Below, piece by piece: positions 1-64,000 of a DNA stretch of 64,000 nt. This stretch comes from Apteryx mantelli (Eukaryota; Chordata; Aves; Apterygiformes; Apterygidae): contig NC_090020.1 of assembly GCF_036417845.1 (NCBI RefSeq), positions 36,998,425 to 37,062,424 on the forward strand. Reading direction: 5' to 3'. The position numbers and the translations under genes are program-made. Numbering within the stretch: the first letter of the stretch is position 1; each line of letters begins with the position of its first letter. The notes beneath the pieces are model-generated. The model was given only the letters and a program-made list of their open reading frames with translations. It made no database searches and was not told where the DNA came from.

Positions 1-3000
1 AAAGAGAAAGCAAAGTATAAGAAAGCAAAATGTTCTCATGTGAAGAAGATATTTCTAGCCTCTAATTTAATAATTAGCATTGCAATTTCCCAGCTTGTGT
101 CCAATGCCATAGCTATCTCATTCTATGCTGGAGACCAAAGGGGCACATACAGTTTTTTCAAATGGGAGCTGTCAAGCTGGCTTTATTAAACTGTTAGCTA
201 CTGCCTCCCCAGCAGGGTTACATCCTCTAACATATCAGCCTTCAGAATCACATTGAGCCAAAAAAGTTTGGAAAAATCCTTGGGTTGAAGTCACCAATAA
301 CTACCCTGTTCCCCAGCAGAGAAATCAACTGCATATTGCACGAGGTGTACACACCTCATTGCCCTGCTCGGTCTCATTGCGGTACACAGAACAGGACCTA
401 TCCTGTTAATTTTCTTGAGCTCAAGCAGTTTTTTTGATGTGTAATGTTACCTTCTTGTACCAGTAGGGAATTACATTAACTGGAACAAAAGCTGGAGTTG
501 CTGATGCCAGTTCTGCTGGCAGGAACATGAATAAGAGACCTTTAGAGCAAGTAATGCCTGACAGAGGGGGAACGGGGGAAAGCTGGGTGCTATGGTCACA
601 ACAGTGAGGTTTTCTCATCATGCTGTGTGGCAACTACTATTACATCTGTTTATAAAACAAAGCTCAAATTCCCATTTTTGATGGCAGCATGGAGACATGT
701 CTGAGCACCTCCTCTGCTGCATCTGCTCAGCCTGGTTTATCTTGGAAAACTGAAGTGCCAATGGACATCTGAGCCATCAGACACAGGAATAATCAGTCTG
801 ATTATTTGCAGCTCTCTACACATGCATTATAAGCATAGGTAGACAGTGCAGCTTCCTAAACTTAAAAACCAGCATTCACTTCAAAGCTATTCCAACCAGG
901 TTGTGGTGGTCTGTTTCTGGTGAGTAATGTTGCCATTATCCCAGCAGAGGGAAATCTGGAGACATTGTCAAAGGCACTGTATCCAAAACAGGTTTAGTTT
1001 TACTGAAATAAAACCAGCTTGTCATAAGTGTACTAGAATTAATTAGTAAAGGCCTTTCTTTTTAATTACATGACAGCAAACAATGATTAACTGATGTTAT
1101 TGTTGCCTGCATTAGGAGATGGTCGTTTTTAAGCTGCACTCCCAAGAATAAGATCTGGGGCATTAAATATATTAGTGCTGTTACTTGTTTTTCAATAAAA
1201 ATTAAGTTAGTTTTGGCAAGTTAAGTTTGAGCTCTGGCTATTAAGCAAGAGGTGTTATTTGGGATTTTTCTTTTTCAAATACTTTTTGTATGTCAGAAGT
1301 AGTTAACAGAACTTCTCAGGAGAAAAAAAAGACAAAAGGTATACTTCAATGTATCAAAAGCATCAGGCAGCACTCAAATACTTAAAACTCTCCTGATGCT
1401 TATGTTCTCTCTACACTGGGAGTCCTTCACCACGTAAGCGGAACAGTGCTAGGAAAGTGGTCATAGCAAGGATGTAGCTACACTGGCAGAACTACACTTG
1501 GTAATGATAGTGTAAAATAACTTTTCCCCCTCCCTCATGCCTCATCTTCTGCAGAAAGAAGCCAGACCAATGTAATGGTGTTTACATGAGGGGCTTCTGC
1601 TGACCTACCTACGTTGGGCAGCAATAGTAGCTTCATATGCCTGAGCAATGTTTAACTGGCAAGCCTGTAATGTAAAACTAACCATGTGAAAAATGGAAGC
1701 TCCTGGGTAGTTATTAGATTGAGAAAGAAGAGTTATTTCGTTATTATTCTTCTAATGTAAAGGAATTGGAACAGAAAACTGCCACCACTGTGGCTTAAGA
1801 TTAATTTGGTTTCATGTTTTAGGGGGATGAAAAACTCGAGTAAAAGCTACCCAGCACCAAGCCAGAATTATTCAAAAGTGATAGGAAATTAAACATTTGC
1901 AGAAGCAAACAACCACAGACTCCTACCCAATTTACTGGGCAAGCCTCCTTGGCTTGCTGCACAAGCCCTTGCCACAGAATTGCACTCCAGAATTTGAAAT
2001 TTCATTTTAATAATGATATTTCTGCAAAGAAAAAAACCTAAAGACATGTGGAATTGAAGCAGAGACATATTGCTACCTAAAGCCCAGAGCACTGGCTCAC
2101 CAACACAAGGAGTTTTATTTCCAGTGGGCAATTTCTCTTCCTCCCTCCGGCCTTTGCTAGAGGCTACTGCCCCCAGCACCACAGAAGCAGCCGGCAAAAG
2201 CATATCTGCTCTCAACTTTCCGCAGTTCACAGTATAAGCTGAAATCAGCAGCAATTTACATGTGAGGCTGGAAGCAATGGCAGGGCTGTAACAAACGTGT
2301 TTTCAATTTAGCCATCTCCAGTGTGGAAGCTGTGGGCCCATGGATATTTGTCCCTTAAAGCTGCCGCCTTGTTTTTTAATAGTTGTTTTTAACCTAGGCC
2401 AGTTTCTTGGTTTGAGTAACTTATGGCTTCACAAAGGGTTTCACAAGCCTCCCAGCTAGGAAGACTGGGGGAAGCACATGGCAGTGGGGAGAGGCCAGAA
2501 GACAGCTGCCAGCAGTCCCTGCCTCCCCATCTTGCCAGGAAATATCTGCAGAGCCCTCACCAGCAGCTGGGTCAGCGCAGGTAGCAGGGGACAGTAGCCA
2601 CGTCTACCTGCAAGCAGGGTTAAACAGTACATCTAATAAGTGTGTGAACTGCATCATTTGTCTCCAAGATGAGCTGAGAAGTCAATAACAATTTACACAT
2701 TTAGTCAGCTGTTCTGCAGAACACCCAGTTCATGTTCCTATCCCTATTCCTGAACACCCTCTTAGCTGTTTGATTGCTTCCATTTATATTGAACTCAGAA
2801 GCTGGATGTTTTTCAGCACCAGCTTTGCATTTCTATGTTAATATCCCTGTCATCAGTACATAGATCTGCACCAAGCTGAAAGGACAGAATGAAAAAGATC
2901 ACTGAAACAAATGGCATCATGGCATGTTTCATTTAAAAAATAAGCAACTCAAATTCAGATGATTTGAAAAATTATCTGTAATGCTGGAGTACCTTTTCTG

Positions 3001-5074
3001 GGGCAAATCGTGAGGCCCTGAGTTGTGGTCAGTACATGAAAACTGTAGAGTCCTCTGCAAACCCAGATTTCTACAACCTGTATATCTGGAAAGTTGGGGT
3101 GTCTTATAAATGCTTAGGAGCTCTTACTTCAAGATGTGCTTTTCTTGGAGCTTCTTTAGCAGGGCACACTACATCATGTGAACCCAGTGCTGCTGAGGAT
3201 AAACACAAACTTTACATATTAGTCCAATTCCTTTAATTGCTACTTCACTCTGTAAATATGATGAAGGTGCCAAGCCCTGTGCAGTTACTGAGGAAAAAAG
3301 TAGTACAGTTTCAGCATCATCTGCAAAGCTCTAACTATTAAATTATTTGAAGTATGGGCTGCAGATAGGTCAGGTGATTAGGAGGATTTTACACCTACTG
3401 AGAAAACCACCTCCAGGCTAAGTCAGTATAGCATCAATTCATTTTGGTGGCTGAATCTTTTTAGCAGGTTAGCGCTTCCTTCACATTTGTTGCAAGAAAA
3501 CAAGCTCTCCTTGCTTTAGTAGTACCACAAAGATTATTCAGAACATGCACTTTAAGATGTAAAAGCTAGGTAACAAGCCTTCCACACTGTCAGTGCTGCC
3601 CAGAGCTTTGATTTATCTGTACAAGGAACGAGTGCAGTATTAGCACTAGCACTTATATGTGCTTCCACAAGATAACTGTTTGCTGTCCCAGACAAAGCCT
3701 TTATCTGATCAGCAATTCAATCCTATCTGCAAGTGCTGGGTCAACAGGTTAACTGGAAATTTGTGACTGGCTTGATGATCCAGGAAAACTGCAGTGATGC
3801 CTCGCAGGTTTGTATTTGTAAGCCAGAAATATGTCGAGGTCAGTAAGTCAAAGGGCTCAGAGAGGCATCACCAAATTGTTTCAATTCCTGTGTCAGCAGA
3901 GTCCTGTTACTATTTAGTATTTTGAGTTTTACTGCCAACAGGGAACTTCTAAAGCAAAGACCCCTGAGGCTAGTGATTATATAATTCCCAACAGCATAAC
4001 AATACTTTTTGCATCTTTGTAGCTCTTTTGCCTGAAGTCAGCAAACTGCAGGTTTGGGAGGTCTACTTCCTCAGCAATTTAGGACAGGGCATTTGAATTA
4101 GAGATGCTCAGATGCCATGGAAAGAAAACACTGAAAGGAAAGGATTTTGCTTGGACAGACGCATGCTATTTTGGGTAGACACCTCACTCGATTGCTTTCC
4201 TCCTGTTAAGATGCTGCTATTATCCCATGCAAACCAACAGGTTCCTCCTGCGCAGTGTGGTGCTGCTCTCATAGCTGTAGCAGCACATAATTCCGTCTCG
4301 CTCCCAGCTGTGCCTTGGCAAGAGCCAACCCCTGGTGCTACTGCTGGTTTAGTCTTTAGTGGAATGATTGAAACGTGTATGTTCTTGGAAAGGCTTATGC
4401 AGTGATGGTCCAGGGAGTCCCTTGGCAGTAGCTTTAGCCAGAAAAGGACAATATACATGACTAATACCCACGCCACATTCTACAATCTTGCTAAGCAGAT
4501 TACAGTAATGGTTCTAAATTTTAGTCTGCCTTTCATTAAAGAATAGATTTTTTTTATTGCTTTTGCAAGCTTCCAGCGTGTTGTCAAAACTTTAAAATAC
4601 AAATTAAGCCTTTCTAGAAGTTTATCCTCACCATACTGTATGCATTATTGTCTCTGGTTGTCTGTAGCACCATGAAACATATACCATAAATGGTCTGGTG
4701 ACTAAACACATTCATGTGGTGATGCAGAGTTTTGCCTCCTGCTTCACATCAAGCCAGATTTAATCAAAACATGCAGAGGAGGAAAAACTTCTTATGGTAC
4801 ATGCAAAGATAGACAGATGTTTTTAGATCAGTTTTTTTTTTTAAATCCTATATTTACACTTGCTTTAAGACCTTGCTAGATTTTCTGTCTGTAACACTGC
4901 TATGTTCAAATGCAGTAGCCATATGGGAAAATGTTTGCAGTGCATGTTCACACACTGCAACACACCTTATTTTTCCAATAACTGAACATGGAAGAAGATG
5001 TAATTCCTGCTACCTGCTGAGCTTGCTCTGTAGCTTTTTGGCTGTTTTGGAGTAAACCCGTTTCCCCTCCCTCT

Positions 5075-5088
5075 CCCCCCCCCCCCCC
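5075..5088. repeat. poly(C) run, 14 C
   Basis: Uninterrupted run of 14 cytosines preceded by a C/T-rich stretch. The length is likely polymorphic and prone to sequencing error. Confidence 0.95.
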
Positions 5089-8000
5089 TTACTGTTTCAT
5101 AAAATCAGCAGTTTCTGCTAATTCTTAAATGTTGTGTCATATTTGGTTAGCAACAGGGAAAACAGCAGATCAGATTTAATTGTCGCATGAGATTTTTTCC
5201 TGATAAATTATGTGTACAGAAATAAAGAATCTGCCACCTTCACTGTCAGAACCACACTGTTTGCTACCACTGTTCAGGGCTGCTCAAAAAATTTATGTCA
5301 AAATCATCTGTTTTATGAAGACAGTATATGCTGGATGACATGAGTGAATTGCTGTGGGGGAAGGACATATTTAATATCCCTGTTTTAATCTCATATGTTG
5401 AAATACTCAATTTTTAATACTTTTGGGGAGTCACAGTACAAAAAGACATTTTGGGCTGAGAATATCACTGTTCCTTCACCTACTGTACCTGATCTTAGTC
5501 CAGAAACCTGATATCTTCATCTGTCAAAGATACAGTAACCCAGTGGTGCATGGGTTCTCTGACCCGCAGTCTTTTCATTATTCTGCTATCAAGGAGGAGC
5601 CAGACACCCACATCCCCAATTTCTGAGGAATTCTGTCTTTATTAGGTGCCCCAGGGTCACTTCTTGCCAATAATGCAGCAATTGTAATAACTTACCATAG
5701 CATAAGACTTACAGCAGTTTTCTGAATTTTTGTGAAATGCAAATTTTGCAATAGTTTGAATTATTTCTAATAAAATTATGGACATAAGGTAGGGGTTTTT
5801 TTAAGCTATTATTTCTTTTCTCTTTAGTCTTAGATGAAAGAAAACTGGAATATTAAATATGCAGCACCAAATATGCAACACCAAATGTCCTGAGCTAATG
5901 CTTTGGAATAAACCTGATGGTGCTCAGGACCTTTCCTCTCCCCCCTCCCCCCCCCAAAGTAATTAAAATTTTCCCTGGCAACTTGAAATGTGTTCATATG
6001 CATGTGCATTCATGTATAGCCAGGCATATGCATGGATGTATGGAAGAGCTTGTGTTTGAGCAGCCTACTCAATGGACTTTCATCAAGCCTTTTGTATATG
6101 CATGAGAACCATCTATCTGCATACATGGGAGCAGTTAAATCTGTTTGCAGTAGCTTTATATTTGCTAAGAGATTCAGCATTAGACAGGCTTGCTCCAGCC
6201 AGTGACAAGCTAGTCCAGACAGTTGACCTAAGGTGCAAAATAAATACAACTATTATGAAGGGTTTTTTTTCCCCCTGTCTTTATGTACATATTCTCCATT
6301 ATTTGAGTAAAATCTAAATATGACTGCTAAGCCTTTTATATCTTAGGACCTCACTCATGACATGCCACAGATATCCTCATCTAGCTTGTGTAGTAGATAC
6401 TGCCATTTGGGTAGGAGTGGTGGCAGTGAGAGGTATCTGAGCTGACCGAAAACCAGGCACTTTCCCTTTCAGCAAAGGGATGTCAGGAGGGACACAACTG
6501 CTTTGGATGGTTTTGACAGAGATGAAGGTAACACACTGGAGCTCTTTTTATAGTGAGGAGATAGGGCAAAGGAAAACCAAGCAGTTTTGGTTTGTTTGCT
6601 TCGAGGATGATCATATTCCTACAAGATCGTGTTGGAAAGAAAACATGAGGAAATTCTGCTTAGAAAGAATGCATGAAGCATCTTTTGTACTCCTGTTCTA
6701 CCGCATATGAGCAGATAGCCTTCCTTTCAGGAGTTTATTTTAATATGAGCAACCACCTTGGAACAGAAATTCTCTCATCTAGTTCCTACTTTTTTCATCT
6801 CTCTCCTCAGAGATCTTCTTTCATTGGAAAAATTCCTCAAGAGCTCTTTTCGAGGAAGAGTGACATAGAAACAATGTGGTTTTCTTTTAGATTAGCTTTC
6901 TAATTACACCAGATGCCTTCTACAGTGTCCTCTGGCTTGTTGCCTATATTTACTACAGTACTGTAAGTTGGTTCATGGAAAGAAAAGAACTAGATTAATG
7001 CCAATTTAAAGCTTGGACTTGCACATCTCTCTCCTAGAGAAAAACCTGTGATAATATAAAGTTTATTTACCTAACACTGCAAAAGTTACAGTTTAGACAG
7101 TTCTTTGTCAACATAGGCTTCACATTCTGTGAGGATATGGAAAGGATAAAGCCTGTAAATGCAATATGCTCTAAGGACTGATGAGCAGAGATCACATACT
7201 CTTACTGTTGAAATCCTTCTCAGTTTGGTCTGTTGTCTCCTTCAGAGGAGATTCTACCACAATCTGAAGGCACTCAGTTTCTTTGAGATATACTTGTTTG
7301 TATTTTTGGTTTTTCACCTAGAAGTAATATTTTTTTCTCTTGCTTTGTTGACTCAGACTTCCCTGAAGAGCTTACAGAGACTCTGACTGTGCAAATCCTA
7401 CCAATTTAATAGGTCCTCAGTCTCAGCTGAAGCCTCTAGGCAGTATTGTAATACCAAAAAAGTTACTATGTGAATGGTTTTAAGCATCCTAAAACCCCTG
7501 TTCTCCCTTTAGAGAGATTTAACTATATTATTTAAGAAGCATGACATTACATATATAGTTTGAAGATTGCTGCTAATACATTTCTCCATTGCATGCATGG
7601 TCTGCCCTTGAGGGAAGGCACGGGCTGTGCACACTTCTAAATCAGGAATGCAGCCTACACTTACACCACTTCTGGCAATGTCAGAAAGTTTCATTGGCTT
7701 TAGCAGTTAAGGAAGATTTATACAGAAGAGATTTCAGAAGCGTACCAAACCCATTATTAGCTTTTGACACTAAGCTCTTGTGTTTTGGATCTGCTGTTAA
7801 ATGGAAAGGAACAGCAGAAAAACTGAGAAGAGGTTAGGATGACCTGGCCTCACTTTGAGTTATGCTTAAATGGCCAGATACAACCTCTACTCCTCTCTGG
7901 AGGAAGAAGAGGAAGGCAAAGCCACAATCCCCAAAACTGTCAGAAAAGCAGGCTCCAAGTTTTACTCCAAAATAACTGTCCCTTTTCAAACTGCTCTCAT

Positions 8001-9686
8001 TTTGGAGCCAACATTATACTATTCATGCTGGCACACGGCAGCAATTTTCTTAATTCTACGAGACTGCCAATAAGATTTATAGATACTGGTTAGTGCAGAT
8101 ACCAAAGTAAAAAGTCACCAAACAAAAAAGCAAAACAAAGTTACACTTCTCTCACTTTAAGAAGTGGATGTTTCTGACCTTCTGCCTCCTCACTGGCCAC
8201 TGTTAAAGGTGTATGTGGCAGTATATTCTTGCCACTTTGTCCTAGAAGGTCCCAAAGTGTCCATGATACTTTCAGAGTTGTCTATAGTGAGGATCATAGG
8301 GTATATAGTAGCACTGACAGCTAACTGCATCAAACTGTATGAGACTCACATGCATCTAACTCCTCCTGCATTTACTGCTGGGAATCATGGAAAAGTGAAT
8401 CGGTGCCCCAGCATGTTGGCCAGAGTGCAATATCCTTTTTCCTGCTGGAAGTAATTTGCTTACATATAGCTACTGTATATAGGCACATTCATTCTGATTT
8501 AATATGGTAGATGGATATCCCACCTGAAAGGCAAAGGTCTCAGGTGGGTCCCCAGACAGAAGAATACAAAATATAGGCTTGTGGTACCTGAAGCATCTGA
8601 ACAGCTACTGGCTGGTGAATAAACTCTCTTCAAAGTGCTCATTCTTGCCTCAGTTTGGCAAAACTATTTATGCACGAACAGGACTACAGAAAGGGAATTC
8701 AAGAAGCCTGCTCATCTCTGATTGCAAGAGGAACAAAGAAATGGTAGCATACTGCCCATGGTTATGACCTTTCCTTTGAGTCAAGGTACACACCTTTGTA
8801 TTGTGAGCACTTGAGCTAGAGACTTTTGTCTTTAGTAGACACAGACTGCTTTCAGTCCATATTTTTTTTAATATCAGATCTGAGCACTCCATACAACCCT
8901 CAGCCTCATGGCTGAGCTCACAGCCTCCTTGTGAGCTTGCAGTTTTGCTCCCGATTTATTTGGGCTCATGACACACTGCTACAGTTCTGTTCCCCCATAC
9001 CTATTAAAATTCTTACCTAAAGAGGCAAAAGCCACAAAGAGAAAATAAAGGAAAGAAATTGCCTGTGTTTTTAGCAGTTTGTTTTGCAACAGGAACATTT
9101 CTATCACCACTGCCTGCGGAAGAGGTCTGTGGTGTTTGAGGAAAAAGCCATATTCTGCACAAATGCTCCAAGTTCAAGTACAAAAATAGTAGGAGGTGTA
9201 TCTACAACAACGTGTGGCTGCTGAGTCTCCACAATCCATTTTGTATTCAGGAGTTCATAACATTGAAACTTTCTTCCTTGCATCTTTCCTCAAGTATCTA
9301 ATCATTTCTCAAGCTTTGAGGAAAGACTCCTCTATTTAGTATGAGAGATCAACTCTCCCATCAAGTTCCACCCCAATGTGCATCAAGTCCTGAGACCTTC
9401 CAGGCCAAAGAGGTTCCCCTATAGCAGATGGGACCCAAATGAGCTACAGAAATACCCCTAACATCTGAGGTCAGGACATGTTTCAGAGATCAAGATGTAT
9501 TAGTAGCTAAAATATTTATTCCACACCTCTGCAGAGCAGCTTATCAAGTACTTCATCACTACCATGAAAAAAAACTACTTTATACATGTGACAAGCATGG
9601 GACATCTCTTCTAGAGAAGCTTACCAGAATTGTAGTTCCAGATGCTCATTCAGTCTATGCTCATTCACTATCCCTCCCCACACCTT

Positions 9687-9706
9687 CCCCCCCCCCCCCC
9701 CCCCCC
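9687..9706. repeat. poly(C) run, 20 C
   Basis: Uninterrupted run of 20 cytosines, the longest C/G homopolymer in the window. The complementary strand is a G20 tract able to form a G-quadruplex. The exact length may be unreliable in an assembly. Confidence 0.95.
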
Positions 9707-10956
9707 GCTTTTTCTATGCTGTGTCAAAGACCAAAGAAATAGAGTACATGCCTTGCACTACCCTTTTATGGTCATGCATACACACACCCCAGGGTGCTGC
9801 AGAGACAGACAAACTTCTGTAGAGCTTAAGCAGTTAGTCACTGCAATCTCTGGTCTGACAATTACTGGAGCCTTAAATAACTTCTTTTCAGCTAAAATAG
9901 GGCCAAAGCAAGGGAAAGGAAAGCCATAAAGAGCAGCACAAAGCCATGGGGCTATCAGAGCAGAAAGGCAAGGAAGAAAGGATAAGGCAGCAGCACTGGC
10001 AACATAGGCAGGACTTTGGCCAAGAAAAGTACTCAGGCCAGCAGTCTCAAAGGGCTTGAATGGGAAGGAGAGGAGACAGGCCACATGCCTCCAGTGTGGC
10101 AGTGCAAGCTCAGCAGTCAGCACTCAGCAGAGCTGTAACAAGCGTCCTGCTTTGATGCCTTCATTCAAGCATCTCTACAGTCACATTTTGAGAGATGCAG
10201 CTTGAGAAAGAGACTGGGCTGGTTTTACCAGTGTGGGAAGAGTGTGGCATCAAGTGGGAGGCTGGTGGGAGAAGCCAATGCTGCACAGATGTCTTGAAGC
10301 TTGTCTTGCTACAAACTGGCACAAGACAACAGGTTTTATAGCATAAAAGTCATGTGTTTAATCTACCTATTTGGAGCATACATCACCCTGCTTCTTATTT
10401 TATGAAGAATTGTCTTTACTTGCATTTCACTGCAGGGAGCAGAGCTCTCATCTGCTTGACAAACATGTCTGGTGTCTCTTGACGGTTGAAGGTGCACAGC
10501 CAAATACTTAACAACAGCAAGACCTGAGCTAAGGTTTGAGGCTGATCATGCTGTCTGACTCCATAATATAATTTTGTGTAACCTCTCACTCAAGCAGAGC
10601 CAATATAAGGCTGGAGCATGAGTCAAGACTTGGGCCTGCTAGTGCATGTACAGTTTTGTCCCATGTATAGTATTCTTGAACAGCATATTTTGAAAACAGC
10701 ATATTCCCTTCCAGTTCAGAAGTGCCTTTTCTTCCATCTAGCCAGAATAAAGATGGTTTTATACTGACAACTCTTTAACTTATTGATAGGGAAGTAACAG
10801 AAGTGGAAGATGTCCAAGAACAAGGATGATTTTTGACAGGGGAGAGGCAACTGTTTACCAGCTCTAAGAGGAAGCAAGAGAAAGATCAAGAACTTAGCCA
10901 GACTTGTTGATGAAAGATGCATAATAGTCCAAGTTACTCATTTTATTCTCCCTCCC

Positions 10957-10974
10957 ATATATATATATATATAT
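10957..10974. repeat. (AT)9 microsatellite
   Basis: Nine perfect AT dinucleotides directly following a CCTCCC stretch. Confidence 0.95.
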
Positions 10975-11175
10975 GCTAGGTAATGCTTATTTCTGAGTGC
11001 CAAATGCAGCAGAAAATATGGAGATTTTTCTTGTATTATAAGTTTGTTGGAACTTGTTACAGTCTCAGTCTGGGGGAGGGAGAAGTACAGCCTACAGTTG
11101 TCTTTGGTATGGTCCTCAGAGATATGGGCCAGCCTTAAGGGGCACACAGCAGAGCCTTTGTATTTCTGATGCAGT

Positions 11176-11243
11176 GATTAACTTAAGGCAGTTAAAATAC
11201 CCAGTGTATCTTGCAGGAAATGGATAGGTCACAGACTCTGGCT
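11176..11243 (+). repeat. Diverged local duplication, copy 1
   Basis: This segment aligns with 12351-12425. They share a 24-base identical block (11177-11200 against 12352-12375), then the shared words CAGTGTATCTTG and TCACAGACTCTGG with scattered substitutions and a short length difference. Copies lie in direct orientation about 1.2 kb apart. Similarity fades quickly on both sides. It may be a fragment of an unclassified dispersed repeat. Confidence 0.8.
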
Positions 11244-12350
11244 GGAAGACCATGCTAGAAACACTTAAGGAGCAAGGCACATAGCTAGAAGTGAGGACGC
11301 ACAGAGCAGCTGTAGATGGTGTTGCCAGCAGAAAAGCTTGGTAACTGCCAGTTGGGATTTTCTATTTAAGCTCTAGCAAATGAATGTAGCAGACAATACT
11401 ACAGCATATACATCACTAAATCGAACAGCAACTTCATTTTAACTTTGAGTGTACATTGTTTTCTGCTACCTTTTTTACCACCCCTAGGAGCTGGAGGCTC
11501 CAAGAACATCATCACAGAGCTAGAAATAGCAGGCTGTTAAAATCCAACTACTCTGAAAGAGGCAACCAAGAGAAAGAGAGGCTTGTTGTGTGGATGGGGG
11601 CATGGTAGGCACCTCAACTTTGCTCAGCTCAGAGCCAGCCATTTTAAATTGGTTTGTAGCAGAGAAGGAAAGTGCTCAGGATCAACAGGATAAGCAATGT
11701 TACACTGGGTTTTTCTTCATCTACTTGCTTTTTCAGGACTTTAGGCCTTTTAAAGACTGACAGCCAAGTGCTCAGTGAGGAGTGATGTTGCCCTAGGTTT
11801 GACACCTAAGGTTACCCAACAGAAGCTGCAGGGTGGTCTGCAATGACAAGGAAGCAAAGTCATACCCCAGCAAAAAAACAACAACAAACTAAAAAACCTC
11901 AAACACCATGCAAAGTTTCATTATTTTTGTTTAGATTAGTGAGTTTCATTTTTCCTCTCATGTAGCCCAGGAAACCTGTACCCTGTGTGTCAGTATGCTC
12001 CTTGCTAATTGGTGTCGCCTACACCCAAGAGACACATGAAAAGGAACAAGGGCAGCAGATCACAGCGGGGTGCAACACACTTACAGTACCCCAATAGACC
12101 TCAAAACCTTTATACACTACTTTGGTAGGCAAAACCCTCAGTATAGCCTCAGAGGAAAGTCAGAGGTTTTAGCAGGAATAGGGGCAGCAGATTTCTTAGT
12201 GCAGTGTTTTGAAGAAGACAGAGCTTAGTGCTCACCTGGCTGCTTTGTGTGCAAGAACACCACCGGCAAACTAACAGGGGCCTAATGCAGTGGGAAAGGG
12301 GCAGGATAAGAAAGCAAGTTCAAGGTAGCATTAACTCTCAGGCATATGAT

Positions 12351-12425
12351 AATTAACTTAAGGCAGTTAAAATACTTCTGCTCAGTGTATCTTGTAGAAA
12401 ATGGGTAGATCACAGACTCTGGTTG
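12351..12425 (+). repeat. Diverged local duplication, copy 2
   Basis: Partner of 11176-11243. This copy is slightly longer because of a few extra bases after the shared 24-base block. Otherwise most positions match. Confidence 0.8.
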
Positions 12426-15400
12426 TTGGGGCAAGTTGACCAGGAAACACGTGTGTTGTACAAAGGCTCCTGCAAGGAGCTAGATAATCTTTGAGGCCAT
12501 CAGCAAGCACACCACATCACTCATCTTAGTCACCCCTGCACAAAACCCAGCCCTTCACCCCTTTCTGAAGGAGGCTGCCACAAGGTTTAAAGACAGACCT
12601 CAGTTTTTGGTCAGCTGCAACAAGCTCACACCATTTAGCCTGCCATCCTCCTTGAATTGTAAGGAGTCATTTGCCTCCATATGCCCTCCTCCCTGCCACA
12701 TTTTCACCAACCTGAAAGGCTTAATCATCTGTCCCAAAGCACTCCTTCCAATGACCATGGCACCACTCCAAAGACATCTCCCACCTTCCCCTATCAAGGC
12801 AGGCTTACCTGACCAGAGAGAGCTGGTAGAGCCCAGAAACACAGAGCCTACCAAATTTTCCTTTGCTCACTCTGAGGAGCCCCAGCAAGGACCTACCTGC
12901 TTTTACCAGCTTTGTACTCAGCCGTTTGCTGCAACTCAGAGCAGCTGGGCAGCCACACTATGCGCCCGACTTCTTAAAGAAACACAATCCCACAACACAC
13001 ACCTTGCTGTGCACTTTCTCCTCCAGGCGGGCTGGGATTTTTCCACTGCTTCCCATAACCCGTGAATGCAAAATCAAACCCACTTGCCGATGAAAGAGCC
13101 GCGAACAATCAAACTCAAAATTCACTTTGCATTCAGCCACAGGAGCAAAATGGCATGACCTGAAGTACAGATCTCTAATGAGAGCACGGAGCTACATGCA
13201 AAAATAGCATTTCTCCATTCATTACCCTGTGCATAAAGAAAATAGATGTGTGTTAAGATGTGTCTTTCGGTGTGCAGGTTGGCATTTCTGCCATCAAGGT
13301 CGTGGCTGTGGGACCATCCCTCCACGGTAGCCTGACAGAAGGCAGAGCTTGGTCCTGCGTGCTGGCACATCATTGCTTGTGTTAGGAGCGACTGAAAGCT
13401 GGATTTGAAGCAGGGATGTAAAAGTGAGAGGTTCTCTCCTGCTCTTCACCCAGGCAATCCAAGTGCTTTCACTGACATAAGTTAGCAAAGTAAAAGTTAG
13501 CTGTGATGGAAAGTGACCCTTAATGAGACAAGCTGTGTCCTTGCCTGGCTTAGTTCCTGCAGCCCTTGTACAAATAAATTACTTCATTAAAATAAATGAG
13601 GCTCTTTGAGCCTCACTGAGTGATGTGACCCTTTTTACTTTTCTCAGAAGATCTGCTTTTTCATATCTTGTGGTAATTGCCTGACATGATAGAGAACTCT
13701 CTTGTTCCCCTGCGGCGTCTAAAGCTGGCTTATCTTTCTGGGTTTCACGGTACAGCATACAGGCGAGGGATAGGGCAATTAGTTTCAGGAAAAAAGAATA
13801 TGAGAAAATATTAACTGTTTTATATAATTATTAATACAAAATAAATGAGTTTTACTTTTTCGAAGTGTCTATTATACATGTGTGCTTGTGCACCTCATTG
13901 AAGCAACCTTTCAATAAGTGCTGATGCGCTGGGAAGTGAGACTGAGGCCTGGGATGCCACCATTTGATGCTGCGCTACCAAAGCAAAATGCTGTGCTGTT
14001 GTTATCCTTCAGAGGAGGTTAACGCTTGGCCAAATATCAAAACACTGCTAAGGCTACCTGGAGAGCATTCCTGGAGATCTTTAGGGGTAATTTACTTACG
14101 CTCTTTATTGTAAACCTCACTTAAATTCATTAGTTCCTGCTGCTTGTTCCTGATAATCCGTGTGAATGTGGCTGTGATGCCATTTACAATGGGAGGATTA
14201 AGACTGACCTCAGGTGGGAAAGAAGCAGCATCAATAACAGATAAAGTCTTAAGAAACAGTTTGCAGAACCCCTCTAAGTAATAGGCAGAGTAGGAACAGA
14301 AATGCAGACGATGTGGTGTACCAGAAATCAGTGCAAAGTCATTCAAAGGAAAAAGCAAGGTGGTGAAATCTTGGACCATGCAAATGTATCCTTAGCTTTG
14401 TAAAATTCTTAAAAATCTGTTTGCAGTCCAGATTCTGGATCACTTGGCCTGATGAGGAAAGACCCGTCTCATTCACAGGTTCGTTTACGGTCAAAAGATT
14501 AAACTGTAGGATTCTGACTTGGAAAATAGCCTATATTCAGTCCGGTCTGCTGTGAAACTGGCTTTAGCTTGGCACAGTGAGCTATCTGATGCAATTGCCT
14601 GTCTAGGGCGACCAGTGCCCACTGTCCAATTATCCAAATATTTATCACAACTCTTTAAACATCTCGTGATGCAAACATCAAGATTGCTCATATTGTGGGG
14701 TTTTTATAGACCATATGGCATGGTTTGTTGGACAGCACTGTGGAAATTTCCTGCTTACAAAGAAGCATAAATTTAGAAGGCATGTCAGGCCCATGGCGAA
14801 GGATTTCTCTTCGTGGGTGTGGATAGCTTTCCTCTGCCAGAAAGCTCTCCAAGTGAGCAGCTGCACATATTTGACCACGGTTTTCCAAGAGCAGCGGCAG
14901 CACTGACTATTGTATTGACAAAAACCAGCTCCGGTCACCCTGCCGTTATCTGAGGGGGCTGCAGTAACCCTCCTCAACGGGGCAGGAGGGAGAGTCTTCC
15001 TCACTGTTATTTCTTAATCTGCCTTTGCTTTGTGTTAGCCCAGTGTCCTTGCTTAGAAAATCTGGTTGCGGAAGGGTTTTCTTAGCTGACAAAAGGAGCC
15101 GCAGGTGTCTCGTGTCAAGTGGCTTTGGTGTTTTGGGTCGGGAAAAACGTCATATTGGCGCTGGGCTGGCCTTCGCGTTGCCGTGGATGAATATTTGGAG
15201 TGCCGCTATGCAGGAGGCGGATGTGTGTCGCATGCGGGAATTGAGAAGTGCCCCATGGCCCAGATACCAGCAGACCCTAATTCTTAGAGAAGACACAATT
15301 GCATCTCATTATAGCACAGGCCTTGGGGACAGCCAGCACCTCGGGCGGCCGGAAGAAGAATCTGTTGGGATAAGGCAAGGGTAATCTCTATGTAGGTCAG

Positions 15401-15496
15401 CACAGCTTCATTTCTCTCTGTGTATTTTAAAAGGCCAGAAAACCTGTTTAAAATTAAGTTTTGCTAAAACAGTCATCTTGATGTAGCTCTGAAATT

Positions 15497-15574
15497 CTAG
15501 ATTTTACAAAACCATTGCATCGGCCGCAGCGTTTTCTTCCATCGCATATTTCCACTGCTCTGGTTATGATTCAG
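15497..15574 (+). repeat. Diverged local duplication B, copy 1
   Basis: This segment aligns with 16623-16688. Both begin CTAGATTTTACAAAAC, continue with TTGCAT, a GCGTTT core, CTTCCATC and TATTTCCA, and end GATTCAG. This copy carries extra bases and more CpG sites. Orientation is direct, with a separation of about 1.1 kb. Confidence 0.75.
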
Positions 15575-16622
15575 AGGAGCAAGGGAGCTCCTAACCAGAC
15601 CATGGCATGGTTAGTTAATTCACATCCAAGGACTGCGCTGGGCGCGCTTTGGCAGGCTCCAAGAACAGCAGCGTCTGTGCCACAGCTGAGAGATGTCAAC
15701 CGATAATAGTGGGTGGTTCCAGCCAATAAAATGAAATACTGGGACTTTGTCCCTTACCAGCAATATCATCCTGATGTTGTGCAGCTCCAACAAATGGGGG
15801 TGGAAATGGACTGCTGAATATTTTTTTAAGAGGCATGAAGCAATTTTTTGTTGATTTTTTCTTTTTTTTGCCCCCACCCCTGCAAGTGCATGGGCACCCC
15901 GTCGCATCTGAACACCACCCTATCTATGTTTACAATAATAAAAATTAGTTTGTATTTAATAGGCTTCAAAGCTGTCAAACAGAGCTTCATTTCACAGCTC
16001 TGCTCACCACAGAGCGCCATTCCCCTGGGCTGCTCCTACTCCACTCTTATGATAGACCCTGCTTATGCCATTTGGAAACCAAATGTCAGCTGCAGCTTAC
16101 GAAAAGAGAGAGTAAATAGCTTGGCACCTACTACCTAAAACTGAAAAATGAACAAGCCTTGCTGCATTGGACTCTGGTTTTGTGGCTGTTGCCAACAGCT
16201 CCTTTTTGCAAAGAGTACCAGGGGGAATTGGTGGTGGTTGCCACCAATCCAAGGGGTCCCTCCTCCCCCATCTCCTGTCCTCCCAAACCTATAGCGTTGC
16301 TGGCTGAAATGTGGTCATGGACTCCCTAATTCCACTTTCTGAAGTGTTTTCTCCTTTATGAGTGTAAAGGGAAATGCCACATGACACCCCCTCCACCCAC
16401 GCATTATCTCTGCTGCTTAATGCACACCCCCCAAACAAGAGAGGACTCTTCCTGCTCCAGCAGGTTAAACCGTGACAAGCGCAAAAAAGCTGCAGCGTGC
16501 CAAAAGGTACATTAGCATTAATCACCTGGGAAGTGTACACTTCTCCAAGGATTATGAGTCTTTGCATGTTTTATTGCAGCTGTAAAGATGGTTTGCTAAG
16601 ATAAACTGTTTCAGTACGTTTC

Positions 16623-16688
16623 CTAGATTTTACAAAACTGTTGCATTAGCGTTTACTTCCATCATGTATTTCCATGTGGCTGATTCAG
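16623..16688 (+). repeat. Diverged local duplication B, copy 2
   Basis: Partner of 15497-15574, shortened by a few small gaps. Several CpG positions of the other copy read as TG or CA here, or are missing, as expected from CpG decay. Confidence 0.75.
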
Positions 16689-17945
16689 CCATTTCCCTAG
16701 TGTTGCTGCAGTTTATGAAATCTGAGTTGAGCACTTCAAAATCCACTCCAAGTAATACCCACCTTTCTTCCTAGATGTGATGTCTTGAGAAATGCAATTG
16801 CATAACAGCCTATTTCACACGTTTGGTGAGGAACTGTGGTAGGTGGCAGCAGGTGGAAAACAGAGCCCAGATCCTGTATGGAGCACGAGGGCTGCTCACA
16901 CCATTGCTGTATCATCAGGTCAGTGTGGTACTCAGTTGCTTCCCACCAGAAATTGCAAAAAGGCAAAGTGTGTTTATATTGCCCAGCAGGTATTTCAAAT
17001 TATTTGCAACCTCGAAAGGCTGTTGTAATGGTGAGAGATGTAAAAAAACGAAGGAAAAGCCAAGAACCCCTTCAAGACATTGAAGGCGCAGCACGGGAGA
17101 AACCAAGCGTGTTCCTAAGCAGCAGTTGCCCATGGCTCCGATGTGCACAGTGCTGGCAGAAAACCAGCACTCACTGAATGCAGATGTCTGTACACAAAGC
17201 TTTCTTATTGCTTAGCGTTTTGAAGAAAAATAACGTGTATCTATAATAGTGGGCAGCTCTCTGTTTCACGTTGAAACACTTCCTCCCCTTAATGTCACTG
17301 TTGCTCTGATAAAACCTGATAAAAAGCCTTTACTTCTATCTCTGTCTTCTTGAAGTGCTGGAAAAATCAGAGCAAGCTGACTTCGATGTGACCTACCAGA
17401 TCTCCAATACTGCTGTGTGTGTGTTGTGGCTTACAAAGTGTCTTCTACTATCGCCACGTCCCAAAGGTAAAGCTTCCACTTTGCTTAAAAGAACTAACGT
17501 GCCAAACATAACAGTCTACTTTTATTTTCTGCTAATAGGCTCTCTTAATATCTTACTATCTAAAAACAGAACAGAAGATTTGGGAAAAAAATCAGGCTGC
17601 AGACTATTCAACTGTGCCATGAAAAGCCCCCACAAAATGCCTGAATAACTGTGTTATGATGACTGAACTTTGCCCTTTGCATGACAGCTCAGTTGTTCAT
17701 AATGTGGTCATAGTTTTCTGCACCAAATTTAAGTAAGCAAGTTTGGTGTTCAGCTATTTATTGCCAACTCTACCAGCACTCTGATCTTCTGGGCTCATTT
17801 GGAAACCTGTCTGAGGCCTGAATTCGTAATTTCTGTCAACTTGCCTGAAGGCGGAAAGTCAAGTCTTGCTTAGTGGTGATGGGTGCAATTAGCAGCAATG
17901 GCAGAAGTGAGAGACTCCCAGGGCTGGGGCAGATTCACTCCCAGT

Positions 17946-18031
17946 GAAAAACACTCAACCTGGTAACTACACTACTACACTAAGTGTAGCCACCGCTGGC
18001 ACAGCGTAGTTGCCAGGTTGAATGTTTTTTT
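17946..18031. repeat. Inverted repeat with nested hairpins
   Basis: Outer arms at 17946-17970 and 18006-18031 are reverse complements over about 25 bases with two mismatches. The enclosed 35 bases contain a perfect 15-base palindrome (CTACACT, A, AGTGTAG at 17975-17989) and a second small hairpin (GCCA/TGGC at 17989-18000). Folded as one strand, this gives an outer stem with two internal stem-loops. It could be a decayed non-autonomous transposon, a structured RNA or a chance cruciform. No known family was recognised. Confidence 0.85.
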
Positions 18032-21000
18032 CCTTCAGAAAGCTTGATGCTGAAAGTGCAATTACAACTGTCTTTCAACAGCAGGGTTAAGCCATCAGTG
18101 CCCCCAAAAGAGAGGATTTCTGATCCCATGCCACTTGCTCCTATGCTTGCTCTGCACAAGCATCAAGAAAGCGATCCAGGTTTGGCCAACCCCCCCTTTA
18201 ACATAGGCTAGTTCCCAATCCAGTCAGGTGTACAGCCCAATCAGTGCTGGCACAAAACTTGAGAATAAGTAGGTGGGATCAACCTCATTCAGCACCACTG
18301 GCATTCCTTTGAAGTACTTCTGCTAATCATTGGCAGAGACAAGACATCATACTCAATATGCTTTAATGTCATTGTCACTGTATATAGCTCTACAGTCAGG
18401 ACCATATTATGCTTGCACATTATAATTAGAGATGCTAAATACAATTAAGTATTCATCAAATTATTTACTGAATAGTGCTTATCTTTAAAAAATGCATTCA
18501 AGCATCTGTATAGCTGACTTAATAAAGTTGGATGACCACGTGCACATGTAACTGCTGGGCACTTCGCATCACGCTGAGAATACTGTGAAAGTAAATGGGT
18601 TTTCTTCTTCTGAAATAGTATGAGAGCACATGCAATTCTTCCCCATCACAGTTTTTGTTTTAAATATGTTCGCCAAGACACTGTTCTAATATAGGCCAAT
18701 AACACATAAGACATCTGTCAAGAGCGAGGACATTCCACCGTGTTTTTGTGGGTCACGTCTTTGGTTGGTTTTGAATGAATGCAGCCACAGCTACACATTT
18801 GTAGCAATGAGTCAAGAAATGTGGCTTCCATTTAGAGTGGAGTTTACACAAGTTTGGGATGGTCTATAGTTATGTTGATTTATTGTGTCTGTGCAGAGAT
18901 TTCTCCTTATTACCTAACACAAAGCGCTTAAAGAACCCTCCAAAATTCAGCTATTGTTACTTCAATGCACAGACCGTTACCCATAGAAAAAAAACGTTAA
19001 ATTTTCATTAAGTCTCATTCTGGGGAATCTTACTCCCTGCTTGGAAATACCATCATTCAGTCACACTCAGGATCACTTAACTCGCAAATAGCCCACGTTG
19101 CATGAGGCCTCAGGCCTGGGCAGGCAGGTGGACTCCGTAACTTCTTCAGAAAGAAGTTGTTACTGTGCTGAGCCTCATTTTTAGGTCTTAAAGTTGCTTA
19201 AGAGCAAGGCCATTCTTACCTTCAGTAATATACTCGCATAGCTATATTCTTGTCTGTGGTTGCAACCAGCATGTTTTCACAGAGTTAACACAAAGCCTCA
19301 TAAAAGCTTATCCCAAATACCGAGTCTTTAAATTTAGTCTTTATTCTGAAAGTGTTTTGTGTCCTGATGTAACTGTCTGTGCTCAGGGAAATTGCATTAT
19401 ACCACAAAATCTGCAATCTAGACCAGATTTCATCATTCTCTCATGTTAAAAGCAGTTTCTGAGGAATAATAAAATGTTAAAGAATAAATGCACATGGTTT
19501 TCTGTGGTGAGCCATTATGACAGAAAAAGGGACATAGAATGAGAAGTTGGAATTTTTGTTGTTGAATTTCAAATAGATGCAATATCCCAGCTATGAGGTG
19601 GAACTCCAAAATCCAGGGCCATACTTGTTTTTCTGAAGTCCTTACCAGAAGCTTTTGATCTGAGAGCATGCGTGCTACTTGAGCCTTAGTCCTTGTCCCA
19701 CTTCTTCCATTGAATTGTTTTCACAAAAGTAAAAACCTAATAATCTTTCTTTGGCGAATGTGTGGTGCTTCTCCCTAGTTTCAGAAAGGGACATAGTTTT
19801 GTTTTAAGTATATGAAGTTTATGAAATCTTGTGAGCAGCATGCGTTTAAAATAATAAAAACGTAAAATTAGACCCCACTCCCCCCAAAGAAATGGAGCTT
19901 TCAAGTCAGGATAATTCTCAAGTCAGAATAATTATGTCGTGATGAAATATGTACTGTACTTGGTAAGAATGTGTCATTAGGTAGATAGGGCAAGATCTGT
20001 GGATTTCCTTAACTATTAATTTTCTGGGTCTGAGGGTTTTTTTTGGTATATTATATGATGGCTGAGTGCAGTGCCACTTGGGAGCAAGACTATGTTCAGA
20101 GATTTGGGTGCCAATTTAGCATCTTCTCATTTTTAAAAGATGCAACAGGAATGAATTGACTCATGCAACTGCTTTAGGCAGCTAAACAGCCTAAAGACTA
20201 AGCGTGAGCAGGCAGACTCCCTTGTAGAGGTCAAATAAGTTATTTTAACAAATGGTTAAAGTATCTCCTTTTCTAGACAAACCTTGTGCACTGATCTTAA
20301 ATGCTTTGGTAAGCCTACTGCGTTGTGAGTGCAGTAATTCCTTTTTGACTTTTCTTTCTTGGATTTGTGAAAACATTTAGAAATTACAGCTGCTGTTATT
20401 TCAGTAATGAATACTGCTATAATTCTGGCTAAATCATTGTAACTATTTGCTCTTTCATGAGGGTACACAGTACAAATCTTTGATAACCTTAACTATTAAA
20501 AAAAAGTTTTGCAGTTGATCCTTATCTCATGGTTTTCTCTTGATCTTTCTTTCTTGCCTTTTACAACTAGCTTTTCTCCTTAACTGGCAATTTCAACACC
20601 TTATCACAGAGCAGATAATTCAGTACCATTCTTTAAAAAAATTTAGCACGAGTTTAAAGTAGTAACTTGGTTCTTGAGGAATTAACTTTGAGTGTGTCAA
20701 ACAAAAAGTAATGAATTAAGCAAAATGCAGAGTAGATGACACTGTGCCTTGCAGGTAGATTTAATGGAGATGCACATACTACCGTGATACTGTATTTAAC
20801 TGGTCTTCTACAGATCACCACAGTAAAATAATCTGCATTATCATCAAGAGCAAGAAGAAAACCCAAAAGGGAGAAAACCTGCATGAGAGGTTTTGGATGT
20901 TTCATATTAAGAAACCTTCTCTCCGAGATCCTTGCAGAGGTCCCTGGTAAACACACTAAATCAACAAAACAAAACTGTTTATAAAATTAAGGTTTAAGCC

Positions 21001-21190
21001 ACTTGGCAACCAAAGGGTCAACTGGCATAAAACACCACTCAAGCCTGCAAATTACTTTTTCTTCTCACGCTAACAGGTTACTCTTCTGAGAATTTTCCCC
21101 ACCAGTTTGTCTGTAAGATGCAAGTGTTTTTCCAGTGCAAACGTAATTTGTGAAAAAGAAAAAAGGTAAGCCACCAACTGAAAGAAAACA

Positions 21191-21196
21191 TTTATT
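21191..21196 (-). promoter_or_regulatory. Distal polyadenylation signal AATAAA of CDC42SE2
   Basis: The plus strand reads TTTATT, so the minus strand carries canonical AATAAA. It is followed on the minus strand by a T/GT-rich stretch (GTTTTCTTTCAGTTGGTGG), the expected downstream element. Of the candidate signals in the UTR this has the best combination of hexamer and downstream context. Confidence 0.7.
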
Positions 21197-21955
21197 GAAT
21201 CAAAGTCAATACTTTCCTTTTAATATCTACAAGCCAACACTGAACTGACTTTATTCAAGAATGAACACAACGTACAAAAAAAGTATGTCTGTTATAAAAA
21301 TATGTCAATTTTTTTTTTCTGGCTATTGAGCTGAAGACATTTTGACAAAGGCAAGATAGTTTCAGCAAGCAAATTTCAGCCACAGTTACTGATGACAGAG
21401 TTAAAATCATTTTGTAATCATAGTATATTTAAGACTCATTGATAAAGTGGCATTGGAAATGCTGACCCCTTAAAAAAATAAAAAGAAATCACCGTGTTGC
21501 CATGTGTTTACACACCCCCCAGACAACTGAACATCCTGATCTTGTGTCGTCACGGATCAGTACCTTTATCGGTGAAGACTACCCAACCTAACTGGAACTA
21601 TTCAACCCGATAACTGACACCTGCCACTGGGATATAACTTAGGGAAGGCCAACTACCGCCATGGCCCTTGTGTTTTGCCTACAGGTTGCGAACTGGGAGA
21701 CGAGAGTAGGTAGCTTTGTACATGTTTAAAATCAACCTGATAGCTGTTGCAATGTGAAATCGTGGAAAGGATGAGAGGAGGAGAAAGAATCATTTATGAC
21801 AGCAATCTATATTTATAAACACAAGTGTATATGTATAAAAATGAATCTGATTAAGCTCAGTTGTGCCTTATCTGTTAGGATGATTTTTTTTCCCCTGCAT
21901 TAAAACTCAAATCGGGATTCAAACCACTGACTTGTTTCAAACCACCAACGGGGTT

Positions 21956-21967
21956 GGGGGGGGGGGG
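21956..21967. repeat. poly(G) run, 12 G (C tract in CDC42SE2 mRNA)
   Basis: Twelve uninterrupted G on the plus strand. In the CDC42SE2 3' UTR transcript this is a C12 tract, a possible binding site for poly(C)-binding proteins. That role is inference only. Confidence 0.9.
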
Positions 21968-23396
21968 AAGGACCATTTACAGAAATAATCTGAAAGCAGT
22001 GCAATATTAAAATACAATTTTCACAACGTGTGAAAGAGAAACATGCTTTGGAACCTGAGCAAAAGGCTTTTTATTGACTTAGTAAAAAGTCACCCTGTAT
22101 GTTGTTTTCACTGGCATCTGTTCTGCCAGATCAGTATGTTGCTCTTAGCAACTTCCATGGCCCCGAAATATTTAGTACACAGAAACCGCCAACTAGAGAG
22201 GTCTACTAAACTTCAGCTAATATTGCAGGCAGTTTGACATGCTGCTACTGGGAATGACCGTACAGCCTAAAATTAAGAAAAACTGTAAACGGAAAAAGAA
22301 GCAGCCAAACATGATGCTTTTCTTTTTTTAAATAGACTAAAGCGCTTCCACAACACTTAGATAAGGTACTACACTGGTTTACAGTCTCGAGGTCAGCTCT
22401 TTCAAAATAAATATACTGAACATTTACAACAAATGCCTTATGAATGCAAGCTCTCTCTATTATTTCAAGACCAGTTGGATAAAAACTAAAATAAAGACAT
22501 AACTCTGAAGCAGCTAAGTTACAAGTCCTCTTTCAGACAGGCATGACTTGGTGCCATAGCTAAATTTTTCACCAGCAACAGTATCATCAGTCCGCAGTAA
22601 GCAATTTTTTTTTCTGGCACCGAACGGGCCACCATACAAAGCAACTTCACAAAGCATGCGGTCATCTACTCTGCTGATTTTGTAGGAAACAATCATTTGT
22701 GCTTGCAGGTCCCAGACCTTTCCAAAATGGATGTGAACAATGAGAGATTAAAAATATTCATGGGAACTCACTCAATTCTAAATTACTTGAGTAGAGGAAA
22801 AGATTTAAAGAATAAAGAGCAACCGAATGCTGTGTGTGTATGTGTGTATTTGTGAGAGGGATGAGGGAAGCTATGGTTGATGCTTTAATTTGCCTTAATT
22901 CAGAAAGTAAAAAAAGAAAGAAAAAAAAGGAAAAGAAAAAGCTAAAAACAATCCTAAACAGCTCTAAGTCCATAGTGCTAGTAGAGGCCAATGTGTGCAT
23001 GCCACTGAAAGGCACGGCAAGACCAATCTGAGAAATGGCATCATCAGAGCAGAAGAGCAACTTTTCACTGGAGTAATCACAAGGGGTGAACAACGAGCCA
23101 TCACTTCTCTCTTGTCATGAACACAGAAAGCAGTCACCAAGGCAAAAGAGGGGACACAGGAAAGAAGATACAGGAACTCACATAAACCTGTAACACAGAA
23201 AATGCACGTTAAGTGGAGTTTCGAACGCTTTGATACCAAACCTTCTACCTGGAAATGCATTTTCAAATTGTGCATCGTAAGGACGCAGCTATTCATAGGG
23301 AGCTTATTCCAACCCACGGCAGGATGTTCTTCCTTACTGCACTACCGGTGCCTAAAAAGCAAGGGCGTGATACTTACTGGAAAGGTTTCCCCAAGG

Positions 23397-23495
23397 TTAT
23401 CCTGCCTTTGTATCTACAAGCTGCATCTGAACGTTTGCAGACATGCCGCCTCCGTAGCCCCCCTTGGACTGCATTTGGTTCTGAATGGAGCTCAC
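23397..23495 (-). CDS. CDC42SE2, last coding exon (residues 53-84)
   Basis: This exon encodes the C-terminal 32 residues of CDC42 small effector 2 plus a TAA stop. The translation begins VSSIQNQMQSKGGYGGGMSA and ends VQMQLVDTKAG. From memory this matches the mammalian protein except for one residue in the glycine-rich stretch (GGGMSA instead of GGGMPA). The exon starts after a strong acceptor, a C/T-rich tract ending CCCAG on the minus strand, in phase 0. The tail is low in complexity, Gln- and Gly-rich, and carries no catalytic domain. It follows the CRIB motif encoded by the previous exon at 27620-27721. The stop codon falls inside this exon and the 3' UTR continues without interruption. 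Identity is very secure because length, splice phase and sequence all agree. Confidence 0.97.
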   Translation of the reverse strand: MSSIQNQMQSKGGYGGGMSANVQMQLVDTKAG

Positions 23496-25339
23496 CTGGG
23501 GACACAAGGGAAAGGGGGTCAGAGAAAACAAGAAAGGCAGCTACAAGGCAACTGTGCCGACTTCTGGCCTGGCATTTTGGTGTTTGGCCTGCCTTGGTTT
23601 TCCAGCGCGCTCTCTCCATTAAAGCTTTTGCATTACTGTTGCATGAGGACATCGGCAGAGCCGGCCTGCTGGAAGCATCAGCCCTGCCGGCAGCTCAGCA
23701 GGAGAGAGGGAGGGACCGCTGCTGATGCGGAAGTTTTCCTCTCTCCCAAAGAAAACTGGCTGATTCAGGCTTTCACCGAGCTGCTTGATTACTCAAGAAA
23801 ATTAATCAGACCTCTTGCTGGCTTCCAGCTCCATGCCATCTGACAAGCTGTAATTTAGCTGGTTATATGGGAACTGTTCTTTGCTAAGTATGATAAAGCA
23901 GTGAAGTTAACATCACCAATAAGTTAAAAATATAATAGACAATCTCGGAAGTATCTGGATAGTATCTCCACTGCATGGTTAATTTTGGAACATTTAAAAC
24001 AAAAGGGCTTTCTAAACCAAAAAGGAGCCTTTGGGATGCGGAAGTCTGTTTGTTTGTGGGTTGTATTTGTTTTTTTTTTAAGTAGAATAAACTTTTTTCC
24101 TTAATTGATACTATTCCTTTAATCAGCAGGGCATTTATTTTTTAAACCATACTCCACCTATCAACTTCTCGGGAAATAATTTATTTGAAGTTATTTTTAG
24201 GCTGACACAAACAAATGCATAAAGAACACTCCCCACCACCACCCACGCCACTCTGGCTTTCATTGCTTTTTTCAATAAAAAGGAAGAGAATACATAGTTT
24301 TCTTTTGTGCTTGTGCTGCATGAATCAAAATAATCATCTCCTAGTGCCTACAGGAAGACAACTCCAAAGAGAAAGGTTTGGCTTTTTTCTATTTGCGCCT
24401 AAGAGCATACATAACAACTACACAACGAACATGAAGTAACATATGTATTTAAAGGTACAGCTTCTGAAACCGGACTTGAGGCAAGAAACCAATGTCTGCA
24501 AGGCCCTACTCAAAATTATTTCGGGTATGCTCTTTCATAGACACCTCAAAATGTCACTAAAAAGCTACATTAAGATGGTGATGGAAATATGTGTGAGTAG
24601 CTTGCATGGTATTTTCCCCTGTGTGCAAAGACAAAACCCAGCAGACTCTTCTAAGCAGACCTCCACAGGAAAGCAACCCCCTTCCCTGCTGCAAATGAAT
24701 CAGCACCGCTCTCTCCTGCATGCCCTGTCTCAAACAATGCGGAAAAAAAAAATCCTGTTTTAGGGCCTTTGCCTTTGACAGCACAGCACATTGCAGCGCC
24801 ATGCAAAAGATCTGAACAGCAGAACCAGAGTGTAAGTTTTCATCCGTACTTCTTTGGAAGTCTCTCATACGGATGCTTGTGTTAGGGGGCAAGGGAGTAT
24901 CAGTCTAAAATACTGAGGCTGTTGCACCTAAAGCAAAACAAACCCTCCAGCAAAATTAAGCTTGACTACAGTAACAGTCCAGTGGCCACCTCGTATATGA
25001 AAAATTAGCATAGGAGACATCCGGTGTCAAAAACGCTGACCACAAAGCAGGTCTAAATCTTGTGCTGACCAGGTAGCACTCCCGAAGCATCCTCCTTTTG
25101 AGGCAATCTAAACTACAAGCACAATGAAGTACAATTTTTTTTCCCTTCAAAGATATTGTTGCCTTCTGATGATATACAACTGCTGTGTTCTTTCCTGCGT
25201 TACGTCTAATTTAAGGATTCAAGAATTTTGGATGGGAAAAAGGGTCGCACCAATTAAAGATCATACAATCTGTTGTGCTGCAGATCTCTCTCATTAATTT
25301 CTTTCTTTCCCTTTTCTCCCTCCCTGTTAGAATCAGAAA

Positions 25340-25990
25340 ATAGCACAGATGGTCCTTGAGAAAGAAAACAAGAGAAAACCTAAGGCTGCAATACATGAAA
25401 TCAAAGAAGAAACTACAGAGTATGAAGCAGAAAAATAAAGGGAGAAACTTCACCAGGGAATACGAAGGTAAAAAAAAGGAGGAAGGTGCTAGGAAAGAGA
25501 AGGGGACTGTGCACACAGGGTTCCTACTGTTTAGTTTTACCATTGACAAAGCGGCAGAGTTCTCTGCAGAGAAGGCAAACAAGAAGCACAATAATTCAGT
25601 GGTCTGAAGACGACTGTACCTGGAAGCACGAGGATACATAAAGAACAATGCTGATGAAAAAGGCACAGAGCAGACACTGAATGAAGAACCCAATTTATAT
25701 GGGGAAAAAGCTAACGAAGTTCCAGGCGGTTCCCCTAAGGTATTCAGAAGACAGAAGCCATAAGGAGATTGACAAAGCAGTAAATGTCCATACTGTAAAG
25801 AAAGTTAAGCAGCAGAAAAAACACACAGAGATAATACTGATCTCAGACATTACACTGCAAAGGATGTACAAGGAGACAGAATGAAATATTACCACAGTGA
25901 GTTACCAAGGAAGAGGCAGGAAAACAGGCAAGGTGAAAAAGAGACTTATGCTTCTGAAGAAAGAGAGACAGTTTGCAAAAAAATAATCCT
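25340..25990 (+). other. Purine-rich (A/G) stretch within intron
   Basis: For about 650 bases the plus strand is dominated by A and G (GAAGAA, AAAGGAGG and AAGAGAAGG type words). The strand transcribed as CDC42SE2 pre-mRNA is correspondingly pyrimidine-rich. The skew keeps reading frames open on both strands and explains the low-complexity ORFs seen here. No homology to a known element was recognised. Confidence 0.6.
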
Positions 25991-26044
25991 GATCTGGGAT
26001 CAGAGAAGTCACTCTGGTCATTGATGCAGCACATTATCCAAATG

Positions 26045-26085
26045 AAAACATACAAAACATACAAAACATACAAAACATACAAAAC
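26045..26085. repeat. 9-bp tandem repeat, about 4.5 copies
   Basis: Four perfect copies of AAAACATAC followed by a partial AAAAC. Confidence 0.95.
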
Positions 26086-27619
26086 CAGGTGTGAGTGTTC
26101 AAAAATGAAAGAAAGTCCACATAGACAATAGTGGTTATTTATTATTTGTAGATGAGCTGGATTTTATGCAAGGCAAAGGCGAGGGCAAAGTGCATGTGTC
26201 TGTCTTTGTCTGCGGTGGGAGAGCAAAGCTTCAGGCAACCACTGCAACCTCCCACGAGGCAGCTCAGCGGTGAGAATGAGAAAGGTTCTCACAGGAGGGA
26301 TAGCAAACAGCTAAAAAAACCCCAAAGCCACGCATTTTCTAATTTTATTAAGACCACCACTCGCTCGCTTCATCATTTCAATTTATGCATTGTTTTAAAT
26401 ATTAATGTAATATATTGCATTAATAGATAATGAGCTTTAATTGAATTTTATCAAGCTGAAGCTGTGTTTGTCTATTTAACTTGTTTACAGATGCTTTAGT
26501 ACAGATCACTTCCTAAAGCAACATAACGGATTGGGAAAAACCTGGTATTTTGTTTGCCATGCCAGATTTCCAAGGTTTTGCCCTTTCCCAGTAGCAACTG
26601 AGTTACAAAAGTTTTTTCCTGATCTCAATGAGCTGTAAAATCAAATTAGTTTCTAGGAAGCTACAAATGCCCTCGCTTGCCTGCAGGACGACTGACTTTT
26701 TCTTTACAGCTCTGCTCTTTGTTCCGCTACCTCGGACAGAGCTCCGTCTTCCCCTTTACCAAAACCCCACCATCTCCAAACCGTTTTCTTCCCCTTTAAA
26801 GGGGATTGTTAAGATCAAGTGTCATTTTTTCCTCATTATCTATGCACCACCCTTTTCTTAGCTGACATATTAATAAAATAAATCTGACCTTAAAAACAGA
26901 TTGACATTTCACAGAAAATACTAAGTAGTACAAAAGCAATCTATCCTCATAAACTCCCTTTCGATATCCTGTCTTAGCCTCTGTTTTTCACTTTCAAAGA
27001 TATAAAAAACATTCATCGATCCTATCACCTACAGGAAGCCACAAAACCCTGCCCATGACATCAGCGTTGCTTGCTCTGGAAATAATTCACATCACAAATA
27101 GAGTTAACAGAGTATAGAAAACCCCAACAAGGACAAACAAAAATATTTGCATGAACCATGAACTAAGAAAAGGTAGAGAGTTTTGAATAGACTACACTAA
27201 AAATGCTAAAAAACTTTTAAGATAAGAAGTCTAATCTGAATTATAAGCTATTCTAAAGAGATTTTCATTCTAAAATGCTCTAATGTATTTTGAAATATAC
27301 TCTATTTTAGTTCACAAATGCTCTCTGAATTTTTTTTCTTTTTCTAAAATACTCATCAGATAGCCTATACAGTTTATACAGCACGTATTATGTATTGTCA
27401 ATAAATGCAGGAATTTTTTATATGATATTCCACAATCTTGAATGCAAGTGGTTAAGGTTTGGACTTAACACACTGGCAGGCTGTTCTTAAGCTTTACAGA
27501 AACGCTTATGAACTCAGCGGAGAATCACTCCTTCGACTAATTGCTCCAGCCACAGAGTTCAAATAAAGTGTTCCTGGATCCTGTCTAAGATGCAATATTC
27601 TTCATCCGCTCCCACTTAC

Positions 27620-27721
27620 CGAATTCATTCCACTGAACAGGTCTCCTGATCCTACGTGAGCTGTGTGCACAAAGTTTGTTGGCTCTCCAATCATGCTTCG
27701 GTCAATCCGCCGTCGTCTTTT
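27620..27721 (-). CDS. CDC42SE2, CRIB-encoding exon (residues 19-52)
   Basis: This 102-bp exon encodes 34 residues beginning [14 protein letters not shown] and ending [10 protein letters not shown]. It holds the basic cluster (residues 19-23), expected to help membrane association, and the CRIB motif (about residues 29-42: I, P, F, H, then HVG), which binds GTP-loaded CDC42. Small effectors of this family carry CDC42 signals to the actin cytoskeleton at the plasma membrane and, in T cells, at the immune synapse. The acceptor on the minus strand is CCTTTCAG and the donor is GTAAGT. Both flanking introns are phase 0. All CRIB consensus residues are present. Upstream is the N-terminal exon at 60004-60057 and downstream the C-terminal exon at 23397-23495. 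Confidence 0.97.
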
Positions 27722-30700
27722 CTGAAAGGAAGGTAAAGAAACCGTCTGATTGAGGTTCATTCAAAAAGACAAAGCCAATATGCGTCATAAATATAAATGT
27801 TAATTGTTAACACTATGATATTTTGCACCCCATAGAATATTTTCATAGAATTGAAAGGTAGAGTCCAAATTTTCAGGTGAACTGAGACATCAGTAATACT
27901 GTACTTAGTTTTTATTTGGAGGATCAACAGCAGACCATTAGACCAGCACTGAGATCGCTCCTAACATTTAGACCAACCAAATATTCATAAATAACCTTAG
28001 TACATCCCACCGTGTATTAAATAATATCTGCAATGTTTCATACAGTAACTTCTGTCAGTATGTATTTAAACATGATAAATCAAATTTGAGGGTTAATTAT
28101 TTGAAACAAGAATCAAAGAGCACTCGTGGAGCATATGAAACCGCTAACTTGGAGAATTTGTGTTGCCTTGCTGTGGCACCGAGGGACCTTATGTACCTAT
28201 TTCTAGAGACATTCTTCACTGACCTGCAGAACATCCCTTGAATTTGACCAGGTTTAGTCACAGCCAGATTCCTCCTGGAGCCTGCATACGCAGGTAACTC
28301 GCACTCTGCATGGTTGCGGTGCGCGAGCTGCAGGGGTATAGTGTGATATTAAGGCAGGATGCCGGATTACATACCAAAGATACTCCGATTCCCATGCTGC
28401 GAGACCTAATGCAGGAGTAACTTAACCTCAGTCTCCCCTTTCTCAGAGTCACAGCTTCAATTTGTATTAATGTAATGTAATAAAAGGCAAATGAGAAATT
28501 AGAGGCAGTAAGGACTTCCTCTAATAAAAGCTGCCTTGGCTCTCTGCCTCCAGCTGAGCATTGCGTCTAAAGGAGACTAAAATGGAAAAACCTCAGTCCT
28601 TATCTCCTAGGCCAGAGCCGGCGAGCTCGAGCAGAGCGACACACGCAGCCCACAGCCACCACAGGCCGGCACCTCCTGTTTAAACACTGAGAAGAGCCAC
28701 AGAGCACAGCAAGAGTATTTCAACTTAACGTAGGCGAAACAAAATACAGTGTAACAGTTAAGAAGCCACTTAAGCTCAGTTAAAAGCTTCCCATTGTCCT
28801 GAAGCCTGCTCAGTCTCATTTTTTGAGAGATCTCCATTTCTAGCCTGCAATAAGATCTTAGGCCCAACCCAGACTCAGGCAGGAAGATACATGCCTCACG
28901 AGTGGACCCACCGCTGTTAAAACACAGCTACAGATCAATCTTTATGAATCAGAGCCACAGCTATGAGAATATATCACAGGCCTTAGCCAGCAAGCATAAA
29001 ACACTTTTAGTCCTTTCCTGTACTTTTTCCCTATTGCTAAAGCCAGTTTCAGGAGGCTTCAGTACCTTACTGCATCCATACTTAACAGCCAAGGGGTGGG
29101 GTGGGAAAGGGGAAGGCAAACTAACCCAGAGACAGCCAAAACAAAGTGACCTGTCCCATGCCAAAACTATTAGCAAATTCTCTACAAGTTTGACAAGATC
29201 AGCCAAATAAAATAACCGTATAAAAAACATTTTCAGGTAGTCTGAGGACTTTCAAGGAGAAAGCGTTTGTGAAAATTAATCTAGATATCTCAAAACCAGA
29301 AAGCATTAATATATTTCATGCAGCGATATAAATAGCTACAACAGAATCTATTACTGTGTTCCAATGCATTAACATTTCAATCTGGAAGTCAAACTCATAT
29401 ATACAGCAATCTAAGTTATGCATGATAGAAGCTAGTAAGCCATACGTGATGAACTTGAGGGGAGAGATCTTCATGCCTACATTGGGTGAGAACTGCTAAT
29501 CTGAAGTGTTCAGGATTCATAGCATCCCCACCTGTAACGATTACTTTAAATACAGTTTCTGTATTTACACAATATAATATTGTAAAATGCTGAAACAGTT
29601 TGCCTGTGTTATAGTCCTTGTTCTATGGAGACAAGAATCTCTGGAGTCCCATGCCACAGGAACACACAACTCCATCAAAACACTTCCACAATTGTTTCAA
29701 TTTTGCAGAAGTTTAGTTTATATTGCATTTTTGAGAATACCAGAAAGTCAGAGTTGTTTGTGTAAATCTAAATAATAAAGCCTTGAATTGTTGTTTTTAA
29801 TACATTGTTTCGAAATGCTGGGGTTTTGATTCAGACCAAAACCATAGACAATCTCAAAGTCCGCTTCCCTCAAGAACTTAAACCTTTCTTTGGGCAACTC
29901 AACCTATTTTCCTTCTATACTCGTTGCTAAGAATATTGGCATATCAGCAACAGCATTAAAGCGCTGGTTTTCATGAAAGCCTGGAAATGATTCTCCTCTA
30001 ATCATCAGCTAGTGAACCAGTAATCACTAGTTAAAGCAAACTGCCATCAAACCCTGATTCTTATCTTCAGCAAGTTTCTTTGCTGAGGCCATCAGCCAGC
30101 TACACCCTGGCACGTGCCCACTGATGCCTTGAAGCAACAGGACTAAATTTAATGCTCTGCTAAATCAAGACCCCAAAGCAGTTCATGCTAAAAGCAAATA
30201 AAGTGCTGCTTTTTTTGCTGCAGGAGCACTTAGTTTGCATTTACATTACATTTTTAGGTTTGTTCAGGAGCATGCTTTTGAAGCGACTTTGCCTGTCCCT
30301 ATTTACCATGCTTTGATTTGAATTGCTGGGTAACCTTGGAGTGCATAAACTGGATTTCTTTCAGATGAAGCTGAACCAGAGATGCTCTCCTATAGCTGAT
30401 GCATTCCAACTGCTAGTGGATATTGAGGCCACAGGACCAGACAGGTCAGTCTGAAGTAAACCCCAAAATGCATCTAACATGCACCTGGGTTCCTCAATAC
30501 CAATTGTTTTGCTCTACAAAACTGCTCTCACTAGGATGTGCTACTTCTTAGTGAAGACAGCCTCACTGAGAGAGCTAATAAGACTGACTAGGCTAGGTGA
30601 ATTGATAGGGCGAGCACAGCAAAAAGTCACCTGTTTTCGGAGGATATAGCACAAGAGAGAAGAGTCGGGGAGCATGCTTAGAAAGGCTACAAAACTTACA

Positions 30701-31142
30701 GATGACACCACAAACATTATCTTTGCTAGGATTTAATTCTGAAGTTTTCTTATTATTTTCTGAGGTCCTGCACCTGTAAGAATACATGCACTATCATTAT
30801 TCTGTAAACAATAAGGACTGACACATGGATTGATTCTTCAATAAATTTAGTATATGTAATCTGGAAGGAGCACAGAAGCAGCATATTCATCTTTCACTTT
30901 AGAAGAAATAGCCCAGTTATGCTCTTTTCCCCTCAATATGTCATTTGTGCCTATTCTGTGCTTGTTCCTAATGCAAGCCATGTGCCCAAGCTGATAAAGT
31001 CTTTAAGCTTCCAGAAGCACCCAAACTCTTGTAGCAACCAAAATCAATTCCAGTTAGCCTTCATCTGTACCCCAGCCTCCATCTGGAAACATACCATAAA
31101 TAATTAACCTTAGAATATAAATATCACTAATCAGTCCAATAA

Positions 31143-32123
31143 TTGACAGTAGATGCAGCTCTACAGGTCTCAGGCTGCAGGGAGTGCTTGGGGCCTCTCC
31201 GGGAGGCCTGGGCTGGCAGTCAGCTCTCCTGCAGGAGGTGTGCTGCTGTTGACGAGTTGTGTCGTCAGGTAAGGGAGTTACGGGAGGAGGTCAGTAGGCT
31301 GCGCAGCATCCGAGAAGCAGAGCAAGAGATAGACAGGGTATTCTCGGAGACTGTACAGCTCCAGGAGTCCCAACCCCCTGCAGCAGTGGAGTTGCCAGAG
31401 GGCTCTGTGCCGTGTGAAACGGTACATCATAACATCACAGAAGAAGACTGGAAACTGGTCACTGCTCGTGGGAGGAGAAAGGCTCCTACTCCTCCTGAAG
31501 ACCTGAAGCTGAAGAACAGGTTTAGTGCCCTCCAGGCTGAGGAGGAGATGGGCATGGCTGCCAGGGAAGTAACCGGGACAACAGACCCTGTGCCCTGCCG
31601 GAACACCCGGAAAAAGCGGCGGGTGATTGTTGTGGGGGACTCCCTGCTACAGGGGACGGAGGCATCTATCTGCCGACCTGACCTCTTGTCTAGAGAGGTT
31701 TGTGGCCTGCCGGGGGCTCGTGTGAGAGATGTCATGCAAAGACTGCCAAGGCTTGTCCACGCTTCGGACTATTACCCACTGCTGCTCTTCCATGTGGGCG
31801 CCAATGACACCAAGGGCAAACTGGAGACCATCAAGCAGGATTTCAGAGCTCTGGGGATGGTGGTCAAGGGTCTGGGAGCCCAGGTCATCTTCTCCTCAAT
31901 CCTGCCAGTGAGGGGGATGGATGAGAGGAGGAGGAGACGGACTTTCCAGGTTAACGACTGGCTGCGCCGCTGGTGTTGGCAACAGGGTTTTGGTTTCTAC
32001 GACCATGGGACCCTGTTTGAAGATCAACAACTGATGGCGAGAGATGGGATCCACCTCACGAGGCGGGGCACACAGGTCTTTGCCAACAGGTTGGCCAACC
32101 TGGTAAGGAGGGCTTTAAACTAG
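31143..32123 (+). CDS. CR1 ORF1 protein (esterase type), start codon missing
   Basis: Open frame of 326 codons. The frame opens directly after a TAA and its first codon is TTG. No ATG occurs in the N-terminal part, so the native start was lost by 5' truncation. In order it shows a CX2C-X14-CX2C zinc-binding pattern (Cys12, Cys15, Cys30, Cys33), a charged coiled-coil-like stretch (about 36-70) and a basic linker with RKKRR near 155-160. An SGNH-hydrolase/esterase domain then spans about 160-326. The esterase blocks are visible: GDS with Ser167, GAND with Asn221, and the DGIH block with Asp301 and His304. CR1 ORF1 proteins bind nucleic acid and assemble the RNP, and the esterase's role in transposition is unclear. 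It ends TAG five bases before the ORF2 ATG, in a different frame. Confidence 0.93.
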
Positions 32124-32128
32124 GAAAG

Positions 32129-35062
32129 ATGGGGGAAGGGGAGAGTTATAGTGACAGGGTAGTTGGCAAAAGACTGCTCAAGTCAGGATGCCTCCAACAG
32201 GTGAATGCAGCCAGGGAAGTGCGCATGGGATGTGGCTATGGAGGACCCTCTTTTATCCCTCCTGGGAAACCTGCATGCTCGATCACCTCCCTGAAATGCC
32301 TGTACACCAATGCACGCAGCTTGGGGAACAAACAGGAAGAACTAGAGATATGTGTGCGGTCGCAGGGCCATGATCTCATTGCCATTACAGAGACATGGTG
32401 GGATAGCTCGCATGACTGGAGTGCTGTCATGGATGGCTACGTGCTTTTTAGGAAAGACAGACCAGGTAAGCGAGGTGGTGGAATTGCTCTTCATGTGAGA
32501 GAGCAACTGGAATGTATTGAGCTGTGCCTAGGGGTGGATGAAGAGCGAGTCGAGAGCTTCTGGGTAAGGATTAAAGGGCAGGCTAGCATGGGTGACACTG
32601 TTGTGGGTGTTTACTACAGGCCACCTGATGAGGAAGAGGAAGTCGATGAGGCCTTCTACAGACAGCTGGAAGTAGCCTCACGATCCCAGGCCCTGGTTCT
32701 CATGGGGGACTTCAACCACCCCGATATCTGCTGGAAAGACAACACAGCTAGGCACAAACAGTCCTGGAGATTCCTGCAGAGCATTGGTGACAACTTCTTG
32801 ACCCAGGTGGTGGAGGAGCCAACAAGGAGAGGTGTGCTGCTGGACCTCGTACTAACAAACAAAGAAGGACTGGTGGAAGATGTGAAGGTTGGGGGCTGCC
32901 TTGGCTGCAGTGACCATGAGATGGTGGAGTTCAGGATCCTGCGAGGAGGCAGCAGGGCACCAAGTAGGATCGCAACCCTGGACTTCAGGAGAGCAAACTT
33001 TGGCCTCTTCAGGGACCTACTTGGAGGAATCCCATGGGTGAGGGCCCTGGAAGGAAGGGGTGTTCAAGAGAGTTGGTTAATATTCAAACATCACTTCCTC
33101 CAGGCTCAAGAGCGGTGCATCCCTATGAGTAGGAAGTCAAGCAAAGGAGGTAGGAGACCTGCATGGATGAGCAAGGAGCTCCTGGCAAAACTCAACCAGA
33201 AGAAGGAAGTATACAGAAAGTGGAAAGGGGGACAGGCCACTTGGGAGGAATATAGGAATGTTGTCAGAGTATGCAGGGATGCGACGAGGAAGGCTAAGGC
33301 CCGTTTGGAATTAAATCTGGCTAGAGATGTCAAGGACAACAAGAAGGGCTTCTTCAAATACATCAGTAGCAAGAGGAAGACTAGGGAAAATGTGGGCCCT
33401 TTGCTGAATGGGGTGGGTGCCCTGGTGACGAAGGATGCAGAGAAGGCAGAGTTACTGAATGCCTTCTTTGCTTCAGTCTTTACTGGTCAGGCCAGCCCTC
33501 AGGAACCCCAGACCCTGGAGGCAAGAGAGAAAGTCTGGAAAAAGGAAGACTTTCCCTTGGTCGAGGAGGATCGGGTTAGAGATCATTTAAGCAAACTTGA
33601 CACCCACAAATCCATGGGCCCTGATGGGATGCACCCACGAGTGCTGAGGGAGCTGGCGGACATTATTGCTAAGCCACTCTCCATCATCTTTGAAAGGTCA
33701 TGGAGAACAGGAGAGGTGCCCGAGGACTGGAAGAAAGCCAATGTCACCCCAGTCTTTAAAAAGGGCAAGAAGGAGGACCCAGGGAACTACAAGCCAGTCA
33801 GCCTCACCTCCATCCCTGGAAAGGTGATGGAGCAGCTCATCCTGGAAGCCATCTCCACGCATGTGGAGGAAAAGAAGGGGATCAGGAGTAGTCAGCATGG
33901 CTTCACCAAGGGGAAATCATGCCTAACCAATCTGATAGCCTTCTATGATGGAATGACTGGCTGGGTAGATGAGGGGAGAGCAGTGGATGTTGTCTACCTT
34001 GACTTCAGCAAGGCTTTTGACACTGTCTCCCATAGCATCCTCATAGGGAAGCTCAGGAAGTGTGGGTTAGATGAGTGGACAGTGAGGTGGATTGAGAACT
34101 GGCTGAATGGCAGAGCTCAGAGAGTTGTGATCAGCGGCACAGAGTCTAGTTGGAGGCCTGTAGCTAGCGGTGTCCCCCAGGGGTCCGTACTGGGTCCAGT
34201 CTTGTTCAACTTCTTCATCAATGACCTGGATGAAGGCACAGAGTGCACCCTCAGCAAGTTTGCTGACGATACAAAACTGGGAGGAGTGGCCGATACGCCA
34301 GAGGGCTGTGCTGCCATTCAGAGAGACCTGGACAGGCTGGAGAGGTGGGCAGAGAGGAACCTCATGAAGTTCAACAAAGGCAAGTGCAGGGTCCTGCACC
34401 TGGGGAGGAATAACCCCATGCAGCAGTACAGGTTGGGGGCTGACCTGCTGGAAAGCAGCTCTGCTGAGAAGGACCTGGGAGTGCTGGTGGACACCAAGTT
34501 AAGTATGAGGCAGCAATGTGCCCTTGTGGCCAAGAAGGCCAATGGTATCCTGGGCTGCATCAGGAACAGTGTTGCCAGCAGGTCGAGGGAGGTGATTCTC
34601 CCCCTCTACTCAGCCCTGGTGAGGCCCCATCTGGAGTACTGCGTCCAGTTCTGGGCTCCCCAGTACAAGAGGGATGTGGCACTACTGGAGCAAGTCCAGC
34701 GAAGGGCCACAAAGATGATTAGGGGACTGGAGCATCTCTCTTATGAGGAAAGGCTGAGAGAGCTTGGCCTGTTTAGCTTGGAGAAAAGAAGGCTGAGAGG
34801 AGATCTTATCAATGTGTACAAGTATCTGAAGGGAGGGTGTCGAGAGGATGGGGCCAGACTCTTTTCAGTGGTGCCGAGCGACAGGACGCGAGGCAATGGG
34901 CACAAACTGAAACACAGACACTTCCATCTGAACATGAGGAAAAACTTCTTCACTGTGAGGGTGACAGAGCACTGGAACAGGTTGCCCCGAGAGGTGGTGG
35001 AGTCTCCTTCTCTGGAGATATTCAAAATGCGCCTGGATGCAATCCTGTGCAATATGCTCTAG
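32129..35062 (+). CDS. CR1 ORF2: APE endonuclease and reverse transcriptase
   Basis: An uninterrupted 977-codon frame starting ATGGGG and ending TAG. The N-terminal exonuclease/endonuclease/phosphatase domain (about 52-275) nicks target DNA. Its expected residues are visible: Asn61 in YTNARS, Glu88 in ITETWW, Asp194 and Asn196 in GDFNHPD, Asp239 in DLVLTN, and Asp262-His263 in SDH. The reverse transcriptase domain (about 490-760) contains GPDGMHP (497 on), motif A LDFSKAFD (Asp625), motif [11 protein letters not shown] (681-690) and motif C FADD (711-714, catalytic Asp713-Asp714). The C-terminal part, about 760-977, has the basic region usual for CR1. No catalytic residue is missing and length is typical, so the protein could be functional if expressed. 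Expression cannot be judged because the promoter-bearing 5' UTR is absent. Confidence 0.96.
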
Positions 35063-35142
35063 GTGACCCTGCTTGAGCAGAGGGGTTGGACTAGATGATC
35101 TCCAGAGGTCCCTTCCAACCTCAGTGATTCTGTGATTCTGTA
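35063..35142 (+). repeat. CR1 3' UTR with hairpin and octamer tail
   Basis: The 80 bases after the ORF2 stop contain the conserved bird CR1 stem GGTTGGA (35084-35090) pairing with TCCAACC (35114-35120). Two tail octamers follow, ATTCTGTG (35127-35134) and ATTCTGTA (35135-35142). In CR1 elements this structure and tail are recognised by the element's own reverse transcriptase to prime copying. The tail has only two units and no poly(A), as expected for the family. Confidence 0.93.
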
Positions 35143-37386
35143 ATGAGATCCAACTACAAAGGTGATCCGCACAACTCTTCATGTATACGATGCTAGCACA
35201 AAGGACTTAACATACATACAACTGAGTATTAATACTATCTGTTTTAAAGTAAGGGAGACATTTCTGGCAGAACCCCGTTAAGTCCTAACTCAGATAACCT
35301 AACCACAACGAGATCCTGATTCCCTGTATCTGTTTCTCTTGTGGATGTTTTCTTGGGGTGGGGGAGAAAATAATAAAAATCACCTTATGATTAACTAACT
35401 TGTTTGTTATCTTTCTTGTTATGGGATCCTGGAAGTGGAATATAAAAATATCATTTAATGGCTTTCCTCAGTTTGTTCTCTTCACAAATTCTAATGAATT
35501 TGGATTCCAAATGACACCCCAGGTCATCTTTACCCCATAAAACGAATAAGCCATCTGTAATCACTAGTACAGGGGACGCAAGTTTGTGCGATAAAGGTTG
35601 GAGGGGAGTGGAAGCATTCTGAGGACCCAGCTCAGAAGCTGTGCTTTGCACACATATGGCAGCTACCCTGAAACCATATCACATTCCAGTTACCATAGTA
35701 ATGCAGGGAAGAACTGATGTCTCTTCTGTTCTTAAGCTGTGAATGATCTTTTGCACCCACACAGGCTAGTGTCTTTTTTGAAGTTTAAGATCAGGATTCA
35801 GAAAGCCACCAATGATTTGCATTGCCTGGAAATGATTTTAACCCTATAAGGTTTTGAAACTTTTGATAAGGTTTAAAAAAATTCATCTCATTATACCATG
35901 TACTCAACCTACCAGTTAGCAAAATTACAAGTATTTTATTGAAAAACATCTTTCATAGTTTAAAAAGCTACTTACTGTTAGAAACTCAAAACTGAAATCT
36001 GTTTCTTTAAACAAATAATTGCCACTGATAGTTCCAGACCAAAGCTTTTCTTTTAATTCCTTTTTTATTTTTCAGAGAAATTATCTTTTCTGACCATCTC
36101 AAGGTTTTGTACAGAGGTTGGGCTGCACTTCTTTAGCTCAAGCCTTTGCATAGCAGTGGCAACAGTGCTCAGTCACATTCATCTATCTGCCTGCATGCAT
36201 ATGGAAAAAAAGTAAAGTTTTTGAAATTTCTCCTATGAAATTTCTCCAAGTCTCACATATATCACAGAAGATTTGAGTGATGTCACTTAGATTCTAGCAG
36301 GCAACAAGTTATTCTTCTGGAAGTTGTTAAAAAGAGAAATCAAAAGTGAAGTCAAATGCAGAATAAAGCATACAAAGATACCATCGAAAGTCACTGCAAG
36401 TAGTAACTTATATACTCAGGGAATCAAAAGCCAAGAAATCTCCAAGTCAAAACCTCTGACATGATATATGTAACCTGTTCCTCCAGCTTTAACTCCACCA
36501 GTTTAGCTGGCAGAAAAGCATGCTCTGCTTAATCTACACCAGATTTTTGGGAGATAGCAGCTAGGTACACATCCTAAATCCCAGTCTGGCTGAAATCTAA
36601 CTGAGGCACACCACTTCAAAGGATCTGCTCCCTCGTGCCACAAGCCTATGGTGATTTTAATTGCAGAAGCCCCTATTTCAGCTCGACAAAGGCCCTTGTC
36701 AGCTCTCAAAAGAAAGTGGTATTGTGGATGCAGATCAGGAACGCGATTTCTAAGCATAAAGTGATACATAGTAGAAACAGAAGAAATTCAAAGAGCATAA
36801 GCTATTCCCATACTGCAAACATGTATGGTTTCTGAAAACAATGCTTCTTTATTAAAATTCCTCCATATGTCACTTTTTCCCTGTCACCTACCACTTCATT
36901 GGATCTCCACTTTATACACAAGAAAAACTGTCAACTTTTTTCCTCTCACAGCAATGCTCTATAGGTTGTCCTGGCTTTTTATATCTTAAGACTGCAGTAA
37001 TTTCAAGTAAACTATAAGAAACTAAGCAGCAGAACACCCACTGACGTGAGTCTACCAAAGGGAAAGAGCGGACCATATCTATGCTAGCGACAAATTAGTG
37101 TCAGGGACAGACTGGAGCTGCACCTTGCATTAAAAATAACAAGCTTTGGTATTTAAGTCACAAATACTGAAAGTTAATTTTAAAGAATAATGGTCAAAAC
37201 TAATGCAGATATAGTGGTTTTGCTGCTTTTTTATTTAGGAGAATATTTTTGATTCACATAATCAAACAAAAACAAGACAAGGATAAAACTTAACTTGCCA
37301 ACTGCTACCTTTGTAATGTTTACCAAAACCTTACAGCTGTGAGATTTTTCATTGAGTGTGCTTCCATATATATTTATATGGGTTTG

Positions 37387-37387
<1 letters not shown>

Positions 37388-37451
<64 letters not shown>
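37388..37451. repeat. Compound microsatellite (CA)21(TA)11
   Basis: About 21 perfect CA units run straight into about 11 TA units, the longest pure microsatellite in the window. Confidence 0.97.
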
Positions 37452-40098
37452 GTGCATCCAGACATTCTTCCTTAATTTAATATTTATCTCTGTTTGGAAA
37501 AAAGAGTAGGGTATAGTAAACTAAGTTGGAAAGGAAACAGCACGCTGATCTGATCTAGTCTGATCCAGCACACCAGGTTTCCAGCTAGAACCAAATCAAT
37601 ATGAAATGGTCCGTATATAAAATCATAAACACATACATTATGTACAATGATGATACACCTTCATTTCTTGACAGTTCTTTCTTTGTCTTTCTATCTAATT
37701 ATCTGTAGAAGAGGAACTCTGGCCCATACTTGCCATCATTTCTGCTTACTCTGCAAGACTATCTCTATTATTCTTCATGACAACCTGTTATTTTGGCCTC
37801 CCCGTTAAGATTTTTCAATACAAAATTTGTAAATTTGCCACAAAGGCGCACATGCAGAAAAGCTAAAGAGCGACATTTATTGAGGCATAATCCCTGTGCT
37901 TTCCAATCTTCCTTTCCGAATAAAAGGATGAGAAACATCTATTTTATTTTAACATCAAGCAGCCTTGATATATAATCAGGAAAAAAACCTCAAACTTTGG
38001 CACCTAATCTGAAGCACAGTAAAAAGCCAGCTTCTCGAGATTCATCTTCCAGTCTTCTATCAGTCTCTCCTTTAACCCCTGGTAAGCCTATTTTTAAAAA
38101 GTTAATCAGCCTTAAAAGGAACACAGACCATGGAAACCAAGGTATCCACACTATTACATCTTAGATTTGGGTATTCCAACAGCATGCAGCTTATGCGGGT
38201 CACATTTACCTGGCAGGACCACTTCGAGTCAGCAGTGCTCACTAGGCTCAGGAGCTTAGCTGAGACAAAAAAAGTAGTTTTTCCCTTTTCTTAAATGATT
38301 ACTCTCGTAAAACAGGCTTATCATCACTCTTGGCAAGAGGGTGGCTCAAGAACTTATAATTCCTCTTTGAAGCCTCATTCAAGACTTAATAAATTTACTT
38401 GCTATCTCCCTCCTGGGAGACTATTCCCAGTGAACAGAGACGTGAGTGATCCAGCCGGACGCTGTAAAGGGCTCCTTCACAGAACGAGTGTCTGCGGTCA
38501 GAGAATGACCACGTACATTTATGACCTCCAAAAAAGTTTGCTCTTTACAGACCAGGAGGATGCCCATGCAATCATGAGCGCTAGAAAGTTGCACAGCTTT
38601 TAAAATTGCCTCCAAAACAGGAGGGTCAGTTTTTCAGGCTGCTCAGCTGCTGCCCTCTCTGTCAGTATAATGACTTCCTTTAATACAGTAAGAAGCAATT
38701 TGTTCTCCACTATAGCTCTTTGAAAGCCTGGCTTTTAAATAACAGCAGGGTAATTTGAACATAACAAATCCTAATAAATTGGATCCTTAACTGCATGTTC
38801 TAATCCTTTCCACACCACGATTTAGAGATACAATGCATCTTCCATACTAAAAAAAATAAAAATAAAAAATCCAAATTACAAACTCTCATCAAAAAATATC
38901 CCATTACAACCACTACAATTGTCACTCTCCTGGGAGGCGAGACAGACACAAACAACAGATATGCTCCTGTTCACTTTTGTAGCTGGCTAGTGCATTTGCT
39001 TTCAGGGCGAGGAGCTACTCTGCTCACGAACTCAACAGCTTGGGCTATCAGAACAGTGATAGGCAAGTATGCAATCTGCTAAACTCTTTTTTGAAATAGG
39101 AACTATCAGATTTAGGCGGAGGCTCTGAGCTATTGTGTTTTTTGACCTTCCCTCACAAATAGCCCTCAAATGGCAACACTTTTTGGGTTTGAGGATTTCT
39201 GTTGTCATTCCTTCCAGTGTTAGGTTACGGCAACCCAATGCAAAAAATGAGCTGTTCTAATCTGTTAATTTACTCTCAGGGATCTTGCACACCAAGCTTC
39301 TCCCTGAAGATAAAGGGATCTATTAAAGCTTTCAATGATACACATCCCTGTTGAATCAGAGCTGTTTGCTGGCTTTGCATTCAAGACCTCAGCTGAAACT
39401 TCAAAAGCAGTGCTAGCCAAAGATAAATCTGAGTAAGACATAAAACTAAGAAAAGGATTTAATCAAAGACAAGATAGTCAGTCATTTCAAGATGGAGAAT
39501 TTGTACTGTTAGAAGAGAAACCAGAAGTGAAAAAACACCCTTGATTTTCTCTTCCTTCTTTGATCTTTCCTACCCTTCTCATCTGCTCTTGAGAGAAAAC
39601 ACTAACAGCGAAAGCAAAGGAGTCCCAATGCAGGGCCACCCACCTGATCCTACACATGTTAATTCACAGGAAGAGTTAGGTACTTGCTTGGAATAGGAAG
39701 TATCAGATCACCCCACAGAAGTGGCTTTGTGTCCTCCCACACACATGCTGTTCTGCTCCCAAAAAAAGCCTCCAACATGCTCAGGGTGGCTGTTTCCTCC
39801 AACGTAACGCACGCTGCATGGCTCTACCCATCCTCACAGCATCGCATTCAGCAGTGAGGCCTGCGCTCTACCTCTGCAGACAAGCTGTGGTCTGAATGGT
39901 GTGTCTGGGTTCCCCTCCTGCCCCATCAAGATCAGCCGAAATGGCCTCAGAGCACCTTCCACCGAATCCCACAGAGAGAGGCTGTGGGGCCAGGGGGTCC
40001 CTTGTATTTGTCTTTTGTGCATTGTGCCTTTAGGATGCATGTTGCCATGCTTTTCTCCCTAAAAAGGATCCTAGAAATCTGTGTTTTTATTTATACAT

Positions 40099-40211
40099 AC
40101 ACACACACACACACACATATATATAAATACACACTTTTTAAAGTATTGATACATATATGTGTGTGTGTGTGTGCATATATATACATATATTAAAAAAAAA
40201 AAAAAAAAAAA
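40099..40211. repeat. Palindromic CA/TG microsatellite plus poly(A)
   Basis: (AC)9 followed by ATATATA (40099-40125), then a spacer of about 30 bases, then ATATAT and (TG)8 (40153-40173). These are inverse complements able to form a stem of about 20 bp. They are followed by an AT-rich stretch and 20 A (40192-40211). Confidence 0.9.
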
Positions 40212-42059
40212 GAGACACCATCCACTGTCATGTTACAATTCCAGTCAGGCAGTAGCATATTTTCAGAGTTTTAATATATAACTTTTAACTTTTCAGCTAC
40301 GAAAAGTGATGCTGACTATATTGAATTGCAAGAGCTCACTTTCTCCCCAAAGCAGCAAGGATGAAGAACCAGCATTTTCAGGTTCAAATGCATTACCTCA
40401 AGAGGTCTACCCTACAGAAGACGCACATAAAGAAGCACAATTAAGATAATATGCAAGATAAAAGGCCATCTACTCCCTCCAAATCACTGTATTTCAGTGA
40501 TAAGCTTATTCCAAAACAGTAACGGGTGGGAGTTAAAGTCCAACATAGCGATGTTCAGGCCAGTTCTGTGATCTCCACCAACTGCAAAACACCAAAGCCA
40601 CCACCTTTCCTAACAGTGATTTTTGAGTCACTTACACTGGCAATTTCTAGAAGATTGCTTACAAGTCTTGACTGAAAGGAGTCCTTTCCTGCAGATCTGA
40701 CTAAATATGGTTTCATCAGAATAGAAGCAAGAGGAAATCAGAACAGGTTTTCATGCCAGTTCTTTTGCAACAGAAATAAGTAGTAGGCCAGCAGCACATT
40801 TAGCTGTCATCAGGTTTTCTGCAGCCAGACTCCTCTAGCTAAAGAAAAGTTAGGAAACGGAGACAAAGGATTGAAAAAGAGAAAAGCTTTAAATAATTTA
40901 AGCAGTTACAATTACTCATGGAATCTAATAAATTGAGTATTGCACGTACACTGGATTTAGCCTTTAGGCAACACCATTTGGCATTTACTGACTGAGAAGT
41001 GACAGGAAAAAAGAATGAGCACATTTGATAGCCTTCTGAACTCATAAGCAAAGGAATTAGCAGCTCTGTTTGTATTTATACAAAGACCTAAGTAAGAGGC
41101 AAATAAAAACCTAAAATGGCAGAAGAGCTCATTTCATCAGATTTTTCAGCCTAATTTTAAGTAGAACTTTTCAGCAGACCAATCTATTTTGGAAATGAAG
41201 ACCTTGCACTGTATTGTGTATGGCTGTTATGTTCAACAGCTCCTTTGTTTTTAGCAAATTCAACACATCGCCACCTTCTTCAGTCTGTTCAAGTGTGTGC
41301 TTCTTGATCCGTTTACACAATATTCCATTATATTATGATGGTGTTAGTCATCACATGACAAAACTGGCAATTGTAGCCTATGTTTTCTAAATAAACAGGA
41401 AAATTTGCCAGATGAGGTCAAATGACTAAGAGACAACAGGTCTTTTAAGAAGTGTGTTTAGCTCACACATTAAAGGGAACTTGTTCAATTCTTGAGGCTT
41501 AAACCAACTTGAAGACATGTAATAAATTGGGATCAATTTCTTGGTATAGCTAATAACTACTTTCTTTTTCAAGATACACATTAGCACAATTGCAAGATGA
41601 CATTTATAACGCGATTTAGCAAACACACATTTCCGCCACTAACAGCTTTTCTTTCCAATAACAACAGTCCATTACTTTTGGTGATTAAGGCCCATTTAAC
41701 ATAGCTAAAAAGAACACCAAACAGTCACCCAAAACAATAATACTGGGTTTCTACTATTGCAACCATAGTGCTTCAATGTCTTTAGACAGACTATATAGTC
41801 CTGACTGTACAGGTAGTTCAGCTGCATCACACCCTGCCGTTGATACAAGGAGTAAGTCTATGATACCAGCTTGTGATCGCTCAATGATAGTCAAAGCTTC
41901 GCATTCAAGATATAACCTTTTCATACAGTTGCTGAGCAGCATAACATCTAACGCCCAAGTTGTTACTTGGAAGAAGGGCAGTTCACTGGCTCCAACAGCT
42001 GGGAGCATGGCATTTATCACTGCAGCTTTCAGAGTGAAGCCACAGCTGGGACATCGGTG

Positions 42060-42475
42060 AGGGACAACAGCCCTGCAGCACCTGACACACAGGGGGAGGC
42101 TGAAAGAAGTGGGTTTGTGTAGCCTTAAGAAAGAGGAGAAATCTGCTTGTGGTCTTATTGTGGTGTTCAACAACCTGCCAGGAGGGCACAGAACAAGACT
42201 CTTCTCGGAGATGTACAGTGATAGGATCAGAAGCAACAGCCTCATGTTGCAACATGGAAAATTCTGATTAACCTAAAAAAATTTTCATTATGAAGGAGGT
42301 CAAACACTGGAACAGCAACCCGAAAAAACTGTTGAGCCTGGGAGATAACCAATTGGATGGAGATAACCATCTACTGGATGTGGTCTTGAGCAACCAGCTA
42401 TAGAAGGCCCTGCTTTGGGTGGGGGCGTTGCACTACACGGCATCCAGGTCTCTTTGGCCCTCCAAGTCTCTGACT
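42060..42475 (+). mobile_element. Old degraded CR1 3' fragment
   Basis: Diverged copy of the CR1 ORF2 C-terminal end and 3' region, in the same orientation as the young element. Landmarks parallel the intact copy. GAGGCTGAAAGAAG near 42095 matches its GAAAGGCTGAGAGAGC. CAGAACAAGACTCTTCTC corresponds to its GGGGCCAGACTCTTTTC. GAGGTCAAACACTGGAACAGC corresponds to GGTGACAGAGCACTGGAACAG. GGTCTCTTTGGCCCTCC corresponds to GAGGTCCCTTCCAACC. Many substitutions, indels and stops mark it as ancient. The left boundary is uncertain (42040-42095) and no octamer tail survives. Confidence 0.8.
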
Positions 42476-44517
42476 TAGGACAGCGGCAAAGAAAAATATG
42501 CAGCAAGATTGGGCTAGCATTGACATTGCTAGGACACAGATGCAGCGCTCAAAGTCAGAATGTTAAAAAAAAAAAAATAGGACAGAGTAAACAAATAGTG
42601 CAGAGACATCCCAATACAAGCTTTCTGGAAATATTTAGTACCCTCTCAAAAACAATTAATTCCAAAAGTCCTGACAGCAACACACTGAGACCTGTATCAT
42701 GTTAAGCTTGCTCTCTTTTTACTCGCTGACCTTTCCCGAGAAGAACACAGGAAATATTTCAGAGGTCAGCTGGCATGATGAGAGTCACAGCTCTCTAGAG
42801 GAAACGTGTCAAGACTTACAACATGAAACCCCTCGTATTAAACCAAATGAATGTCAGCCCCAACTAAAATACAAACAAAAGCTTCAGATGTCCTTAAATA
42901 TGCTGCGCATTGAAGTTCTTTTGTTAAGAAGTTATATTTTATGCTTGCAAATCCTGTAATAAGGCTTCCTAGAGCTAGCTGGCTAGCTGAAACAGGTTTG
43001 TTATATTTGTGCAGACGTGTGTACACAGGATGCATGCTTCCGGATAGAGGTAAATATTAGCCTTTTGTACTCCTATATATATATACATCCTACTCTGTAT
43101 AATACAATCTAAATCAGAAATATCTCCACATACCAAACTCCACTACAGACAAGTGGAGCAAAAGCAGAAATAAAGTGAAATACTGCTTCCAAACAGGATA
43201 TAAGTAATAGCCACTGCCTGACATAGGATCCTCAGTCATACTCACAATACAAAACCAATCAATCAGTCTAATACTTCCTCTGGAACAGCTAGTTAAAACA
43301 CCTACCTCTCTGAGGGTAATAGCTCTAAACCATTCCAATATGCACTCCCAAGCAGCAATTAAGTATTGCACGTTGTGATTCACCCTTGACTATGCCAACA
43401 AATAAGGGCACACGTGGTATTTTCAGTAAACCTTTTACAAGCAACTCATACGAGTTCCCTTGCTGGGAGAAGATGCATCCCTCTGGTGTTACAGCACTGG
43501 TATTTGTTAGTGGCAGAATTCATGGGTGGAAGCTCTAGTGCTTGTGCTGCAGGCAAAAACAAAGCCACAACACTTAATAATATCATCCTCAGGAGTCGAC
43601 ATCCACAGACACAGCACATTCATCAGCTTTTAAAAACCTTTGTGCATGTCATCTTCCAAGCTTGAAAGCATTTCATCCAAGTAACAGCAGCTTCTTATTT
43701 GTCCATATACATACACAACAAAAAAACTGAATATTCACCTGGTTTTCTAATGGTGTACTGTACTTCTTACTTCTCAGGGCTTGCGCATAGAAACTTTAAC
43801 ATCAAAATGAACTTGCTCTGAATGAAGAGATTTCTTTTTCCATACAAATCCTTTTGAAAAGGGAAGTAATTCACGTGTCAGCTCCATGAGACACATGCCT
43901 GACTGCTGACCTTCCTGGCAATCCTCCCACAGGTATTTCCTTGCTAGGTTACTTGTCACCTGTACCAACTCATCATTATCTCTGCGTTCTCCTTGCTGTT
44001 CCAAAGGCATCCTGACCTGGTCCCTCACCGGTGTGCAAGTGCTGGCTCGCAGCCCTGGGTACCCCATTTCAATAGCAGGGAGGAACATTTGTAAACAAGG
44101 AATCACAAGTTTGCTGCAGCGCCCATCCCACCTCCTGTTCCTACAATGACTTCTGTAAAGCTCCCAAATTTGTTTGTTATCTTTGAAAAACTGTTCATCC
44201 AGTTCATTTAGGTAAGTCACTGGAACAAATACATCCCACAAGACATTACACTATAATCTAGTCTGTCTTTGCTTGGTCTTGTAAAGTCAAAGCAAAAATA
44301 GGAGTTACAATCTACACAATGGGAACAGGAACACCCTCCCATATTCTACCCATACTATGAAAAACAGTCACACTTTTAGATGATGATCCCACCAGTGCAC
44401 GTGAGAGTGATGGCATTATTAAAAAAAAAAAAATCCAAAACAATTTAACAAGGGACAGTCCAGTAGGTATTTTAGGGCCGCTTAGATGCTGAGTGCACAT
44501 GTAGTATGGACAGAAGC

Positions 44518-44566
44518 TCCTCTGGAGGATACCAGCAGCTGGAGGATCCTCTGGAGGATACCAGCA
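44518..44566. repeat. 29-bp tandem duplication
   Basis: The 20-base word TCCTCTGGAGGATACCAGCA occurs at 44518-44537 and again at 44547-44566, separated by a partial copy (GCTGGAGGA). This is a local tandem duplication. Confidence 0.92.
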
Positions 44567-44676
44567 ACTCTGAAGAAGTATTTATACCAATAGCTGCACT
44601 CAGGCTTAAAACAGCGCTCTGCTCAGCATATTCAAAACAGCATCTGACACTAGCACAACTATGTGAGAGTTTATTT

Positions 44677-44700
44677 AAAAAAAAAAAAAAAAAAAAAAAA
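44677..44700. repeat. poly(A) run, 24 A
   Basis: Uninterrupted run of 24 adenines on the plus strand. No retroposon body was recognised on its 5' side. It lies inside an otherwise open 161-codon frame, which it fills with lysines. Confidence 0.95.
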
Positions 44701-45365
44701 TCCCAGCCACAGAAAGCACTGGTGCTTGTTCCAGTTTCCCCTCAGTGTGAGCTGACACACAAAGACCTGTGCCCACAGGTGCCTCCTCATTTAAAGTGTG
44801 GCAGAAAAGAAAGTAAAAAAAAGATGAGAGGGAAGTTGTTCAGGGAGCTAATTACCAAATCCCCAGCAAAAGCATGGGGCAAAGGGATAGCAGAACAGCG
44901 TGCCACTGCAAATCCATCGGCCTGGAAGAAACACAAGAGGGCAAAGCCCTTGTGCTGGAGCACGTTTAGTCACCCCAGGATGCCTACCTAGCTCAGCTCA
45001 ACACCGAACATGAAGGAAGTCCTATCATGGACTGCACTGCTTTCCTCTGGCAAAATGAAGAAATCCTTGCTGCCTTATCCACCCTCATATCAAATGGAAA
45101 ATACCAATTTCAAGCATGTACAGGCACTTTTGCCCAGTCTAGCTGAGGCATGCCACAGTTCCACAGGTCTTGAGTGTAAACAATCATTAAGTATTTAAAT
45201 TTTGTCACGAGAGACTGTCCCATATTCCTAACTTATTTGTTAAAATTCATACTTCTGAATACAACCTTGGGGAAAATCCGTAGCAAAAGCTCCTTGCTCC
45301 TCCACTAGCTGCAGTAAGAAGATACAGAAAATCTCAGGTACATTTATTATTCAGAATTTTCCATT

Positions 45366-45392
45366 AAAAAAAAAAAAAAATATATATATATA
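45366..45392. repeat. A15 followed by (TA) run
   Basis: Fifteen adenines followed by about six TA units. Confidence 0.95.
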
Positions 45393-46289
45393 TTTTAGTT
45401 TTCAAAGGCATTCTTGTCTGCTCATAGCAGTCAGAAAGTCCTTCCAGCTTCTTCTCCATTTCTTTGACAAGGCTACCCCACCTTGTTTTACAGGTCTTCT
45501 GCAAAATACAGCAAGCACTCCTTACATAAGGCACTACACTGAGAAGCACTCACTGCCACCACTGCTTGTTCTTCAAAAGGGTATGCACCTCTCCGCAATC
45601 ACTGCTTCATGAGCAGTTCCTCGCAGAGCATTTGCGCCAATTTTTGATTGAAATTTGACTGTGGCACTAACCAAATATAGAGAAATTATGGGAAAAAAAT
45701 GTGTTTTATTTGTGTAGTATGCTATGTGATTAACCCACAAAAGTATAAAAATGCAGCAGGTACACGGATTATCAGGGAAAGCATCTTAAGTAATCATGAT
45801 GGAGTACTGTGACAATTGTCTACATGAATATAGTTACTTCATCCTTAGAGCAAACATACTAGTCTGTCTGGGAAGGTGCATCCTCAAACCAGACTTGCTT
45901 TCTGTGCTTCCTTTGCACTTGGCTTTCTTTTTACATCTAACTTCAAAATTTAACTTGGAATTAATAAAGGGGATTCAGGCCGTCCAAAGAAATAAGTAAC
46001 TCGGTCATGATTCCATAGAAGTGATGGCAGCAGTTGTTGAGTTATTACGGACCAACATTTTCCCCCCCTAGCATGCAAGTAATAAGGCTGTGGAATACAA
46101 ACGAATTCCTCTCTGCACTGGCAGCAGAAATGGATTCAATTTCAACAGCGGTAGTCTGAGGTCTTCAGCAAAACTTCGGCATCACTGAAAAGAAAACCTC
46201 AACTATCCATCAAGTCCAGCGAATGAGCTAACTTCATTTTCTGTTCCACAAGTTTCATGTTTTTCAGTGGTTTAGCAATAAGTTTTAGC

Positions 46290-46326
46290 AAATTAATAAT
46301 TAATAATTTTTACAAATTATTAATTT
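46290..46326. repeat. Perfect AT-only inverted repeat
   Basis: Arms AAATTAATAATT (46290-46301) and AATTATTAATTT (46315-46326) are exact reverse complements with a 13-base spacer. Confidence 0.9.
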
Positions 46327-49300
46327 AACTCAATGGTTATAGTTAATCTATACTAAACATATTACTGTAATGGCAGAATTTCTAGTATTGTGCAAATGTC
46401 TCCTGCTTGCATACTTTTTGGCAATGTTCTCTCCATCTAATACTGGCAGTTCTGAAACTGGATCCATTGAAGAATTCCATAAAATTGTTAGTGGCTTTCC
46501 CAGTACGTCAGATCTACCGGTCTTGCCGGGAGAAGCCTATATTTGGGAGCTTCTTAAAAAAAAAAAAAAAAGAAGATGGAGTAGGAAAACCTGGTTCTGT
46601 AGTAGTCAGCAGAACAAGGGAAACTTAGCATTGCAACGTGTTAAGTACTGCATAGCTCCCTCAACCTCCTCCAGCTTCTTGTATTATTGGCAACTTCAGG
46701 GCAACTGCTTTCCAGTTCCACAAATGTAGTTGGCTTATGGCATAAACAAGACAGCCAACAGCAGCGACCGGCCGCAGATTTACAATCACTGGCAGTTAAA
46801 GAAGTCAGAGAACAAGGAGGAGAAAAAAGCAATAAACAGAACAGTTCTCTAAAGAGCCACAGTCTGGGAACTTGCAAACTAGGGGCATAATCCTAAGCGT
46901 AGATTATTTACAGTAAATCTTTTTCCTTGTACTCATCAGAAAATGAAACCATAAGATACCTAAAAAGATAAGCACACAACTCCATTTTTCCATTAACTAG
47001 AGCTGTGGACACAGAACTGAAACATAATTGCTGGTAGGAAAACAACTATGGTTCCTAAATTAGAAAGAAAAAAAAGGTAAAACAGATACCACCCCACCCC
47101 CGCCCGAAAACACCATTAAAAAACAAACAAAACAAACAAAAAAAAACAAAAAGAAAACACCCTATGTTTCATATCCTGAATGTCAGATACCTTTTTAACC
47201 AATACTTAGGTCCCCAGTGGACTCCTGCAGCTATGCCAATAAAACAAGCTGGTTTCGAACAGAAGGTTCACCAACACGACACCTGCCAAATTCGGCTCTT
47301 ATCAGATTTTGGGAAATCCCTATGCCATAGTGTCAGGCTATATCAGTCTGAGAAAAGCACGCTTCCATGATCAAGGCACAGAATTTGCCTTGACCTTCAT
47401 CCTTCCCAAATGTCCCGCACAATCTCTGTGCCTCGCCTCCACCTACAACTCTGCAGGAGACTTGCACCGAGATGCTGTGAGGTTCAGCATATAAAGTGTC
47501 CCCGAGTCCATAGGCACAGGCTATATAGTAGCCTTCCACAACTGCTGCCCTGAACAGCCATTTAGGACTACATGCTTCTTTCTCGATAGTTTTATTATTT
47601 TATGCCAAAGACAGCTACATATCATACCAACATAATTTAAGACAAAAAGGAATGAATCAAAGTGAAATGTCTCACTTTTAATAGGCATAATCCAAGTTGT
47701 CTAGCCTGGCACTAATAAAAGACAGGTTGTCACTTCATAGTTGCCCTACAGAGAGCCTCTTCAGGTCTCCTTGCCGTTTTACTTCAGATGTTTGGAAATG
47801 GTACATTAGGAGCAGTTTTGAAGACCAGAAGGCTGTGCTGCTGCTAATTTCCTACCACCTCGCTGGTGTTCACTCCATATCCCCCTCTTCACTGCCTGCC
47901 CAAGTGCCCCCACCCTCCCCAAAAGAAGAAAAAAATTAAAAAATCCTTTCAGGTAACTGATATTTGCCATCCATAGCATACTTCTCAGGAGCCCTCCCTG
48001 CTTCTGCTTCTTACTCTTTTCTATTCCAGTAATTTCTTATCTCTGTCCTGGTTCCCTAAAGGTATCTGCAAAGTTTCTGTCATTTGACAGCCATCTGCAA
48101 ATGTCCCCTCATATTATACTGGTTCTTCTTCCTGGAAAGAACAGCTGATCTGTAAGTTATGCTCCAAAAAGGACCCCAAAGGCTGGGGGAAGATGATAGA
48201 GTGCTATTAAGGAATCCTGCCACTTTAAGCTTCTGGCAATCCCCTCACCTTCCTTTGTACTAAATCATTTGCAAGAGCTACATTCAAATCCCTCCTGAAA
48301 AGAAGGAAGTTGATACAGCTTTTCAGAAGCTTAAAAAGCTTATTTTTTTAAAAACAATGTATACTTGGTTCATGCTCCAGCTGCTTTTAGGTAAAAATAG
48401 AAACATTACAGCTTCAGAAGTGACCCTAGGTCTCTCCGTGACATCATTCGATATTTTAAACGTCCATTCCTTAAGCTTTTAAGTGTTAATTGCAGCATAT
48501 TGTACTGAACATTCAAATAAACTTTAAGCACGTTTTAGGAATCAAATGTGTTTTTAAATCTGAAAAAGGGCAAGCACTTAAATTTCCCCCTCTAAGCACA
48601 GCACAAAGGGGTTTTGTTTTCCAGCTGCAAATCTAATAAATAAATAAGTAAATAATTTTAAAAAGTCAAAAAGGGAAAAGGGGCACTTGCTGGGACTCTA
48701 AACGTTCCCTCTTTGGGATCATTAAAGAAAAAAGCTTTGAGATACCCACCCCCAAGTATCTATCTACCTTTCTGCCTTTCCCGCTTCCCTGCAGACTTCA
48801 TTTTCAGACCACTCTTGCGTGTGCTGTCGGAGACAGCATAATTACAGGACGCTTTTGTTTAAGAAACTGAAGCAAGCAAACTTGGATAAATGCAATCTAC
48901 AACTTAGATACGGTTGTTTGTCTATCTGGGGTCCAGTAACAGCATGTACCGCACTGCATTTAAAACCGCTTGCAACATTCCTGCTGTTGCGCATTGCAAG
49001 TGTAAATGCGCTATGGTCACAAAAAATAAATTGTTAGTGATAGCCACCCCTGCAACGCCTGCAGAGCCAGCAGAGCTCAGCGGCTAAGTTGAATTCTATT
49101 CCTTCTTGGGCATGACCAAATTATTTACTAAATTCCAATGAGCTGAAGCAAGGGGATTACTTGCAGAAAACTTACTGTGCCAGTGTGGGAAAAGGACTCA
49201 GCTCGACTCTCTGAACCCGGACTGACTTTGTAAGACCTGGCAACCGGAAGTTTTACTTATTTTAAAGGGCTGTTCCTTGTAAAACGTGATCCTTTGAGGT

Positions 49301-50920
49301 ACATTTTATTAAGCAACAAATGACTATATGGTTAAACAGGTTTTAGAGTCGTATTTCAGAGTAAGCTTCAAAGGACAACTCTTGTTTTATTACCGAAAAA
49401 AATTAAGAGGACACCTAAACCAAACAAAATCCTCTCAGTCTCTTTCTAATTTTTCTTTCTTCCTCACTGAGGAATAATGTGAGCTGACTGATTCTGGGAC
49501 ATAAGTTACTACACAATTTAAGATATCACAAGTGCTTGATCACTTTTCCTATTATAAAAAAACCTAAGATAGTTCAAATAGTGCAAACAGAAGGGCTTAC
49601 ATGCAACAGACTAAACAGAAATAAATATTTACACTGGTGTCAAGTTCAGAGGGGGAGAGCGACAAAAATACCGCAGCGTGGCATTTCGGTGAAGCGAAGC
49701 ACGCTACCGGCAGCCTACAACGAGACCAATTGTACCATCTTCAAGGCATAATCAGGACGCCCTCGTGTTTGTAAAACACTGCTGCAGATGTGACAACGCA
49801 GTAATTTCACACAAGTATTACGCACTTCAGAAAGCCCTTCTGCAGTTAATACCTCTTTTTAGAGAGGAAAAAGCTGATTAGACTTAACTACTTACTTGGT
49901 GCTAGAATTCAGCAGATTCTTACTTCCACAAAAATAGTAATAATAAAAAAAAAACCCAAAGAACAACCCACCACCCAAAACACACCTTCACAAAACAGAG
50001 AAGCCAAGGACTACAGATTGCACCTATTTGTCACTTAGCAGACACACAAGTGCTCCAGCCTGCAGAAAACGCCAAAGCCTTTAGGTCTGCTTTAACCACC
50101 AGATCTGCTACTGTATCCCCCTTCACACATCAGTCAGTTTGCTGCCACATTTTAACGGGGGTGTGCACACAATAAAATGAGTGGATACTATTTCCTCTTG
50201 ACTATTCTCTCCACGTAGGAATATCACTCTTCGTTTATAATGGAAACATTGCCATTTTAATCTGAATTCAACAAAGCTGTTGAATCTCACTGACCGGAGA
50301 AATGTGCCTACAGGTTTAATTTCTTCAGGGCTAGGGCCATACAGAAATCCATTTTTATATCCACTCTAGTCCTCCAACAGTCAGTTTTATCCACATTGCT
50401 TTTATCATAGCAACTTTAAATACCTTTTCTTCCTCATTTCCTCATGCTCACTACTGAGAGTGGCCTAGCATTGGTGGCACAGTGTTTTATGGGGCTGCAC
50501 TATTTTCATGTTTAGTTTACAAAAAATAACAAAAAACCCTGCACACAAAACTGTATATTAAAACCTGTCAATATTTTTAAGCACTTTAGGTTAAAAGCAG
50601 TAATTAGGCACCCTTCCTATTTCTCTCTCATGCAAGTCCCATTTCCTTATTCTCTGAAGTACACAGATTTTAGTGTCCCCCCCCTCCAAACCTTCCTTTC
50701 TTTGCATTACAATCCAAACAGGCATTTCATTTTCAAAGCTGAATTCTGCTGTTACAAAAAGAAAGTATGCATTTGATATTTCTCCCTGGAGAACAAAAGG
50801 CCCCGTAGGCTCTCTTGCTTGCGATTCTGTACATCAGCACGCCTATTCTTGCGCCGGCATTTCTTCTTCTCTTCACAAGTTCAGTGATGCCCAGCTGTTA
50901 CCACAAACACATGCAATCCA

Positions 50921-50942
50921 ATATATATATATATATATATAT
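50921..50942. repeat. (AT)11 microsatellite
   Basis: Eleven perfect AT units followed by GTGCGTGTGC. Confidence 0.95.
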
Positions 50943-52622
50943 GTGCGTGTGCATCTATGCTGCATGCATGCCAAATTTGCTCGGAATATGTGCCTAGAGG
51001 GATTTATTTTCCCATTGGAACACTGGTCTACTATTTAACCATCATCCTAGTGCTCAGGAATTAAACATTCTAAAATAATTGGAGAACAGCAAGCTATATT
51101 TAAAACAAGATTAATTCCAAGCAAACAGTTAAACATAAGGTCTTATATTAACTTTATTATGGCCTTTCAAGAACTTTACCTGGAGCGGGCTTGGCTTGGA
51201 AGCTCCCTATGTTCAGAGGAAATTTATGAATCATAAGAAGTAATTTCCTTTCATAAATCATACATTCGCTTAACATAAAGTTTTAGTTCCCTGTTCAACA
51301 CAGCCAAATGTGCTTTCTTTAGAGAATTTAATTCCCAATAGCATTGGTTCTTCAGTTCCCCAAATTGATAAGGCACCCCAAAAGGCAAGTTTTATGCAAA
51401 TATACATGATGAGGTAAAGATTAATAATTACAGTTTATGTAATCATCTTTTTGAAGCCTCTGCAGTGACATAATCTCTAAAAGCCTATCATTCCAGGATA
51501 ATTGCCTGATTATCATCTGCTCAATCCTATCCAGGTCTGCTCCTCCACTTTATTCTCATTTTTGTCCAATTCTTCTTTCTCTGCCCACCACATCATCCTA
51601 TATGCCCCTACCCAATTTTTCCATCCTTTGCTCACTGAAGATCGGAGGGTCTGAAGCCCAGGATATTCTCTAGCAGCCAGCCCTCCAAGTAACCTGCCTT
51701 CACTCTTCCAACTTCAAAACAAGGGTAATAACGCTGACCTCCCTCTCAAATAAGGGGTGGGCTGCATTGCAAAAATCTGCATTCAAAGTCGGCAGCACAG
51801 CTCCAGGGGTTTCCGGGGACAAGACTTTAACTGGTGTTTAGGGCAGGATGGGAGGATACTGTTCTATGCTCCTGCCACAAATTTCCATAGCACTCACCTG
51901 AGTCCAGCTGGCGCCACGCTCACTGCCCATCAGAAGCATTTTCAGTTTTTAAGTAGGTAGGCAGATTCAGGAGGTCACAATTTCTTTTAGCAAAAGGAAA
52001 CTCCAAAGCTCTGTGCCACCCCAGAGCCCCATGGACAGAGGGAAGTAAAGCAGGAGGAAGACAGCCGCTGCTGAGCAATTCCCGCTGCACACAGCGAGGG
52101 GATGAGCTCTGTGCCTCTGCTCCAAACCGCTGGCCAGCACCGCTCCACTAGAACCCGAGCAGGTTATGAAATGCAGGACTATGCCAGCAAAGAAGTACTG
52201 AACTTTGCTCAGCAAAGTTAGGAGACAAATCCCTATGCTAGCCCCAAATTATCTCCCAATCCACTCCAGTAACCACATACCGACTCTAAACAATCTTGAG
52301 TCAAAACCCTAATCGAGCCCCACCAAAGGGATCAGGCAAAATTAAAATATTCTAACTTGGGAACATACAGACTAGGAAGTAGCTAGTCCTTTGATATTAT
52401 TTTTCAGAAATTTGAGCTGTCTCCTTTTATTATAAGCAGTAAGTAATGGCCACCTCAAGACATCAGTCAAGCAGAACACAAAGGAAGGTTAAGATCATAC
52501 TGAAAAAAAACCATCCCTACCACAAGCAAGAGAAAAATAATTAGGAAGACTCTGTATCTGTCAAAGACAGCTTGTTATAAAACCACACTATTTTCTGAGA
52601 CTTATGAGCTGAATTTACAATT

Positions 52623-52633
52623 GGGGGGGGGGG
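52623..52633. repeat. poly(G) run, 11 G
   Basis: Uninterrupted run of 11 G on the plus strand within the large CDC42SE2 intron. Confidence 0.93.
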
Positions 52634-53739
52634 AGCTACAGTAGCTTAAAACTATTTAAAGAATTCCATGTGAGCCTCTCCCTTTCCATGCCAGGTCACT
52701 CTCAGAGCATGACATGCCAACAAATCACTCAGTGTCACACATTTATTTGAAGGAGAAAAGACAAAGGAAGATGGTATCTCTCCTCAGCTGCAGGGAACGA
52801 CAGCTCTACACCCAGGTAGCGAAGAAGTCAGAAATGACTTGGAAAACAAAAATAAGTTGCGGGGTTGGGAGAAGCATTACCTCCCTCAGTCTGCACCAGA
52901 GCGTGCTTCACAGCTACGGTGTTTCTGCACAACCCACGCTCCTCTCCTGTCCTTGGTGGCAGGCTATAAATCCTGAGTTACAGAAGCTGGCATTTTTGAG
53001 TGAGCAGCCAAGCCACCCTGAAGATCAAAGGGAGAAAAATCATTGCAATCATTTACCTATTAAATCTCTGGCTTAAGAAGTACCTTACAAATTTGAGGTC
53101 TCTGAACATCTATGAAGAATAGCTATAATAATTAAACAAACTCTGATACCATGCATGTCTGACACGTAAGCAAGAGTCACAACAGGAACTGCAGAACCGT
53201 AGGCTTCAGGAACAACATCTGAAAAAGAAAGACTTGCTACAATTATTTTAAAACGTCAATGTTTAAGAATTAAAGATGCAAAGATATGCGGAGACCTTTA
53301 CAATAGGCAAGGTTCAGTTTTCATGATTTGCAAGACATTTAAAATGCATGTTTTGTGGGCTACCTTGTGTTGCACATTGGTCTAAGAACTATCTCTAATA
53401 AAGCATCTTGGCTCCGTTACAGAGAACTTGCAATAAAAATCCAATAATAATAGAGCAGCAGAGGAAGCTTTTACTCTCTGTACTCCCTTCATGGTCACAA
53501 GTATGTAAGAGTCAATCAGTCCTTACAGTACAGCATATATACAATTTACTACATGGCAACAGCTGACTTCTCTGCTCATTAACACAAAGTGTCCTACCAT
53601 AGAGACAGGGGAAATTGCAAATGTCTTGGACATATGCCCAAGTCCCTTCTGCCTCTAGGTGTTGTCAAGGAGAAGTGCCCCTAATGCCACAGGCTGACAT
53701 CTTCAGGTCACCCATCTTTACTATTTTGACATAGAGTTT

Positions 53740-53753
53740 GGGGGGGGGGGGGG
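53740..53753. repeat. poly(G) run, 14 G
   Basis: Uninterrupted run of 14 G on the plus strand within the large CDC42SE2 intron. Confidence 0.93.
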
Positions 53754-55573
53754 AAGAATCTCTGAACTGCCAAGCACCAAGCCAAGATTCAGGCAAGTCA
53801 AAAAACATCATAACTCTGTGGCTTTAACCTCCGTAAGAAAAATTACGCAGAAAGGTTGCTTTGGATTTGTTCGTTTTGGAAACACTTCAGCGCCGTTTCC
53901 AAGGTTGGCTGCAAAACTCTCAGCTTTTGCTAGGCAGAAGTCAACCGTTTCTGGTGGCAGCTCCTTTTACCAGCGACTCATACTGGGTTTTGCTTTTGAA
54001 GATGCCCTCTTGCTGAAAAATTAGGAGGAGAGATTAAAAAACAATTCAAGGGCTCTAACTAACTTAGGGAATCTCCCCATGTTTAAGCAGAAAACTTGTG
54101 CTCTATATAGTCTGTAGATATTTGAAGAAGGGCATAGTATGCTTTCAATATGCAGATAATGGCAGAACACACCTTCATCAAAAGAAAGTTGGCATAATTC
54201 TTGTATTTTTTCCCCAGAAGAGCTATTTTCCCCATCAACTGGTAATGTATTAAATAAATAGCACTGATACAGCCATCTTCAAGAATTCCTAAAAAATTCA
54301 CAGCTTCATTCATAATAAAGGATCACAAAATGCTCAGTTATTTTCCATTCAGGTATTCATAAATACCTGCAGAATACTACCCTTTTTTGTGGTAAACACT
54401 ATTACTTGGACATCGCATCAAATATTTCAAGACATGAGGGGACTAATTTAAGAGAAAATCTAAAGTAGCCCCACTAGGCTAAAAAAAGCAGAACAGACAG
54501 GTCACGGTTGAAAAATATGCTGCTTATTTAACTCTACCCTGTTTAACAAGGTGTTCCCTAAGGCTAGTTCTATAGAAACACCACTGAACAGCAGAAAAAA
54601 AAAAAAGAAAAAAGGGGGGGGGGATTCAAAACATCCGAAACTTCCAGCTCAATAATGTAATTCAATACTACAACATCTGGGGACTCTGTAGAATTATCAC
54701 CTTCTACCTTTGAAGTCTATAATAGGCTTATTGTATGTGGTAGGTTGATCAAATTTTATGATTAAGCAAGCCTGAATATTTTGGTCTTTCTGAGAGAGAA
54801 CCTACACTCACAGAGCACTGTGGTACTGAACCTGGCCTAGCAGTTCTTTGACAGCAAACGCCTCATTTTCTATGCATGTTGACTGAGGATGATTTAGTCT
54901 GCATTTATTATTACACTGAATGCTTCAGTATCTGTATTGTGTCCAAGGTCTTATAGTGGTAGATCTATGCTTAGCCATAGATATCTCCTTCTGTAGGAAG
55001 AGAACTAGAGGTGACCACATCAGTGGTTAGTTTCCTTAAGTGACCAGTGTCAAGATGATTTATGTCTTGTAGCATTACTCCGTCAATAAACACACCGGTA
55101 CGTGTACTGTTTCCATTATCACCAGAGAAGAAGGTCAGCATTTGTCAGCAGTGTCCTCTCATTACAGGGGTCAGGTCTACTAGCAAAGATGGCCCATCAA
55201 GGTTATCCCACCTCTTCATTAATATTGTACACTGTGAAGTTGCTCTACTGGGCCCTGGTCTTCTGACCAAATTAAATGCAATTTTCTTCAAAACTTGTTT
55301 TTTTCCCTCCCTTCTTCCGTTTCACCCAATAAGCCTCCAGAACACCTCAGTTTTGAGAAAAGCTAAGGCAGGAACATTCAGTATAACAGCATGGCCCAAT
55401 TTAACTTGGGCAACAGAAGTTTTGGAAGAATGTTTTACAGCCTAGTTTGAAATCATTTGAATAGAAACCCAACTCTCACAACTGCACAACTTTAAGTTTT
55501 GGCCTCTAACACTGTCACTTAACCAGAGATGATACCCAAGACTGGCTTGAAGTGAAAATAAATTGCTCTTCTG

Positions 55574-55595
55574 CCCCCCCCCCTTTTTTTTTTTT
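55574..55595. repeat. C10 followed by T12
   Basis: Ten C directly followed by twelve T, so the minus strand is an A12G10 purine tract. Confidence 0.9.
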
Positions 55596-56397
55596 AAATA
55601 TGGGCTTCCCCACTTTAAATCCAGATCTTTCATACCTACTTCATATGTTGAAAAAGGCCAAAGAAAACTTCATTTTCTAATCTGTGGCACAGCATCCAGC
55701 AAAATTATAACAGCCCTTTGACAAAATGCAAAATGAAAATCCTCAAAACAGGACACAAGGGACAAAGAAGAAATTAAGTAACTGGAGAAGGAAGCTCAGA
55801 GCAAGGAGAAGGAGACCCCAGGTTATTCTTTTATTGCAGAGCAGTAATTTTACTGCAAGATCAAAGGAAACTGAAGAGTTCAACTGCACCGGGCACTGGC
55901 CCAAACACAGGTGGGAGTGCACCAGATTGTGACCAAAGACTTCCCAGACCAAGAATTAACTTTGCAAGTTAAAAATGGACAGGACAAAGACACAAAAAAA
56001 GAAGGAAAATAACAGACTCTTATGAGCTCAGCCTAGGAAAGCAACCATGGGCATGTTCTTCTATGTAGAGCTGCAGGAGAAATGAAGCTCACAAAGCTGC
56101 TGCTACGAAGCAAAGCATCTGGTAGCGGGGATTTGGCAGAAGTTACTGAAACACAGCAGTGGATGAGGCTGTAGCACACAGGAAGCACATCGGAGAATGG
56201 GAGGAATTTTTCAACTAGTCACTTAGAAGTGCAAAATTGGCTTACAGGAGCTACACTTCCCACTGATACTCTCTGTAAGAAGTGTGGTACAATCATGGAA
56301 AGTGCTACTCTTCTCAAAACAAAGCAAAAAAAAAGGGGGATAAGGGATTAAGTTCAGGCCATTTAAAGAACCAAGAAAAATTTGCCCACAGCTGTTT

Positions 56398-56421
56398 CTT
56401 AAGAGATTAATATCTCTTAAG
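56398..56421. repeat. Palindrome with 10-base arms
   Basis: CTTAAGAGAT, a TAAT centre, then ATCTCTTAAG: two perfect 10-base arms with a 4-base loop. It lies about 170 bases from the stem-loop at 56593-56638. Confidence 0.93.
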
Positions 56422-56592
56422 TCATCTCCATAGTGTCATGAAAACAAAGACAAAACCAACCAGTTGTCTTAAGTCTTCATTCTAATAAAATATACTTTCA
56501 GTCAATATCTGATGAGAAAAACCTAAAAGTTGATACAAAAATACCTTTCCTTGCCTTATGGTAGCATTCTTCCAGTGCTCTAGTATGGAAAA

Positions 56593-56638
56593 GTTCCCGG
56601 GCTGTTAAGCCGTGAGACCTAACCCAGCCATCGGGAAC
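56593..56638. repeat. GC-rich stem-loop
   Basis: GTTCCCGGGCTG (56593-56604) pairs with CAGCCATCGGGAAC (56625-56638), with a two-base bulge and a 20-base loop. The GC-rich arms stand out in an AT-rich intron. No RNA family was recognised. Confidence 0.8.
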
Positions 56639-59600
56639 ATGCTTCCTTCAGCTTTATAACTATTCAGTTTTGTTTCCTTGCATACTCAAGTTCTTCAGTC
56701 ATCATCCTATTTTATCGAAAAATAAAGCTCTGTGTTCAGACATGCCCCTTCCATGATCTTATTATGAGTCTTACAGTCTTGGAAACACTAAGTGAAATAT
56801 TTAGCAATCAAAGTAACCTCAGGAGCAAGAGTACAACACTGTTTTCCAAGAAGACTGTGCTTCATTTCACAGCAGCACAGTGCACCCACTTAGCTCTGAT
56901 AAAGGACAAAAAGAGGCTATAGATGCACAAGTAATACATTGCAATAAAGACGATGGCAATGCCTTAAAGCCTGTCTTTTTAATTAAGGAACCTCCTAAAG
57001 TGCACTAATATATAACCACAACATTGTTACTCTACTGCTCTGGGGTACGCTATTAGAGAAGTGATACCAGTGAAGTAATGTATTTTTATTGCCATCAAGT
57101 TTACAAATCTGTCTACAAAGCCTAGAACGTACGTGCACGTTTTTGTTCTCTGCAGGGGCATCTAGGGTTCAAAACCATGAAAACCCACTGGAAAGAATAA
57201 ATACGCAATTCCAGAAGGCCTGCAGAGTATCAGAAATAGCTAAAAAATGTCTTAGTATACAGTCTGAATAATAGTCTTCTACCAAATTCACTGAAAGGAC
57301 TCCGTGCATGTATTTTTTTTTCCTCCATTTTAAGTGCACTACAGTTGCATAGAATAAAGGTGTGTATTGAAGACAGCTAACACAATAACATAGGATTTTG
57401 CTAGAAGGAAGCAACAGAGTGCTCCTGCCTCCGGGATCTCAAGAGAGATTGAAAACCCATCACTCAATGAAAGCTATAAATAGCAGAGAAACACACACAG
57501 CTACTTCAAGTTTTGTATCTTTCCTCCAGTGAAGAGGAAAACAAACAAGCAAAAAAAAAGAAAAGAAAAACCCAAACCCACCGCCTTAAAGTTCATGTCA
57601 ATAGCCATGACATTCAATGTGTCCCAGATACCAGCATCTGACAAAGACTATGAGAAAAATCCATGCTTCAGAGAATGCCAACTTTAAAAACATGGAAGAA
57701 ACATTTTCAGCATGGGACAGAATAAGCAGCAGATTAAGTAGCTTCCTGCTTTCAAGGTCTTTATTTTGAGAGACTGGTTGTCAGCGTTTCTGCAAGCCCC
57801 GATTAGTGCTCCGACAGGAGGCTTCGCATAAGGGCTGAGCTTCCAAGCGAGAGCTGCCACGCTGTCAGTCAGGCCACAAGAAAAGCTGCGATGCACCAGG
57901 TCGGGTGAAAGGCGGCACACGGAAGAGATGAAACTGGACAGAAGACAGAGTTTCTCCTGAGCGACTGGATTCAATCGACAATAAACTGACAGCAGGGGAT
58001 GGAGAAGTAGCTTTTTTGCAAGTGTGCATGTTTCCCCTTACCTTTTGATACAACAAGGCAGTAAGGACCAGTATCTCTGCACTAAAAATTAGCATGTTTT
58101 TCAATGAATAAGTCTCCTGAACACATGATCTCACAACACCTACAAAGACAGGGAAAACTAGACCGATTTATCAGCTTGTTTACACCGATGGTAGATGCAT
58201 TGCTGCATACGTCAGAGCAAAACCATTTTCCTGTGCTCATTCAGACGTATACGTAGCTGATTAAATACTCCCGTTCGATGCAACAGTGCATGGCCAAATG
58301 ACTGCTGCACAATACCATGCAGAGTAAATCAAGCTGCATAACGCTATAGGAAAAAGACAATAAAATACCTATTTCCACAGCTATTTTGAGATGCCTCCTG
58401 AAGAACTCTGGCACTTCCTCACCAGCAGGCTCCTACAGCATTTGAAAGGCAGATTTCAGGAACTAGGTCAGCGCTTAACAAAGTGCTATTTGTATCCTAA
58501 ACATAAGGATGGTTTTAATTTTCTAAGCAAATGCACACCACCAGATCAGCAGAAACATATGAAAGAGGGTCGTTTCCCCCCTTTCTGCAATTCTGAAGTG
58601 TGTTCTCCACCCTTCCCATGAGTCATGACCCACAGATCATTAAACGCTGCATTAACATACCACATATTTCTCGGGCAATAGCTTAACTGTATCATAATAA
58701 GGAGCAAGACAGAGATCTTGGGGGGCGGGAGGGGGGAAGACAATATTTCATTTTCCATTATTAAGATATTCAAAAAAATACCTCATTTTTAGTTTAAAAA
58801 TATAATAATTCAAAAACTTTGCAAGTAACTTTCTGAAGGACTGCACAGGAGAGGACTGCATCTTCTCACGTCGCTATCCAAGATAAACCCTTCCCCTCAC
58901 TCATATTAGAAGTGAGATAAAGTTGCATTTATTTGTTAGAAATGTTAACGGTCACATTTCTAATACTTGTGTTACCACTTGAGGATTAGTCTTGCCATCA
59001 GGCTTTGCGCAACTACAATTTCCATCTTTTACCTTAAGTCATCAGACATGAGGTTTTCAATCCTTTGCCTTCCCTAAAGCAAAATATTACCATCTGAGCA
59101 TATTAATGTGAGTTTGCACTATTCACTTATATCCTTCAGTAGTCACCGTGCTCGTTTCCACATACTTTTGGGAGATGACTGGCCCTTCCATACATTCATT
59201 TAGCTTGATCTAGATGCCACACTCAATACAATGATTTTTCTCAGGTGTTAATCAAGTTCCTGGTTAATTCCCCCTGCATGGTGGACAGATTTTCTCTCAA
59301 CAGCACTGGACCCAAGAACACCTTCTAAAGCTACTTTTTCAGGTGTATGGACCGCATACTTTCCTTTCATGTAATGCTTTGATTTGTTCTTTTATCCAGT
59401 TGTTCAGTATGTACTTGGTTGCACTACAGCCATTCCAAACCCTAGAAAAAGGAGCATTTGAGGTATGAGTGTGTCCCTTCACCCTCCCAAAGTTTCACGT
59501 CAAATCACCAAAACAATTAAGGCTGAAATCCTGACTTCATTTAAGCGAATGCTAAAAGAGGTGGAGGACTGCATTTCACCCTGTATTTCTTAACAGAGAT

Positions 59601-60003
59601 ATTTCCTTTCATCAGCATTATCCAGACATATCTGAAGACTGGCCTTAAACAATAACAAAAGTCATTACATTTCCAGATTTCCACCTGCTTTTTGGCAGAT
59701 TTTAGAGTGATAATTTAGGTCCCTCGTCACCCTCCCCTTTCTCCTTCTCTACAACTCAAAAGTATAAAGGTTCTTTTCAGAGAAATTGGATAGATTTAAG
59801 ATTAAGGATAAGAAAATATCTGCATGACATCAGTCTAGAACAGACATTTTTCTGTCCCAGCTAAGCCAAAATGGTAGGTAATTCCTTAATTCTCACTAAG
59901 CTTAGTCCAAGAGCACTCATTTAAAAAGCTAAAACAAAACCAGAAAAAGCGAACAATGCAGTTAATTATACACAAGCCAAACAGTACCAATATTCGTACT
60001 TAC

Positions 60004-60057
60004 AGGCTGGGGCTGTTCTGCAATACAGCAGTTGAAACACAGCCAGAACTCGCTCAT
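60004..60057 (-). CDS. CDC42SE2, first coding exon (residues 1-18)
   Basis: This exon encodes MSEFWLCFNCCIAEQPQP, the N-terminus of CDC42 small effector 2, identical to the mammalian protein as I recall it. The short hydrophobic start with cysteines 10 and 11 is the known lipid-attachment and membrane-targeting region of this family. The minus-strand donor is CCT followed by GTAAGTACG, in phase 0. ATG at 60055-60057 is chosen because the product then has the family length of 84 residues; the context AACAATGAGC is acceptable. The exon continues upstream as 5' UTR (see 60058-60328). Downstream the transcript is spliced across about 32 kb to the CRIB exon at 27620-27721. Confidence 0.97.
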
Positions 60058-60328
60058 TGTTTACAGTCTGAAGCGCGAACACGGGTGAAGAGCAGGACTC
60101 ACGCTTGGCAGAAGCGTCTCCAGGCAGCAAGTTCTTTAAATAAATTTAGTTATAATGGTTCCAATGTGAAAATCTTTCCTCCGCTGAACTTTTCTCCAAA
60201 GACAAGTCAGTCCCAGGATAAGCAGGCTGAAAATAAAAAGCAGTATTTGAGAGTCTTCCTCCAGAAGGTTGGTCCCAGCACCATGGAAGTGTTACGTATG
60301 CGTCTTTGGTCCCTAGCGTTATGCGAAC
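60058..60328 (-). other. Probable 5' UTR part of the first CDC42SE2 coding exon
   Basis: The exon with the start codon must extend upstream to a splice acceptor or a transcription start. Two minus-strand acceptors look usable: GCGCTTCAG ending at 60068 (UTR of only 10 bases in this exon), and the better CTGTTTTCAG ending at 60329 (271 bases of UTR). The choice cannot be settled from sequence alone. No TATA box or CpG island marks a promoter here. Confidence 0.4.
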
Positions 60329-61935
60329 CTGAAAACAGAGAAGTGCATTACATCAGAAAGAAAGAAGATACAGCATCTCACACTTGCAGACAGCCACCCA
60401 CACCAGTGATTTCTTGATAATATCTCCAGCTACAGAGCAGAGACACTACCATGTCACATGCTTACTTCTACAGTGACAGCTGAAAATAGCATATACCAGA
60501 AATTCGCACAAAGCTCAGCCTCTGTCTCTAACTTTTGTTGGATGAACCAGGGCAAAGAACCGGCGTCCGATCTTTTGCCAGCCATCCATTTGATCTATTC
60601 CAAGCTTTCAAACGTCTTTTTTAGAAGTGGCAACTGACCATACACTCCTTGAGCTTCTTAAGGAATTCTACCCATTGACACGTCACATTTCCCAGTGGAA
60701 GAACTACCCAGTCCATTCACAGAGCAAAGTTTAAATACCATTTAACCACAGCCCTGTAGCACAGCTGCCAAAGCAGTGCTTTTTTTTCTAAACTGGGGGA
60801 GGAGGGGGGGGGGAGAACGGGACACTAAAAAAAACCCAAAACCCTCCGTATTCTGAAAACTAGCAAGAAGGGCAGATTTGGTCAACACAAGATACTTTTC
60901 CTTTACTCTCTCCACCTTGCTACTTTGTGTACAGTTGCCTTCGAAATAAGTTACTCTTTTCCACAAACCTCTAAAATTCCTCATGTGGAACAACTGAGGC
61001 TCCAGATGCCAACCATTCTTTTGCTAAACTGAAGTTTATTGGTTAATCTCCAGCCCAGTTTCCTTTGGTAAGAGTGCAATAAAAATTCCTAAGAGATTTC
61101 ACTCCTGTCATTTATCTTGCCATCTACCTCGCACTTACTTTGTAAAAAATGGGAATGAAGTAAAGAGTATTCAGAAAATTTTACATTTATACTCCTTAAT
61201 AATTCTAAATATGACTGCATCTTCATTCATGTAAAGTTTATGCCCATAGCTATGTATTATTATTCATATGCAGTTCTTTACACTGTCAAATGATTTGGGG
61301 TCCCCATGGGATGCATCAACTCTGTATCCATGTACATACATGCAGGCAATTTGTCATCGGCTTAGAGGAGCTAGTTCTGTGGCAGGGCAGTTGCTCCTAT
61401 TTACTCTCTTTATCAGACCTCCACATATCGCATGCTTACAGCCATGAGGTCCCAGATTTGCTACACACACACAAAGTTACTGTACTAGCGTGCAGCCAGC
61501 AACAGCCAGGTACTTTCCAGGACTGTTGGCGACGGTGCACAGGTGCAGCAAAACAGCGGCACCCTCCCTGTGCTAAGCCCAAAGCCTCTGGGCAGCCTTC
61601 CCACTTCTTACCTTTTGAGAAACTAGCAGAGGTACTTTAAGAAATTAGGTGGTGCTTCTGCGGCATGCATTTAGCAGCAAAGCCCTAGGAAAAGCACCTG
61701 TCTTTCTCAATTTTGAAAAAGCCACTGGCAACATTTAAAGCAAGCTTATATCCCTGTCTGTATCATTCCTTGCACAAAGATTAGGACAAGGGGTGACGGG
61801 GGAGATACTTTGCTACTTTTCCCTATTCCTAGTACCGTACAGTGGAAAGCAATTTTACCAGAAGAACACTTGAGTTTCCTGGTTCTGCAATCAGTACTGA
61901 GGAGTTTTTTCAATGTATTTTTCTCTTAAGGGGGG

Positions 61936-61986
<51 letters not shown>
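61936..61986. repeat. (AAC)17 microsatellite
   Basis: Seventeen perfect AAC trinucleotides preceded by GGGGG and followed by AAAA. Confidence 0.97.
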
Positions 61987-61988
<2 letters not shown>

Positions 61989-62759
61989 AAAGTCTAGTGG
62001 GAAGAAATCATTTCTAGCAAGCCTGGAGAAAACTGACAGTAACTCCACCTTTTAAAAGGCAAAAAAAGGTCAGAGGTAGTTGTTAGAGTGCTGGATTTTT
62101 ATACGGCCCACTGCTAAACACATGATCGTTACAGTAGACAAGCTGAGAAAAAAAGCCAGGTACAAATCTGCTGCATCAGAATGGGGAGAGAAAAAAAAAA
62201 AAAAAGCAGTTAAGCTGATCGCAAAAAGAGATATCAACACTGTAGGGTCAACAGTAACATGCTAGTAGCTCTCTTGCCCTGTTAGTAACTTGTTTAAAGA
62301 ACGAGTTGGAACAGGAAAATTCTGTTTCACTTTTCCTAATTATTGGTTAAAAAAACAAACAAACAAACAAAAAGCACCGTACTGATTATCCCTGCAACTA
62401 CTGATCAGGTAATCGCACAGTATCGACCCCACAACAATCTCGTGGGAAAGCAGTCCCACAAAGACTGGCCTAGCTCCAATCTAACTACAGTTACCCAGAT
62501 TTTCAGCGGCGGTGCCGCCTCACAGCCAGTTCCCCAGTTTCTCATAGAACGAAGTTTTCAATATGGTACAGCGTGAACAACAAGGCACACGACAAGCGCT
62601 GCTGCATTGGTCTGTCTAGACCTCCCAGATTAAGAGGATAACCCAGCGGGGCTCCAGACTGAAGCACGCGGTGCAAGACAGCAGCTCCGTCACTCTTCAG
62701 TTTTGCCCTTGACATAATTTATGGTGCTGTTTAAGTGCCCTAACACCAGGCAACCCATG

Positions 62760-62792
<33 letters not shown>
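62760..62792. repeat. T17A16 palindrome
   Basis: Seventeen T directly followed by sixteen A, then GGAGAGAGAG. This is a perfect zero-loop palindrome of about 32 bases. Confidence 0.95.
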
Positions 62793-64000
62793 GGAGAGAG
62801 AGACAGTAACTTTATTTTCTCACAGCTAGGAAGTTAATCACACTAATCAAAAGTAAAACATCTATTTGCTTCTATCCCATTTAAAATTTCTGAACTCTGA
62901 GTGCAACTGGGAGTAATACAATCCACAATACAATCTTTGCCATATTCTACATCCTTCATAGTTTACATACCACTTTAATTTTATCCCCATTACAGAAGTC
63001 TTCAGTTTTATACAGAAATGAAGCTGTTTAAATGGAAGGACACATTTTGTTATTCAGAGCGGAAAGGAATGAGGTAATTTTCATTATTCCAAAATTTATT
63101 CTGCGGTAGCTGAAGCAGTGCAAAACCAAAACTATTGCTTATTGTTACACACCAGTCATACAGGTGGTGTGTGCAAAGCCTGCATTAGTGGTTAGTGGGT
63201 GTGGAGCACCACTGTGTTACAGTATCAGCAGTTTCTCATATTAAAGGAGTATTAACTTTTCAGTAGGAAATAAACAGAGCAGGAAAGGGGACGGGGGAAA
63301 AAAAGAAATCAGATCACCCCTTCAAGCTCTTCGCATTCACTGGTGAAACAGGGGTTAGACAGCATTTACCTTAGCTGATGCAAACAGGAACACGCTGCAC
63401 ACTGGAGAGCACAGTTAGAATAAAGCCACTTCCTAATCGTACAGCTTAAAACAGCTCCCTCTTTTTTTTTTTAAACCACCTATAAAGTTCCTTTTAAGGG
63501 TCAACCCTGAATATCCTTTGGCTACCTATTCTTCGCTCTAGCTTCGAAGAGGAAGCGCGGTAACAAGGCTCTTTGACAATTACTCGCAGCAAATAAAACC
63601 ACAGGAAGACAAAGAAAAAGGCTGCAGGTGCTAGCATCGCATCTGAATGTAGCTAGTCTTGCTTCAAAGCTCCGAGTAGTGGGGAGGGGGGAGGGAAAAA
63701 AAAAAATCCTGTACACAAAGCTGTGACTAGGATTATAACTAGTATTTTTATCTCGAGTAGTTTATAAGAAATTTACTGATGCTGCTGATGTGGAAGCATC
63801 ATTCCACAAAATACAAATTTCGCTGCCTTAAAGGCTTTGTTTCAATTTTGCAAGCTGTAGGTTAAAAAAAAAAAAAAAGAATGCCTGAGTTTATTTCTGC
63901 TTTTTAAAAACTTTTCCCATCTTCTTCTCTTTGAACACCCTATTACACCCATGCCACTTCCTCTTGCTGCTTAAAAGATACCTACCAAAGCAGTCACAAG

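Follow-up and report, generated by a model that had tools for sequence, protein, structure and literature searches.

A CR1-like element with long open reading frames in a 64,000-nucleotide stretch of the kiwi (Apteryx mantelli) genome, hereafter the window, raises the question whether it is an autonomous retrotransposon and whether its family has recently been active. Judged by its coding domains, the plus-strand segment listed in Table 1 is a genuine CR1 LINE copy. Endonuclease and reverse transcriptase are encoded in a single ORF2 frame. ORF1 harbors an SGNH esterase, a feature of CR1 elements, and the PDB chain matching ORF1 is entered as an ORF1-encoded protein.

Table 1. Features of the CR1 copy in the window (positions of the whole stretch).
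Feature	Position	Strand	Evidence or remark
5′-truncated CR1 LINE copy	31144..35141	+	homology to 29 relatives, from 31144 to the 3′ octamers
ORF1 fragment, 326 codons open, first 27 codons including ATG missing	31143..32123	+	base 31143 belongs to the flank
SGNH/GDSL esterase domain of ORF1	31632..32075	+	Pfam PF13472, E 1.3e-10; PDB 4c1b, E 1.5e-20
ORF2, ATG 32129 to stop 35060-35062, 977 codons, open	32129..35062	+	reading-frame check
AP-type endonuclease domain of ORF2	32354..32917	+	Pfam PF03372 (Exo_endo_phos), E 8.4e-13
Reverse transcriptase domain of ORF2 with FADD motif	33767..34417	+	Pfam PF00078 (RVT_1), E 1.7e-31; LINE-1 and R2 chains in PDB
3′UTR with candidate hairpin	35063..35141	+	predicted -21.8 kcal/mol, no more stable than shuffled sequence (z 0.16)
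3′ octamer ATTCTGTG, one complete and one incomplete copy	35127..35141	+	sequence; octamer as given in parts of PMC2612034 and PMC8665684
Possible 3-nt target duplication, AAT	31141..31143 and 35142-35144	+	directly left of the 5′ junction and right of the 3′ end

The 3′ octamer ATTCTRTG is present in about 2-5 copies in relatives from the same genome, and the CR1-W 10-mer is not the repeat found here. The AAT at both junctions may be a target duplication or may be a chance likeness; no repeat of 6 nt or longer was found near the junctions. A zinc-finger-like motif in ORF1 is named for CR1 in passages of PMC4316615, and in a profile search of the window copy no Pfam model for such a motif matched ORF1. 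A check of 17 chosen motif strings found 16 of them in 27-29 of the 29 aligned sequences from this genome, the window copy being one of these. The remaining string, in the endonuclease domain (ORF2 residues 116-124), occurs in the window copy only, because two changes unique to this copy, V119I and Y122H, fall there. Residues which we take to be catalytic, those in the five strings TET, GDFN, SDH, FSKAFD and FADD, are unaltered, so that the claim of preserved endonuclease and reverse transcriptase active sites held for these positions.

Homology to all 29 relatives ends at 31144, the 5′ junction, and every one of them reaches 196-1340 nt farther 5′. ORF1 comprises 353 codons in 27 of the 29 relatives versus 326 in the window copy, which lacks the 5′UTR, the ORF1 ATG and the next 26 codons. 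Because of this loss, the description of both frames as intact in the earlier note was too strong: ORF2 is open over its full length, but ORF1, likewise open, has neither its start codon nor the rest of its first 27 codons. With the junction inside ORF1 and without 5′UTR, promoter and ORF1 start, the copy does not qualify as an autonomous or source-capable element.

At least 36 other copies in this genome span the element at 98-99% identity, all beginning at query base 2 (37 places scored out of 8350 first-look candidates). Querying with copy L018 gave 36 full-length places (self included), the lowest about 32 mismatches off by score, together with one further partial place at 94%. The closest sister copies are only 2-3 bases of 3998 apart at separate sites, the pairs L015-L016 and L018-L029 differing by 2 bases, and the copies represent independent insertions because their flanks differ. 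Both ORFs are complete in 25 of the 29 relatives, and 16 of the 29 also contain at least one internal TATA unit, in a sample that is biased toward intact copies since relatives were chosen by score. Another 11 loci were extracted around the final 1.5 kb; 8 of them end within the element, 1 continues beyond the extracted stretch and 2 were already among the 29. Variants common to at least two of 29 aligned sequences gave an omega of 0.37 (0.24-0.55), private variants one of 0.70 (0.52-0.93); variants shared between copies are thus under purifying selection. The near-identity of independently inserted copies, their intact ORFs and the purifying selection are the marks of a recently active family and support the conclusion that this CR1 family retrotransposed in the kiwi until the very recent past. 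The proposal of a recent insertion from an active lineage is borne out in this respect.

Among the aligned copies, the one in the window has diverged furthest. Many differences from the closest relatives, named beforehand as an argument against recency, are found in part: 51 of 3998 bases separate it from its nearest aligned relative, and it forms the longest terminal branch of 29, with about 47 changes, in a tree whose deep nodes are weak. It carries 21-22 private changes (of 21, 12 nonsynonymous and 8 synonymous) with two tight clusters at 32461-32492 and 33540-33572, and its scattered variants are common to different sister copies. At an assumed rate of ~2e-9 per site and year, sisters separated by 2 bases date to ~0.1 Myr, and the window copy to ~2.6 Myr if its private changes are counted or 6 Myr if its whole terminal branch is. 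With substitutions placed at random and indels left aside, both frames remain open with a probability of 0.45 for 22 changes, 0.18 for 47 and 0.03 for 100. Because of this chance survival, the open frames fit a recent copy and provide no sharp clock. Another simulation, built on assumed indel and CpG ratios and not the one relied on, found both frames still open in 1.3% of its runs when divergence was 1%. CpG content was rejected as an age clock: depletion is identical in element and flanks (o/e 0.26 in each) and therefore no indicator of youth.

The longer relatives reveal what precedes ORF1. Their 5′UTRs often contain tandem units of 361-384 bp that are at least 97.6% alike and are located 5′ of a common tether and ORF1 in 18 of 29 relatives. 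A unit search returned 57 complete units over 40 scored places, with a longest run of six. No cut unit lies upstream in 35 of the 40 arrays, and 38 of the 40 finish in a short start segment, which in the copies examined is followed by the tether. The units contain 28 TATA sites, 26 of them exactly TATATAAG. In all 27 measurable sites ATTGGGCGG is positioned 44 nt and TGAGTCA 23 nt upstream of TATA. These motifs are CCAAT/GC-, AP-1- and TATA-like, presumably a CCAAT/GC box, an AP-1 site and a TATA box. In 21 of the 29 relatives the 5′ end maps to one point of the unit, lying 1-12 nt upstream of a single motif that was picked after inspection. In the commoner unit type (17 of 28 sites) TATA and this motif are 39 nt apart, placing the 5′ ends 27-38 nt (median 32) below TATA; at 7 of 28 sites the spacing is 25 nt, with which these same 5′ ends would fall only 13-24 nt below TATA. 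Tandem 5′UTR units combined with copy 5′ ends at one unit point are characteristic of mouse L1, and from motifs and 5′ ends we infer that the units act as a mouse-L1-like tandem promoter in CR1. Such an array may be behind the family's recent burst.

In the resulting model, the window copy would derive from target-primed reverse transcription, in which the ORF2 endonuclease nicks the target and reverse transcription begins in the 3′ octamer, in this case stopping early inside ORF1. Lacking promoter and ORF1 start, it should not serve as a source alone. Longer family copies would be transcribed by Pol II from the tandem units, each providing its own putative CCAAT/GC box, AP-1 site, TATA box and start site. 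As a transcript would begin below the TATA box that serves it, every new copy would lose one or more of its parent's promoters, a built-in countdown. Copies retaining only the last start point would have no promoter, and persistence of the family would need re-lengthening of the array, as described for mouse L1. It is very probable that the window holds one 5′-truncated recent insertion of a recently active family with putative tandem-unit Pol II promoters. We regard the chances as even for the broader proposal that a bird CR1 lineage gained an entire Pol II promoter module (CCAAT/GC, AP-1, TATA) as a tandem array, loses at least one unit per retrotransposition, resets this countdown only by re-expansion and in this converges with mouse L1.

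Other readings of the same data have to be weighed. Open frames, with ORF2 intact and 326 codons of ORF1 readable, are what a full, autonomous and possibly active CR1 would display. The missing ATG, 5′UTR and promoter unit, together with the greater 5′ extent of all 29 relatives, largely contradict this interpretation, which we consider highly unlikely. Open frames despite the private changes could also indicate a domesticated ORF1 or ORF2, kept readable at this site by host selection. Strong constraint is not evident from the ratio of nonsynonymous to synonymous private changes, frames survive 22 changes by chance in nearly half of all cases, and 25 of 29 sister copies are as open as the window copy; we find domestication the least credible of the readings.

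The near-identity of copies might instead be an artefact of assembly duplication, or reflect gene conversion among old copies. Conversion or template switching would leave variants shared with different copies and clustered private changes like those of the window copy. The flanks of the copies differ, however, unit number varies among them, and in L008 the two junctions share a 22-nt match, of which up to 4 nt are possibly element, making this explanation very improbable. Finally, head-to-tail arrays of near-identical units are reminiscent of a satellite, in or beside which the copies happened to be placed, rather than a promoter. In 18 of 29 copies, however, a common tether and ORF1 follow the units, the array ends in the short start segment at 38 of 40 unit places, and 5′ ends at a single unit point would be left unexplained by a satellite, which we think improbable. 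The reading as a truncated insertion of a family with presumed tandem promoter units remains the preferred one.

Around the element, 290 of 727 stop-to-stop ORFs, all located beyond the element and 40 codons or longer, were compared with Pfam for host exons, yielding one marginal match only (NPBW, E 8e-4, one member). A splice scan based on assumed site frequencies returned three splice-flanked exon candidates; none matched Pfam and no host exon was recognised among them. The location in a host intron given in the earlier note found no confirmation in these comparisons. No other CR1 copy was found in the window by DNA comparison. Protein comparison revealed one old CR1 relic elsewhere in the window. 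Beyond the window, its contig carries three DM-domain exons within about 100 kb, and contig C8 has two more, which compared with the chicken map suggests a Z-like chromosome; a cytochrome-b search of the assembly turned up a single decayed nuclear copy. Relatives of the element were absent from the viral contig and plasmid collections, and the genome contig collection returned one 39-residue fragment only, from the terminus of a Eubacterium contig. Nine matches in phage records were dismissed, all being below 60% identity and three of the five listed being annotated as bacterial-type reverse transcriptases.

The window copy alone matters little, as truncated young CR1 copies are ordinary. That intact CR1s are uncommon among birds, as had been supposed, finds no general support: a survey of 117 bird genomes reports many in several orders, but the supposition applies to perching birds and landfowl, in which only 2 of 22 and 1 of 7 genomes, respectively, had any. 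CR1-rich woodpecker genomes are comparable as large, CR1-rich bird genomes, Melanerpes aurifrons having a 1.309-Gb assembly with 21.9% CR1 according to the sections available of PMC7263694, against 1.504 Gb for the genome of the window. In a literature search aimed at tandem or monomeric 5′UTRs and promoters, no CR1 with a tandem-unit 5′UTR was among the matches listed (titles and abstract openings). Haas (2001) reportedly worked on CR1 5′UTRs.

The family shares two ORFs, endonuclease and reverse transcriptase in ORF2, the ATTCTRTG octamer and frequent 5′ truncation with avian CR1 LINEs; two ORFs, octamer and truncation are described in parts of PMC4316615 and PMC8665684. It differs from them in its 5′UTR of tandem ~375-bp units with TATA boxes; the 5′UTR of chicken CR1-B is put at ~240 bp and contains two E boxes, and tandem units are not described in the portions available of PMC2734521. 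Exact CR1 5′UTRs are called hard to determine owing to 5′ truncation in a passage of PMC4316615; the 29 longer copies here define one sharply. Like the monomeric 5′UTR of mouse L1Md, that of the kiwi family combines a variable count of putative tandem promoter units with a tether before ORF1. In mouse, start sites were placed from 5′ ends of copies and two monomers are far more active than one (parts of PMC6454616 and PMC9022269). L1Md belongs to the L1 clade, not to CR1, its unit measures 180-220 bp versus ~375 bp here, and the units here are distinguished by CCAAT-, AP-1- and TATA-like motifs, whereas mouse type G and T monomers have YY1 sites near their starts and the word TATA is absent from the main texts of the same two sources. 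If CR1 does possess a tandem TATA promoter, the strategy by which mouse L1 retains its promoter despite truncation-prone copying would have a second example, in another LINE clade, and birds would allow tests of how promoter units are lost and regained.

With the element as query against the 1.504-Gb genome, 37 places were scored as the best of 8350 first-look candidates. These were the element itself and 36 others, which all started at query base 2 and finished at 3997-4000; the same-assembly comparison proposed in the earlier note is thereby provided. Because only the best candidates are scored, the sample is biased to intact copies. In 29 of the 36, relatives L003-L031, the sequence was read together with 1.5-kb flanks. 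Homology to the window ceased at 31144 in all 29, and above this point every relative had 196-1340 nt in common with at least five other copies. ORF1 comprised 353 codons in 27/29 relatives, with its start lying 27 codons upstream of the one at 31143. The longer ORF1 and the further 5′ sequence of the relatives show that the window copy is truncated and lacks the 5′UTR, the ORF1 ATG and the next 26 codons. Of the two frames previously described as intact, ORF2 is indeed fully open, but ORF1 is open without an ATG.

Features of the window copy
Feature	Window position	Strand	Basis
CR1 LINE copy	31144-35141	+	sequence homology
ORF1, 326 codons open	31143-32123	+	open frame
ORF2, 977 codons open	ATG 32129, stop 35060-35062	+	open frame

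Pfam domains were an SGNH/GDSL esterase in ORF1 and an endonuclease and a reverse transcriptase in ORF2. Solved structural relatives were the ORF1-encoded esterase 4c1b for ORF1 (E 1.5e-20) and LINE-1 and R2 proteins for ORF2. A 3′ hairpin was predicted, with a stability no greater than that of shuffles. V119I and Y122H, both unique to the window copy, sit within a conserved string of the endonuclease domain, and neither hits a residue which we take to be catalytic. The trinucleotide AAT abuts the copy exactly at both ends, which may reflect a very short duplication of the target; no repeats of at least 6 nt were found near the junctions. Flank-to-flank sharing of at least 8 nt occurred in 3/30 copies versus 0.65% of mismatched pairs, and one of the three, L008, had 22 nt common to both flanks. 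The 3′ end carries one full and one cut octamer and is therefore not of the CR1-W type, for which PMC8665684 describes a 10-mer.

Among 29 equal-length sequences (the window copy and 28 relatives; L024 was left out for a 2-nt length difference), pairwise differences over 3998 bases ranged from 2 to 69 with a median of 39. The nearest relative of the window copy differed at 51 positions, and its terminal branch was the longest (about 47 changes) in a tree with weak deep nodes. Strictly private changes numbered 21-22. Nine of 22 fell into two tight clusters (window 32461-32492 and 33540-33572), and the window copy shared 31 further minor variants with varying sister copies, a pattern for which conversion or template switching between copies is possible. 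With 22 random changes, 45% of copies would be expected to keep their frames open, and with 47 changes 18%, so that the open frames are compatible with the recent insertion claimed before. The window copy is nevertheless not one of the family's youngest. An old CR1 ORF2 relic at window 42070-42264 (+), with 44% protein identity over 68 aligned positions, contrasts with it in age.

Complete ORF1 and complete ORF2 were each present in 27/29 relatives (exceptions L013 and L024 for ORF1, L021 and L030 for ORF2), and both in 25/29. With relative L018 as query, the places scored included 36 full-length ones (itself included) and one partial, the nearest others differing by 2, 3 and 6 bases. Eleven other loci were excised around the last 1.5 kb: eight stop within the element, one overruns the retrieved stretch and two are copies already read. 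Omega was 0.37 (0.24-0.55) for variants in two or more copies (45 nonsynonymous, 47 synonymous) and 0.70 (0.52-0.93) for private variants (118 nonsynonymous, 70 synonymous, plus 3 stops); the 11 sites at which three or more states occurred were omitted. This is the active-LINE pattern of constraint during copy replication and later relaxation, and the family is young and was formerly under selection. The low omega of shared variants, the copies two to three bases apart and the many relatives with both ORFs support the postulated active lineage.

The element had also been placed in a host intron; no host exon was recognised within the 64-kb window. The window contains two repeats of roughly 70 bp that are 84% identical to each other (11177-11244 and 12352-12425). 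Three DM-domain exons sit in a stretch of about 100 kb (G000:C44:7866739-7967501) on its contig, C44 (88 Mb), and two more lie on contig C8. Together with the contig sizes, and read against the chicken map, the exons on C44 suggest that it is probably the bird Z chromosome. Among other retrieved sequences, JAGHJI010000019.1, filed as a Eubacterium MAG, opens with a CR1-like ORF2 piece (L001 1-110; 82% over 57 nt); here animal DNA has probably been fused to a bacterial contig. A decayed cytochrome-b-like stretch on a nuclear contig (L047 1501-1953; G000:C5:76869236-76869688) is probably a nuclear mitochondrial insertion.

Above ORF1, longer copies contain a tether, then a roughly 40-bp start segment, then tandem units. 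One to three units with the TATA motif were present in 18/29 relatives. Clean units (n = 18, 361-384 bp) were at least 97.6% identical pairwise, with a mean of 99.6%. The size range was limited to 340-400 bp, which excluded three pieces (L006 unsplit, two 34-bp pieces in L015). Searching with a single unit yielded 40 scored places, the best of 1418 candidates. Grouped by hand, these places held 57 complete units, one to six per array, and 36 rows were identical to the query across all 375 bases. No cut unit was detected upstream in 35/40 arrays, and 38/40 finished in the short start segment. The longest array in this search, six complete units in succession (G000:C7:95277-97518), precedes a full-length CR1 copy at C7:97677.

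The end region of the unit displays ATTGGGCGG, TGAGTCA and TATATAAG at constant spacing; that of ATTGGGCGG and TGAGTCA was constant in 27/27 measurable cases, and TATATAAG was exact at 26/28 sites. In 21/29 copies the 5′ end precedes a single motif by 1-12 nt, and in one further copy by 24 nt. The other seven start elsewhere, among them L013 and L026, whose ends fall within the motif by a few nt. The chance figure for this clustering, about 1e-25, is only loose because the motif was picked from the same sequences. The TATA-to-motif distance was 39 nt at 17/28 sites and 25 nt at 7/28, and four were unpairable with the next motif. With the 39-nt spacing, 5′ ends fall 27-38 nt below TATA (median 32), the textbook TATA-to-start distance; with 25 nt they would fall 13-24 nt below. 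Since each start would depend on the TATA above it, copies beginning at the last start point should be without this putative promoter. The internal TATA was absent from 11/29 relatives, and 16/29 combined both ORFs with at least one unit.

The lineage had been called uncommon among birds, which echoes the older view in the available part of PMC5486457, with very few intact CR1s in five species. According to the accessible text of PMC8665684, intact CR1s occur in many bird orders, but rarity does apply to songbirds and landfowl, where they are few. The words UTR, promoter and monomer are absent from its main text. Exact CR1 5′UTRs are described as difficult to determine in the available portion of PMC4316615; chicken CR1-B and CR1-F have distinct 5′UTRs, for which the accessible part of PMC2734521 describes no tandem units. 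At the level of titles and abstract openings, literature on tandem or monomeric LINE 5′UTRs and promoters yielded no CR1 case. On this comparison the window copy is a further member of the known CR1 kind, and the family's tandem 5′UTR looks like a new CR1 variant. The start-site logic from copy 5′ ends, applied here to a CR1 family, is that used for mouse L1, where the 5′ end of the 5′-most unit was read as the parent's start site and set against CAGE data (PMC6454616, in the text available).
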